IMG/VR virus record: IMGVR_UViG_3300009509_000030
Coordinates: 1-47,770 of that record
Length of the DNA stretch: 47,770 nucleotides
DNA from: a virus
Reading direction: 5' to 3' (one strand)
Made by a program: the position numbers and the translations under genes. This document shows, one piece after another, positions 1 to 47,770 of this stretch (the first letter of the stretch is position 1; every line of letters begins with the position of its first letter). The notes under the pieces were generated by a model. It saw only the letters and a program-made list of their open reading frames with translations. It searched no databases and was not told the origin of the DNA.

Positions 1-144
1 TACTGGTCGCCCGCGTCGAGAAGGCCCGACGGGTCGGCCGGATCGAGCGGCTCCGGCGTGACCGGCGTCGACGTGCCGAGGCCAGTCGTCCCCCGGACGA
101 TGTTCCAGACCCATGCGTTGTCGCCCGGCGTGCCGGAACAGCCA
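1..144. repeat. Terminal direct repeat, left copy
   Basis: Bases 1-144 are identical to 47627-47770. A protein-coding frame runs without interruption through the join (start at 260, stop at 47437). The repeat is therefore best read as assembly overlap of a circular or circularly permuted genome. A true 144-bp physical terminal repeat is less likely but cannot be excluded from sequence. Confidence 0.95.
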
Positions 145-260
145 ACGATCAAGTCGTAGACCTTCCCGCGCCGCTGCGTCGTCCCGTCCTGCAAGAGTCC
201 GAGGACGCCGAGTCCTGCGGACGGGTCCGTCTTCGTGCCTTCGATTGAGAACTTCGCCAT
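1..260 (-). CDS. Unknown probable virion protein, N-terminal part (gene crosses the genome junction)
   Basis: The ATG at 260 follows a strong GGAGGAGG-type ribosome site. The frame runs to base 1 and continues at 47626 to the TAG at 47437, giving 149 residues. The protein begins MAKFSIEGTK and contains a Gly/Thr/Pro-rich stretch (about residues 58-80, with VTPEPLDPADP). The C-terminal half looks like a compact beta domain, with the pattern LNGRATFRWVAAPGSEL. It has no membrane segment. It lies between the lectin-like gene (329-1573) and a zinc-finger gene (47154-47426) in the accessory virion block, so a head-decoration or fibre-base role is plausible, but I do not recognise the family. Confidence 0.85.
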   Translation of the reverse strand, partial: MAKFSIEGTKTDPSAGLGVLGLLQDGTTQRRGKVYDLIVGCSGTPGDNAWVWNIVRGTTGLGTSTPVTPEPLDPADPSGLLDAGDQ

Positions 261-328
261 CGCCGTCCTCCTCCGTTCGTTCCGAGCCTAGCCGTCCTTC
301 GCAAAGCGTGTCAATGAAGCCGCCGCCG

Positions 329-1573
329 TCACCCGATGACGAGCGCCCGATAGACGCCCGTCGCCTGAACGTCCCCAGCCGTCGTGCAGCCAAAGTAGAC
401 GTTGCCGTTCGGGAACGCGCTCGCCGGCGTCCAGGTTGCGAGGCTCCCGGCTTTCTTCACCCCGTTCTCCCAGACCGAAAGCCCGCAGACCGTCCCATCC
501 CACCAGACGTCGATCACGATGAGCGAATTGTAGATGCCGAAGCCCAAGGCCGACGAATCGATGACGGACAGACCGTTCGAGTAAAGCCGGACGTCGTTGC
601 CGCCGCCGTTGTACGCGAGGTAGTTCGACGACCCGTTCACGCTGTCGTTGAACCGCATCAGGCAGTGGAGCGCGGTCGCGTCGGCGTAGCTGAAGCCCGG
701 ACTCCAGATATACCGGAAGCGCCCGCGCTCGAGCGAGATGCGGCCGCCCATCTTCGCGACGGAGAACGCGCAGACGTCGCCGGGTCGCGTGTCCTGGACG
801 GCGGCGTTGTAGATCGGCGAGGTCGGGAATTCGCCTTCCTCGACCTGCGCCTGCCAGCACATCTGCTGGCCTAGCTTGGCTACGTCGCCGGTCGCGCCGC
901 CCGGATAGACCGCGATGTACGAGGCGTCCGCGTTGCCAATCGTCGTGACGACCCAGCATCGGCCCCACTTGCTCCCGCTCGGCATGGCGACGGTGTTCCC
1001 TCCACCGATGCCGTCGCGGAAGCTGAGTAGCCCGGTCTCGCCGGAGACCTTGTAGCCGAAGACCGACGCCACACACGCGACGAGCGGCAGCGTCATCGAG
1101 TCCTGGTAGACGCGCTCGACCGTGGCGGGGTCGTCGTCCACGATCTTGTCGGCGACGACGCCGCGCGCGAGGTCGGGGCAGTAGTCCTGATTCGGCACGA
1201 CGACGCCGCTTCCCGTCTCCGCCCACTGCGGCGCCTGTTCGAACTTCTCCGTGTAGTAGGCGTAGTTCTTCCGCAGCGGTTCGACGAGGAGACCGCGTCG
1301 CGCGAGCGTGCCGTCGGGGCAGTGGAAGCGCGGCAAGTGCGTCGCGCCGACCCGCTGCCATCGCTCGCCGTTCGCGTCGTCGGGCATCCGCTGAAACGCG
1401 TTCATGTTCCGCGTGAACGTCGCGAAGTCTGGGAGCGGTCCCGAGACCAGTGGGACGACTATCGGATCGGCCGCGGCACCGCGCGCGCCGATCCCGACCT
1501 CGCGCGGCGTCATCGCGAGGAGACTGCGGACGGCATCGCCCGCAGCCCTCGCCTCGAGCGCGGTCAAGCCCAC
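329..1573 (-). CDS. Lectin-like (LamG/concanavalin-type) virion protein
   Basis: The protein has 414 residues from a GTG at 1573, five bases downstream of the previous stop; an ATG at 1513 is the alternative, but it lacks a better ribosome site. The C-terminal ~200 residues show the pattern of phage concanavalin-like domains: a beta-rich stretch with GRISLERGRFRY, MRFNDSVNG and VIDVWWDGTVCGLSVWENG, closing in a short ALVIG strand. Such domains usually sit on fibres or head decorations and bind glycans or provide trimer stability. The N-terminal half has no recognised domain and several cysteines. Its place among accessory virion genes between scaffold and capsid suggests a surface-exposed structural role; the ligand is unknown. 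Confidence 0.7.
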   Translation of the reverse strand: MGLTALEARAAGDAVRSLLAMTPREVGIGARGAAADPIVVPLVSGPLPDFATFTRNMNAFQRMPDDANGERWQRVGATHLPRFHCPDGTLARRGLLVEPLRKNYAYYTEKFEQAPQWAETGSGVVVPNQDYCPDLARGVVADKIVDDDPATVERVYQDSMTLPLVACVASVFGYKVSGETGLLSFRDGIGGGNTVAMPSGSKWGRCWVVTTIGNADASYIAVYPGGATGDVAKLGQQMCWQAQVEEGEFPTSPIYNAAVQDTRPGDVCAFSVAKMGGRISLERGRFRYIWSPGFSYADATALHCLMRFNDSVNGSSNYLAYNGGGNDVRLYSNGLSVIDSSALGFGIYNSLIVIDVWWDGTVCGLSVWENGVKKAGSLATWTPASAFPNGNVYFGCTTAGDVQATGVYRALVIG

Positions 1574-1580
1574 GACGCGC

Positions 1581-1925
1581 CTAGTATCCTTCGGCGAAGA
1601 CGTCCGTGTCGTCGGCGCCGGTGATGTTCGTGAGCTGGAGGAAGACCTCGCACCCATCGACGTCGCTGTGCTTGAACATCTTGACGTCCGGCCACGAGTC
1701 GAGCGTGCCAGCGTCGATCCACTTCCGGCCGGTCGCGTCCGCGTGGGCGTTCTTGACCCAGACGGTGATCGTCGCGGTCTGCGGCGGCGTCTCGTAGTGG
1801 AGGTAGCCGCGGATGCCGGTGCCCTTCCCGATGATGGTCGTCCCAGCCGCGGGCGGGGTCGTGTTCGGCTCCGGGTCGTCCGTGACGCCGGTCTTCGTGC
1901 GGACCTTCGGGATCGTGAGTGCCAT
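1581..1925 (-). CDS. Unknown small structural protein (114 aa)
   Basis: The ATG at 1925 is preceded by GGAGTAGGCG. The protein is acidic and beta-rich, beginning MALTIPKVRTKTG. It has a central block (about residues 45-75) with alternating hydrophobics such as TATITVWVKNA and then WIDAGTLDSWPDVKMF. There are no catalytic motifs or membrane segments. It sits between a 49-residue coiled-coil gene and the lectin-like gene, inside the accessory virion block. A small head or fibre component is plausible; the function is unassigned. Confidence 0.7.
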   Translation of the reverse strand: MALTIPKVRTKTGVTDDPEPNTTPPAAGTTIIGKGTGIRGYLHYETPPQTATITVWVKNAHADATGRKWIDAGTLDSWPDVKMFKHSDVDGCEVFLQLTNITGADDTDVFAEGY

Positions 1926-1928
1926 CGC

Positions 1929-2078
1929 CTACTCCTTCCGTCGCCCCTGCTCGCGTTCCAGATCCGCGATTTCGTCCTCGAGCCGGCCCGCAAGCTGCGG
2001 GTCGCGACGCACGGCGCGCGAATCCTGGCGCAGCGCGCGCAGCTTCGCGATGCGCGCCTCGAGCTGCTCGTCTGTCAT
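1929..2078 (-). CDS. Small coiled-coil protein (49 aa)
   Basis: This begins MTDEQLEARIAKLRALRQDS and ends in a basic tail (EREQGRRKE). Nearly the whole length is a charged amphipathic helix, like small head-assembly or gpW-type phage proteins. It is tightly packed between two structural genes and nearly abuts the next start at 1925. A GGGAG lies about 14 bases upstream of the ATG. A GTG at 2090 is in frame but too close to that site. The function is unknown. Confidence 0.6.
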   Translation of the reverse strand: MTDEQLEARIAKLRALRQDSRAVRRDPQLAGRLEDEIADLEREQGRRKE

Positions 2079-2086
2079 CAGTTCGA

Positions 2087-3676
2087 TCACGTCTCCCAGA
2101 TCCTCGCCATCGTGCCGCCTGCTGTGCTTGCCGCGCGACCAGCCGGTATCGTGTCGCCGTCCGAGTCTGCCGGCAGGTCGTAGATCGGCGCCGTCTTCGT
2201 CAAGCTGGCGAAGGTGGCCTCGACGCTTCCCGCGCGCAAGTTCGCCCCGGTGGACTTGAACGTGTCGCTGCCGCCCGTTCCGACCGCCGCCGCGAGCCCC
2301 GCCTTCCCGCCGTCGTAGCAGTAGACGCCGCGTCCGGGGACGTCCGCCGCGTCCGCGACCCTGACGTCGCCGCGGAGCTTCAGCACGCCCGTTGAATGCG
2401 TCACGATGAACGCGGTACCCGTCAGCGCCTTCAGCTCGAGCGCGGACGCGAAGACATCCATCACCCCGTCGACCCGGATCGCCCCGCCCGCGGGACCTTC
2501 CTTGATGAGAAACGGCTGATCGAAGCCCACTCCTGCTCCGTAGATCGACCCGACGGTGCCCGCGCCGAACTGGATCTCCGAGTCGCTGATGCTGCATCCG
2601 CCGACGATGGACATCCGCCCGGTGCGGAACGCGAATAGACCCGTATACGAGTTCTGCGTCACGTTGCAGACGCCGCCCGCGAAGTCGCTGCTGTCGATTC
2701 GCATCACGACGTTCGAGTAGCCGCTCCCGAAGAACGTCAGACAGCAGTCGACCAGGACCGGCGAATACAGACTGCCCAGCCCATAGACCGGGTCGGCAAC
2801 GTAGTTGTAGCGTCCGGTCTCGACCGTCGCGTAAAGGACGTCCAGCCCGTCGTACGGACCTTCCGACGTGATGATGCAGCCCACGAAGGTCCAGGTGCCG
2901 CCCGTCAGACTCACGACGGCGCCGTGCGTGGCGACTGCGTCGTAGAACTCGATGAAGGCGAAGTGAATCCCCGGCCCGGTATCCCCGACGAAGTACGCCG
3001 GGTCGCGCACCGGAACATGCGCGGCGACCGCGGACAGGAAGTCGTCCGCTTCGCCGACGATCCGCACGGCGGGCCGAAGAATCTCGTAGCCCCATCCGGG
3101 CATGACGGTGGGATCGAACGTGCCGGTGCCCGACAGCTCGTTCGTCGCGTTCTCGCGGACCATCATCAGGCGCTCGGTCCCAGCTTCGTCGTTCGGATCG
3201 AAGACGCGCAGAATCAGCCCGGCGTACTCGTCCGGCGTCCAGGATGCCCCCCCGACCTGAAGCCAGTAGGGCGTCGCCGCATCGACCGTGCCGGACTCGA
3301 CGACCGTCATCGTCCTCCGGTCGCCCATGAAGACGATCCGCCCGCGCGGCGGGCGCGGCAGCGTCAGGTCGACGTAGCCGACGTGGTCGCCGTCCGCGAG
3401 GTGGACGACCATGTCGCCGAGGATGCCCAGCTCGATCCACTCAATCGTGCGGAGCCACGCCGCGTTGATCGTGGCGAACGCGTGCTCGGCGGTCAGCCCG
3501 TCGTTCGTGTCGTCGCCGTTCGTCGGGTCGACGTACAGGTGGGCGTTTCCGTTCCCGTCGAGCTCGATGGGCCTCGAGCACCAGCCGCGGTCCGTCGCCA
3601 GGCGCAGCGACTTTTCCTTCGAGCCATACGTCCACGGCGCGGTCGGTCGGTTCCAGGCTGCGAGCGAGTCTGCCAT
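2087..3676 (-). CDS. Beta-helix-like virion or fibre protein (529 aa)
   Basis: The N terminus carries the pattern HLYVDPTNGDDTNDGLTAEH (about residues 47-66), the classic opening of right-handed parallel beta-helix (pectate-lyase fold) proteins in tailspikes and surface proteins. A long Gly/Val/Thr-rich body of short strands follows, without cysteine pairing or membrane segments. The ATG overlaps the preceding stop as TGATG, so translation is coupled. It lies directly downstream of the protease/scaffold region rather than in the tail-fibre region, which suggests a head fibre or decoration; a receptor-binding spike is the alternative. No catalytic residues can be assigned by eye. Confidence 0.7.
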   Translation of the reverse strand: MADSLAAWNRPTAPWTYGSKEKSLRLATDRGWCSRPIELDGNGNAHLYVDPTNGDDTNDGLTAEHAFATINAAWLRTIEWIELGILGDMVVHLADGDHVGYVDLTLPRPPRGRIVFMGDRRTMTVVESGTVDAATPYWLQVGGASWTPDEYAGLILRVFDPNDEAGTERLMMVRENATNELSGTGTFDPTVMPGWGYEILRPAVRIVGEADDFLSAVAAHVPVRDPAYFVGDTGPGIHFAFIEFYDAVATHGAVVSLTGGTWTFVGCIITSEGPYDGLDVLYATVETGRYNYVADPVYGLGSLYSPVLVDCCLTFFGSGYSNVVMRIDSSDFAGGVCNVTQNSYTGLFAFRTGRMSIVGGCSISDSEIQFGAGTVGSIYGAGVGFDQPFLIKEGPAGGAIRVDGVMDVFASALELKALTGTAFIVTHSTGVLKLRGDVRVADAADVPGRGVYCYDGGKAGLAAAVGTGGSDTFKSTGANLRAGSVEATFASLTKTAPIYDLPADSDGDTIPAGRAASTAGGTMARIWET

Positions 3677-3870
3677 CAGAAGTGCGTCACCCGTCCGTCG
3701 TCATCTTCGCACAACCGGATCGGCCCTCGCTTCACCGGATCGAGCGCATCGCGGATCGCCCTCGCGACGGATCCGTGGTCGACCTCGAGCGCGCCCGACG
3801 GCACCTTCACGAGAACGCCACGCACGCTCCCATCGCTGTCGCGAATGCGAATGAGCGCGCGCCGCTTCAT
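3676..3870 (-). CDS. Small basic protein of unknown function (64 aa)
   Basis: The ATG at 3870 has a perfect GGAGG seven bases upstream, which decides it over an in-frame start at 3987. The protein begins MKRRALIRIRDSDGS and ends DDDGRVTHF. It looks like a single small alpha/beta fold (strands RALIRIRD and VRGVLVKVP, then a helix). It overlaps the beta-helix gene by one base (TGATG). I do not recognise the family; the location suggests a head accessory. Confidence 0.6.
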   Translation of the reverse strand: MKRRALIRIRDSDGSVRGVLVKVPSGALEVDHGSVARAIRDALDPVKRGPIRLCEDDDGRVTHF

Positions 3871-3941
3871 GCAACCTCCACACGACAGGCCGAAGCGGGG
3901 CACGACGGGGGGGGCGGCGTGCCCCCGCTCCGACCCGTACG

Positions 3942-5549
3942 TCAGTTCTGCGTTCGGTCGGAGGACGCGGCCAGCGGTCGCTGCCACGCCTTCTCCGAGT
4001 CCTCGAGGCTGCGCTCGCGTGCCGCCTTCGAATCGATCCGCGCCTTCTCCTTGTCGCTGAGGTCCGACGCGGGCGGAGGTCCTTCGGCCGCACGACGCGC
4101 GTCGGCGAGCGAATCGTTCTTCGCCGCCTTCCCCTCGAGCAGCGCCTCGTACCGTCCGCGGACGTAGTCGTCGGACCGTTCCGCGAAGTCGACCTTCTCG
4201 TCGTCCTTGCGAATCGCCGCTTCCATGCGCTCGCGCCGCGGCTTCCCGTCCAGCTTCGCGGTCGCCTCCTCGCCGAGCAGCTTCACCAGACCGGCACGGA
4301 ACGCGACCTCCTCGCGAACCGCTGCGTCGAGCGCGGACGGCGCGCTCGCCTTCTCGGCCGCGTCGAGCTTCGCCTTCAGCTCCTCCGCTTCCTTTGCCGC
4401 CGCATCGAGCTTTCCCTGCATCTCGTCGCGCTCGGCGTTCGCCTTCGCGATGGACTTCTCCATCGCCTGCGAAGCGGCTTCGCTGCCCGCTTCGTACTCG
4501 ATGCCGTCGATCTTGATCTTCGCCACGTTCGTATCCTCCGGTTCGGTGTCGATCACTGCGTCGCCCCGCGCGTCCAGGCGAAGCGCGACTTCTTTCCCCG
4601 ACCTACCCCAGTTCTCGGGACCGATTGCAAGGTGGTTGGCGCGGATGCGCGTCTGGATCGCGTCGTACTGCTCGCCGTTCCAGACGCCGGACTCCACGCG
4701 GATGCGCGCGCGGTAGCCTGCGCTGACTTCCTTCCGGCGCCCTTCCTTGATTGCATGAATCGCATCCGCGTCGTGGATCACCAGCTCGGACGCAACGAAG
4801 CGGTCGTCCTGCTTCACCTCGTCTGCGACATGCCCGACAGCGAGGTGGCGCCAGTTCTCGGACGTCACCATGCCGCGCGGATGCAGGTCCGTCACGGGTG
4901 CGCCGCGGAAGGACGCGAGCGACTCCCCGTCGAAGACCTCCTCGGGAGGGCGCAGTTCGCGGACCTTCGACCCGTCCGCGCGCAAGTAGGTCAGCACGCC
5001 AGTCCGCGCCATGCGAACCGGCACGCGGACGCCGCCGCCTGCGACTGGTTGCGCGCGCCCGAGCCGCCCCGTATCGAACCGGAGGACCTCCTCCTCGCCG
5101 CCGTCGGCGCGGTCCACGAGGACGTCCTTGGACGCCGCGCCCCACGTCCCGTGGCACTCGTTCTTCAGCCAGTTGCAGAACGCGCCCTTGTCGTCGACGG
5201 GGATGCCCGACGCCATGCAGCGCGTTCGGAAGCCCTCCGCGTCGCCGAGCTTCGCGCACAGCCCGGACATCAGGTTCGACGGCATCGCGTCGAGCCGGAC
5301 CTCGCGAATGCGGAGCGCGTCCATCTTCTCGGCGCACTCGGCGCAGACCGCCGCCATCTCGTCGCGCGTGATCCACACCTCCGCATCCTTCGACGCTGCG
5401 CGATGCTTCGCAATCTCGATTGCGGCGAGCTGCTTTTGGGCAGCAGCGCGCGTCGCGTGACACCCCAGCTTCTCGTCCGACTCGCTGAAGACGCAGAACT
5501 CGTCCCCGACCTTGCGGATGTAGTCGGTGCGCTCGACGGGCTTCGGCAT
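3942..5549 (-). CDS. Prohead protease/scaffold fusion (DUF2213 family)
   Basis: This 535-residue protein has three parts. Residues 1-48 hold a short GDEFCVFSESDEKLGCH module, and residues 55-140 a Cys-rich helical insert. Residues ~183-320 are the DUF2213 domain, with GAPVTDLHP (216-224), SAGYRAR (276-282) and NHLAIGPENWG (305-315). Residues ~340-400 are a long charged coiled coil, followed by a Lys/Glu-rich tail. In related phages DUF2213 proteins are maturation proteases fused to the internal scaffold, cleaving scaffold and capsid after prohead assembly. It follows the Mu gpF-like gene by 40 bases. The start lacks a clear Shine-Dalgarno. The Cys-rich insert is unusual for the family. Confidence 0.8.
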   Translation of the reverse strand: MPKPVERTDYIRKVGDEFCVFSESDEKLGCHATRAAAQKQLAAIEIAKHRAASKDAEVWITRDEMAAVCAECAEKMDALRIREVRLDAMPSNLMSGLCAKLGDAEGFRTRCMASGIPVDDKGAFCNWLKNECHGTWGAASKDVLVDRADGGEEEVLRFDTGRLGRAQPVAGGGVRVPVRMARTGVLTYLRADGSKVRELRPPEEVFDGESLASFRGAPVTDLHPRGMVTSENWRHLAVGHVADEVKQDDRFVASELVIHDADAIHAIKEGRRKEVSAGYRARIRVESGVWNGEQYDAIQTRIRANHLAIGPENWGRSGKEVALRLDARGDAVIDTEPEDTNVAKIKIDGIEYEAGSEAASQAMEKSIAKANAERDEMQGKLDAAAKEAEELKAKLDAAEKASAPSALDAAVREEVAFRAGLVKLLGEEATAKLDGKPRRERMEAAIRKDDEKVDFAERSDDYVRGRYEALLEGKAAKNDSLADARRAAEGPPPASDLSDKEKARIDSKAARERSLEDSEKAWQRPLAASSDRTQN

Positions 5550-5589
5550 CGGACAGAAAGTATCAGCGGCAGCAGCACGGAGTCAAAGG

Positions 5590-6462
5590 CTAGACCAGCC
5601 CGGTCAGATCCGGGATCGGAACACAGCGGCATTGGAAGTCGCCGCCTGGGTGTTCCCGCCGCTGACGCTTCTCGTCGACGATGGGCGGCTCGTTCCACGA
5701 ATGGCGGGTTCCCTCGAGACGACGATGTGATTCGCGGACGCGTTCGTCCTTCGACGTCGACCAGATGTAGCTCCGCACGCCGAGCGCCTCTTGCCGCGTC
5801 TTCGTGAGCTGACCGGCCAGCTTCAACGTCTGGTCGCGGGCGATGAGCGCGGCGCGACTTTGCGAAACGCCGAAGCGCGCCATGATCTCCGACCGCAGCG
5901 CCTCGACGCGGATGCCGGGAACCGCCGCCTCGAGGATCTTCCCCTTCACGTCATCGAGCAGTCGCTTCGGGATCGTGACGATGAGGTTCGTTGCGTTCTC
6001 GACGAACATCTCGACCTGCGCCAGCGCCGCCGCGTCGCCGCCTGCGAGCCCGACGCCCAGCACGGAGCGGATCTGACGGAGGATCGCGCGACGGTTCTGC
6101 GTGAACGCGCGCCCGCCCCACTCGCGAGCTAGCCGACGCGCCCGTTCCACGAACTCGGGAGACCCGAACTCCACAGCGAGCTGCTCGAGCTTCCGCGACA
6201 GGTCCTCGCCGACCGCTGCGAAGATCGTCCTCTGGTCGCTGCGTCCGAGGACGCGCTCGTCCTCGGGGACCTCGGCAAGAACCGGATCGATGGTCGCCAG
6301 CACGGCTGCTTCGACCTCGCGTTCTACCTGGCGCGTGGCGCGGAACAGGAACAGCAGCGGCCCGTTCGGGTCGGCCTGCCGTGGCGGACGGCGCACGCGC
6401 GGGCTGCGGCGTTCCAGCAGGGCCGCCTTGAGCAGTCCTTGATCCAGACGGGTGGCGAGCAC
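5590..6462 (-). CDS. Mu gpF-like minor head protein
   Basis: The C-terminal ~60 residues carry the hallmark of the phage head-morphogenesis (Mu F / SPP1 gp7) family: STSKDERVRESHRRLEGT, then an EPP, a HPGGDFQCRCVPIP block and a short end. The protein is 290 residues, normal for the family. These proteins bind the portal inside the procapsid and help head assembly or DNA injection. It starts with a GTG at 6462, five bases past the transglycosylase stop. Its position after portal and before the protease/scaffold is standard. Confidence 0.88.
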   Translation of the reverse strand: MLATRLDQGLLKAALLERRSPRVRRPPRQADPNGPLLFLFRATRQVEREVEAAVLATIDPVLAEVPEDERVLGRSDQRTIFAAVGEDLSRKLEQLAVEFGSPEFVERARRLAREWGGRAFTQNRRAILRQIRSVLGVGLAGGDAAALAQVEMFVENATNLIVTIPKRLLDDVKGKILEAAVPGIRVEALRSEIMARFGVSQSRAALIARDQTLKLAGQLTKTRQEALGVRSYIWSTSKDERVRESHRRLEGTRHSWNEPPIVDEKRQRREHPGGDFQCRCVPIPDLTGLV

Positions 6463-6466
6463 GGCT

Positions 6467-7072
6467 TCAGTCTACCCGCATCGAGTCTGCCCAGCGCAGG
6501 ACGAGGTCCGCCGCGTATTCCGCGCGTCGGGCGCGCCTCCCACGGGGGGCGCACGAGCCGCTAGCGTATTGAATGAGACCGCGGCGCAGCGAGCCGCATT
6601 GCGCGTATGACCGCCGAAGGTGCTGCACCCCAGCCCAGACGTTCAGAACCGGCTGACGCAGAAGCGTCTCGGGGTCGAACGACATCCACGCGCGGCGCCC
6701 GTGGAGCTGCATCAGGCCGATCTCGCCAGCCGATCCGACGACCCACGGCTTCCAGCTCGATTCGTGGAACGCGACGGCGAGCACGACCTCGGGCGGGATG
6801 TCCGTTTCGCGCGTGTGGATCCACGCCCACGCTGCAAGCTGCCGATAGAAGCGGCGGTCGTCAGGGTGACGGACGCGCGCTTCGCCACCAGGACGGCGCG
6901 CCATGAAGCGGATCGCCAACCGTCCCAGGCGGGACCACTCCGGCACCGCCGGCTCGCTCCGCAGGACGACGGCGGCATCGCATTGCGTCGCCAGCATCAG
7001 GACGAGCGCAATCGAAGCAGCGACGAGCACGACCCAGGCGAAGATCACAGCTACCCGTTCCGATAGACGCAT
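6467..7072 (-). CDS. Membrane-anchored lytic transglycosylase (SLT domain)
   Basis: This 201-residue protein has an N-terminal hydrophobic helix (about residues 8-30, rich in V/A/L). Its catalytic domain has the SLT signature: AVAFHESSWKPWVVGSAGEIGLMQLH motif elements, with the catalytic Glu in HESSW, plus NVWAGVQHLRR and a final YAADLV helix. SLT enzymes cleave the MurNAc-GlcNAc bond of peptidoglycan. The ATG at 7072 is preferred over the GTG at 7075 because GGGAGG sits six bases upstream of it. It lies between portal and gpF-like genes, which fits either an internal virion enzyme for cell entry or an endolysin with a signal anchor. It is the only evident muralytic enzyme in the genome. Confidence 0.85.
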   Translation of the reverse strand: MRLSERVAVIFAWVVLVAASIALVLMLATQCDAAVVLRSEPAVPEWSRLGRLAIRFMARRPGGEARVRHPDDRRFYRQLAAWAWIHTRETDIPPEVVLAVAFHESSWKPWVVGSAGEIGLMQLHGRRAWMSFDPETLLRQPVLNVWAGVQHLRRSYAQCGSLRRGLIQYASGSCAPRGRRARRAEYAADLVLRWADSMRVD

Positions 7073-7090
7073 CACGCACCTCCCGTCCTT

Positions 7091-9235
7091 CTACGTGCCA
7101 GCGTTCGGACTGAGTCTTCTCGGCGGACCGCTCGCGATGACGTGTCCGGTCGCGAGCGTGATGGTGTGCGTGTGCCCGTTCGTGTCGTTCGCGGCCGACG
7201 TCTCGACGCGGTCGACGCCGCCGCCCAGGTCGGTCGTCTGGTCGATCACGACGTAGTGGGTGTGGTCCGAGCCCTTCGCGCCCGACGTCTCGAGGACGAC
7301 CTTGTCGATGACGAACGCGTGCGTGTGCGTGTCCATCAGCGGGCCGACGGCGGGCTCCTGGTCGGCCTGCTGCTCCTCCTCCTCTTCCGGCTGCTCGGGC
7401 TCCTCGCTTCCGGGCGGCGGCGGTGGCGGCTTCCCCTGCTGCTGCTGGAACTGCGGCGGGACGTCCGACGACGGCGCGGACTTCTCGGGCTGGAAGCCCT
7501 TGCCCAGCTCCCCGACGATGCGTTCCGCCTGCGAGCGGTTCACCGGGAACGACGTGACGATGACCTCGACGACGGTCGCGCGCGGAAGCTGTCCGGCGGC
7601 GAGGGCTTCCAACAAGCCCTGTAGCGCCTGGACCTGCGCGCCGTTCAATGCGGACTGCGGGTCGACCGCTTCCTCCGGCTTCACCTTCCCCTCTTCCGGC
7701 GGCGGCTCGGGCTGCTGCTCGGGCTCGGGCTGCTGCTCGGGCTCGGGCTGCTGCTCGGGCTGCTGCGGCTCCTCCTCGGGCGGCGGCTGCGCGCCCGTCT
7801 TCGGCATCGCCGCCATCAGTTCCTTCCTCGCCTTGACGTCGATGCTCGTCTCGATGCTGAAGCCCTCCGGCGGGAAGCGCGACAGCGCGACCTCGAGCGG
7901 GTCGACCACCTGATGCTCGAGATACACCGCGTCGGCCTGCGCCGCCTTCAGCCGGATGTCTGCTTCCTCCGCCATCGTCTGTTGCCACAGCGTCGGGAAG
8001 ACGACTTCCCATCGCTCGGGTTCCTTCCCCCGCGTCGGTCCGTCCTTCGCTTTGAAGACGAGCCGGATGAGATGCTCGAGCCGCGGACGCAGGACGTTCT
8101 CCTGTTCCGCGCGAATCGAGTCATACCACCAGCGCAGGTCGCTTTCGCCGGTCGCGTTCAGTCCGGCCGGGCTCATTCCCATCAGGACCGTCGCGGGAAT
8201 GCGCGCCGCACCAGCGAGGCGATGGACGAGCCGGTCGATGACGTCCGACAGCCCCGTCATCGGCGTCGCCTTCCGCTCGAAGTCTTCCTTGTCGCTGTCG
8301 AGCATGATGGCCCGCGCGACGGACCGGGACAGGTCGACTAGCTCCATGCGCGTCGCCAGTTCTTCCTTCTGCTTCCCGGCAATCATCCCGATCAAGTTCT
8401 TGATCTTCATCACGCCCTGTGCGCTGTCGAGGACGAGGTGCGTCACGGCTTGCCACGAGCTGTGGAACTGGCGCAGCACGGGGAAGACGCGCTGAAGGAC
8501 GGGGAAGTCCCAGGACTCGTTTTCGAGCTGGCGGCGACGCGACGCGCGCGTGCCGAAGAACATGATCATGCGCGACTCGTGGACTTCCTTTCCCTGGAGC
8601 GCGGTCGACGCGACTGCGTAGCCCGACGGATACAGCGTGTACGTCTTCGGACGACCGAACTTGGGCTCCATCGGTTCGTTGTAATAGCTGCGCGGCGTCA
8701 TGCTGCGTCGGTCCAGCACGGTGAGGAACGACAGCGACTTGATGCGCTCCTCGTTCAGCGGCTCGGCCATGTCCGCGCCATCGTCCGCGCCGATGAACAG
8801 CGCGCTCCCGCCGTACAGCCGTCCCCAGATCCACGTTTCGCGCAGACGGTCCCACGCCTCGAGCTTCGACAGCGCGTCCTGGACCTCGGCAGCGAGGTCC
8901 TTCACCTCCTCGGGCTCCGTGGTCTCGTCAGCGTCGTCGGCCGGGCGAATCAGCAGGTCGAAGCCCTGGCGCATCGCCTCGAGCACGATTGCTTCGACGA
9001 TGCGCGCCGCGAGGTCGTCCTCGTGGTAGAGGCTTTCCAGTGTCTCGACGTCCAGGAGGACGCCCCGGACGAACGCCCCGCGCGTCATCTTGTCGCGGTC
9101 GGTGCCGAGCCCCGTGAAGGTGTTTTGCCAGTTGTCGATCTTCGAGACGACGCTGCCGCCCCCGTCGTAGAGGAGGATCGGTTTCGCTGTCGCGCCAGTC
9201 CCGTTGCTCCCGTCGCGCTCGGTCGCCTCGTTCAC
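7091..9235 (-). CDS. Portal protein (DUF1073-like) with repeat and His-rich tail
   Basis: This 714-residue protein forms the dodecameric DNA-entry ring at one capsid vertex. Portal-type blocks are ETLESLYHEDDLAARIVEAI (about 48-67), the central DRRSMTPRSYY, and GMSPAGLNATGESDLRWWYD (about 355-374). The family core should end near residue 460. The rest is unusual: Pro/Gln/Glu repeats (PEQQPEPEQQ), a helical segment, a second acidic Gln/Pro stretch, then a His-rich beta-like tail with DTHTHAFVIDK, SDHTHYVVID and NGHTHTITL. The GTG start overlaps the TerL stop (GTGA). The tail could be an internal fusion or a removable domain; its role is unknown. Confidence 0.88.
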   Translation of the reverse strand: MNEATERDGSNGTGATAKPILLYDGGGSVVSKIDNWQNTFTGLGTDRDKMTRGAFVRGVLLDVETLESLYHEDDLAARIVEAIVLEAMRQGFDLLIRPADDADETTEPEEVKDLAAEVQDALSKLEAWDRLRETWIWGRLYGGSALFIGADDGADMAEPLNEERIKSLSFLTVLDRRSMTPRSYYNEPMEPKFGRPKTYTLYPSGYAVASTALQGKEVHESRMIMFFGTRASRRRQLENESWDFPVLQRVFPVLRQFHSSWQAVTHLVLDSAQGVMKIKNLIGMIAGKQKEELATRMELVDLSRSVARAIMLDSDKEDFERKATPMTGLSDVIDRLVHRLAGAARIPATVLMGMSPAGLNATGESDLRWWYDSIRAEQENVLRPRLEHLIRLVFKAKDGPTRGKEPERWEVVFPTLWQQTMAEEADIRLKAAQADAVYLEHQVVDPLEVALSRFPPEGFSIETSIDVKARKELMAAMPKTGAQPPPEEEPQQPEQQPEPEQQPEPEQQPEPPPEEGKVKPEEAVDPQSALNGAQVQALQGLLEALAAGQLPRATVVEVIVTSFPVNRSQAERIVGELGKGFQPEKSAPSSDVPPQFQQQQGKPPPPPPGSEEPEQPEEEEEQQADQEPAVGPLMDTHTHAFVIDKVVLETSGAKGSDHTHYVVIDQTTDLGGGVDRVETSAANDTNGHTHTITLATGHVIASGPPRRLSPNAGT
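7712..7765. repeat. 18-bp tandem repeat in the portal gene
   Basis: Unit CTGCTGCTCGGGCTCGGG is present twice in full and once in part, encoding the (PEPEQQ)n stretch on the minus strand. This in-frame minisatellite could vary in copy number by slippage without breaking the gene. Confidence 0.8.
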
Positions 9236-10698
9236 AATCGCACCGCCCTCAGGTTCGCAGCGTACGATGCTGCGCCGTCTGTGTACAGCCGGAGGAGCGC
9301 CTGCGTTCCGCTGTCGACCTGGTCATTCTGTTCGCCGTCGACGCCGAGGAACCCGACGTGCTCCTCGGTCCACTCCTCGACCCAGGGCGCGTCGGCCGGA
9401 AGCAGCACGTTGCCCGCCTTCCATAGACCCGTCGTCGCTTCTCCGCGGGCGCGCTTCGACCCGCTCGGCTTCACGAGGTCGAAGCCGGCTAGCTCCTCTT
9501 GCAGCGTCACGACGGCCGGACGTCCGGCCGCTGCGTCCTCGACCAGCTTCGTCACCGCCTGCGGCCACTTCGCAGACAGCGCGCGGACCTGCTCGAGGAT
9601 TTCGTTGAAGTCCCAGCGTCCGCGCACGCGGTCGACCAGGTAGAACCTCGGGTAGTCCGCGCACCACACGGTCCCGACGACGTGCGACCGTCCGCTGGTG
9701 CCGCCGAAGTTCATGTCCCAGCTCTGGATCCAGTAGCCGCCCTCCGGCAGCTCGCTCCAGAAATTCCCGAACCACTCGCGACGGAAGACCCCGCCACCTG
9801 CGGGCGACGGACGCTGCTGAAGCTGCGCGGCAACCGCGCGCGGTCCGTAGTCGTGCTCGCGGAAGGCGACCTCATCCGGTTTGAAGCGAGCAGCCCATAG
9901 CAGCTCGCCCTCGTCGCGTGGATCGGGGACGCACGTGTGGGGCGCGCGGATCGGACAGGACAGCTCGCCCTCGGCGCGCATCGGAAGTCGGAGATGAACC
10001 GCGCCCGCGCGCGACGACGCTATCAGCTCGGCGCTCATGTCGACTTCGTGAAGGCGCTGCATCACGACCAGCCGTCCCGCGCCAGGATGCAGCCGTCCGG
10101 TCGCCGTCGAATGCAGCCACTCGTTCGCTTCATCGATTTCCGTGCGGAGGATCGCGCGCCGCCCGTACGCGTCGACCGGCTTCGTCGGGTCGTCCACGAT
10201 GAGCCCGTCTGCGTGTCGCCCCGTCACGGATCCGCGCGGCAGCGAGGTTGCCCAGCGGAAGCCGCCTTGATTGTTTGTGTAGTCCATCGCCGAGCGCGTG
10301 TTCTGGTAGGGAATGCTGACCTCGGGCCATCGCTGCGCCCACCATGGCGATTGGACGAGGTCGCGCATCTTCGCCGAGTCGCGCCGCGCGAGCCGCTGCT
10401 CGTGACTCGCAGTGATCCAGGCGAAGGTGGGATTCCAGGTCCAGACCCAGGCTGGGAACAGCGTCGCGCACAGACGCGACTTCCCCGTGTTCGGCGGGAC
10501 GTTGACGACGAGGTCGCGCACCTGCCCGCGCGCCCACTTCTCCAGCCAATGACACAGCAGCTCGAGATGCCAGTTGTCCAGGAAGGGCGCCGGGTCGATC
10601 TGCGCCCAGGCGATTCGGGCGAACTCGTACAGCCCCTCGCGCGCGACGATGACGCGGTCTAGCTTCGCAGTCGACGGTGGCGAGAGGTCCAGCGTCAC
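9232..10698 (-). CDS. terL: Terminase large subunit
   Basis: This 488-residue DNA-packaging motor has an N-terminal ATPase with Walker A VPPNTGKS (67-74) and Walker B GLIVDDP (165-171). The C-terminal RNase-H-fold nuclease has SWDMNF (326-331) and LVEDAAAG (385-392) as its first two metal-binding acidic motifs. It uses ATP to pump DNA into proheads through the portal and cuts the concatemer. The GTG start overlaps the stop of the preceding 74-residue gene. The length and both domains are complete. Packaging type (headful or cos) cannot be read from the sequence alone. Confidence 0.95.
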   Translation of the reverse strand: MTLDLSPPSTAKLDRVIVAREGLYEFARIAWAQIDPAPFLDNWHLELLCHWLEKWARGQVRDLVVNVPPNTGKSRLCATLFPAWVWTWNPTFAWITASHEQRLARRDSAKMRDLVQSPWWAQRWPEVSIPYQNTRSAMDYTNNQGGFRWATSLPRGSVTGRHADGLIVDDPTKPVDAYGRRAILRTEIDEANEWLHSTATGRLHPGAGRLVVMQRLHEVDMSAELIASSRAGAVHLRLPMRAEGELSCPIRAPHTCVPDPRDEGELLWAARFKPDEVAFREHDYGPRAVAAQLQQRPSPAGGGVFRREWFGNFWSELPEGGYWIQSWDMNFGGTSGRSHVVGTVWCADYPRFYLVDRVRGRWDFNEILEQVRALSAKWPQAVTKLVEDAAAGRPAVVTLQEELAGFDLVKPSGSKRARGEATTGLWKAGNVLLPADAPWVEEWTEEHVGFLGVDGEQNDQVDSGTQALLRLYTDGAASYAANLRAVRL

Positions 10699-10919
10699 GC
10701 GTGCTCGCCGCGTGCGTGCCTTTCCCTGACGGCCCTCGCAGCACGAAGGACCTCGTCAACGGTGTGCCCAGCACGACGCAGCGCCTCGATGCGGTTCAGG
10801 AGCCGGTGCTGCTGCCGCGCATGAAGCGGACACTGGTCGAGTGGGGTGTCCGACCCAGCACACCGTTTCTTCGCGCCCAGGTCGCGACGGCGACGCAGCG
10901 TGCGCGCAAGGCTACCCAC
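10695..10919 (-). CDS. Small basic protein of unknown function (74 aa)
   Basis: A GTG at 10919 lies inside the end of the upstream gene (8-base overlap), and the stop overlaps the TerL start (GTGA). The protein is Arg-rich, with one Cys pair (CAGSDTPLDQC) and a helical C-terminal half (EALRRAGHTVDEVLRAARAV). The spacing argues for a real, coupled gene. It could be a packaging accessory; no family is recognised. Confidence 0.6.
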   Translation of the reverse strand: MGSLARTLRRRRDLGAKKRCAGSDTPLDQCPLHARQQHRLLNRIEALRRAGHTVDEVLRAARAVRERHARGEHA

Positions 10920-11433
10920 CGTTGTCCCCGTTCCCCGTGCTCCGGCGCCGACCCTTCGCTAGAAGCGCGCGCAGCATCTTCAGCTCGTCCGTGCTGTAGC
11001 GGTCGTAGTCCAGGTCCGGCTCGTCGAGGAGCTTCACCTCGTCGGGCATCCGCACGCCATCGATCTCAGCGAGCAGCCGATGACCGGCGAACACGGCTGA
11101 ATGCCGACCGGCAAGCTCGGCGTTCGAGATGCGGCGCAGGATCGCCCGGCGGTGCTGCTCCACTCGATGCGGCCGTTCCTTCGTCGCTTCGCTGCGCCAC
11201 AGGTCCCGTAGACGCTTCAGGTATCGCTCGGTCGTTCGCTTCCCGATGCCCAGCCCGCCACCGACCAGACGACCATCCGCATCGAACTCGGGTGGCTTCC
11301 GCGCCAGGCGCACGGTCGCCTCCGTCGACATTGTCCGCGTGTAGGCGTTCTCGATCCAAGCGAGGCGACGGTCCTGCTCGGCCTTCGTGACCTTGTCGCC
11401 CCGCCCGTACCGTTTCCCGTCACGACGTGTCAC
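10912..11433 (-). CDS. Putative terminase small subunit or DNA-binding protein
   Basis: This 173-residue basic protein lies one small gene upstream of TerL, the usual place for TerS. It begins MTRRDGKRYGRGDKVTKAEQ. A predicted helix-turn-helix-like stretch is near residues 62-80 (GIGKRTTERYLKRLRDLW), followed by long charged helices and an acidic segment (DEPDLDYDRYSTDELK). Small terminases recognise the packaging site with an N-terminal HTH and oligomerise through central helices, which fits the layout. There is no diagnostic motif, so the call rests on position and architecture. The start overlaps the ParB-like stop as ATGA. Confidence 0.5.
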   Translation of the reverse strand: MTRRDGKRYGRGDKVTKAEQDRRLAWIENAYTRTMSTEATVRLARKPPEFDADGRLVGGGLGIGKRTTERYLKRLRDLWRSEATKERPHRVEQHRRAILRRISNAELAGRHSAVFAGHRLLAEIDGVRMPDEVKLLDEPDLDYDRYSTDELKMLRALLAKGRRRSTGNGDNGG

Positions 11434-12071
11434 GACCTGAAGCGTATCAGAAGGCGTGCGAGCGTGTCGCCGGAGGGCTCGTCGCGCTTCGACTGCTTCC
11501 CGAGGACGCGCTTCACTTCATCGGCCTGCTCCTGCGTGCTGAACTCGAGGATGAGCCGGGGATGGACCTTCGTCTTCGGCGGGCTCGGGTCTTCGCTGGA
11601 CAGCGAGCCCCAATCGAAGCCGTCGTTCAGGGCGAGCAGCTCGCCGAGGTTGTCGTCATCGTAGGGCAGGACGGGGACGAGGGTCGGGTCTGCTTCCACG
11701 ACGTCCTTCAGCAGTCGAGCGAGCCGGTGCTTGTCCGGTTCGCCGTGGAGCGCGTTGAACATCTCCGTCAACGCCTTCGCTGCTGCGTCGGAGACGTCGC
11801 CGAGGTCGTGGATGAGGACCTCGCGCAGCCCGAGGTCGGTCGCCGCCCTATGCCGGTGCTCGCCATCGATGATCTGCGGCAGCGGCCCCTGCTCGTCGGC
11901 GAACATCTTGCCTTCGCAGCTCGAGCGAACCGTGATCGGGTCCACGAAGCCGAACGTCTGGATCGATTTCTTCTCGCGTCCGTACATGAACTCGCTCTGC
12001 ACGTTCGGGTTCCACGGATTCGGGACGAGCCGGTGTGTCGGCCACGTCCGCGTCTCGCCTCGTAGCTTCAT
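11430..12071 (-). CDS. ParB-like domain protein, late operon
   Basis: This 213-residue protein has an N-terminal ParB/Srx-type fold: PTHRLVPNPWNPN (11-23), a KSIQTFGFVDPITV strand-helix, and IIDGEHRHRAATDLGL (the conserved G-E-x-R-x-R-A box) near residues 67-82. The C-terminal half is acidic, with DDDNLGELLALNDGFDWGSL and a basic tail; no HTH is obvious. In phages such domains occur as DNA-binding or NTP-binding regulators, or next to DNA-modification and methyltransferase genes. It lies between dpdA and the terminase genes with ATGA overlaps on both sides, so it is co-translated. A nuclease or guide role in base modification or packaging is possible but unproven. Confidence 0.75.
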   Translation of the reverse strand: MKLRGETRTWPTHRLVPNPWNPNVQSEFMYGREKKSIQTFGFVDPITVRSSCEGKMFADEQGPLPQIIDGEHRHRAATDLGLREVLIHDLGDVSDAAAKALTEMFNALHGEPDKHRLARLLKDVVEADPTLVPVLPYDDDNLGELLALNDGFDWGSLSSEDPSPPKTKVHPRLILEFSTQEQADEVKRVLGKQSKRDEPSGDTLARLLIRFRS

Positions 12072-13096
12072 CGCGCACCTCGCATCGGGACTGGGGTGAA
12101 CCTCGAATCGAGCCACTGCTGATATTGCGTGTAGGCGAACGCACAGCCGATGCAGTTGACGTAGTAGTCCGGGTTGTCCTGCTGCTTCGCGAACGCCAGC
12201 GCGTCGGGGAACTGCTCGGCAGCGCGCTGCGCGTACGCCTGGAAGCGCGGCGAGCGCGTCGCGACCGTCTGGAGTCCAGTCAGCGGCTCCCAGATCACAG
12301 CGTTCCCGAATCGCAGCCCCGACAGCCACGACGTCGAGTCGCACGAATAGGCGAGCCGGGTCTGCATCATCTCGGGGACCGTGCAGCCGAGCAGGTGGAT
12401 TCGCGGCGGCACCTCGCACGCGCCGTGAACGCGCACGAGGAGGTCGCTGACCATGCGCTCCACCTGCCGACCCTGGCCGACATGTGAGCCGCGCGACGAC
12501 AGCATCCGCATCTCGGGGACGGAGATCGCGATGTACGAACGCGTCCGCGCCAGCTCGACGAGCCCGTCCAGCCCCTCGGGTTCGTGCCACACGTAGATGA
12601 CGCGATCACCTAGCGGGGCGAACTCCTCGCGGAGCCGCAGCGTCGCGTCCATGCCGAGAAGCCGATGCGTGTCCGCTTCGACCACGATGCACGGGAAGTC
12701 CCACTTCGCGAGGTCGTCCAGGTAGCGGCGCGTGTAGTCGCGATACGCGTCGTACGTCTCCGGCAGCGTGCCCTTCTCGCTTCCGAACATCAGCGAGAAC
12801 AGCCCCGAATCGATGATGAGGTTCTGCGGGTCGTCCACGAGCGCGCGCAGGATGAGCGCAGCGTCCGGCACGTCGCGGAAATACCAGTAGGAGACGAGCC
12901 GGTACGGATGCCCCGCCATCATCGACATCAGCACGCGCGCCTGCGTTCGGTCCTTCTGCGGGATCCCGATGAGCGCGAAATTCACGGCGAGGTCGATCTT
13001 CATCCGCTCCTCCCTGGGCACCAGGCAACGCATCCGACCCTTGACCGGCGTGACGTCCGTGACGACCGCATCCCGCCCGGCCAGCGCGATCCTCAT
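12068..13096 (-). CDS. dpdA: DpdA-like DNA 7-deazaguanine transglycosylase
   Basis: This 342-residue protein resembles the tRNA-guanine transglycosylase fold used by phage DpdA to exchange guanine in DNA for a 7-deazaguanine. Supporting motifs are LIIDSGLFSL (93-102, matching the TGT DSGxF box), CIVVEADTHRLLG (136-148), IHLLGCT (233-239) and YSCDSTSW (250-257), where Asp253 is the likely nucleophile. Only a CIGC pair (315-318) remains of the TGT zinc site. The chosen ATG overlaps the yhhQ stop (ATGA). An internal ATG at 13003 (MKIDLAVNF) has a stronger GGGAGGAG site and could be the true start. It is the last step of the queD-queE-folE-yhhQ cassette. Confidence 0.82.
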   Translation of the reverse strand: MRIALAGRDAVVTDVTPVKGRMRCLVPREERMKIDLAVNFALIGIPQKDRTQARVLMSMMAGHPYRLVSYWYFRDVPDAALILRALVDDPQNLIIDSGLFSLMFGSEKGTLPETYDAYRDYTRRYLDDLAKWDFPCIVVEADTHRLLGMDATLRLREEFAPLGDRVIYVWHEPEGLDGLVELARTRSYIAISVPEMRMLSSRGSHVGQGRQVERMVSDLLVRVHGACEVPPRIHLLGCTVPEMMQTRLAYSCDSTSWLSGLRFGNAVIWEPLTGLQTVATRSPRFQAYAQRAAEQFPDALAFAKQQDNPDYYVNCIGCAFAYTQYQQWLDSRFTPVPMRGAR

Positions 13097-13698
13097 CGAA
13101 GCACGCGCAGGATCGCGTACGACACCGGCAGCGCGCAGACCGCGATGCTCTGCTTCAGGTAGTACTGCCCGACGACCATCGCCAGCAGCGTGTCCGTCGG
13201 CACGACGCCGCCGAAGGCGATGACGACGAACACGGCGGTGTCGACGCCCTGCGAGACCAACGTCGACCCGACCTTGCGGACCCACAGGTGCGGCGGCCCG
13301 GTGACGCGGCGGATCCAGAAAAACACGCGCACGTCGACCAGACCGCCCAGGACGAAGGCGCACAGCGAGCCGGCGACGATGCGCGGAACCTGTCCGAAGA
13401 TGGTCTCGAAGCATTCGGCCAGATCGCGCGCAGGACTCGGCGTCAGCCGGACGGCGATGAGCGAGTAGGCGACGAGGACGAGCGCGCCGAGGAACGCCGA
13501 CCAGACCACCTGTCGCGCTCGAGCCGCGCCGTAGCGTTCGTTGATGACGTCCTGGAGGACGAACGTGACGGGGTAGGCGATGGCGCCGACCGTGAAGGGC
13601 ATCCCGGCGACCTCGATGAGCTTCGACGCGATGGCGTTCGCCGTGACGAGGCCAGCGACGTAGCAGGCAGCGACCGGAATCAGACCTCGCTCAGCCAC
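13093..13698 (-). CDS. yhhQ: Queuosine-precursor transporter, YhhQ family
   Basis: This 201-residue membrane protein has about six hydrophobic segments. The YhhQ/VUT_1 signature is clear: ACYVAGLVTANAIASKLI at the N terminus, then FTVGAIAYPVTFVLQDVINE with the conserved P-x-x-F-x-x-x-D-x-x-x-E box, and QGVDTAVFVVIAF near the C terminus. The bacterial protein imports preQ0, preQ1 or related bases. In a phage it would raise precursor supply for DNA modification. The GTG at 13698 is the first usable start and overlaps the QueD-like gene by 19 bases; the ribosome site is weak. The stop overlaps dpdA. Confidence 0.9.
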   Translation of the reverse strand: MAERGLIPVAACYVAGLVTANAIASKLIEVAGMPFTVGAIAYPVTFVLQDVINERYGAARARQVVWSAFLGALVLVAYSLIAVRLTPSPARDLAECFETIFGQVPRIVAGSLCAFVLGGLVDVRVFFWIRRVTGPPHLWVRKVGSTLVSQGVDTAVFVVIAFGGVVPTDTLLAMVVGQYYLKQSIAVCALPVSYAILRVLR

Positions 13699-14054
13699 TC
13701 GACCAGACCTCCGTTCTCGCCGTCCTCGCTGACCTCGCAACGGTAGGTCCGGTAGATGCCCTTCGTCGGGTACGTCGCCACGGCCCACCTCACAATCGAC
13801 TCGGCCATCAGCTCGCAGCTCGCCGTCGTCGGGAACGTGTTGGGCACATCGAGGAACGCGTCCAGCTCGCGCTTCACGAGCGTGAACTCCAACTCGCGGT
13901 CCTCGTGCGCGACCGGGATCTCGAGCCGCACATGGAACTCGTGGCGGTGGCACGAGCGCAGGAACGCGACCTTCATCGGTGCGTTCGGCCAGTGGTGGAA
14001 GGCGATGAACCGCGTGCGGACGACGATCCAGCGCATCGGCTTCGTCTCGCTCAT
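13680..14054 (-). CDS. QueD-like paralogue (divergent PTPS fold)
   Basis: The 124-residue protein follows the layout of 6-pyruvoyl/6-carboxy-tetrahydropterin synthases. RFIAFHHWPNAP (15-26) supplies the first His. SCHRHEFHVRLEIP (34-47) replaces the usual HGH zinc box with His36 and His38. TTASCELMAESI (76-87) matches the PTxExxA helix. The closing strand has VSEDGENGGLVEW. The catalytic Cys four residues before the first zinc His in QueD is absent (Leu32 here), although Cys35 is adjacent. Chemistry different from the canonical QueD in the same operon is therefore likely. The start overlaps folE (ATGA). The substrate is unknown. Confidence 0.65.
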   Translation of the reverse strand: MSETKPMRWIVVRTRFIAFHHWPNAPMKVAFLRSCHRHEFHVRLEIPVAHEDRELEFTLVKRELDAFLDVPNTFPTTASCELMAESIVRWAVATYPTKGIYRTYRCEVSEDGENGGLVEWLSEV

Positions 14055-14611
14055 CGCGCACCCCACCCGAGGAGCTGCATCACCTCGACACGCGCCTTGT
14101 CGTCGTCCCGGAAGAACCCCCTCATCACCGACGTCACCATCCGTCCGTCTCCTTCCACGCCTCGCAGCGTCATGCAGGTGTGCGTCGCCTGTACCAGCAC
14201 GGCGACGCCGCGCGGTTCGACGTGCATGATGAGCGCGTCCGCGATTTCCTCAGTCAGCCGCTCCTGGACCTGAAGCCGCCGCGAGAACTGGCGCACGATG
14301 CGCGGCACCTTCGACAGCCCGATGATCTTCTCGTTCGGCAGGTACGCGACGTCGACCAGCCCGGTGAACGGTAGAACGTGATGGGCGCAGAGGGACGCGA
14401 ACGGAATCGAACGGACGGCGATGATCTGGTCGCAGCCGTCTGTCGCGAACGTCCGCACCTTCGGGTCGTACGTGTAGCCCGACACCAGCTCGCGGAACGC
14501 GCGCAGCATCCGCGCTGGCGTGTCGCGGTCGTATTCGAATTCGTCGCGCGGAACGTCGACCAGCATCGCATCGAGGAAGCGCCTCGCGACCGTCGTCGGA
14601 GTCACGCTCAC
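14051..14611 (-). CDS. folE: GTP cyclohydrolase I
   Basis: This 186-residue enzyme converts GTP to 7,8-dihydroneopterin triphosphate, the first step of deazaguanine synthesis. The family core is intact: SLCAHHVLPFTGLVDVAYLP (73-92) with zinc ligands Cys75 and His78, KIIGLSKVPRIVR (95-107), QVQERLTEEIAD (114-125), and HTCMTLRGV (144-152) with the third ligand Cys146. The GTG start overlaps the queE stop (GTGA). The length is near the usual catalytic core, with a shorter N-terminal region than many bacterial forms. It is part of a coupled queD-queE-folE run. Confidence 0.95.
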   Translation of the reverse strand: MSVTPTTVARRFLDAMLVDVPRDEFEYDRDTPARMLRAFRELVSGYTYDPKVRTFATDGCDQIIAVRSIPFASLCAHHVLPFTGLVDVAYLPNEKIIGLSKVPRIVRQFSRRLQVQERLTEEIADALIMHVEPRGVAVLVQATHTCMTLRGVEGDGRMVTSVMRGFFRDDDKARVEVMQLLGWGAR

Positions 14612-15270
14612 GGCAGCCCCACGACCTTGTGCGTCTGAAGCGACAGACACCAGGGCGGGTTCTCGATGCAGAAGCGCGCCGCCATCCGCATCGTCAGAGG
14701 ATCCAGCGTCGCGCCCTTCGCCTGCGGCGAGACGAGATAGTTCTCGAAGCCGCGCAGCACCGACGGACCGTAGGCGAGCGGGTTGTACGCCGGGAAGACC
14801 ACCTTCAGCTCCGCGCCTTCCGTCACGACCAGATTCCGAGGCTCGACCTTCGGCGACACCGTGACCCAATCGATGCCGTCCGGGATATCGAGCGTCCCGT
14901 TCGTCTCGATGGCGAGACGCCAGTCGCCCCAGTCGCCCAGGTAGCCGACGAGGTCATCGTCCACCTGTAGCGCCGGCTCGCCACCCGTCAGGACGAGCAG
15001 CGGGATCTTCGACATCCGCTCCTCGTGGGCGACCGCTTCGATCTTCCGCGCGAGACCCTCCAGCGTGATCGCCCTGCTCGAGCGGAACGCGGTGTCACAC
15101 CACAGCGGGCACTTCGCCCCCGTCCGCTTCGCGTCATCGATGCGCCGCTCGTCCAGCCCGTTCCACAGGTTGCACGCAGCGAAGCGAACGAAGACCGCAG
15201 GCGTCCCAGCGAGGACGCCCTCGCCTTGGATCGAAGCGAAGACCTCGTTGATGATGTAGCGCCGCGTCAC
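14608..15270 (-). CDS. queE: 7-carboxy-7-deazaguanine synthase-like radical SAM protein
   Basis: This 220-residue protein starts at a GTG overlapping the queD stop. It has the QueE opening EVFASIQGEGVLAGTPAVFVR (9-29), a cluster box at CNLW (33-36) and CPLWCDT (54-60), then LLVLTGGEPALQ (91-102), AIETNGT and a WVTVSPK block. QueE converts carboxy-tetrahydropterin to CDG using SAM and a 4Fe-4S cluster. The cysteine spacing here is C33-x20-C54-x3-C58. This differs from the usual CX3CX2C and from the CX14CX2C reported for some QueE proteins. The codons at 15101-15125 support the x3 reading. All other motifs look intact, so it is probably active. Confidence 0.9.
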   Translation of the reverse strand: MTRRYIINEVFASIQGEGVLAGTPAVFVRFAACNLWNGLDERRIDDAKRTGAKCPLWCDTAFRSSRAITLEGLARKIEAVAHEERMSKIPLLVLTGGEPALQVDDDLVGYLGDWGDWRLAIETNGTLDIPDGIDWVTVSPKVEPRNLVVTEGAELKVVFPAYNPLAYGPSVLRGFENYLVSPQAKGATLDPLTMRMAARFCIENPPWCLSLQTHKVVGLP

Positions 15271-15695
15271 GGGCACTCCGCCGACGATTCCGGCGTCTCC
15301 CAGACGACGACGCGAACGACGCGCCATTGACGGTAGCCTGAAGGCCCGACAGGCGAGTCCAGCAGCGACCGCGCGACACCGATCAGCTCGTGCGCGATCA
15401 TCTCGGCTGTCGGGTCACGCTCGAATCGGTAGGGCTCCTGCCCGTACGTGTCGCGCACGAACCGAATCAACGCATCGTCTCCACGATAGACCAGGACGTT
15501 GTGATCCCAGTGCTTGTCGATCCAGCCCTGGACGGCGCTGAACCTGCTGAAGTCCAGGACCATGCCGTTCCCTTCGAACAGTCCATCGACCGTCACCTCG
15601 GCGACCCAGCGGTGCCCATGCAGACGCGCACAGCGACCGTCATGCATCGACAGACGATGCGCCCCATCCCACCTCATCAGCTTCGTGACCTTCAT
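15267..15695 (-). CDS. queD: 6-carboxytetrahydropterin synthase
   Basis: This 142-residue protein converts dihydroneopterin triphosphate to 6-carboxy-tetrahydropterin. Motifs are AHRLSMH (12-18), the catalytic and zinc box RCARLHGHRW (21-30) with Cys22, His26 and His28, the HWDHNVL acid-base motif (62-68), DPTAEMIAHEL (94-104) and the terminal VVVWETPESSAEC with Glu133. The length and order match canonical QueD. The ATG overlaps the previous stop. It supplies QueE, whose gene follows with a GTGA overlap. Confidence 0.94.
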   Translation of the reverse strand: MKVTKLMRWDGAHRLSMHDGRCARLHGHRWVAEVTVDGLFEGNGMVLDFSRFSAVQGWIDKHWDHNVLVYRGDDALIRFVRDTYGQEPYRFERDPTAEMIAHELIGVARSLLDSPVGPSGYRQWRVVRVVVWETPESSAECP

Positions 15696-15886
15696 GGTTG
15701 CGCTCCCCTTCGCTCTAGTTCCGCGACGACCTCGCGGATCGCCCGACGGATGTCCTGTTCCTCCCCGACGCCGACTCGGCCCTCGCGCAGCGTGCGAAGC
15801 CGACTCCGGCATCGCTGCACTTCATCGCGCAGCGCCGCGTTCGACAGCCCAGCGTACGGGTCGTGGAGGTTCTTCAAGCACGGCAT
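15692..15886 (-). CDS. Small helical protein (64 aa)
   Basis: This begins MPCLKNLHDPYAGLSNAALRDE and continues as an Arg/Glu-rich coiled-coil-like helix (RSRLRTLREGR, IRREVVAELERR-type heptads). The ATG at 15886 has GGAAGG nine bases upstream. A GTG at 15895 overlapping the previous stop is also possible and would add three residues. The stop overlaps the queD start. It is unrecognised; co-translation with the deazaguanine genes suggests an accessory role. Confidence 0.6.
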   Translation of the reverse strand: MPCLKNLHDPYAGLSNAALRDEVQRCRSRLRTLREGRVGVGEEQDIRRAIREVVAELERRGAQP

Positions 15887-15891
15887 CGTCG

Positions 15892-16224
15892 TCACCCTTC
15901 CATCTCCCGGAAGACCTCGACGGCGATCCGCAACGCCTCCTCGGTCACGGGATCGAGCAGCATCTCCGCGTCGTCCTGCCGCATACCCGACAGCCACGCC
16001 AGCTCGCAGACGTTGTCGCGCAGCCACGCGAGCCGCTCGCGAGCGCGACGGACCTCGTGCGGCAGGAGCTTCGGCGCGGTCGTCGGGACCGCATCCTCGG
16101 CGGCGCGGAGGACGCGACGCGCGGACGCGGGATCGAGATTCTCCATCTCGCCAGGACTCAGTCCGGGGAATCTGACAGTAGCCGCCGCCTCCACCGCCTC
16201 CGGGCACTCGGACAGGCGCTTCAT
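15892..16224 (-). CDS. Unknown helical protein (110 aa)
   Basis: The ATG overlaps the stop of the RuvC-like gene (ATGA). The protein begins MKRLSECPEAVEAAATVRFP. The rest is mostly amphipathic helices, including APKLLPHEVRRARERLAWLRD (50-70) and MRQDDAEMLLDPVTEEALRI (81-100). It has no zinc site, membrane segment or catalytic motif. It lies between the resolvase and the queD cassette; the function is unknown. Confidence 0.65.
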   Translation of the reverse strand: MKRLSECPEAVEAAATVRFPGLSPGEMENLDPASARRVLRAAEDAVPTTAPKLLPHEVRRARERLAWLRDNVCELAWLSGMRQDDAEMLLDPVTEEALRIAVEVFREMEG

Positions 16225-16736
16225 CGGTAGCCGTCCTTGCGGAGCTGCGCGACTTCGTGCTGTCCGTCGGCGACGTAAAGCGCGACGAGCGCGGCGGCGG
16301 CGCGATGCTCGTCGAACACGACGCCCGGCCAGTTCTTCGACGCGACGGCGATCTGCGTCGCCGCCATCACGTCGTGCGGCGGCTGCTTCCCCGTCCCCGT
16401 CACGTACTTCTGCCACGCGCGCGGCGCGACGCGAACGATTCCCAGACCGGAATCCTCCGCGAGCCACTCCCAACCGCCGACCTGGTGCCACAAGGACTTG
16501 ATGGCGTTCGCGAACTTGATGTACGGCGACACCTCGATGGCGAGGACGCGCCGCTCGCACACGCGCCCGAACGTCGCCGCTTCCGAGATCCACTCGCGCG
16601 CCGACGCTGCGCCGACGAGGTCGGGCTTCAGCGTTCGTGACATCAGCAGACGCGGCAGTTTCCAGTCAGGGCGCGCGTGCAGGATCGCAACGCCCGTACC
16701 TTCCGTTCGTCCAGGGTCAACGCCAAGCACGATCAT
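16221..16736 (-). CDS. RuvC-like Holliday junction nuclease
   Basis: This 171-residue protein has an RNase-H/RuvC fold: strand 1 with VLGVDPGRTEGTGVA (3-17, Asp7), a second acidic site AIEVSP (67-71, Glu68), APRAWQKYVTGTGK (104-117), and a C-terminal acidic helix FDEHRAAAALVAL (141-153, Asp142/Glu143). RuvC enzymes resolve branched DNA. In phages they clear junctions before packaging, which fits first position in the late operon. The ATG at 16736 has GGAGG five bases upstream; the nearby GTG at 16742 overlaps that site and is rejected. Confidence 0.85.
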   Translation of the reverse strand: MIVLGVDPGRTEGTGVAILHARPDWKLPRLLMSRTLKPDLVGAASAREWISEAATFGRVCERRVLAIEVSPYIKFANAIKSLWHQVGGWEWLAEDSGLGIVRVAPRAWQKYVTGTGKQPPHDVMAATQIAVASKNWPGVVFDEHRAAAALVALYVADGQHEVAQLRKDGYR

Positions 16737-16747
16737 CGGCACCTCCG

Positions 16748-16833
16748 CTCGAAGCTGCCCCAGGACGACACCCGTGCCCGGCCGATCTCGGAGCGGAGAA
16801 CGTCCGAGGTGACGCCACAGGGGCAGCTTCGAG
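16748..16833 (-). promoter_or_regulatory. 14-bp inverted repeat in the late leader (pair A)
   Basis: CTCGAAGCTGCCCC (16748-16761) pairs perfectly with GGGGCAGCTTCGAG (16820-16833). The proximal arm begins two bases beyond the GGAGG of the RuvC-like gene, so pairing could hide or expose that ribosome site. It interleaves with pair B. Confidence 0.75.
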
Positions 16834-16850
16834 AAGGGGTGCCGGGCACG
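16773..16850 (-). promoter_or_regulatory. 10-bp inverted repeat interleaved with pair A (pair B)
   Basis: CGTGCCCGGC (16773-16782) is the exact reverse complement of GCCGGGCACG (16841-16850). The arm order A-B-A'-B' gives pseudoknot topology in RNA. A short CTCGGA/TCCGAG stem (16787-16808) lies in between. As DNA, these could instead be regulator sites. Confidence 0.65.
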
Positions 16851-16888
16851 CGAGCGATGCTACACAAGCACGCGCGCCGCAGACAACT

Positions 16889-16903
16889 GCGATCCGGGAT
16901 CGC
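16889..16903. promoter_or_regulatory. 15-bp palindrome, copy 1 (operator or parS-like)
   Basis: GCGATCCGGGATCGC is two perfect 7-bp arms around a single G. It is identical in its arms to the copies at 17092 and 17642. It lies in the middle of the divergent control region, just upstream of TTGACC. Confidence 0.75.
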
Positions 16904-17004
16904 GGTTTCGCGAACGGTTGACCTCGAGTTCGCCATCGACTAGGCGCGCGCGCCACGCACGCACGCGCCCGCAGGCGCGGTAGATCGGAAACCTACTGAT
17001 AGTC

Positions 17005-17032
17005 AGAAGAGAAGCAGCCTAGAAGAGAAGCA
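17005..17032. repeat. 12-bp direct repeat pair
   Basis: AGAAGAGAAGCA occurs at 17005-17016 and again at 17021-17032, sixteen bases apart, in the only AT-richer patch of the control region. It could be an activator, operator or iteron site. Only two copies are seen. Confidence 0.6.
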
Positions 17033-17091
17033 CTGCTCGCTGAGGGGATCCAAGACCGTCCAGGTATGGGATCTCGCTGAAGCCGGGAAAG

Positions 17092-17106
17092 GCGATCCTG
17101 GATCGC
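17092..17106. promoter_or_regulatory. 15-bp palindrome, copy 2
   Basis: GCGATCCTGGATCGC has the same arms as copy 1 with T at the centre. It is located 178 bases before the start of the early ParB-like gene. Confidence 0.75.
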
Positions 17107-17283
17107 TGTTCATCGAAGACTGGACTTCGCGGCGCGCGCTGGCGTACGCTCCATTCCCGTCGTGCTGCACGAACCCATCGCTCGTCGCGGACGCCGCCCC
17201 CGAGGGAGCAGCTACCCCCACGGGTGCGGCACGACACCCCTCTGTGGGGCGGCGTCCCCGGCGCGCGAGGAGGTCCGCGTCCC

Positions 17284-18339
17284 GTGGCGAAGCGTCCGTC
17301 CCCGAAGCTGGTCGTCAAGCGAATCGACTCGATCAAGATCCCGCGTGGCTTCGACGCAATCGACGACGAAGCGGTCGCGGCGCTGCTGGAAGACCTGAAC
17401 CGCGAAGACGGCGAGACGCAGTCGCCGATCCACATTCTGCCGGATGGTTCGCTGCTGGACGGGCGCCAGCGACTCGAAGCGAATCGACGCGCGAAGCGAC
17501 CGACCATCCTGTGCCGGATCTGGCCGAAGGGAACCGACCGCAGGGTGTTCCGACTGCGGGCGAACTCGCTTGGCAAGACGCGCTCGGCAGCCGAACGGTC
17601 GAAGGCGCGCGCCGAGCTGTGCATCGCGTTCGAGCAAAAGCGCGATCCCGGATCGCAGAAAGGCGGACGCGGCCGGGTCGGCGCCGCGACAAAAGCAGCG
17701 AAGGCAACCGGCGTCACGAAGCGAACGGTCCAGCTCGACCGACAGGCACGCGAGACGTTCTCCACGGATGAACGGTCGCGGCTCGACGGCGCCGGGGTCA
17801 CGAAGCGGGCACGCGTGCAGCTCGCGCGCGATGTGTCGAAGCTGTCGCCGTCGTTCCGCGCCCGCGCAATCGAGCAGGCCATCGTGACAGCGCAGAAGCG
17901 ACCGCCGAAGAAAGTCACGACCGACAACGGACAGCTCCGTGATTGCGTCGGACACGCCGTGCCGCAGGACCGCGAGCTACAGACCGCGTTTCGCGTCCTG
18001 CTTCCGAAGTACGAGCACGTCGAGAACCTGCTTCAGCAGGCGCAGAAGACCCTGACGAGTATCTGCGCGACCGCCAGCCCGAAGCGAACGAACCGGCTGA
18101 CCAGGCTGCACGACCAGCTCCGCGCCATCGGTGCCGAGCTTCGGAACGCGAAGCCGCATTCGGTCTGCCCGTATTGCAAGACCGTCGAGAAGGGGTGCCT
18201 GAACTGCGAGCAGAGCGGATGGGTCGGACGACAGGACTTCGAGGTCGCCGAGGACGCGCTGAAGGCATGGGGCGACGACGCGGTCGTCGTGGACAGAACC
18301 GGCGACGAGCCGCGGTTCAAGAGCGTCGCGAGCGCCTAG
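17284..18339 (+). CDS. ParB-like DNA-binding protein, early operon
   Basis: This 351-residue protein starts at a GTG with GGAGG ten bases upstream. The N terminus has a ParB/Srx-type fold with the phosphate box LLDGRQRLEANR (57-68). A helix-turn-helix follows at about 133-155 (AATKAAKATGVTKRTVQLDR). A C-terminal zinc ribbon lies near residues 293-310 (CPYCK...CLNCE). It is the first early gene and sits among three palindromes. That suggests a regulator or centromere-binding protein, perhaps with antirestriction or replication roles. No ParA partner is present, so classical partition is unlikely without a host ATPase. Confidence 0.8.
   Translation: MAKRPSPKLVVKRIDSIKIPRGFDAIDDEAVAALLEDLNREDGETQSPIHILPDGSLLDGRQRLEANRRAKRPTILCRIWPKGTDRRVFRLRANSLGKTRSAAERSKARAELCIAFEQKRDPGSQKGGRGRVGAATKAAKATGVTKRTVQLDRQARETFSTDERSRLDGAGVTKRARVQLARDVSKLSPSFRARAIEQAIVTAQKRPPKKVTTDNGQLRDCVGHAVPQDRELQTAFRVLLPKYEHVENLLQQAQKTLTSICATASPKRTNRLTRLHDQLRAIGAELRNAKPHSVCPYCKTVEKGCLNCEQSGWVGRQDFEVAEDALKAWGDDAVVVDRTGDEPRFKSVASA
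17642..17656. promoter_or_regulatory. 15-bp palindrome, copy 3, inside the ParB-like gene
   Basis: GCGATCCCGGATCGC has the same 7-bp arms with C at the centre, lying within codons ~120-125 of the early ParB-like gene. A site inside its own reading frame resembles plasmid and phage centromere or autoregulatory arrangements. Confidence 0.7.
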
Positions 18340-18340
18340 C

Positions 18341-19984
18341 ATGGCGCTCGAGCTTCGCGACTATCAGCAGCGCGCTGTCGCCGCCGTCATGGACCACCTC
18401 GAGGACGGCGGCAGCACCCTGCTTTTGATGGCGACCGGCACGGGGAAGACGGAAACGTTCTTCGAAGTCATCCGTCGATGCGGTCAGCGCGCGCTCATCT
18501 TGGCGCACACCGACCGCCTGGTGTTCCAGACCGCGGAACGAATCGAGCAGCAGTTCGGCTACTGGCCCGACGTCGAGAAGGCGGAAAGCCGCGACGGGCA
18601 CGCGACGGACATCGTCGTCGGGTCGGTGCCGACGCTTGCCCGTCCGAACCGGCTCGCCCGCTTCGATCCCGATGCGTTCGGCCTGGTCGTCGTGGACGAG
18701 GTCCATCACGCGGCGGCGGACAGCTACCAGGACATCCTGGCGCACTTCAGCGAAGCACGACAGCTCGGCGTCACGGCGACCGCGCGCAGGATGGACGGGA
18801 AGCGGCTCGGCGAAACGTTCGACAGCATCGCGTACGTCTACGACCTTGCAGATGCGATCCGCGACGGCTGGCTCGTCCCGTATCGGCGACGACTGCTTGT
18901 GCTGGAAGACCTGAAGCTCGACAACGTGGACGTGCGCGGCGGCGACTTCGTTGCGGCGCAGCTCGAGCGCGAGATCCTGAACTCGCCGGAGGAAGCGATC
19001 CCGCACGCATGGGCGCGCGGCATCCTGGACTACGCGCGCGAGCGCAAGGTGCTGGCGTTCACGCCAGGCGTCGAAAGCAGTCGGCGGCTCGCGGAGATCC
19101 TGAACCGCTACGAGCCGGGTTCCGCCGCGCACCTGTCGGGGGAATCGAAGGACCACGAACGCGCGGATGTCCTGCGCCGGTTCCGCACCGGGGAGATCCG
19201 CCGGCTGTCGAACTGCTCGCTATTCGGGGAGGGCTACGACGAAACGAGTATCGACTGCATCGCGATGTGCCGGCCGACGAGGTCGCAGCCCTTGTACGTG
19301 CAGCAGTTCGGACGCGGCACCAGGCCGTCGCCTGGGAAGACCGACCTTCTCGTGCTGGACTTCACAGACAACAGCGGGACCCACGACCTCGTGACGAGCG
19401 TGAACGTCCTGGGCGACGGCGACGAAGAACGGGTGATCCGCATCGCCGAAGACCTGCTCGCGAAGGACGAGGACCTCCGCGTGGACCGCGCCCTCGAGAC
19501 GGCACGGGACCGATACGGCGAGGAGGTCCGACGCGCGGAACGCGAAGCGGATCGCACGCGCCAAGCGGAAGGACGACGCGGGGTCCGCGCGCGCGCGCGC
19601 TTCGCGGTCTTCGACGCGGACAAGGACCCTGCGTCGATCCTCGGCGTGAACGCGTACCAGGTCCGCGCGCTCACCCGTCGCTTCGGTCTGCGCCCGCTAT
19701 CGCAGAAGCAGCGGGCGGTGCTCGAGCGCGCAGACGTCCCGATCCCGAACGACCCAGCAGAGGCGCGGGCAATCCTGAACAACCTGATGGCGCGCAGGAA
19801 GCGACACCTGTGCAGCTTCAAACAAGCGCGCATCCTGACGAAGTACGGCATCGGCGCGGACTGCACGTTCGGCCAAGCACGCGCGCTGCTCGACGCCATC
19901 GCCGCGAACCGCTGGCGCGCCATCGATCCGGGTGTGGTTGCAGCAGTCCTCGATGAATGCGGAGGGCTGGAGGATGGAGTGTGA
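18341..19984 (+). CDS. SF2 DNA helicase (DEAD/DEAH, type III restriction-like)
   Basis: This 547-residue protein has all core motifs: Q-like LRDYQQRAV (5-13), Walker A ATGTGKT (31-37), DEVHH (119-123), TATAR (145-149), GEGYDETSID (297-306) and motif VI QQFGRGTRPSPGK (321-333). The C-terminal 150 residues are basic and helical. Such RAD25/Hsd-like helicases unwind or remodel DNA in phage replication or recombination. It starts one base after the ParB-like stop. With no polymerase in the genome, it is the main replication candidate and probably recruits host machinery. Confidence 0.9.
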   Translation: MALELRDYQQRAVAAVMDHLEDGGSTLLLMATGTGKTETFFEVIRRCGQRALILAHTDRLVFQTAERIEQQFGYWPDVEKAESRDGHATDIVVGSVPTLARPNRLARFDPDAFGLVVVDEVHHAAADSYQDILAHFSEARQLGVTATARRMDGKRLGETFDSIAYVYDLADAIRDGWLVPYRRRLLVLEDLKLDNVDVRGGDFVAAQLEREILNSPEEAIPHAWARGILDYARERKVLAFTPGVESSRRLAEILNRYEPGSAAHLSGESKDHERADVLRRFRTGEIRRLSNCSLFGEGYDETSIDCIAMCRPTRSQPLYVQQFGRGTRPSPGKTDLLVLDFTDNSGTHDLVTSVNVLGDGDEERVIRIAEDLLAKDEDLRVDRALETARDRYGEEVRRAEREADRTRQAEGRRGVRARARFAVFDADKDPASILGVNAYQVRALTRRFGLRPLSQKQRAVLERADVPIPNDPAEARAILNNLMARRKRHLCSFKQARILTKYGIGADCTFGQARALLDAIAANRWRAIDPGVVAAVLDECGGLEDGV

Positions 19985-20015
19985 ATCGAACCCGCTGTCC
20001 CAGAGGAGCTAGGCA

Positions 20016-20336
20016 ATGCCACGAGCGAAAGCGAAGACGAAGCACGGACAGAAGACGAAGCGAGCCAAGGTTCGGAAGCGACCGCGACAGCAGGCGCTCC
20101 CCGGCACGGACAAGTTCCACGCCGACATCGACGCACGAGCGACGCGGTACGCGGACGCACGCGACACGCGGATGGAGCTGACGGTCGAAGAGAAGAAACG
20201 GCACGACAGCCTGATGAGCGCGATGAAGGGGCACAACCTGAAGCGGTACCGGACTCGCGCGGGCGACGAGGTCGAGATCCTCACGGAGCGGGAACGCGTC
20301 TGCGTCCGCCGCGCGAAGGGGAAGGGTCGAGACTGA
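20016..20336 (+). CDS. Very basic small protein (106 aa)
   Basis: The N terminus is Lys/Arg-rich (MPRAKAKTKHGQKTKRAKVR), followed by LPGTDKFHADIDARATRYAD and a helix with LTVEEKKRHDSLMSAMK. A good GAGGAG ribosome site lies upstream. The composition suggests nucleic-acid binding. The stop overlaps the next start. The family is unknown. Confidence 0.7.
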   Translation: MPRAKAKTKHGQKTKRAKVRKRPRQQALPGTDKFHADIDARATRYADARDTRMELTVEEKKRHDSLMSAMKGHNLKRYRTRAGDEVEILTERERVCVRRAKGKGRD

Positions 20337-20569
20337 TGGCGCCGGAAGGGATGGACGCGCAGCGCGTCGCGCTAGGCGAGGTCGCGGCGAAGGTGATGCG
20401 GAACACCATCGAGCAGACCGCCCAGAAAATGCGGATGCACACGACGCTCGTCTCCGGCGCATTCGCGATAGCGACCCTGCTCGAAGCGAAGCGAAACGGG
20501 TGGACGCACAAGGCGCTCCGCGAGGCGGTCGACGCAGCGTTCTCGACACCGACGAACGGGGGGAAATGA
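20336..20569 (+). CDS. Unknown small protein (77 aa)
   Basis: The ATG overlaps the previous stop. The protein is helical, with TIEQTAQKMRMHTTLVSGAFAIATLL-type hydrophobic spacing in the middle and KALREAVDAAF near the end. One weak hydrophobic stretch (about residues 37-50) is not enough for a clear membrane call. It is co-translated with its neighbours; the function is unknown. Confidence 0.65.
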   Translation: MAPEGMDAQRVALGEVAAKVMRNTIEQTAQKMRMHTTLVSGAFAIATLLEAKRNGWTHKALREAVDAAFSTPTNGGK

Positions 20570-20802
20570 TGGAGGTCGCCCAGTGTAAGTCGTGCGGCGC
20601 GCGCATCATTTGGACGCTGACGATGAAGGGGAAGCGGATGCCAGTCGACGCCGACCCGGTCGAGAACGGGAACATCGCGCTCGTCGAAGGCGAGAACGTC
20701 GTCACCTCCACCGTTGTCGAGCCGGCGCGCGTGCCTGGTGTCCTGCTGTACGTATCCCACTTCGCGACGTGCCCGAACGCGGCGCAGCACCGGAAGCGAT
20801 GA
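20566..20802 (+). CDS. Small zinc-binding phage protein (78 aa)
   Basis: The protein begins MMEVAQCKSCGARIIWTLTM and continues KGKRMPVDADPV. This CxxCGA-IIW...KRMPVD layout recurs in many small phage proteins. The C terminus has HFATCP and a final His, completing a possible zinc site. The ATG at 20566 overlaps the previous stop; the next Met at 20569 is an equal choice. Confidence 0.75.
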   Translation: MMEVAQCKSCGARIIWTLTMKGKRMPVDADPVENGNIALVEGENVVTSTVVEPARVPGVLLYVSHFATCPNAAQHRKR

Positions 20803-21143
20803 CGATGCGCGGCGCGCTCGAACGACGACCGCAGCGATGGTTCAGCGTCCGACTCGTCGGCGGCGGCGGTGCCGAGGAGGTCGACCTCGTCCTCGGATGG
20901 ATCACGAAGCGGGGGGGCGTCTGGTGGATTCATCTCGACTTCGAAGGGGGGGCGGTGCTGGACATGCCGCTGCCCTGCGGGCGGGATTTCCTGCCAGACA
21001 CGCTGCACGACGCGCTAGCAGCGCGCAGGGCCGCCCTTCCAGACGCGCTGGCGCGAGCTGCCGCCAAAGCGCCGCCGCGCGCCCTGCGCCCGCTCAGGGC
21101 GCTGCTGGACGGTCCAAAAAACCCTTCCGATCCAGACCGTTAG
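20799..21143 (+). CDS. Unknown protein (114 aa)
   Basis: The start overlaps the previous stop as ATGA. The N-terminal half is beta-rich with tryptophans (RWFSVRLVGGGGAEEVDLVL, GVWWIHLDFEGG). The C-terminal half is an Ala/Arg-rich helix. There are no motifs. It closes the first small-gene run of the early operon. Confidence 0.65.
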   Translation: MTMRGALERRPQRWFSVRLVGGGGAEEVDLVLGWITKRGGVWWIHLDFEGGAVLDMPLPCGRDFLPDTLHDALAARRAALPDALARAAAKAPPRALRPLRALLDGPKNPSDPDR

Positions 21144-21256
21144 CACCCATCAAAAATCGGCCTTTCGCGTCGATTCTGGTAGCCTTTCCCCTTGCCGGAA
21201 GCGTCTAAAAGGACGAGATTTAACCTGTGCCCGCCGACCAACAGGAGGAGCTGGAG
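21144..21256 (+). promoter_or_regulatory. Short AT-richer gap, possible internal early promoter
   Basis: This 113-bp gap has unusual AT-rich patches for this genome (CAAAAATCGG, TCTAAAAGGA, GATTTAACC). A TTGCCG near 21192 could serve as a -35, but no well-spaced -10 is clear. It ends in a strong AGGAGGAGCTGGAG ribosome site before 21257. A secondary promoter is suggested, not shown. Confidence 0.35.
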
Positions 21257-21724
21257 ATGACGACGAAGAAGACGATGAAGACGGAAGCAGACCTCGCGCA
21301 CGCCGCGCTGACCGCGGTCGAGGATGCGGAACAACTGATGCAGCGCGCGCAGCTTCAGCTACGCACCGCCGTCCGGTTCCTCGGACGGATCGAGAAGGAC
21401 AGCGACGCGGTCACGCTCGCGTCCGGCATCCGCGCGTTGATCGACAACGACACGGACGACAGCTTCGATGGCTTCGAGACGGAATCGAATCTGAAGACGC
21501 TGCGCGAGAACACGAACGGGCTCATCGAGGGACTTTGCGATCTGACGGTCTCGCTGGACGTCGGCGCCTGGGACGACGACGACCGGACGCCGACGGCGCC
21601 GTGCCCGCATTGCGGGAAGACGATGGAGATCGGTGACGAGCTTCCCGAGGAGCGGTGCTGCGACGGTTGCGCCGAAGCCCTCGCAGAAGGACAGCGACGG
21701 CTGCACGCGAAGGTGTCCCGATGA
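21257..21724 (+). CDS. Unknown protein with C-terminal zinc ribbon (155 aa)
   Basis: The ATG at 21257 directly follows AGGAGGAGCTGGAG, so it is preferred over an in-frame GTG at 21227. The first ~100 residues are helical and charged, with a QLMQRAQLQLRTAV amphipathic segment. The end holds PCPHCGKTMEIG and CCDGCAEAL, four cysteines spaced as a treble-clef or ribbon site. A DNA- or RNA-binding or adaptor role is plausible. The stop overlaps the next gene. Confidence 0.7.
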   Translation: MTTKKTMKTEADLAHAALTAVEDAEQLMQRAQLQLRTAVRFLGRIEKDSDAVTLASGIRALIDNDTDDSFDGFETESNLKTLRENTNGLIEGLCDLTVSLDVGAWDDDDRTPTAPCPHCGKTMEIGDELPEERCCDGCAEALAEGQRRLHAKVSR

Positions 21725-21924
21725 ACGCGAACGACCGCTTCCTCGTCAATGCCGGCTACGTCCGGGGTCTGCTCGCGAAGCTCGAGATCGCGTTCGAGAA
21801 CTACGCGCGGGAACAGAAGCGCCATCCGCACGATTGGGGCTACGTCGGATGCGCGGCGCAGGTGAAGGACGACCTCGCCGACGTGCTTCGCCTTCTGACC
21901 GGCGACGAGTCCGCCATCGGATAG
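21721..21924 (+). CDS. Unknown small protein (67 aa)
   Basis: The ATG overlaps the previous stop (ATGA). The protein begins MNANDRFLVNAGYVRGLLAK and is mostly helical with aromatic residues (FENYAREQ, DWGYVG). It has no motif. It is followed at once by a strong hairpin. Confidence 0.65.
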   Translation: MNANDRFLVNAGYVRGLLAKLEIAFENYAREQKRHPHDWGYVGCAAQVKDDLADVLRLLTGDESAIG

Positions 21925-21972
21925 CAGCCCGGACCGCCCACGAGCTTCGGTTCGCGGGCGGTACGGGCTGCT
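21922..21972 (+). terminator. Long GC hairpin in the early operon (terminator or processing site)
   Basis: TAGCAGCCCG pairs with CGGGCTGCTA and, after one mismatch, ACCGCCC pairs with GGGCGGT, around a 16-base loop. It starts at the stop codon of the preceding gene. There is no U-tract, so it may be an attenuator, an mRNA-end protector or a weak terminator. The ribosome site GGAGCGGAGA follows. Confidence 0.6.
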
Positions 21973-21991
21973 AGCCCGGAAGGAGCGGAGA

Positions 21992-23548
21992 ATGAATGCA
22001 ACGACACGAAGTCAGCAGGTCAACGCGGACATTGCCGCGCTGCTGCGCGCGCGCAATTCGCTGCTGTGGATCGCGACACGCGAGGAGGTGCGCGTCGAGC
22101 GCGCCATCATCGAAGCTGCCGGTTCTGCATCGTACGAGGTCCGGTTCTGGGACTGCGCGAACGGACTCGCGGACGGCGCCGGCAACCCAATCGGTCTCGG
22201 CCAGCAGGCGGCCGACCCGAACGCCATCGTCGGCTTCATCAAGGAAACGCGGGAACGCGCCGTCTACGTCCTTCGCGATCTGCACAAGTGGCTCGACCCG
22301 ATCATCCTGCGCGGCATCCGGTCGCTCGCGCGACAGCTTCAGAGCACGCCGCGCCCCGAAGCGCGCGCGATCATCATCCTCACCCCGTCGACGGAAGTGC
22401 CGCCGGAGCTGGCGGGACACGCGACCGTGATCGACTACCCGCTCCCGGAGCGCGCCGAGATCGCCGCGATTCTCGACGACGTGATTGCCGCGCTTCCCGA
22501 GGACCTCCGCGACAAGGCGGCGACGAACGGCGCACGCGAAGCATCGATTGACGCCGCCGTCGGTCTGACAGCGGAGGAAGCGGCGAGCACGTACGCGAAG
22601 TCGCTCGTCACGACGCGGACCATCGATCCCGCCACGGTGTCTGCCGAGAAGAAACGGGTCATCGCACGCGAGCGCGTCCTGAGCTGGCACGACCCCGATC
22701 CGCGAGGGATGGACGCGGTCGGCGGCCTCGAGCTGCTGAAGGCGTGGCTCCAGGACCGACGCGCCGCGCTTTCGAAGCGCGCGCGCGACTACGGCTTGCC
22801 GGCGCCGAAGGGAATGCTGCTCGCCGGACCGCCAGGTACGGGGAAGTCGCTGACGGCGAAGGCGGTAGCGACTGCATGGGGACTCCCGCTGCTGCGATTG
22901 GACTTCGGCGCGCTGCGCTCGAAGTACGTCGGGGAATCCGAAACGAACGTGCGAAAGGCGCTCGCGGTTGCCGAGACCGTCGCGCCGTGCGTCCTGTGGA
23001 TCGATGAGGTGGAGAAAGCCCTCGCGGGCGCATCGGGACCGCAGGGCGATGGCGGCGTCGGCGCGGACGCGCTGGGCGCCGTCCTGAATTGGATGCAGGA
23101 GCGGGCCGGCGCCGTCTTCGTCGTGGCGACGGCAAACGACGTGCGGAGCTTGCCGCCCGAGCTGCTTCGGCGCGGACGCTTCGACGAGCTGTTCTGGATC
23201 GACCTCCCGACGACGACCGAGCGCCTGGCGATCCTTCGGGTGACGCTGCTGAAGTACGGGCGCGACCCTTCGTGGTTCAGCCTGGACGAGGTCGCCGCAG
23301 CCACGAGCGGTTTCAGCGGCGCCGAGATCGCAGCACTGATTCCCGACGCGCTGTTCACCGCCTTCAACGACAACGAGCGCGAAGTCGAGACGGGCGACCT
23401 GCTCGCCGCAGCAGGCAACGTCGTCCCGCAATCGAAGACCGCAGCAGAGAAGATGAAGGCGCTCCGCGAGTGGGCGCAGGGGCGCACGCGTCCCGCTTCC
23501 GCTCCCGAAGCGACGAAGACAACCCAGACCAGAACCCTCGACCTCTAG
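21992..23548 (+). CDS. Ycf46-type AAA+ ATPase
   Basis: This 518-residue protein has two ATPase-like halves. The N-terminal one is degenerate: no Walker A, but VYVLRDLHKW (91-100) and the PSTEVPPEL strand-loop (132-140) match the inactive Ycf46 domain. The C-terminal AAA+ domain is complete: AGPPGTGKSLTAKAVA (278-293), KYVGESETNVRKAL (311-324), Walker B VLWIDEVEKA (334-343), and sensor and Arg-finger residues in ATANDV and RRGRFDE. Ycf46 proteins are chaperone-like remodellers in chloroplasts and bacteria. In phages they accompany early genes of unknown function. It is downstream of a hairpin and an AGGAGCGGAGA site. Confidence 0.85.
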   Translation: MNATTRSQQVNADIAALLRARNSLLWIATREEVRVERAIIEAAGSASYEVRFWDCANGLADGAGNPIGLGQQAADPNAIVGFIKETRERAVYVLRDLHKWLDPIILRGIRSLARQLQSTPRPEARAIIILTPSTEVPPELAGHATVIDYPLPERAEIAAILDDVIAALPEDLRDKAATNGAREASIDAAVGLTAEEAASTYAKSLVTTRTIDPATVSAEKKRVIARERVLSWHDPDPRGMDAVGGLELLKAWLQDRRAALSKRARDYGLPAPKGMLLAGPPGTGKSLTAKAVATAWGLPLLRLDFGALRSKYVGESETNVRKALAVAETVAPCVLWIDEVEKALAGASGPQGDGGVGADALGAVLNWMQERAGAVFVVATANDVRSLPPELLRRGRFDELFWIDLPTTTERLAILRVTLLKYGRDPSWFSLDEVAAATSGFSGAEIAALIPDALFTAFNDNEREVETGDLLAAAGNVVPQSKTAAEKMKALREWAQGRTRPASAPEATKTTQTRTLDL

Positions 23549-23557
23549 GAGAACGAC

Positions 23558-24307
23558 ATGCCAATCGCAACTTCGGTGTTGAAGCCCGGCTACATGGTGT
23601 CGCTGAAGACCGCTGTCAAGGGGGGCGTCCTGTACGAGCGACGCGACCTCGAGGCGAACTACACCAACGAGAACGGCGAATCCGTCGCGAGGTGGGAGAC
23701 GACGCGCCGCATCGACGACCCCGCCGAGCACGCGCGCGCCGTCAAGGTCCGGTCGCAGGCGATGACCATCATCCGCCGGATCTGCATCGCGAGCGGTTTC
23801 GGACTGCTGTGCCGCGCGGAACGCGAGGCGGAGCTCGACGCGGCGATCAAGGAAGCGCGCGCCGTGGTCGACGCATTCAACGTGGAGGCGCAGACGTGCC
23901 ACGTCGCCGTGAACGTGATGAAGGGCTACATCGCCCCGACGGACGAGGAAGCCGCGCGCGGGATCGCCAACGAGGTCCGCGAGCTGCTGGAATCCATGCA
24001 GAGCGGGATCGCGCAGGTCGACGTCAAAGCCATCCGAGATGCGGCGAACAAGGCGCGGCAGGTGGGGACGATGCTGGACGGCGCGCAGGCAACGAAGGTC
24101 TCGATGGCGGTCGAGGTCGCACGCAGCGCCGCCCGCGAGATCACGAAGCGGATCGAGAAGGGCGGCGAGGATGCGAAGCGCGTGCTAGCCGAGATGTCCG
24201 GCTCGACGGCCGCCATCGAAGCGACGCGGATCGCCTTCCTGGACTTCGAGCCGGAGGTGAAGATCGATTCGTTGCCCGGCGTCGACGCGCGCGACGTGGA
24301 GGTCTAG
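23558..24307 (+). CDS. Unknown helical protein (249 aa) paired with the AAA+ ATPase
   Basis: This begins MPIATSVLKPGYMVSLKTAV, has a beta-like N terminus (residues 8-40, VLYERRDLEANY), then a long helical body with KEARAVVDAFNVEAQT and ARSAAREITKRIEK-type repeats. It is nine bases after the ATPase stop with an AGGAGAACGAC ribosome site. The layout recalls substrate or partner proteins next to MoxR/AAA genes, but I cannot name the family. Confidence 0.7.
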   Translation: MPIATSVLKPGYMVSLKTAVKGGVLYERRDLEANYTNENGESVARWETTRRIDDPAEHARAVKVRSQAMTIIRRICIASGFGLLCRAEREAELDAAIKEARAVVDAFNVEAQTCHVAVNVMKGYIAPTDEEAARGIANEVRELLESMQSGIAQVDVKAIRDAANKARQVGTMLDGAQATKVSMAVEVARSAAREITKRIEKGGEDAKRVLAEMSGSTAAIEATRIAFLDFEPEVKIDSLPGVDARDVEV

Positions 24308-24309
24308 CG

Positions 24310-24651
24310 ATGCCCTGCACGACGCGAAGACTGACGCCGGAACAGACGTTGCAGCAGCGCATGGAGCAGGTCCGCCGCGCGCTGAAGCAGCTCGAGCAGA
24401 AGCTCCTCGGAAGCACTGCACGCGTCGTCATCGGCGCGAACGGGGCGATCACGTTCGCCGGATGGACGCCGCAGGAACGCAGCGGCATCACGGACGTCTG
24501 CGCGTACCGGACGCTGGCGTCCGAGAACTCGTGGGCGCTGCGACAGGCCATCGCGCGAGCGGAGATGCAGTCCGGTCGCAAGGTGAACCCGCAGGCAATC
24601 GCCGCCGGACATCACTCGCACGACGGAGGGCGGACCTGGTCGACGCACTAG
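24310..24651 (+). CDS. Unknown protein (113 aa) in the ATPase cluster
   Basis: The ATG is two bases after the previous stop. The N-terminal ~35 residues form a coiled coil (QTLQQRMEQVRRALKQLEQ). Residues 38-52 form a beta hairpin (RVVIGANGAITFAGW). The rest is helical and ends in a His-rich GHHSHDGGRTWSTH tail. It probably works with the AAA+ protein by position. The family is not recognised. Confidence 0.65.
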   Translation: MPCTTRRLTPEQTLQQRMEQVRRALKQLEQKLLGSTARVVIGANGAITFAGWTPQERSGITDVCAYRTLASENSWALRQAIARAEMQSGRKVNPQAIAAGHHSHDGGRTWSTH

Positions 24652-24666
24652 CTCGGCCAGCCCGCA

Positions 24667-24692
24667 GGGGGCGCGACTTCGGTCGCGCCCCC
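24667..24692 (+). terminator. Perfect 11-bp hairpin with TTCG loop
   Basis: GGGGGCGCGAC and GTCGCGCCCCC flank a TTCG tetraloop, an extremely stable RNA hairpin. Flanking GCCCG/CGGGC adds pairing. No T-run follows, so it is not a classic intrinsic terminator. It precedes a GGAGCGGAGA ribosome site, like the hairpin at 21922. Confidence 0.65.
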
Positions 24693-24727
24693 GACGGGCC
24701 GACGGAGCCCAGACAGGAGCGGAGACC

Positions 24728-24904
24728 ATGAAGCAAGAACGATGCGGGAAGCGGAAGGCCGGACGGTTCGTCTGCAACCGGAAGGCAGGTCACGATGGCG
24801 ACTGCTCGTTCACGAAGTGCGTGTGTGGGAAGCGCGCGAACCATCGCGGAAGCTGCCGCGGGCTCGAGCAACTGCTGTCGTTCTTCCAGGTCGGCGGTCG
24901 CTAG
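24728..24904 (+). CDS. Small Cys/His-rich zinc protein (58 aa)
   Basis: This short gene starts MKQERCGKRKAGRFVCNRKA after AGGAGCGGAGACC. It holds two imperfect zinc-knuckle-like units: C6...C16...H22...C26 and C31-x-C33...H39...C43. It ends LSFFQVGGR. Such proteins usually bind nucleic acid or act as adaptors. The frame is closed by a TAG three bases before the SprT-like start. Confidence 0.65.
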   Translation: MKQERCGKRKAGRFVCNRKAGHDGDCSFTKCVCGKRANHRGSCRGLEQLLSFFQVGGR

Positions 24905-24906
24905 CG

Positions 24907-25587
24907 ATGGCGATGGCTCGCTGGCAGTGTCCGAAGTGTGGCGCCGGGAAGCTCGCTCCCCGACGCGCACGGAAGGACGACATGCGGCGCGTCTGTGTGC
25001 CGTGCTCGCTGACGACGGGCTACATCGTCCGTCGTCAGCGACCGACCGCGATGCGACTACGCGCGGAGAAGAAAGCCGCGCGACTCCAGCAGGCGAAGGT
25101 GGACCGCAAGGCGATGCGCGAGGCGTCGTACGCCTGGCCTGTCGTCCTCCATCGAGTGTGGAAGCTCATGCTGCGCCTGCCGACCGCCAGGAAGTATCGC
25201 GCCGGCAAGACGATGCTCGAGTTCATGCGGAACTCCCGCGGCTCGCTGTTGGGTCGCGCGTATCCGGGAATGATTCGCGTGAAGACGAGCCACGGTGTCG
25301 GTTCGATCCTGACGACGATGCTGCACGAACTCGCGCACGTGGTCGTGTGGCGACGGTTCGGCGTGTTCCGACCGCAAGCACAGGGACCGCACGGCAAGCT
25401 GTTCTCCTCGACCTTCCGAAACCTGGTGGACGAGTGGGCGGCGGATCGGAAGGGACGCGAGATCCAGGCGGTCGTGGGGCTCATCCGCGCGCTCGCGTGG
25501 TTGCAGTTCCGTGTGGCGACCGCACCACGCACGCGGAAGCACGCGTTCAGCGAAGCAACAGACGAAGGGGCGACGGCAGGGCTATGA
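24907..25587 (+). CDS. SprT-like zinc metalloprotease
   Basis: This 226-residue protein has an N-terminal zinc ribbon (CPKCGAGKLAP...CVPCS, residues 8-34), a basic linker, and a SprT-like core. LTTMLHELAHVVVW carries the HExxH catalytic motif, and GPHGKLFSSTFRNLV gives the third His. SprT/Spartan proteins cleave DNA-protein crosslinks in eukaryotes. Phage versions may process proteins on DNA or act on host factors. The ATG is three bases after the previous stop. Confidence 0.82.
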   Translation: MAMARWQCPKCGAGKLAPRRARKDDMRRVCVPCSLTTGYIVRRQRPTAMRLRAEKKAARLQQAKVDRKAMREASYAWPVVLHRVWKLMLRLPTARKYRAGKTMLEFMRNSRGSLLGRAYPGMIRVKTSHGVGSILTTMLHELAHVVVWRRFGVFRPQAQGPHGKLFSSTFRNLVDEWAADRKGREIQAVVGLIRALAWLQFRVATAPRTRKHAFSEATDEGATAGL

Positions 25588-25814
25588 GCGACCGACAGAT
25601 CGAGGAGGCGCGCCGGAAGGCGCTGGACGGGAAACCGCTGGACGCGGTCGACGTCGCGACGCTGATGCTCGAGCACAACTGGGAACTGGCGCACGCGGGC
25701 AACGGACACCTTCTCTTCATCCGCATCGATGGCGTGCGCCTCGAGAAGTTCCTGACGGACCGCACGCTCGTCGACGTGACGCGCTGTCTGCGCGCCCTCG
25801 GGCGGAACCGATGA
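25584..25814 (+). CDS. Unknown small protein (76 aa)
   Basis: The start overlaps the SprT stop (ATGA). The protein begins MSDRQIEEARRKALDGKPLD and has a helix plus a beta segment (AHAGNGHLLFIRIDGVRLEKF). There are no catalytic motifs. The stop overlaps the next start. Confidence 0.65.
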   Translation: MSDRQIEEARRKALDGKPLDAVDVATLMLEHNWELAHAGNGHLLFIRIDGVRLEKFLTDRTLVDVTRCLRALGRNR

Positions 25815-26089
25815 GCGAGATCGCTCCCATCGACGACCCTCGCGACGCAGACGAGAACGCGCCCGCCTTCTGCGCCGGCTGGGCACCGACGATCCTGATG
25901 CTGTGGTGCCGGGATCGGGAACGCTTCGAACAGGAACGAGCGGCCGCACGCGCGGTCGCGATCTGGTTGTACGTGCTGAGGTGCGAGGCTGAAGGCCTGC
26001 GCCTCGTGGGATGGGTCGGGGAGACGCCCCGACTTCGAATCGCCGATCCGGTGCGCGCGCATCGCTTCGGCTGGGACAGGAGGTGGTGA
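25811..26089 (+). CDS. Unknown small protein (92 aa)
   Basis: The start overlaps the previous stop. The N terminus is acidic (MSEIAPIDDPRDADENAPAF), followed by a hydrophobic, Trp-rich middle (PTILMLWCRDRE; AVAIWLYVLRCE). The middle could contact a membrane or a partner but is too short and charged for a confident membrane segment. It directly precedes the Bet-like gene. Confidence 0.6.
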   Translation: MSEIAPIDDPRDADENAPAFCAGWAPTILMLWCRDRERFEQERAAARAVAIWLYVLRCEAEGLRLVGWVGETPRLRIADPVRAHRFGWDRRW

Positions 26090-26090
26090 G

Positions 26091-26954
26091 ATGGGACTCT
26101 CGGAGCAAAGGGTTCGCGCGCTCGTGAAGCAGACGGCGGCGAACGAAGTGCTGGAGGAGCACGAGGTCGACCTCTTCTTGCACGAATGCGAATCGAAGGC
26201 GGTCCAGCCGCTGTCGGGACTGATCGTCCCGACCATCCGGCGAGTGAAGCAGAAAGACGGAAGCTGGAAGCGGCGACTGACGTTCGTGACGACCATCGAC
26301 CTGATGCGGTGCCGGGCGGACGAGACCGGCGACTACGCGCCAGGACGGCCGACGGAATTCGACATGGAAGGCGATACCCCGCAGCGCGCCCGCGCGTTCG
26401 TCGTCAAGTTCGTCCACGGGCATCTCGTGGAGTTCAGCGAGGAGGCCGAGTGGTCCGAATACTATCCGGGCGATGGGAACGTCGGCGCTATGTGGAGGAA
26501 GATGCCGAAGGTGATGCTCGGGAAGTGCGCCGAAGCGCGCGCGCTGCGCCGCGGATTCCCGCGGGCGCTGCACCACCTGTACCTCCGCGAGGAGATGGAC
26601 CAAGCCGAGGCGCGCGAGACCGAAGCCGGCGCCGAGACGAAGCAGGAGCGGCTCCGGCGCGCTCGAGCTGCGGCCGACGAGGTCGCCGGGTCGCAGGTTC
26701 CAGAGGAACCGACGGAAGCGGAGGCGCCGCAGGCGTTGTCGAGCGAGGAGCAGAAGATCCGCGACGAGTTCGTCGCCGGACTTTCGAAGCTAGCCGAACT
26801 CGAGAAGGGCGCGGACTACGTGCGGTCATTCGACTACTCGACCGCGACCGACCTGCTGAAGCGAATCCTGAACGCGGACTACCACACCTGGCAACACGAC
26901 CGCCGCGCGACCGAACAGAAGCGGCGCGACGCAGCGACGAATGGTGCGTCGTGA
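26091..26954 (+). CDS. bet: Bet/RecT-family single-strand annealing protein
   Basis: This 287-residue protein matches lambda Bet. The N-terminal domain has LFLHECESKAVQPLSG (29-44), then WKRRLTFVTTIDLMRCRAD (62-80), and the signature MWRKMPKVMLGKCAEARALRRGFP (residues 136-159). The C-terminal third is an acidic linker plus a small helical domain. Bet anneals complementary strands during phage recombination. No partner exonuclease is recognised here, which is unusual. An AGGAGG ribosome site precedes the ATG. Confidence 0.92.
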   Translation: MGLSEQRVRALVKQTAANEVLEEHEVDLFLHECESKAVQPLSGLIVPTIRRVKQKDGSWKRRLTFVTTIDLMRCRADETGDYAPGRPTEFDMEGDTPQRARAFVVKFVHGHLVEFSEEAEWSEYYPGDGNVGAMWRKMPKVMLGKCAEARALRRGFPRALHHLYLREEMDQAEARETEAGAETKQERLRRARAAADEVAGSQVPEEPTEAEAPQALSSEEQKIRDEFVAGLSKLAELEKGADYVRSFDYSTATDLLKRILNADYHTWQHDRRATEQKRRDAATNGAS

Positions 26955-27316
26955 AGCGCGTCCACGCTGACGACTACGAGGCGATCCCTCAGCATGTGTT
27001 CGATGCGATGGAGCGATACGTGAACTGCGGCGTCGAGACGGGACCGTTCTTGAGGGCGGTCATCTCGAACGACCTGAAGGACGCGGTCGGTCGTGCGGAT
27101 CGGGACTCCTACGAGGCGCTGCCCGCCATCGTCGGATGGTTCTACAACGAGGTGCCTTCCGGCGCCTGGGGCACGCGTGAACGATACAAGGACTGGACGT
27201 CGCCGCGCGGCAAGCCGATGCGCGAGCGGATGACGCAGCTCGGCGTGCTTCCGGTGAAGACGCGGTCGGTCTCGCGGCGCGAGGTCGACGAAGAGGTGAG
27301 CGATGACACTGGCTAG
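26951..27316 (+). CDS. Conserved-type phage hypothetical protein (121 aa)
   Basis: A GTG overlaps the Bet stop (GTGA). The layout IPQHVFDAMERYVNCG...FLRAVISNDLKDAVGRAD (about 12-50) and WFYNEVPSGAWG (63-74) recurs in small phage proteins beside recombination genes, with no known function. It has no membrane or zinc features. Confidence 0.75.
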   Translation: MKRVHADDYEAIPQHVFDAMERYVNCGVETGPFLRAVISNDLKDAVGRADRDSYEALPAIVGWFYNEVPSGAWGTRERYKDWTSPRGKPMRERMTQLGVLPVKTRSVSRREVDEEVSDDTG

Positions 27317-27680
27317 CGACCGCGAAGCCCGACGGACGCAGCTCGCGCAGCGTGGTCGCGAGGCGCTCGTCCGCGCACAGGACGCGTGTACGGAGGCGCT
27401 CGAGCGCGTCGGCCCGAACGGGGCGAAGCGCGTGCTGCGCGTCCTGGTCGACAAGCACGGCATCGAACCGCGCCCGCGTGGCCGACCGGCGCGGGCGCTC
27501 GACGAGGTCCTCTGGCTGCTTCGGAAGGGGCCGCTGCCGCTGGACGCCATCGCGCAGAAGCTCGGCATCTCGGACAGCGCAGCCGAGCAGCGCATCGCGC
27601 GACTTCAGAAGCTCGCTATGGTGCGCGCGACGAAAGCGGGATGGCGCGTGACGGCAGCAGTAAGCAAGAGGAGGCGATGA
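27303..27680 (+). CDS. Winged helix-turn-helix protein
   Basis: This 125-residue protein overlaps its neighbour by 14 bases. The C-terminal half is a wHTH: ALDEVLWLLRKGPLPLDAIAQKLGISDSAAEQRIARLQKL (about 66-105), closing with a wing ATKAGWRVTAAV and a basic tail. The N terminus is a charged helix. It is probably a transcription regulator of early genes. Confidence 0.75.
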   Translation: MTLASDREARRTQLAQRGREALVRAQDACTEALERVGPNGAKRVLRVLVDKHGIEPRPRGRPARALDEVLWLLRKGPLPLDAIAQKLGISDSAAEQRIARLQKLAMVRATKAGWRVTAAVSKRRR

Positions 27681-28171
27681 TGGGAGCAGCGACAGGACCG
27701 ACGACCAGAGGACTCGTCCTCGCCGCCATCCGCGCGCACGGCACGCTCGATCCGAAGGTGCTCGCGCCGCTGCTGGAGATGCCAGTCGCGCTCGTCGAGG
27801 ACGCCATCGCCGATCTGCGCTGGGAAGACCGGCTTCCAGAACAGCAGCCGAAGCGCGAGCCGCTGACGCTGCGGTCTGTGCTCGAGGCGATCCGCGAACA
27901 CGGACCCATCACAGCGGGCGAGCTGCGGCGCGCGCTCGATGACCCACACCCCGACGACCTCCGCGCGCTCCTCGAGGATCTGTTGGCGAGGAACGTCATC
28001 GATTGGGTCGGGACGGTCGACGCGAAGCGATGGAAGCCAGCGAGTCTGCGCCGCTGTCCGCGTTGCCTCGAGTGGATCGACGCGCATTGCACGACGACGT
28101 ACACGGACGTCTGCGAGCAGTGTCGCGGCTTCGAAGGGAGCCCGGTCGTCGGCGACCCCGAGGACCTCTGA
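27677..28171 (+). CDS. Tandem wHTH and zinc-ribbon DNA-binding protein
   Basis: This 164-residue protein has two successive wHTH-like units: residues ~10-50 (VLAAIRAHGTLDPKVLAPLLEM) and ~67-112 (VLEAIREHGPITAGELRRAL). They are followed by a zinc ribbon CPRCLEWIDAHC...CEQC (128-149). It shares organisation with the wHTH gene upstream, suggesting duplication. It is the last early gene and could act as an early-late switch. The ATG overlaps the previous stop. Confidence 0.75.
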   Translation: MMGAATGPTTRGLVLAAIRAHGTLDPKVLAPLLEMPVALVEDAIADLRWEDRLPEQQPKREPLTLRSVLEAIREHGPITAGELRRALDDPHPDDLRALLEDLLARNVIDWVGTVDAKRWKPASLRRCPRCLEWIDAHCTTTYTDVCEQCRGFEGSPVVGDPEDL

Positions 28172-28331
28172 CCCCGCGCTAGAACCGCTCCCATAGCAGA
28201 TCCAGAAACCCCAACGATTCCGGCGACCGTCTGTGCGGCGTTCTGACGCGTTCAGAGCCGGAAGTCGACCCGTCGGTCCTGGCGCGCCTCGAATCCATTT
28301 CTGGGCAGGCTCAGGAGGCCGTGCTGTCGAT
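28172..28331. terminator. Convergent gap, no convincing terminator
   Basis: Early and late transcription units end facing each other across 160 bp. A short inverted repeat TCTGA/TCAGA near 28239-28256 is the only hairpin seen, with no T-run. Termination here is expected from the layout but not shown. Confidence 0.4.
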
Positions 28332-28622
28332 TCACGGGTCCCGATTGGGGCCTGGCTTCACCTTGAACGTCTCGCGATGCAGATCGTGGACGTCCTTCGC
28401 GACCTCCTCGAGCTGCGTCTCGATGCGTTCCGAAGATCCGTTCACCTGGTGCAGCGAATCGCGCACGTCTCGCATCGTCGTCCGCAGATCGTCCACCGCT
28501 TCGCGCGCGTACTTCCCGGCAGCCACGCACGCGGACGCGGCGAACTTCCCGATGAACACCAGCACGAGGGCGAGGAGCCCGAGGGCGCCGTACTGGACCA
28601 CGGTCGAGGTCGCTTCGCTCAT
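28332..28622 (-). CDS. Holin-like small membrane protein
   Basis: This 96-residue protein has one hydrophobic segment at about residues 11-33 (YGALGLLALVLVFIGKFAAS). The rest is a charged cytoplasmic coiled coil (EAVDDLRTTMRDVRDSL; EDIETQLEEV-like heptads). This single-span plus coiled-coil form occurs among class III-like holins and phage membrane proteins. It is the last gene of the late operon. The ATG overlaps the upstream stop. It may work with the SLT enzyme; a non-lysis role is possible. Confidence 0.6.
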   Translation of the reverse strand: MSEATSTVVQYGALGLLALVLVFIGKFAASACVAAGKYAREAVDDLRTTMRDVRDSLHQVNGSSERIETQLEEVAKDVHDLHRETFKVKPGPNRDP

Positions 28623-29326
28623 GTCGTCAGCTCCTTGTGGATCTTCTCGATTGCCAGCCACGGGAAGCGGTAGCGGAATCCCGTCCGCATCAGGCGGACG
28701 AACCGCGGCCACAGCTCGGAACCGGGACGGACGAGCCACGTCCCGCCATGCCCGCCGGTCGGCGAGCCGCCCCCCTCGAACCGCCGACAGTACGGGTTCA
28801 TCGTCGTGTGCCCGCCGATGCCGGGCACGTTCCCGGCGCTCGCGTGCCCGGACACCCGGCAGTGATCGAATCCTGCGCTGCACAGCGCGTCGCGCGTCAC
28901 GTCCGCGAGGTTCCCGTCGCCCATCGCGGGACCCGCCCCCATCAGGCAACCGTAGAAGACAACGACCGCGAAGTTCGTCGGGTTCACCTCGCGCAGCGCG
29001 GTCGCCAGGAGTGCGACGTTCGCCAGCGTGAATCCGAACTGCGACCCGCTCGGCCATCCGTGGCCGAAGAAAGCGAGCGCGTCGATGGTGTGGCTTCCGC
29101 CGTAGTCGGCGATGGCGTTCAGCACTTCGCGGCGGCGACCGCCCGCGCCCTGCGAGATGTCCACCTCGATCTCGAAGACGACGCGACCGGCGCGACGATG
29201 GTACCGGATGAACGCCCGCGACTCCGGGAGGAACGCGCCGCTGTAGTCCCGCTTGCCGCTCGTGTTCCGGTCGGGCCGGAAGACGAGCATCGCAGGCGGT
29301 CGCGTGGGCGCGCGCTTCGCGGGCAT
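28619..29326 (-). CDS. Caspase-fold-like protein, putative Cys peptidase (235 aa)
   Basis: Two blocks fit clan CD (caspase/CHAT-like) peptidases: a hydrophobic strand ending in His-Gly, ALAFFGHGWPSG (84-94, His89), and a second strand ending in Cys, FAVVVFYGCLMG (119-130, Cys127). Between them a GFTLANVALL helix fits the usual spacing. Later RVSGHASAGNVPGIGGH (157-173) could shape the pocket. There is no signal peptide. The C terminus is basic, with aromatics (WPRFVRLMRTGFRY). It lies between the tail-fibre gene and the holin, in an endolysin-like position. Function is inferred only; virion maturation, lysis or anti-host roles are open. Confidence 0.55.
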   Translation of the reverse strand: MPAKRAPTRPPAMLVFRPDRNTSGKRDYSGAFLPESRAFIRYHRRAGRVVFEIEVDISQGAGGRRREVLNAIADYGGSHTIDALAFFGHGWPSGSQFGFTLANVALLATALREVNPTNFAVVVFYGCLMGAGPAMGDGNLADVTRDALCSAGFDHCRVSGHASAGNVPGIGGHTTMNPYCRRFEGGGSPTGGHGGTWLVRPGSELWPRFVRLMRTGFRYRFPWLAIEKIHKELTT

Positions 29327-30468
29327 CAGTCCGTCCCGCTTCGGAGGCCCGCGAGGATGACGGCGCCGCTCCCCGCCCAGTCCGTCCCGGCGATCATCCA
29401 CCCGCGCGCGAGCGTGTGGTCGACGTCGTAGTACCGGCGCCCGAACTCCTGCGTCTTGTCGGTCCAGACGTTCCCGCCGTCCTTCGACATGAGGATCTGG
29501 ATCCAGTAGTCGGTGTTCGGGTCCCCGACCGCGAGGAGGATCCCGTCGGGCGACGCGGCGACGCGGCGGAGCACCTTCGTCGCAAAGGTCGATGTTGCGA
29601 GCACCCAGGTGACGCCATCCTGCGAGCGGATGACGACGCCATCGCCGACCGCGACCCACCATCCGCTGTGAGCGTCGTAGACCACGCCGTAGAGGTCCGC
29701 GCCTCCGGTCGGGTCCGTTCGCTTCGTCCAGGTCGGCGTCGCCCCGCCCGGCGTCGTGTGAATGTCCCCGTTCTCGCCGACCGCGACCCAGAGACCGGAC
29801 GCGCCGGGTAGTTTGTTGTGCGCGCATCCGTACGTCACGTTCGTCCCAGACGGGAACCCGCCATAGGTCCAGGTCGTTCCGTTCGTGGATCGGACGTACT
29901 CGCGCAGACCGCCGACGCCGATGATCTCGTGGTCCGGGTTTGGCTGCCCGTTGTCGTCCATGTCGACGATGGGATTCGGACCGCCGATGGTTCGGTTCGT
30001 CCACGTCTGCCCGTTCGGTGAGGTCTCGACGTCGTCGTCGCCGCCGCCCCCGATGAACAGGCCGAGCCGCGTGTCGCGGTGAACGAAGAGGATCTCCGCG
30101 CCAGCGGTCAGCGTCGACACGGCATTGAGCCACCTCTGCCCGTAGTCGGAATAGTTGTAGCGCGGCAGGTTGCCGCCGACGTCGAAGCCACCGGCGACGC
30201 AGACCCCGGTGTCCTCAGCGGCGGCGATGGCGTTCCAGCGGTCGGCGCTCGACGCAGCGTCCGACGCGCGCTCGAACCAGTTGGACACGTTCAGCTCGCG
30301 CAGATAGTCGATCCATTCCCCGACGAGGTTCGCGATGTAGTTGTATTCCTGCGCGGGCGGCTTCTCGCTCGGGACGTACCCGGCCGCACGCTTCGTGTCG
30401 CCTGGATCGACGTTCGGGTAGGTCGGCGTCGTCGCCCATCTCGGGGTGTCGGTCGGTCGCGTCGTCAT
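29326..30468 (-). CDS. Tail fibre-like beta-propeller protein
   Basis: This 380-residue protein has an N-terminal ~75-residue attachment region (YPNVDPGDTKRAAGYVPSEK, then YIANLVGEWIDYLREL). After it come at least five sialidase/BNR-like units with an Asx-box pattern: SPNGQTWTN, STNGTTWTYGG, VAVGENGDIHTTPG, RSQDGVTWVLA and SKDGGNVWTDKT. Such repeats build a beta-propeller suited to sugar or surface binding. Its place after the DUF2612 baseplate gene suggests a receptor-binding fibre. It has no chaperone domain. Confidence 0.72.
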   Translation of the reverse strand: MTTRPTDTPRWATTPTYPNVDPGDTKRAAGYVPSEKPPAQEYNYIANLVGEWIDYLRELNVSNWFERASDAASSADRWNAIAAAEDTGVCVAGGFDVGGNLPRYNYSDYGQRWLNAVSTLTAGAEILFVHRDTRLGLFIGGGGDDDVETSPNGQTWTNRTIGGPNPIVDMDDNGQPNPDHEIIGVGGLREYVRSTNGTTWTYGGFPSGTNVTYGCAHNKLPGASGLWVAVGENGDIHTTPGGATPTWTKRTDPTGGADLYGVVYDAHSGWWVAVGDGVVIRSQDGVTWVLATSTFATKVLRRVAASPDGILLAVGDPNTDYWIQILMSKDGGNVWTDKTQEFGRRYYDVDHTLARGWMIAGTDWAGSGAVILAGLRSGTD

Positions 30469-30483
30469 CGCATTGCCTCCATC

Positions 30484-31152
30484 CTAGCTCGACAGCGCAC
30501 CAGCGAAGCCGCCGCCCACATCAGGATCACCCGAATCGCCGAAGCCCTCGTCAGCGTCGAACTCTGACACCGCGCCGCTGGCGAACTGGAAGGTCTCGTC
30601 CGCGTCCTGTTCGATGTAGACGTAGACGAGCCGCACGCCGGCCGACTTCGCGTCCATCAGCACGCCGAACAGGATCTCCGGGTCGAAGACCGATTCCGTC
30701 AGCACGACGATCCGCACCGACGCCGGATCGGGCTCCGTCAGGGTGATGTCGGCGCCGACGCCGTAGACGAGGACCATGATCCCGATGAGCGTCTCGGCCT
30801 GCCCGTCGGAACGGTTCGCGAGGACGCGCGCCTTCAGCAGCGCGCGGTAGTCGTCGTCATCGAGCCCGAGCCTGCCCTGCCCGATCACTTCGCCGAGGAT
30901 GTCGAGCTGCGCGCCGACCGCGTTGTCGAGGGTCCGTTCCGTGATGAGGTCGTACAGCGCGGTCTCGAGGTCCTGGACCTGCGCGATGTAGACGTCGCAC
31001 AGGATCGATTCGATGCGCGGCTTTGTCTTGAACTGCTCCAGCAGCTTCGCCTTCGCGAGCGCACAGTGGTTCGTGATCTCGAAGAGACCGTCCTCGAGGA
31101 CGGCGAGCGACCCGACGCCCGGATCGACGATGTACCGGGCGGCGGTCGTCAT
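30484..31152 (-). CDS. Baseplate protein, DUF2612 family
   Basis: This 222-residue protein matches the myovirus DUF2612 layout. The N terminus is helical, followed by LDNAVGAQLDILGEVIGQGR (about 75-94, a gp53/wedge-like box), the helix-strand DDDDYRALLKARVLANRSDG, and a beta-alpha-beta tail with DAKSAGVRLVYVYIE. The final 35 residues are a Gly/Asp/Phe-rich extension. The family forms the outer wedge that holds fibres. The start overlaps the previous stop (ATGA). Confidence 0.85.
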   Translation of the reverse strand: MTTAARYIVDPGVGSLAVLEDGLFEITNHCALAKAKLLEQFKTKPRIESILCDVYIAQVQDLETALYDLITERTLDNAVGAQLDILGEVIGQGRLGLDDDDYRALLKARVLANRSDGQAETLIGIMVLVYGVGADITLTEPDPASVRIVVLTESVFDPEILFGVLMDAKSAGVRLVYVYIEQDADETFQFASGAVSEFDADEGFGDSGDPDVGGGFAGALSS

Positions 31153-31574
31153 GCGCTCACCGTGCCCGACGGATCGATGGCAGACACGCGCACCTCGACG
31201 ATGCTAGCGGGCCAGCCGCTCCGTCTGCGGATCGAATAGCGCCATCCGTTCTCGATGGCCGTGCGCGTCGAGTACGCCGCGTAGTCGGGCGTGAAGCCGT
31301 CGCCATCCCAGACAAGCTCCTGAACCGTCAGCTCCGTCTCGGGGAACGACACCCAGACGAACGTCCGGCGGATCTCGCCGCTGTTGTCCGTCACGTCGAA
31401 CTGGAGTCGCTCGTTCCGTCCGATGGTCGACCCGGCGGGCGGGACGAAGCCGCCGACCTCCGGCGGGATCGTCTCGTACGGGGACAGGTTGATCCTGAGA
31501 ACCGGCGTCGCGAACAGGTCGTCCTGGAGCGGCGTCGGGTCGAGGTCGTGGCGGTATTCGTCTGGAGCCGGCAT
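31149..31574 (-). CDS. Tail-associated beta protein (141 aa)
   Basis: The N terminus is MPAPDEYRHDLDPTPLQDD, followed by beta strands with an Ig-like pattern (RTFVWVSFPETELTVQEL; ASIVEVRVSAIDPSGTV). It lies between two baseplate-region genes, so it is probably a baseplate or fibre accessory. There is no enzyme motif. Confidence 0.65.
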   Translation of the reverse strand: MPAPDEYRHDLDPTPLQDDLFATPVLRINLSPYETIPPEVGGFVPPAGSTIGRNERLQFDVTDNSGEIRRTFVWVSFPETELTVQELVWDGDGFTPDYAAYSTRTAIENGWRYSIRRRSGWPASIVEVRVSAIDPSGTVSA

Positions 31575-31583
31575 CGCGTTCTC

Positions 31584-32534
31584 CTACGTGAAGCTCGGCG
31601 TCACGTCCGGCCACGGAAGGATGCAGTCGCCGAGACACACCCCATCGATTTCTCCGACGCTCGTCCCGACCGTGTTGCACTGCCCGTTCAGCGAGGAGTT
31701 CCCCTTCCAGCGACACAAGGACGAGTAGCCCTTGATTCCGATCTGCGTCCCGAGCGCGGACTCGCGACCGAACAGGATCCGCGCCGTCGGATGCAGACTG
31801 TCGAGCGGCGTCAGGCCCGCGGAGCCAGGGAACATCTGCCCGCTCGGACCGTCGACCGTCATCGCTGGCATGTAGGCGAACGCCTCGCCGCTCTGATTCA
31901 TCCGGTACCACGCGCGCGGACCCTGCGTCGCCGAACCGATCCGCGCCAGTGCCCACGGCGAGGTCGCGACGTCGTTCTGGAAGTAGAACGCCATCGGGTC
32001 CGGGTCGCTGGCTTCCGCTTCCTCGAGCGGGTCGAACATCATCGCGACGTCGACGTAGCCGACCGCGTCCGTCGTGAACCCGAACCACGCGTAGGGGCTC
32101 GCGTCGTCCGCGCGGAGGTGGTGCCCGTACGTGTTGTCCGTGTCGAAGAACGTCGTGTCCGGCGCACCGCCCGTGCCGACGACCTGCTGCCCGTCCGTCG
32201 CCGTCGGGATCGTCGTCGCGTCCGGCGTGCCGCCGATGAACTTGTCGAGCGAGGAGACCCAGACCTCCCACGACTGATTGGACGCGCCGCGCTGGACGAC
32301 CATCTCGCGCTTCGCCGCCGGGTCCGTGATGCGGTACCACGCCGATGCGTTCGCCATGCCGCCCGCACCCGAGCCCGGCACGGTGATCTGGTCGCCGCTG
32401 GAGTTGTACGTCGTCCCGTCCGACGAGGACAGGACCGACCACCCGGCGGCCTTGAGCAGCTCCTTCAGGTTGAACATGACCTCGCTGCCGCCGTTCGCGG
32501 TCGCCGGGTTGTTGATGTCGTTCTGCCAGGTCAT
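31584..32534 (-). CDS. Baseplate-region virion protein (316 aa)
   Basis: This begins MTWQNDINNPATANGGSEVM. It continues as a beta-rich protein with TFFDTDNTYGHHLRADD, AFYFQNDVATSPWALARIG and several cysteines near the end (CRWKGNSSLNGQC...CLGDCILPW). There are no transmembrane helices. It is located directly after gene J, where many myoviruses carry fibre or short tail proteins. The family is not recognised. Confidence 0.65.
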   Translation of the reverse strand: MTWQNDINNPATANGGSEVMFNLKELLKAAGWSVLSSSDGTTYNSSGDQITVPGSGAGGMANASAWYRITDPAAKREMVVQRGASNQSWEVWVSSLDKFIGGTPDATTIPTATDGQQVVGTGGAPDTTFFDTDNTYGHHLRADDASPYAWFGFTTDAVGYVDVAMMFDPLEEAEASDPDPMAFYFQNDVATSPWALARIGSATQGPRAWYRMNQSGEAFAYMPAMTVDGPSGQMFPGSAGLTPLDSLHPTARILFGRESALGTQIGIKGYSSLCRWKGNSSLNGQCNTVGTSVGEIDGVCLGDCILPWPDVTPSFT

Positions 32535-32543
32535 CGCGCTCTC

Positions 32544-33728
32544 CTAGATCGGCGTGCTCGTGACAGTGATGCGGCTCGTGTCGGCCTCGGCCAGCTCGCG
32601 CGGGCCGACGGTGAGGTTGCTCGTCCCGGACGGGGACGCGGACCAGCCGGCCCGGATCTCCGTCACGTCGTAGATGCCGGCGACTGCGTCGAAGATGACG
32701 TCGACGAGCTTCGAGAGGATCACGTCGTCGCCCACCATGTAGTCCGCGTCCGCGAAGGCGACGATGGCTGCTTTGATGTCCGTGTCGCCCGTCGCCGGAT
32801 AGTCGTCGTCCACGTCGACGTCGATCTCGAGCCAGAGCGTCCCGATGGTCGGGCGCGAGAACTGGATCGTGTGTTCCTTTCCGGTCGAGTCCTCGACGAC
32901 TTCCGTCACGTCGTTCCCGAACGCGCGGATGCCAGCAGCCTTCGATGCGAAGATCCGTTCTGCGATGTCCGCGTCCGCGCCGCCCTGAACGACGGCTTCG
33001 AACGAATGCGGCGGCAGACCGTCGGTGTCGGTCCACGGATTCGGATTCTCGAAGACCGTGCACTGAACGACGCTGTCCACGGTGAGGATGTCCGCGCGGA
33101 TGCCGTCGACCGGCGAGCCCGCCTGCTGCGTGATCTCGAGCTGGCGCCGCACGCGGAGGAGCGCGTCGGATTCCACGTTCTGCCCAGGAGTCGCGTCCAG
33201 CCCGTTCGTGACGGCACTCCATCCCGCGACAGGCGTGGCGATGATCGTGATCGTCCCAGCGAGCCCGATGATGGGACCCGTGACCTCGCATTCGCAGGCG
33301 ACGTCGTACGTCCCGTCGCCCGGTGCCGTGTAGTCCACGACCGGCGTCCATCGGCTGTTCGGATTGCCGGCGACCTCGGCGAAGTGGACGCCCGCCTCGA
33401 GCGTCGTCCCGGACAGCAGCGTGCATTGAAGCGTGACGGTTCCCTTCGTCGCCGCCTGTCGGATCGTCCCGCTGATGGCCGACACCGCGTCGAGCTGCGC
33501 CTGGCTCGCCATGTCGGGATTGAAGGCGTTGTATGCCGCCTGCGCCAGCTCCCACAGCTCGCGGAGCTTCCCCGACAGGATGCCGTTCAGTTGTCCGATG
33601 GCGGTGTCGGCGCTCGTCTTCAGCGTCGGCGAGATGTTCGCCAGCTCGGCCTCGACGATCTCGGCTTCGATTTCTTCCTGCGTCTTCGCCGAGAAGCCGG
33701 TCGGGGTCACGCCATACGGGGCAGGCAT
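32544..33728 (-). CDS. Baseplate J-like protein (gpJ)
   Basis: This 394-residue protein has the gpJ layout: an N-terminal KTQEEIEAEIVEAELANISPT (14-34), SADTAIGQLNGIL (39-51), LAQAAYNAFNPDMASQAQLDA, then beta domains with SALLRVRRQLEI-type SDALL box and IRAFGNDVTEVVED. J forms the baseplate wedge rim in Mu-, P2- and T4-like phages. An exact GGAGG site precedes the ATG at 33728. This is strong evidence for a contractile tail. Confidence 0.92.
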   Translation of the reverse strand: MPAPYGVTPTGFSAKTQEEIEAEIVEAELANISPTLKTSADTAIGQLNGILSGKLRELWELAQAAYNAFNPDMASQAQLDAVSAISGTIRQAATKGTVTLQCTLLSGTTLEAGVHFAEVAGNPNSRWTPVVDYTAPGDGTYDVACECEVTGPIIGLAGTITIIATPVAGWSAVTNGLDATPGQNVESDALLRVRRQLEITQQAGSPVDGIRADILTVDSVVQCTVFENPNPWTDTDGLPPHSFEAVVQGGADADIAERIFASKAAGIRAFGNDVTEVVEDSTGKEHTIQFSRPTIGTLWLEIDVDVDDDYPATGDTDIKAAIVAFADADYMVGDDVILSKLVDVIFDAVAGIYDVTEIRAGWSASPSGTSNLTVGPRELAEADTSRITVTSTPI

Positions 33729-33729
33729 C

Positions 33730-34125
33730 TCAGACCTCCACGAGGAACGGGCCGAAGTCTGCGGAATCGAGAACGCCCGCATCCGTCACGGCGACGAAGT
33801 CGATGGTCGTGCGTCTGGTCGAACGGTCGAGATTCAACACGAACGAGTCTAGCGACTCGACGTTCGGCGTGTCCAGGATGGCGCGTCGGAAGATCGTCTC
33901 GAGCAGCGCGCGGCTCGGGTTCTTGATGAAGACCTGCTCGAAGTAGGGCATTCCCTGGCGACGGTCCAGGAACCAGTCGCCTCGGAAGAACTGGAGCCGG
34001 ATGCGAAGCTGCTGGGCAATGGCCTCGAGCGCGTCGACAAGGATGAGCTGTCCCGTCGGATCGAGGTACAGGTCGTGGGCGACCGGGTTGTTCAGGTCCG
34101 TCTCGACGACGAGCTTCAGGTCCAC
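33730..34125 (-). CDS. Baseplate wedge protein (gp25/W-like, Mu gp46-type)
   Basis: This 131-residue protein begins MDLKLVVETDLNNPVAHDLY. It contains LVDALEAIAQQLRIRLQFFRGDWFLDRRQGMPYF motif elements (about 29-60): LRIRL, the conserved GDWF, and G-x-PY. The C-terminal half is beta-rich. The pattern is typical of small wedge initiators between spike and J genes. It starts three bases after the spike-protein stop. Confidence 0.85.
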   Translation of the reverse strand: MDLKLVVETDLNNPVAHDLYLDPTGQLILVDALEAIAQQLRIRLQFFRGDWFLDRRQGMPYFEQVFIKNPSRALLETIFRRAILDTPNVESLDSFVLNLDRSTRRTTIDFVAVTDAGVLDSADFGPFLVEV

Positions 34126-34128
34126 GAG

Positions 34129-34800
34129 TCACTTCGCTTTCACTAGGGTCGCAGCAGTCGATGTCGGGAACGACGCGCCCGACAGCGACGACTGCATCGC
34201 AGCGAACGCAGCAGCACCGCCGTCGCCCGCGAGGACAGCGGCGATTGCAGCAGTGATCGCAACATTGATCTTCGCCAGCTCGAGCGTCACGAGCGATGCG
34301 AGCGAGACGTAGTCGGTCGCGTCCTTCGCGCCGAGCCGCACGGCACCAGCGAGGACCGCCTCGTTCGCAGGGAGCCCGCTGATGGCTTTCGACGCGAGCT
34401 TCAGCCCAGGAAGGAAGACCGCGCCCGACAGACCGTGCGTTCGCTGGTCGCCCGGATCGACCGCCCTGTACTCGCCGGTCGCCCGCCACATGCCGATGTC
34501 GCGCTCGCAGAAGATGAGCAGCCCTGTGTCCCACGCGGCAAGTGGCATCGTCAGAAACCATCCGCCGCCGCCACCGCGAGGCCAGGCGACGGGCACGTCC
34601 TGGATCGTCGGAAGGTCCTCGAGGATCTTCGATCCGTCGGACGCGTTCTGGATCGCCCGCTGCACCCCAGGACGGACGGTCGCTGTCTGCTTCGTTTCGT
34701 CGTACGAGACGACCGTCGCCGGCAGCGCGGTGTGGACGTCGACGAGACGCGACTCGATTGCCCGTCGTATCACCTCGGCCATGCTGGGCGTAACCGTCAC
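34129..34800 (-). CDS. Baseplate spike/puncturing protein (Gp138-like)
   Basis: This 223-residue protein starts at a GTG overlapping the hub stop (GTGA), with GGAGG seven bases upstream. The N-terminal OB-like domain has PATVVSYDETKQTATVRPGVQ and VPVAWPRGGGGGWFLTMPL, then GLLIFCERD. The C terminus holds Ala/Gly-rich short repeats and EAVLAGAVRLGAKDATDY. It matches the Gp138 N-terminal family of membrane-puncturing tips. The call rests on motif and neighbours. Confidence 0.82.
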   Translation of the reverse strand: MTVTPSMAEVIRRAIESRLVDVHTALPATVVSYDETKQTATVRPGVQRAIQNASDGSKILEDLPTIQDVPVAWPRGGGGGWFLTMPLAAWDTGLLIFCERDIGMWRATGEYRAVDPGDQRTHGLSGAVFLPGLKLASKAISGLPANEAVLAGAVRLGAKDATDYVSLASLVTLELAKINVAITAAIAAVLAGDGGAAAFAAMQSSLSGASFPTSTAATLVKAK

Positions 34801-35624
34801 CTCGCGACCTCCTGCCGCTTGCACTCTATCTCGATTCCCCAATCCTCGCCCGCCGTCTCCCCGGTGTAGGTCGCGGTCTCGACGCGGAAGAACCCGGACA
34901 CTTCGGGCGAATCGAACCGGACGCGCCGTCCTGGGAAGACGTCCGGGATCATCAGACAGCGCGCGGTGACGACGCCATCCGACCCTTCGGACGGCGAACC
35001 GATCAGTCCCGTCGCCGCCGTCAATCGGACCGCCGTGCCACGAAGGAACTGGTTGCGGTCGAGAACCTGAAGCTGCCCGTTCTGGATCGAGTATTCGAGA
35101 CCGGCCGACCTCAGCAGCCCGTCGAGCTCCGCTGCGGCGTTTCCCGACACGACTGCGCCATGCGGGAAGATCGTCCCAGCACCCTCGAGGTCCGCGGCAG
35201 CGACCGCTTCCTCTGCGTTCCCGATGCCGACGCCGAGCGCCTGCGCCGCGTTCCGAAGAACGCTGGCGAGCGATGTGTTCGGCTGGTACGTGTGGCTGAC
35301 ACGCGCGACGCGCGCTTTCTTCCCACCGTCCGCGCTCGACAGCTTCGTGACGAGGTCCGGCCCGTCGCGTTCGGTGTGCGCGTCGCGGAGGTCTCCGAGG
35401 AAGATGAGCGCGTTCTCGCCGCCGTAGCCCGCCTCGATCTGGACGACGATCTCGCGCGCCTCGCGGATCTGCTGGCGATGGTCTTCGTTCAGGTTCCAGA
35501 CCGACAGCTCCGCCGTATTCGGTTCGCGCTTCAGCGAACGGAAGACATCGAACGCGACGTCGAGGTCCGTGATGCGGAGCGTCCCGATCTGCACGGCATA
35601 GCTGCGCCGGAACAGCTCGGTCAC
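34797..35624 (-). CDS. Baseplate hub protein (gpD/gp27-like)
   Basis: This 275-residue protein has the N-terminal IGTLRITDLDVAFDVFRSLKREPNTAELSVWNL-type beta region, a central SLASVLRNAAQALGVG helix (about 118-133), and a C-terminal OB-like domain VFPGRRVRFDSPEVSGFFRVE. Hubs form the central ring between tube and spike. The gene order plug-hub-spike matches simple myoviruses. The start overlaps the plug stop. Confidence 0.85.
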   Translation of the reverse strand: MTELFRRSYAVQIGTLRITDLDVAFDVFRSLKREPNTAELSVWNLNEDHRQQIREAREIVVQIEAGYGGENALIFLGDLRDAHTERDGPDLVTKLSSADGGKKARVARVSHTYQPNTSLASVLRNAAQALGVGIGNAEEAVAAADLEGAGTIFPHGAVVSGNAAAELDGLLRSAGLEYSIQNGQLQVLDRNQFLRGTAVRLTAATGLIGSPSEGSDGVVTARCLMIPDVFPGRRVRFDSPEVSGFFRVETATYTGETAGEDWGIEIECKRQEVAR

Positions 35625-36010
35625 GTCAGCCCCAGCTCCTCCGCGTCGAAGTACATCAGGCCGACGCGGCCGTCGGCGCCGAGGTCGTTCAGACCCGGAT
35701 CGCGTGCAAGCTGGAGCAGGGTCGCCGCGTCCGCGTCCGACGGCGCAGACTCATTCGCTGCGCCGCTGAAGTCGATGGCGTATAGCTCGCCAGGCGGCAG
35801 ACGTTCGTCGGTCTCGCGACGCAGCAGATTCCAGTTGACGACGAGCTTCAGACCGAGCGCGAGCGGCGTCTCGTCGCTGCTGAAGATGTCCAGGTACCAG
35901 CGTTGCTCCCGTTCGTTGAAGATGAACCGGAGGATGTACTCGCGTCCATCGAGCGTCGTCCGCTGCGTGTAGTCGGGGAACGCCGACGTCGTCGGGACGA
36001 TGAGGATCAT
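35621..36010 (-). CDS. Baseplate plug-like protein (cyanophage Pam3 gp18-type)
   Basis: This 129-residue beta-rich protein begins MILIVPTTSAFPDYTQRTTL, with LDGREYILRFIFNEREQRWYLDI elements (19-42) and ends VGLMYFDAEELGL. The layout fits the small plug described for the compact Pam3 baseplate. It lies exactly between Dit-like and hub genes, with ATGA-type overlaps at both ends. Confidence 0.78.
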   Translation of the reverse strand: MILIVPTTSAFPDYTQRTTLDGREYILRFIFNEREQRWYLDIFSSDETPLALGLKLVVNWNLLRRETDERLPPGELYAIDFSGAANESAPSDADAATLLQLARDPGLNDLGADGRVGLMYFDAEELGLT

Positions 36011-36765
36011 CCGAACAACCCCGAGATCGCATCGATGAATCCCTGACCGCCGCCCTCGAGACCCTGCATCAGCAGCGAGCGGTTCGCCTTCGGCCCGCCT
36101 TCCTCTGCTTCCTCCGTCTGCTGTCCGCCGCGCGCCTGTCTGCGGCGACCGCGTTCTTCGATTGGATCCGGCGCGGCGACAATCTCGGATGCGACCGTAC
36201 GGATCTGCTTCGCCGCGAACGTGAACGCGATGGCGTCGCCCGTCGCCGCCTCGCGCGGCGTCGTCAGGTTCTCGATCACCATGTTCTCGTAGGACCGGAG
36301 CGCGGTCACAATCAGCACCGGCGTGCCCAGCTCGACGATTGCGGACACGAGGTCGTATGTGGAGACGACCCGGTTGAACGGCTGACTGAACCGCAGCACG
36401 CGGGCGGTGCGTGCTGCCGGGAACAGCGCCCCGTACAGCGCGCCCGCTGCGGCGGCGAGGTTGAAGTTGACCGGCGGCTCGGGCACGCGCAGCTCGACCG
36501 CTTCGAACTCGCCGGTCGCCCCGCCGAGCTGGTCGCTGTCCGGCTGAAGCCGCGACCTCGGGACACGGATCGGGGTGTTCGTCACGAACGCTTCGACCTC
36601 CACGCGTGGCAGTTCCGCGCGGACGTGGTCGCTGATGTTCGTCCCTTCCTCCACCGGATGCTCGGTCGCGACCGCTGACGACGTGTGCGTCTCGCGCAGC
36701 GTCGCGTCCATCGCAATCGCCACCAACCTCCCGTCCGGCAGCTCGAATGCGATCTCGACGGGCAC
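36007..36765 (-). CDS. Dit-like baseplate/tail adaptor protein
   Basis: This 252-residue protein has TEHPVEEGTNISDHVRAELP (34-53), matching the N-terminal domain of Dit-like myovirus proteins, then ALRSYENMVIENLTTPRE (about 155-172) and FTFAAKQIRTV. The C terminus is a charged linker (ERGRRRQARGGQQ) and a Gly-rich end. It binds the end of the tail tube next to the hub. The start is two bases after the tape-measure stop. Confidence 0.82.
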   Translation of the reverse strand: MPVEIAFELPDGRLVAIAMDATLRETHTSSAVATEHPVEEGTNISDHVRAELPRVEVEAFVTNTPIRVPRSRLQPDSDQLGGATGEFEAVELRVPEPPVNFNLAAAAGALYGALFPAARTARVLRFSQPFNRVVSTYDLVSAIVELGTPVLIVTALRSYENMVIENLTTPREAATGDAIAFTFAAKQIRTVASEIVAAPDPIEERGRRRQARGGQQTEEAEEGGPKANRSLLMQGLEGGGQGFIDAISGLFG

Positions 36766-36766
36766 G

Positions 36767-38374
36767 CTACACCCCTCCCGCCTGCTCGAGCGCGGCGATT
36801 GCAGCGCGCCGGTCTTCGGCGAGGATGCGGAGAACCTGACGGCGAAGCGTCTGCACGACGCCGCCCTGTGGCGCGCCGGTCGGTGTCACCACGGTGAGCT
36901 GCACGTTGTTCCGCTGGACGAGGTTGGCCCCGCCTGCCGCTTGTGGGATCGGCATGACGCGTCCGGCTGCTGCGACCGCCGGACCACCCGTCGCACCGAA
37001 CGCATCGGCGACGAGCCCGACGCCTGGAAGCCGACGAGTCTGACGGATGACGTTGTCCACGACGACGCGGAAGCCTTGGACGATCTGCTGCCAGAGGTCG
37101 CTGAAGAACTGCCCAATCGCGGCCGTCGTGTTTCGGAACGCGGCTTCGACGGTCTCGACTGCGCTGAGAAGATCGATCATCGCCAAGCCCCACACCGCTC
37201 TGACTTCGGCGGACGCGAGGTCCCACGCCGCGGAGATCCGCGCCGGCAATTGGATCATGTCGAGCAGCATCCCGAACCACGTGGTGAAGACCCAGACGAT
37301 GCCTCGGATGACGTCCTTCCAGGTGACGCCGCCTTCCTCGGCTGCGCCCGTGAACGAGTCCCACGCGGCTTGCAGCTTCTCGACCAGCGCGCGCGTGGTT
37401 CCGAGACCGTACGTCTCGTCGATGAAGGACCCGATGACGGACTCGCCCCCTTCGAACGCGGTGACGAGGTCGTCTACGGCGAGCGCGACAGCGACGACGA
37501 GGGCAGCGAAGACAAGGAACAGGGCGATAGGCTTCGCGAAGGCAATCGTGATCGCCAGGCCCGTCGCGACGAGCGCGACTTTCAGCACGCGGATCGCGCG
37601 CTCCATGAAGTCGGTTCCGCGAGTCGCTTCCTGGATCTTCCGACCGAATCGGATGATGCCGCCGACGACGCGACGCAGCGTCGGAAGCAGCGCGAGGACG
37701 AGCTGCGACTTCAGCCCCGTGACGACGACGTCGAGTTCGCCGAGCTGATTCGTGGCTTCCTCGGCGGCGCGCGCGAACTCCTCGGAAATCCCGCCGCCGA
37801 GTTCCTGGAAGCGGCGGCGCATCGCCATCAGGGATTCGCCCCCGTCTCGCAGCATGTTCACCAGCGCGACGCCCTCGGTGTCGAATAGCTTGAACGCGAT
37901 TCGGACGCGGTCGGCCTGCGAAGAGGTCTGCGCCAGCGCGTCGGCCACGTCGACGAGCAGCTCCGACGTCGGGCGGACGACGCCCTGCGCGTCCGTCAGC
38001 TCGATACCGAGGTCGTGGAGCGTTTTCTTCGCCTCGCCGGTTCCGGCTGCGGCTTCCGCCGCGCGGCGCGTGAACCGCTGAATGCCGACATCGAGGGACG
38101 ACTGCTGCACGCCCGCCTGTTGCGCCGCGAAGCGAAGTTCTTGCAGCTCGTCCGTCGTGAGACCGAGCTTGTCGGCGGTCTTCGCCAGGACGTCGGCTTC
38201 GCGGATCTGCGCGCTGATGAAGTTCGAGATGCCTCGGATGACGAAGCCGCCGACGAGCATCCCGCCGAGTGTCTTCAGCCGACCGACCGTCGCCGAGATC
38301 GTCTTGTTCGCTTTCTTCAACTGCTTGTCGTCCATCTGAATCCCGAACAGGGCAAGCAGTTCTCGGAGCGGCAT
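36767..38374 (-). CDS. Tail tape-measure protein
   Basis: This 535-residue protein is mostly helical and starts near MPLRELLALFGIQ. The N-terminal ~230 residues are charged helices with KTADKLGLTTDELQELRFAAQQ. The middle has strong hydrophobic helices (about 255-305, ALVATGLAITIAFAKPIALF). The C terminus is more soluble. It sets tail length; 535 residues predicts a shortish tail by the usual length rule. Its position after the frameshifted chaperones is diagnostic. Confidence 0.9.
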   Translation of the reverse strand: MPLRELLALFGIQMDDKQLKKANKTISATVGRLKTLGGMLVGGFVIRGISNFISAQIREADVLAKTADKLGLTTDELQELRFAAQQAGVQQSSLDVGIQRFTRRAAEAAAGTGEAKKTLHDLGIELTDAQGVVRPTSELLVDVADALAQTSSQADRVRIAFKLFDTEGVALVNMLRDGGESLMAMRRRFQELGGGISEEFARAAEEATNQLGELDVVVTGLKSQLVLALLPTLRRVVGGIIRFGRKIQEATRGTDFMERAIRVLKVALVATGLAITIAFAKPIALFLVFAALVVAVALAVDDLVTAFEGGESVIGSFIDETYGLGTTRALVEKLQAAWDSFTGAAEEGGVTWKDVIRGIVWVFTTWFGMLLDMIQLPARISAAWDLASAEVRAVWGLAMIDLLSAVETVEAAFRNTTAAIGQFFSDLWQQIVQGFRVVVDNVIRQTRRLPGVGLVADAFGATGGPAVAAAGRVMPIPQAAGGANLVQRNNVQLTVVTPTGAPQGGVVQTLRRQVLRILAEDRRAAIAALEQAGGV

Positions 38375-38383
38375 CGTCCTAGT

Positions 38384-39012
38384 CTACCTCGACAGGCCCG
38401 GCTTCGGTGTGGCGAGGCGGGCCGCTTCCTCGCGCGCGTCGATCACGTCGTGTGCGCTGACGACGTCGTCAATGGACCACTCGGTCTCGATCTCGCGCAG
38501 CCCCGAGGAGTAGAACTCGCTCGAGGCGATTCGATGAATGAACCAGTCTACTTCGTCGGGGAGCTGGACGCCTTTCCCGTCACCCTTGCGAGGACGGCGC
38601 CGACGTCCGAGCCGCCGAAAAAAGACGCGTAGTTCACCTCCAGCGCGAACCCGAGCCATCGGAACAGGTCGCCGTAGTTCCCTGCGAAGTGGACCTCGCG
38701 AATGTCCCGCTTCAGCCGCAGCCACTTCCCGTCGCCGTTCGAGACTTCCGTGAACGCGCCGAGCGTCTCGCAGACGTAGTCGAGGTCCTCGTAGTTCAGC
38801 TTCTCGCCGAGCTGCTGAAGCGCGCCCGCGAGCGCGTCGCCGCGCACGGACATCAGGTCGGTCTCGCCTTCGCCCATGCCGCGCGTCAGCTCGCCGAGCA
38901 CTGGACCGAGAACCTTCGTCAGCCGAACCATGAGCTGCATTCCGGCGCTCGCGCCGAGCTGCGTCACCTTGTACGCGCTTCCTCCGATGGTCCGCTCCTC
39001 GGTCTTCAGCAC
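38384..39012 (-). CDS. Tail assembly chaperone, frameshift product (209 aa)
   Basis: The first 147 residues are shared with the shorter chaperone. A -1 slip at the GGGAAAG heptamer (38572-38578) then continues in the other frame as GVQLPDEVDWFIHRIASSEF through to AARLATPKPGLSR at 38384, adding 62 residues. Lambda G/GT uses the same heptamer. The extension has no good start of its own. Fused chaperones hold the tape measure during tube polymerisation. Confidence 0.85.
38548..39012 (-). CDS. Tail assembly chaperone, unshifted product (154 aa)
   Basis: The ATG at 39012 begins MLKTEERTIGGSAYKVTQLG. The protein is helical with YEDLDYVCETLGAFTEV and GDLFRWLGFALEVNYASFF (about residues 114-132), typical of small myovirus chaperones placed between tube and tape measure. 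It ends ...GKASSSPTK at 38548. It should be more abundant than the frameshift form. Confidence 0.85.
   Translation of the reverse strand: MLKTEERTIGGSAYKVTQLGASAGMQLMVRLTKVLGPVLGELTRGMGEGETDLMSVRGDALAGALQQLGEKLNYEDLDYVCETLGAFTEVSNGDGKWLRLKRDIREVHFAGNYGDLFRWLGFALEVNYASFFGGSDVGAVLARVTGKASSSPTK
38572..38578 (-). promoter_or_regulatory. -1 programmed frameshift site GGGAAAG
   Basis: The heptamer sits in the 0 frame as G-GGA-AAG (codons 145-147), the X-XXY-YYZ form. It is identical to the slippery site known for lambda G/GT. A -1 shift opens the 62-codon extension. Confidence 0.85.
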
Positions 39013-39015
39013 GAC

Positions 39016-39210
39016 CTACCTCCGCGCCGTCTGACGGTCGATGGACGTGCCAGCGACCGCCATCCGCGGCTTCGCTTCGCACGAGTCGCAGTTCGGAAGC
39101 TGGCGGATCTTCCTCTCGGAAGGTCCCTCGACGAGCAGGTCCGCGCTCGGGACCGTCCGCGTCGCGCCACACTTCGGGCATCGGAGGTGCGTGATGACTC
39201 GCGTCGCCAC
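39016..39210 (-). CDS. Small zinc-ribbon protein (64 aa)
   Basis: The GTG at 39210 is just after the tube stop. The protein has LRCPKCGATRTVP (10-22) and NCDSCEAKPRM (about 46-56), two CxxC pairs for one zinc. Its tiny size and location between tube and chaperone resemble small zinc proteins in other myoviruses. The function is unknown. Confidence 0.65.
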   Translation of the reverse strand: MATRVITHLRCPKCGATRTVPSADLLVEGPSERKIRQLPNCDSCEAKPRMAVAGTSIDRQTARR

Positions 39211-39212
39211 GG

Positions 39213-39635
39213 CTAGTTGCCCCCGTGGACGTCGATCAGCTTCGCGCAGCGCAGCGTCCACTCACGCGAGGTCGGTTCCCTATCGAACGTGACGTCCGGC
39301 GCCTTCGAGATCCAGCATTCGGACGCCGCGAAGATGCTGGTGCCTTGCGCGTCACGAATCAGCAGGGCACCGACGCCAGCGCCGCCCGGCACGTTCCTGT
39401 CGAGCGTGTGCAGCGCGGACAGGAGGATGTTCGAGTCCGACGTCTGCATCAGGATAATCGAGACGGTCGCCCGGTCGTCGTTCGTCTTCGAACGGCTGAC
39501 CTCGCCGTCGGTTCCGACGACGTCTGCGAAGCCGTCCGATTCCTTCTCGATGCGAACGAACTCCCCGTCTGCGTAGCCCGAGATCGGGATGCCGTTCAGG
39601 CTGATGTTGATCTGGTCCGGGTCGTAGACCTTCAT
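39213..39635 (-). CDS. Tail tube protein (DUF3277-like)
   Basis: This 140-residue protein has the tube fold cues YDPDQINISLNGIPISGYADG (4-24), the conserved FVRIEKESDGFADVVGTDGE (26-45) and a closing EWTLRCAKLIDV strand. It polymerises inside the sheath and joins it to the baseplate. It directly follows the sheath gene, as expected. Confidence 0.9.
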   Translation of the reverse strand: MKVYDPDQINISLNGIPISGYADGEFVRIEKESDGFADVVGTDGEVSRSKTNDDRATVSIILMQTSDSNILLSALHTLDRNVPGGAGVGALLIRDAQGTSIFAASECWISKAPDVTFDREPTSREWTLRCAKLIDVHGGN

Positions 39636-39650
39636 TGAAGCCTCCTCTGG

Positions 39651-40976
39651 CTACACCAGCAGTCGTCCCTCGATCTCGAGCTTGTGAATCGCTCCGGCGA
39701 GTGTCGCCTCGAACGTGACGTCGGGAAGCAACCGCGCGATCTTGTCGGCCGTCGCGACGTCCGCTACGAGCGGGGCGGACACGGTCGGTGCCGGATCGGA
39801 TGCGAGCGCGCCCTGGTCGATGGACGCGTTCAGCCTCTTCAGGATCTCCGCACGAACGAGGTCGACCGACGCGTCCGTGTACGGCAGCTTCGGGTTGTTG
39901 ACGAGAAGGCTGAAGATGTCCTCCTGAATCCGCGCCGTGAGGAAGTCGATGAAGCGGACGATGTCGATCCATTCCGCGGACGCGACGATGCCCGTCCGCG
40001 TGTGCGAGACGCTGTTCAGCGAGACGTAGTAGTTCCCGTTCTTCCCCTCGATGGCGGCGATCTGATTCGCGTTCAGCGTGTCGACGTTCACGAGCGCGAG
40101 CGTCTTGTACGCCCAGGTCGACGAGCCCGGATCGGTCGGCAGTTGCCGCCCCGCCCAAGCTGCGCCCGCGAAGCCGAGGACTTCCTTGTTGTAGATGATG
40201 GCGGTCCGCGCGTAGCCACCCGTGTCGAGGTCGCTCATCACGTCCGTCGTCACGACCGAATCGTAGACTTCGTCGTCCGCGCTGTTGCACAGCAGAATCT
40301 TCCGCGTCGTTTCCGCTTCGATTGCCGCCGCCGCCGCGAGGATCTCCGCTTCGCTGTTCGAATCGAGCACGAGGCAATACCAGTCCGGGTCCTCGAGGAT
40401 GACCGCGGCGAGGTCGGTCGCGAGACCAGGGTCCGCGGTCTCGTCCTTCAGCTCGAGCTCCACGTTCCAGGCGGCGTAGTTCGCCAGCTCGCCTGCGTTG
40501 TCGACCGCGACGTCGACGTCCGTCGTGTTATCGGTCGCCGTGATCGCCAGCGTCCCGCCGTTGATTGCGGTCGTGAGCGCCGTACAGATCGTGGGGATGG
40601 TCTCGGCCGCCCCGTTCGTGTGCGTGTAGGTCTCCGTCACGCCACCGAGCGTGACCGAGATCGTGTATTCGACGCCTTCGACGGTCGACAGCGGCGTCAG
40701 ATTGATTGACTGCGTGTGCTCCAGGTCGCGGCGTCCGACCTTCACGCGCTGCGGCGATGGGTTCTGCGCGAACAGGTGCGCCGCCGCCTGGTAGATCGCG
40801 TCGTTCACGGTGTACCCGGCGGTGATCATCTCCGACAGACTCGCGTACGAGCGCACGCGCGGCGCGCCGGCATCGAGCGTGTGGTAGCCGAGGATGAGCG
40901 GGGTGCCGAATCCTGCGCGCGAGACTGCGACGGAAGCGGCGGTGATCGTGACCTGGACGACGTCGGAGAGCGGCAT
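39651..40976 (-). CDS. Contractile tail sheath protein (DUF3383-like)
   Basis: The 441-residue protein begins MPLSDVVQVTITAASVAVSR and has GFGTPLILGYHT, VRSYASLSEMITAGYTVND (residues 41-59) and a C-terminal domain with ARIQEDIFSLLVNNPKLPYTDASV. These are sheath-family blocks. It drives DNA injection by contraction and proves myovirus morphology. The start overlaps the terminator stop. Confidence 0.93.
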   Translation of the reverse strand: MPLSDVVQVTITAASVAVSRAGFGTPLILGYHTLDAGAPRVRSYASLSEMITAGYTVNDAIYQAAAHLFAQNPSPQRVKVGRRDLEHTQSINLTPLSTVEGVEYTISVTLGGVTETYTHTNGAAETIPTICTALTTAINGGTLAITATDNTTDVDVAVDNAGELANYAAWNVELELKDETADPGLATDLAAVILEDPDWYCLVLDSNSEAEILAAAAAIEAETTRKILLCNSADDEVYDSVVTTDVMSDLDTGGYARTAIIYNKEVLGFAGAAWAGRQLPTDPGSSTWAYKTLALVNVDTLNANQIAAIEGKNGNYYVSLNSVSHTRTGIVASAEWIDIVRFIDFLTARIQEDIFSLLVNNPKLPYTDASVDLVRAEILKRLNASIDQGALASDPAPTVSAPLVADVATADKIARLLPDVTFEATLAGAIHKLEIEGRLLV

Positions 40977-41554
40977 TAGATGATCACCTCGTCGAGTTGA
41001 AGCGGCGCCGGATACGACGTGCCGCCTGGGTCCTTGAGGTCCGTCGAAAGCTCGACGTGCTCGATGAACGTGATGGCCTCATCGCGCTCGTCAACGATTG
41101 CGTTGAAGACGAAGTCGGCAGCAGCCGCCGAGCGACGACGACCGTCGAAGTCGTATGTGAGATCCACCATCGGCCCGATGGTAACGACCGAGAGGCTCGC
41201 TGCCAATAGCGCCGCGCGGCTCGACGGCCGACGGATCCGCGTCCGCGCCCGTTCGACTGCGTTCCGTGCGTTCCCCGTATCACACTGCTCGATGTGTTCG
41301 GCGCGGAACTGAACCGTGACGATCCGGTTCCCCGTCTGCGACGGCAGCAGTTCCTCGCCTGACGGAAGACCCGGTGCTTCCACGATGCGCGTCTCGTCGA
41401 CGCCGCGCGAAGCACACCCCGTCACGTGGATCAGCCCGATTGGACCGTCCACGAACGGGCGCGCGCCCTCGAGCGGGACGACTGTCTTCACCGTGTCTTC
41501 GAGCATGTTGCCGAACACGGTGCATAGGACGGTCTGGATCGTCTTCCAGTCCAT
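40976..41554 (-). CDS. Tail terminator/neck protein (gp12-like)
   Basis: The 192-residue protein starts MDWKTIQTVLCTVFGNMLED, with the neck-terminator pattern VTVQFRAEHIEQ and DLTYDFDGRRRSAAAADFVF. It joins head completion proteins to the sheath. The ATG overlaps the previous stop (TGATG). The position before the sheath is typical. Confidence 0.82.
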   Translation of the reverse strand: MDWKTIQTVLCTVFGNMLEDTVKTVVPLEGARPFVDGPIGLIHVTGCASRGVDETRIVEAPGLPSGEELLPSQTGNRIVTVQFRAEHIEQCDTGNARNAVERARTRIRRPSSRAALLAASLSVVTIGPMVDLTYDFDGRRRSAAAADFVFNAIVDERDEAITFIEHVELSTDLKDPGGTSYPAPLQLDEVII

Positions 41555-42075
41555 CAGCGTCTCACCTGCATCCGGTTCCGCACCTCCCACGTCACGGACG
41601 CGCGGAGCTGTCCGGTGTCAATCAACGGAACGCTCGAGCCCTTCCGGTCCACGGTCTCGGGCTTCAGCTTCGGACGGATGCCTTTCGCGATCCGTTCCTG
41701 GATCTGGCCGACGAACGCGGCGCCCATGATGCCAAGCGCCTGCGCCTCGTCCATTTTGCCCCGCAGGATCTTCCGATAGACGGCGAGCAGCAGCTTCCGG
41801 TTCGTTCCCTTCGTCTTGTCGAACCACGCGCGGATGAAGGACCGCTCAGGGTTGTTCCCTAGACCGAACTCGTGGAACGCCCCGACCTCGGCGACCGTCA
41901 TCGCCGCGCTCTTGTGTCCGCCAGCCGCCGCGTGGACGCCGACCGTCAGAACGAGATCCTGACGATGATGTTTCCGAAGATTGCGGAACATCCGCTTGTA
42001 CCCGCGGTCGATGTCTCGGATCCGGTTGCGCGCACCGCCGGGTGCTTTCCCTCGCATCGTGTTCCGGCCAGCCAT
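41554..42075 (-). CDS. Tail completion protein (Mu gpG / HK97 gp10-like)
   Basis: This 173-residue basic protein has AEVGAFHEFGLGNNPERSFIRAWFD (elements AFHEFG, PERSFIR at about 66-84), the hallmark of virion morphogenesis proteins of this class, then PLIDTGQLRASVTWEV at the end. It links the connector to the tail. The start overlaps the preceding stop. Confidence 0.87.
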   Translation of the reverse strand: MAGRNTMRGKAPGGARNRIRDIDRGYKRMFRNLRKHHRQDLVLTVGVHAAAGGHKSAAMTVAEVGAFHEFGLGNNPERSFIRAWFDKTKGTNRKLLLAVYRKILRGKMDEAQALGIMGAAFVGQIQERIAKGIRPKLKPETVDRKGSSVPLIDTGQLRASVTWEVRNRMQVRR

Positions 42076-42356
42076 CAGATCACCCGAAAGCCGAACGCGA
42101 CGCGCGACTGAAGCTCCTCCCAGACTGTCCCGTAGGTGGTCGACCCGTCCTTGTTCACCATGCGGGCGTTCTGTCCCCACGGCGACAGCGCGAGCAGCTC
42201 GGCGGTCTTGTATCCCCGACCAAGGTCCGCCTGCGCGCCCCAGACCGCGTCGTCGTGCAGTAGATCCGCTTCGGCGATCTTCGCTTCGACGAGGGTCCTG
42301 CTCGCTTCCTCGAACTCGGGGAAGCGAGCTAGGAAATCCTCATACGACAGCGCCAC
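42075..42356 (-). CDS. Head-tail connector (DUF4054 family)
   Basis: This 93-residue helical protein begins MALSYEDFLARFPEFEEASR, the DUF4054 F-x-x-RFPEF signature, followed by VEAKIAEADLLHDD and a YKTAELLALSPWG segment. It forms the ring under the portal. It is complete for its family. Confidence 0.88.
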   Translation of the reverse strand: MALSYEDFLARFPEFEEASRTLVEAKIAEADLLHDDAVWGAQADLGRGYKTAELLALSPWGQNARMVNKDGSTTYGTVWEELQSRVAFGFRVI

Positions 42357-42363
42357 GGGGGGC

Positions 42364-42795
42364 TCATCCCTGCGCGGTGACGCTACCCGGCGGAGCCTTC
42401 AGCCTCTCGAGCCGCGCTTCGATTGCGTCCTTGATGCCCTTCCGGTCGTCGTGTTCCTGCCAGTAGGCGAGCTTCATCTCGTCCGTCTCGGCATCGATGA
42501 CGGCCTTCGCCTCCGCGAGCTTCATGTTGTGGATGTCCTCGGGCTCGCGTTCTTCCACGACGAGGATCGGCCCGCGCCCGTACGGCAGCCCAGTCTTGAA
42601 CCACACCTTCGTGACCGGGTGTTTCTTCGCGAACGCGACGACGTCGTCGTCGACGAGGTTCAGACCTGGAAGCAGCTTCGTGCGTCGCCCCTTCGGCCCC
42701 TTCTCGTAGATCGCTTTCCCCGTCTTCGGGTTCACGCCCGTCTGGACTGCCGGGAGCCAGACGAGCGACGGTCGATTGTTCCGAAGGATCGCCAA
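42364..42795 (-). CDS. Unknown head protein (143 aa)
   Basis: A TTG at 42795 is chosen because GAGGAGG lies six bases upstream; the longer in-frame ATG at 42861 would run into the capsid gene. The protein begins MAILRNNRPSLVWLPAVQTG. It has basic loops (GRRTKLLPGLN), a VWFKTGLPYGRGPILVV beta stretch and a helical charged tail. It probably belongs to the neck or head. Confidence 0.72.
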   Translation of the reverse strand: MAILRNNRPSLVWLPAVQTGVNPKTGKAIYEKGPKGRRTKLLPGLNLVDDDVVAFAKKHPVTKVWFKTGLPYGRGPILVVEEREPEDIHNMKLAEAKAVIDAETDEMKLAYWQEHDDRKGIKDAIEARLERLKAPPGSVTAQG

Positions 42796-42808
42796 GCGAT
42801 GCCTCCTC

Positions 42809-43762
42809 TCAGCAGCCGTCCATGTAGGTAATGGCGAGCGGGTAGTAGATGAGAACGCCACCGACGCGCGCGTGCGTGTTCACGACGAACGCGAGGTTCC
42901 GTTCCTGCGGAGGGAACTGCTCGAAGTCCTGCGGGATCTCGAGCGTGAGGACGTCGGGGCTCCGACGGTAGAAGACACACCGCGGTCCCGTTCCCGCCGC
43001 GTCGGCCAGCGCGAGCTTCGTCCACTGGTCGATGTTTCGGATGTACGGGTTGTTCGCGAGGAACGACTTGAGGATGGTCGTCTGATTGTCCGTCGCGATG
43101 GGCGTCTGCGCGATGATGCCGAACAGTGCCGTGTCGAGTAGGACCGTGTCCGGGATCTCCGTCTCCATCGTCGCGTCGATGATCGCCTGCACGCCCGTGT
43201 TCAGGTCCTCGACGATCTGCGCGGGCGTCGCCGTCGACCAGGTGCCGGTCACGGGCGGCGTCAGCGGGACGTTCGCGTTGTTCAGGAATCCGGTGATGCC
43301 GGTGTCGGCTTCCCCGAACGCCGCCATCTCGTCGATCTTCCGCTCGACCGCCATCCGCGCGGCCGCCGCACGACGCGTGTCGAGCCGCGAGCCCGCCATC
43401 GCGGAGCGACGGAGGTCCTGGATCGACCACGAGTACGAATCGCCAATCGAGACGACCGGCGCCTTGTGCTCGGTCTTGAACGCGTCGACCGACGGCAGGT
43501 CGTCCGCGTAGTTCGCGATGACCTTCGCCATCCCGCGCCAGTCCCACGACCAGTACGTGATCGTGTCCGCGCCGGGGTCGACGTCGGACGCGGTCGGGAC
43601 GAACTGCCGCGCCTTCATCGTTGGATAGCGGATGTCGTACGTCTTCGCCTTGATGAATTCCAGCTCGCGCGCGAGGTGCGCGGACTCGTTCACGTCGAGG
43701 CGCAGGTGGCCCTCGTCGCTGAGACGCCGAAGGTGACGAACCATCTTCTCGAGGGATTCCAT
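42809..43762 (-). CDS. Major capsid protein (DUF2184-like)
   Basis: The 317-residue protein starts at an ATG after a GGAGGA site. It has YDIRYPTMKARQFVPTAS (34-51), ITYWSWDWRGMAKVIANYAD (60-79), a helical spine (DTRRAAAARMAVERKIDEMA), GITGFLNNANVP, and the terminal GGVLIYYPLAITYMDGC. The blocks fit an HK97-fold capsid of the DUF2184 type. The decoration gene is directly upstream. Confidence 0.9.
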   Translation of the reverse strand: MESLEKMVRHLRRLSDEGHLRLDVNESAHLARELEFIKAKTYDIRYPTMKARQFVPTASDVDPGADTITYWSWDWRGMAKVIANYADDLPSVDAFKTEHKAPVVSIGDSYSWSIQDLRRSAMAGSRLDTRRAAAARMAVERKIDEMAAFGEADTGITGFLNNANVPLTPPVTGTWSTATPAQIVEDLNTGVQAIIDATMETEIPDTVLLDTALFGIIAQTPIATDNQTTILKSFLANNPYIRNIDQWTKLALADAAGTGPRCVFYRRSPDVLTLEIPQDFEQFPPQERNLAFVVNTHARVGGVLIYYPLAITYMDGC

Positions 43763-43779
43763 GCCGTCCTGTCCTCCTG

Positions 43780-44274
43780 TTACGAGGTCTGCGGGTCGTA
43801 TTCGACGATTGCCATGCCGGCGGCCGCCGTCGAGGTCCTGAACGTCGCGCCGGGCAGCTTCGTCGCCGTCGCGGTGTCCGCGTCGCTTCGGCACCGACCG
43901 AGGTCGGAACCGCCGCCGCCTGCGCCGTGGCGGACGTAGACGTCTCCGCCCGCGGCGACCGCGTCCTCCGTCAGAACCCAGATCCGCCCGCGCCGCATGA
44001 TCTGGACGGTTGCCTCGTCGGCGTAGCCGACCGGCGTGTCGGGCTGCTCGATGGACGTGTCCTCGACCGCGAAGCCCAGCGCGACGCCGCCGGAAATCTC
44101 GGCGGTCGCGTCGGGGAGATCACACTGGTCGTCGTTCGTTCCCTTCGTCACGAACCGACCGAAGGGAACTGCGCCCTCGGCCTTCGCCGAGATGCGCTCC
44201 GTGTTGCGAGACGAGTCGGCGATCTGCCCCTCGAGGGCGGCCGCCGGGTCCTGGGTGTACGCGAGCTGCGCCAT
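43780..44274 (-). CDS. Capsid decoration/cement protein
   Basis: This 164-residue beta-rich protein begins MAQLAYTQDPAAALEGQIAD. It has AVPFGRFVTKG (35-45), a GVALGFAVEDTSIEQ strand and QIMRRGRIWVLTEDAVAAGGDVYVR, the typical layout of phage structural cement proteins (DUF2190-like). It precedes the capsid gene. A GGGAGGAG site precedes its ATG. Confidence 0.88.
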   Translation of the reverse strand: MAQLAYTQDPAAALEGQIADSSRNTERISAKAEGAVPFGRFVTKGTNDDQCDLPDATAEISGGVALGFAVEDTSIEQPDTPVGYADEATVQIMRRGRIWVLTEDAVAAGGDVYVRHGAGGGGSDLGRCRSDADTATATKLPGATFRTSTAAAGMAIVEYDPQTS

Positions 44275-44344
44275 GTGGTCTCCTCCCGGTCTCGGTTCTT
44301 CGTCGCTACCCTAACAGAAGAAAGTCAAGCCCCACAAGTCCCGG
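44275..44344 (-). promoter_or_regulatory. 70-bp gap upstream of the capsid cluster, possible promoter
   Basis: This is one of the larger gaps in the late operon. On the minus strand it has TTGACT (near 44317-44322) and an AT-richer TTCTTCTGTTAGGG run. Spacing to a -10-like TAGCGA is short (about 14). A dedicated capsid promoter is possible but weakly supported. Confidence 0.35.
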
Positions 44345-44689
44345 TTAGATGTTCTCCTCGACCTCGAACCGCTCCACGTCAGACGAGAACGGACCCTCGG
44401 CCGGAAGGTCGACAAAGCCCTGCACTTGCCAGTCCTTCGACGCGACCGACAGCTCCGCCGCGTTCGCCCGCGCCATGATGAATCCGTCTGTCCCGTCCGT
44501 GTAGAAGTCGGCGGTGTGGACGGTCGTCGTCAGCGGGTCCGGTCCCTTGACGCGGACTTCCTTCGTCGTCGCGGACGAGACGTCCTTCGCTTCCTTCAGC
44601 CCGGTCTCGGGATTGCAGGTGTAGATCCACAGCAGGAACAACGGACGGTCGTTGACGTGTGGATTGCATGGGTCGCAGCAGCAGCTCAT
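44345..44689 (-). CDS. Cys-rich small structural protein (114 aa)
   Basis: The ATG overlaps the stop of the proline-rich gene. The protein begins MSCCCDPCNPHVNDRPLF (five Cys in total by residue 25). The rest is beta-like: TTKEVRVKGPDPLTTTV and FIMARANAAELSVASKDWQV. It could be a head decoration with a metal- or disulphide-linked N terminus. The family is unknown. Confidence 0.7.
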   Translation of the reverse strand: MSCCCDPCNPHVNDRPLFLLWIYTCNPETGLKEAKDVSSATTKEVRVKGPDPLTTTVHTADFYTDGTDGFIMARANAAELSVASKDWQVQGFVDLPAEGPFSSDVERFEVEENI

Positions 44690-45906
44690 GTCTTCGGCCT
44701 CCGAACGGTGTCAGCGATGTCCGCGTCAACGCGCACGACGTCGGCGATTCCGACCTCGGCGCGCACGACGTCAGCGATGCCCAGCTCGAACCTCAGCACA
44801 GGGAATCCTGGGATGCCAGTGAAGATCGGCCACACGAACGACGCGAACTCTGACGCACGCTGCGGCGGCAGCAGCAGGTCCGGGTAGGTCGGCTGCCAGG
44901 ACAGCGGAGGAACGGGCGGCGGCGGGATCGGTTCGAGGTTCTGGGCGAAGACGCTGTAGTCGCGCAGACGCGCAGACGCGCGCGCGCGATCCGGGTAGAA
45001 CGGCGACCACGCGAGGTCGCTTGGATCGTAGGGCGGCGCTGGCGGGCTGATGGGTTCGACGCGCCGCTCGAGCGCAGGTGGTTCGACCCGTCTGACGAGG
45101 TCCGGGTAGGTCGCGGTCCACGCGAGGTCTGCTGGGTCGTAGGGCGGCGACGGGACTTCGACCGGACTGACGACGACGCCCTCGAGGACGAGCGCAGCCA
45201 GACCTGGTGCGGCGTCCGGGTAGTCCGGCGTCCACGCGAGGTCTGCTGGGTCGTAGGGCGCTGCTGGCGGTTCCAGCGGACGGACGACGCCCCCTTCGGC
45301 GACGGTCGGCGTTCGTCCTGGAACCGCATCGGGATAGACGGGCTCCCAGGACAGCTCGGGCACCGGAAGCAGCGGGACAGGAAGGACGGGTGCGACGTGC
45401 GTCGTCGTGTCGGGAACGAGCGGCGGCGCGGCACGAACGCTGTCCGGGTAGGTCGGTTCCCACGACCCGTCTGGAACGGGCAGCAGCGGAACCGGCAGCA
45501 CGGGCTCGACGTGCGTCGTTCCTTCCGGCACCAGCGGCGCACGACCTGGCGCGGCGTCTGCGTACGTCGGCGTCCATCCCAGCTCCGACGGATCGTATGG
45601 CGTGGGCGGTAGCTCGAGCGGCGCGACACAGCATCCTGTGTTGACCGGACGCGCCGCCGCCGGCACCGCATCCGGGTAGGTTGGCTTCCACGACAGGTCC
45701 GGCACCGGCAGCAGCGGAACCGGCATCACTGGCGCGAACAGGAAAAGCGTCATCGCGCCGATTGGCATCGGCGGCTTCCCAGGAACGCGATCCGGGTAGG
45801 TGACGCGCGGTACGAGCGCGGCATCGAACGGCGGCGTCGGCTGCTCGGGCGGCTCCGCGAGGTCCTGGTAGATGACGACTCGGGGATAGAAGACGCGATT
45901 ACTCAC
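44686..45906 (-). CDS. Proline-rich protein with nine W-P-YPD repeats
   Basis: This 406-residue protein starts at a GTG (GTGA overlap). About nine units of roughly 30-45 residues carry a variant of SWxPTYPDxxP: for example DLSWKPTYPDAVP, ELGWTPTYADAAP, DGSWEPTYPDSVR, ELSWEPVYPDAVP, DLAWTPDYPDAAP and PLSWQPTYPDLLL. The linkers are PVPLLPVP or PYDPADL. The C terminus has three short GIADVVR-like repeats. The composition predicts an extended proline-rich rod. It is probably a long flexible head fibre or adhesion arm. No family is recognised. Confidence 0.75.
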   Translation of the reverse strand: MSNRVFYPRVVIYQDLAEPPEQPTPPFDAALVPRVTYPDRVPGKPPMPIGAMTLFLFAPVMPVPLLPVPDLSWKPTYPDAVPAAARPVNTGCCVAPLELPPTPYDPSELGWTPTYADAAPGRAPLVPEGTTHVEPVLPVPLLPVPDGSWEPTYPDSVRAAPPLVPDTTTHVAPVLPVPLLPVPELSWEPVYPDAVPGRTPTVAEGGVVRPLEPPAAPYDPADLAWTPDYPDAAPGLAALVLEGVVVSPVEVPSPPYDPADLAWTATYPDLVRRVEPPALERRVEPISPPAPPYDPSDLAWSPFYPDRARASARLRDYSVFAQNLEPIPPPPVPPLSWQPTYPDLLLPPQRASEFASFVWPIFTGIPGFPVLRFELGIADVVRAEVGIADVVRVDADIADTVRRPKT

Positions 45907-47147
45907 GACTGCTTCCTCCCCTTCGGCGCCGACGACCCGACGACCGACACGAGCTGGGTCGGTTGCGCCGACGCGAGCATCCCGCTGACCGCCGCGACGA
46001 TCTCACCGGGCGTCAGCGCAGCGGGCCACGGTCCATCGATGAAGTCGTCGGCCTCGTTCACCTGGAGCACGAAGTCGTAGTTGTTCTTCGTGTGCGAGTT
46101 CGCTGCGGCGACCGAGACGTTGAACCGATCCGACGCGCTGCCGGACGTCCACGAGACGCTTCCGGTCGTCGCCAGCTTCAGCCCCGTGCCGCTGAAGGCT
46201 GACTCGGCCTGCGCCTTCGGCCCCTCGAGGACGGACGCCGCGCTGGAATCGAGACGCCGGAAGCCGCCGTTCGCTGTACCGAGAGTCAAGCATCCGTACG
46301 TGAGGTAGGTCGCGTCCGCGGTCGTGACGTCGAGCTGGTAGCGATAGATGCCGGCCGGCCACGCTGCGGAGTTCGGCTCGTTCGCTGGCGTCGTGAAGCA
46401 GCAGGTGTCTTCCTCCTTCGCCTTGTTGATCGTGTCCGTCAGCGACGCAGCCGATCCGGTCGCCGTGATCGCCTCCTCTTCGTTGTTGCAGGCGAGCGCG
46501 GCAATGGAGAGCCCGGTGTTCGACGCATAGTAGGTCCGCGTCCCGCGCGCGCGCGCATAGCGCCCCAGCGCGCGCTGGACCGCGATCCGCCCGCCGCGCG
46601 TCAGCTCGAGCGGGACTCCGTCTGTCCATTCACGCCAGCCACGGATCGCACGCTTCGCAGCGTGGTCGTCGTGCAGCTCGTCCGAGGTCCAAACTCCGTG
46701 CCGGTGAAGCTGCGGCGGCGGGACGGGGAAGTCCTCGATGCGATGGTACGTCGTGTGCTGCCGCTCGGTCGGCCATTGCGCGCGGACGTTCGATCCGAGG
46801 TAGACGTCGAACTGCTGGCGCGTGTTGACGGCGCCACCGAGAAGCGGGTCGGGGGCGCAATGAAGGATCGTCGCGACGCACGAGACGCGGTCCTGTAGCC
46901 CCGCGTCCTCGGGGTCGTCCTGCCAAGCGTAGACGCGGCACCCGTCGGGGAGGTCCTCGACCGCGTAGTGGTCGGCGCCAGTGAAGACGAGACCTTGAAC
47001 GTTCAGCGCGTGGACCCATCCGGGCTGATTCCCGATGACCTCGTCACCCTGCGGAATCGGCCGAGCGGGAATGCGCTGCCAGTCAGAGCTGTCGACTTCG
47101 ATCCAGTCGCGCGGACCCTCCGCGGACCACTGGACGAGGACCTTCAT
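45903..47147 (-). CDS. Unknown large accessory protein (414 aa)
   Basis: This begins MKVLVQWSAEGPRDWIEVDS. The N-terminal third has WQRIPARPIPQGDEVIG and Trp/His-rich stretches (VWTSDELHDDHAAKRAIRG). The C-terminal half is Ala/Ser/Thr-rich and beta-like, with TYYASNTGLSIAALACNNEE, CCFTTPANEPN and FNVSVAAANSHTKNNYDFVL. It is adjacent to the proline-rich repeat gene with coupled starts. A surface virion protein is suggested; no homologue is recognised by eye. Confidence 0.7.
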   Translation of the reverse strand: MKVLVQWSAEGPRDWIEVDSSDWQRIPARPIPQGDEVIGNQPGWVHALNVQGLVFTGADHYAVEDLPDGCRVYAWQDDPEDAGLQDRVSCVATILHCAPDPLLGGAVNTRQQFDVYLGSNVRAQWPTERQHTTYHRIEDFPVPPPQLHRHGVWTSDELHDDHAAKRAIRGWREWTDGVPLELTRGGRIAVQRALGRYARARGTRTYYASNTGLSIAALACNNEEEAITATGSAASLTDTINKAKEEDTCCFTTPANEPNSAAWPAGIYRYQLDVTTADATYLTYGCLTLGTANGGFRRLDSSAASVLEGPKAQAESAFSGTGLKLATTGSVSWTSGSASDRFNVSVAAANSHTKNNYDFVLQVNEADDFIDGPWPAALTPGEIVAAVSGMLASAQPTQLVSVVGSSAPKGRKQS

Positions 47148-47153
47148 TGCGAA

Positions 47154-47426
47154 TCACAACCCGAGGATCTTCGCGTTCTGACGGCGCCGGTATTCGGCTT
47201 CCTCCTCGCGTTCGATCCGCTTGAGGAACGGACGACAGACGCCCTTGTCCGCGCACGGACCGCACACGTTCTTCATGCACAGGCGACAGAAGCCGCCGAG
47301 GTCCTCGAGCGGCACACTGGGGCGAACGATCACGATGGCGTTGCAATGCGAGCAGGTGAAGGTGTCCAGCGACGCGGAGGAGCCATCCGGCTCCGTCCAC
47401 GTCGCCTGCCCGCCGGGATTCCGCAT
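47154..47426 (-). CDS. Zinc-finger-like small protein (90 aa)
   Basis: The protein has CSHC (25-28), then CRLCMKNVCGPCADKGVC in the middle, so seven to eight cysteines fit two zinc sites. The C terminus is a charged helix (FLKRIEREEEAEYRRRQ). The same CRxC-KxxCGPC pattern recurs in small head-region proteins of some phages. The role is unknown, possibly assembly. Confidence 0.7.
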   Translation of the reverse strand: MRNPGGQATWTEPDGSSASLDTFTCSHCNAIVIVRPSVPLEDLGGFCRLCMKNVCGPCADKGVCRPFLKRIEREEEAEYRRRQNAKILGL

Positions 47427-47436
47427 CGCCGTCGGT

Positions 47437-47770
47437 CTACTGCTCCTCGTACAGCATCGTCGCCTCGGCGGCGAGCGCCGGAGCGGTCGGCGTGCGCGCG
47501 AGGATCGACAGGTTCGCCGTCGCGGCGAGCACCAGCTCGCTGCCCGGCGCGGCGACCCAGCGGAAGGTCGCGCGACCGTTCAGCGCGATGCTGAGGAGGA
47601 TGCCGGCCAGGGTCGGGTTCACGGTGTACTGGTCGCCCGCGTCGAGAAGGCCCGACGGGTCGGCCGGATCGAGCGGCTCCGGCGTGACCGGCGTCGACGT
47701 GCCGAGGCCAGTCGTCCCCCGGACGATGTTCCAGACCCATGCGTTGTCGCCCGGCGTGCCGGAACAGCCA
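47437..47770 (-). CDS. Unknown probable virion protein, C-terminal part (continuation from 260)
   Basis: This is the remainder of the 149-residue protein starting at 260. Bases 47627-47770 duplicate codons already present at 1-144. The new coding part is 47626-47437, ending in ...MLYEEQ. Read alone, this end would look like a truncated gene with only an internal ATG at 47622, so it should be merged with the left end. Confidence 0.85.
   Translation of the reverse strand, partial: GCSGTPGDNAWVWNIVRGTTGLGTSTPVTPEPLDPADPSGLLDAGDQYTVNPTLAGILLSIALNGRATFRWVAAPGSELVLAATANLSILARTPTAPALAAEATMLYEEQ
47627..47770. repeat. Terminal direct repeat, right copy
   Basis: This is the exact second copy of bases 1-144. 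Trimming it gives a 47,626-bp unit whose ends join in frame inside one gene. Confidence 0.95.

Follow-up and report, generated by a model that had tools for sequence, protein, structure and literature searches.

A three-copy palindrome at a ParB-like phage gene, putatively an operator set for two divergent operons

Gene organization and the divergent region

The window (i.e., the whole stretch of 47,770 bases analyzed here) is one circular record of an uncultured phage, and its ends share 144 bp; the unit is therefore 47,626 bp, the size given in the initial annotation. Nearly all genes outside one rightward block run leftward from 16.7 kb, in the order RuvC-like, QueD, QueE, GTP cyclohydrolase, YhhQ-type transporter (Vut_1), DpdA-type enzyme (i.e., queuine tRNA-ribosyltransferase-like), second ParB-domain protein, terminase, and portal, followed across the circle by capsid, sheath, and tape measure. 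No integrase was found in the genome, nor was a ParA-type ATPase (PF13614, present in 14 of 14 controls). The GC skew switches sign near 16 to 18 kb. The genes bearing on this study are as follows.

11430 to 12071, minus strand: second gene with a ParB domain (213 aa; PF02195, phrog_723), flanked by the DpdA-type and terminase genes
16221 to 16742, minus strand: RuvC-like resolvase gene (phrog_159, phrog_1770), opening the leftward operon, with the ATG at 16736 as its more probable start
~17.3 to 27.7 kb, plus strand: rightward block (parB1, helicase, AAA ATPase, RecT-like annealing protein)
17284 to 18339, plus strand: parB1, encoding a 351-aa ParB-like protein and opening the rightward operon
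18341 to 19984, plus strand: DEAD/ResIII-type helicase gene, immediately downstream of parB1
27303 to 27680: gene closing the early block; its winged-HTH product weakly matches many HTH families

The 7-deazaguanine gene set (QueD, QueE, GTP cyclohydrolase, the YhhQ-type transporter Vut_1, and the DpdA-type enzyme) occupies 12068 to 15812 on the minus strand, which suggests that the phage DNA may be modified. A capsid-sharing phage (G042) carries QueD, QueE, FolE, DpdA, and the second ParB gene in identical order, and there too this ParB gene adjoins DpdA (L193, 4539 to 5270).

The two operons diverge from an intergenic region of 541 bp, in and around which we located the following features.

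16737 to 16844, minus strand: leader hairpin of the leftward operon; its 3' arm holds the Shine-Dalgarno sequence (z = -4.6)
16857 to 16886, minus strand: leftward promoter-like site TTGTCT-N18-TAGCAT, the highest-scoring leftward candidate of the intergenic region
16889 to 16903: palindrome site 1, GCGATCC-G-GGATCGC (exact motif match)
16889 to 16926, plus strand: 38-bp direct repeat, copy 1 (palindrome and 23-bp tail, ending TTGACCTCG)
16918 to 16946, plus strand: weaker rightward promoter-like site TTGACC-N17-TAGGCG, a candidate with the third rightward score (0.91 per kb)
17092 to 17106: palindrome site 2, GCGATCC-T-GGATCGC (exact motif match)
17092 to 17129, plus strand: 38-bp direct repeat, copy 2 (tail ending TGGACTTCG; 74% identical to copy 1)
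17121 to 17150, plus strand: rightward promoter-like site TGGACT-N18-TACGCT, a candidate with the top rightward score (0.27 per kb)
17171 to 17275, plus strand: leader hairpin of the rightward operon; its 3' arm holds the Shine-Dalgarno sequence (z = -2.2)
17642 to 17656: palindrome site 3, GCGATCC-C-GGATCGC (exact motif match), inside the parB1 coding sequence

The palindrome cluster and its surroundings

The motif GCGATCC-N-GGATCGC occurs in exactly three copies in the window (both strands counted). The copies reported initially, at 16889, 17092, and 17642 with the central bases G, T, and C and identical 7-bp arms, match exactly, and the observation by eye that no other full copy exists holds as well: the whole window contains no copy with one mismatch, a single copy with two mismatches (at 12300), and a chance-level number of copies with three. 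Together, the three palindromes span 768 bp at parB1 and the promoter region ahead of it, and randomly spread extra copies are not seen. Their placement, two in the divergent region and one inside parB1, also agrees with the initial annotation. The term "ParB-like gene" is ambiguous across the genome, given the second ParB-domain gene, which is distant from the three palindromes.

The clustering of the three palindromes is not expected by chance. Three nonoverlapping palindromes with the same arm occurred within 1 kb in none of 5,000 third-order Markov genomes and anywhere in the genome in 12 of them (7-bp arms; spacer, 0 to 6; overlapping and two-letter families left out); an earlier simulation without the low-complexity filter gave 10 positive genomes out of 2,000. 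Among 120 fetched viral stretches that hold the motif (an outside control), none has a second exact copy, and no three-copy family of this kind with 7-bp arms was found in 13 wholly fetched and 1 partly fetched related phages. Site 3 covers parB1 codons 120 to 125 (CGC GAT CCC GGA TCG C). The probability of this codon choice, given the protein and the codon usage of the window, is 0.001, and a copy of the motif at any position arose in 100 of 20,000 synonymous recodings of parB1. Thus, site 3 is not explained by the encoded protein sequence. With regard to the window as a whole, GATC is present 325 times (145 expected from base composition).

Sites 1 and 2 each head a copy of the 38-bp direct repeat, which takes in a -35-like hexamer. 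The 23-bp tails are identical at 14 of 23 positions, an agreement expected by chance for a random pair with a probability of ~0.002. The local GC minimum (0.56, at 17000 to 17099) lies between the two sites, and this lowest-GC part of the divergent region contains a 12-bp direct repeat, AGAAGAGAAGCA, at 17005 and 17021 (17005 to 17032; copies 16 bp apart).

The promoter-like sites were scored with E. coli-like hexamer matrices, which may not be those of the host. The leftward site, of a kind found at 0.04 per kb per strand genome-wide, begins 2 bp from site 1. The -35-like hexamer of the best rightward site starts 14 bp past site 2, and the weaker rightward site, within the direct repeat, starts 14 bp past site 1. 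In a check for a KorB-type layout, the palindromes lie 2 bp and 14 bp from candidate promoter-like sites. If each -35 hexamer starts at about -36, the rightward candidate promoters would have the centers of sites 1 and 2 at about -58. A scan with a stricter consensus found no promoters; therefore, the promoter-like sites stay candidates.

From the predicted starts, each leader consists almost entirely of one long hairpin, and the rightward one has 30-nt arms that are 80% complementary. A perfect 12-bp stem with a loop of up to 100 nt occurs at three places in the window, two of them in the leaders, and the folding z-scores of the leader hairpins rank second and fourth among 41 gene starts. These structures may serve in translational control or RNase III processing. 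An Rfam scan returned no credible match. An alignment of the two hairpins gave no significant sign of homology, with 157 of 500 shuffles aligning equally well. Elsewhere in the window, the strongest z-score of the 41 gene starts (-5.0) belongs to ~21880 to 21992 (plus strand), upstream of the AAA ATPase gene, and the third perfect stem (12 bp or longer; loop of ~10 bases) lies at 25006 to 25041, within a possible coding region.

The parB1 product and known ParB systems

The 351-aa product of parB1 matched two PHROG profiles, phrog_21315 (E = 4e-6; residues 9 to 170) and phrog_4715, a ParB-like partition protein (E = 4e-5; residues 25 to 264), both covering the N-terminal and HTH regions. It has a predicted central HTH and a C-terminal CxxC...CxxC. 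Pfam gave no match up to an E value of 10, including PF02195 (i.e., the ParB N-terminal domain), which is found in the genome only in the other ParB-domain gene, and NCBIfam gave none. A custom-built ParB profile did not match the product (1 of 200 shuffles outscored it); as to the nucleotide-binding motif GxRR (Box II), GRQR at residue 60 aligned to the GhrR of a ParB profile, at only 2.7 bits. The ParA-binding motif LG[RK]GL is absent from the product. The full-length AlphaFold model has a pLDDT of 47, a 120-residue fragment is modeled as helical with a mean pLDDT of 81, and searches of both models against the PDB matched no ParB and were uninformative as to the fold. No relatives were found in viral_contigs, genome_contigs, plasmids, or phages (best E value in phages, 3) or among 38 records reached via the AAA, helicase, or capsid genes. 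We regard the product as a very divergent ParB-like protein, its fold being putative, that is known as such only via the two PHROG profiles.

Chromosomal parS is 16 bp long. The locus resembles chromosomal ParB-parS systems (e.g., Spo0J and Caulobacter ParB) in the profile match to ParB-like N-terminal and HTH regions and in having sites in and near the parB gene, but no ParA or ParA-binding motif was found in the phage, and its palindrome has an odd length of 15 bp. The ParA of RK2 is IncC, and, unlike RK2 with its ParA (IncC) and KorA partners, the phage has no partner of the ParA type that we could find. KorA is a partner of RK2 KorB, a CTP-dependent sliding clamp whose operators precede the target promoters by 4 to 10 bp or by 45 to >1,000 bp; a published operator oligonucleotide, TTTTAGC-G-GCTAAAA, has seven-base arms around one base (PMC11790492). 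The phage locus would likewise combine a ParB-family regulator (here ParB-like by profile) with an odd-length palindrome having a single central base, and sites just upstream of a -35-like element with more distal ones (PMC11790492), the promoters here being candidates. It differs in the sequence of the site and in the far divergence of the parB1 product, with its C-terminal CxxC pair. Among known systems, a KorB-like regulator probably fits the parB1 product and its sites best. Another capsid-sharing phage (G043; L223 to L225) carries GTTTAGCTAAAC three times in less than 2.5 kb (record positions 38023, 39019, and 40487), a repeat resembling the KorA operator, TGTTTAGCTAAACA (PMC11790492).

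A survey of the ParB-CTPase fold describes divergent, mostly orphan phage and prophage members without the ParA-binding motif (PMC12704722). The parB1 product is similarly divergent, and the phage, in which neither ParA nor the motif was found, fits these orphans (PMC12704722); the present case differs in its multicopy palindrome at the gene's own promoter region. VirB, the virulence-gene regulator of Shigella, is a ParB relative that regulates transcription at dedicated sites (PMC10770331), as proposed here for the phage protein; it differs in being an antisilencer, and no sequence relation between the two is shown here.

Proposed operator function and alternatives

We consider the three palindromes to be putative binding sites of one dimeric HTH protein, most likely the parB1 product (probability, roughly 0.55). 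Since sites 1 and 2 lie beside the best promoter-like sites, the palindromes look like operators of the divergent promoters, i.e., the rightward parB1-helicase promoter and the leftward ruvC-7-deazaguanine-terminase-virion promoter. The initial proposal of an operator or autoregulatory site thus gains indirect support from the copy number, the restriction to parB1 and the divergent region, and the adjoining promoter-like sites. The ParB-like protein would load on the palindromes and control both promoters: site 1 would act on the leftward promoter of the ruvC, DNA modification, terminase, and virion genes, and possibly on the minor rightward promoter as well; site 2 would act on the main rightward promoter; and the intragenic site 3 would provide a further loading site. 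Control of both operons is plausible because the best leftward promoter-like site directly adjoins site 1 and precedes ruvC, the 7-deazaguanine genes, terminase, portal, and, across the circle, further virion genes. Given the resemblance to the operator-proximal control of KorB, negative autoregulation together with restraint of the leftward operon appears likeliest, and activation instead of repression is possible in view of the position of sites 1 and 2 near -58. A more elaborate scheme, in which a ParB-like sliding clamp of a ParA-less phage is the main transcription switch, loading at three palindromes (one of them intragenic) and silencing or timing both operons, with leader hairpins that hide the ribosome-binding site as a second layer, strikes us as doubtful.

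The palindromes might instead be operators of another regulator, such as a host factor or the winged-HTH protein encoded at 27303 to 27680, whose HTH matches make it another candidate DNA-binding protein. However, three of three sites cluster at or in parB1 and none lies near 27303, and autoregulation by the parB1 product is the simpler explanation; we regard this alternative as unlikely. Chromosomal parS sites may occur within or close to parB genes, and these positions, together with the low GC content and 12-bp direct repeat between sites 1 and 2 and the sign change of the GC skew, would suit a replication origin or a partition (parS) element. We nevertheless hold such an element to be quite improbable, because the skew tracks the direction of the genes, the sites have no initiator gene next to them, and the ParA-type ATPase, integrase, and ParA-binding motif were all not found; the last three results likewise disfavor the parS suggestion of the initial annotation in its partition sense.

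It is very unlikely that the palindromes act solely as protein-free nucleic acid structures (i.e., short hairpins or terminators). The minus strand of site 3 is terminator-like and is followed by CTTTTGC, but a single central base is a poor loop for RNA, a T run is absent from sites 1 and 2, and the recurrence of the same arms in three unrelated settings is better explained by sequence recognition. Chance or a recent duplication without function has a similarly slight probability. Sites 1 and 2, which share the direct repeat, may represent one duplicated segment and are to that extent less than independent; however, the palindrome arms are kept at 100% while the tails have fallen to 61%, and site 3 has no direct repeat and lies within coding sequence.

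Under the preferred reading, as operators bound by the parB1 product, the palindromes provide a candidate cognate site that is known at single-base resolution, is present three times, and adjoins candidate target promoters. Orphan ParB-like genes that lack a ParA partner are found in many phages. The definition of such a site makes the question of whether orphan ParB-like proteins are transcription regulators directly testable.
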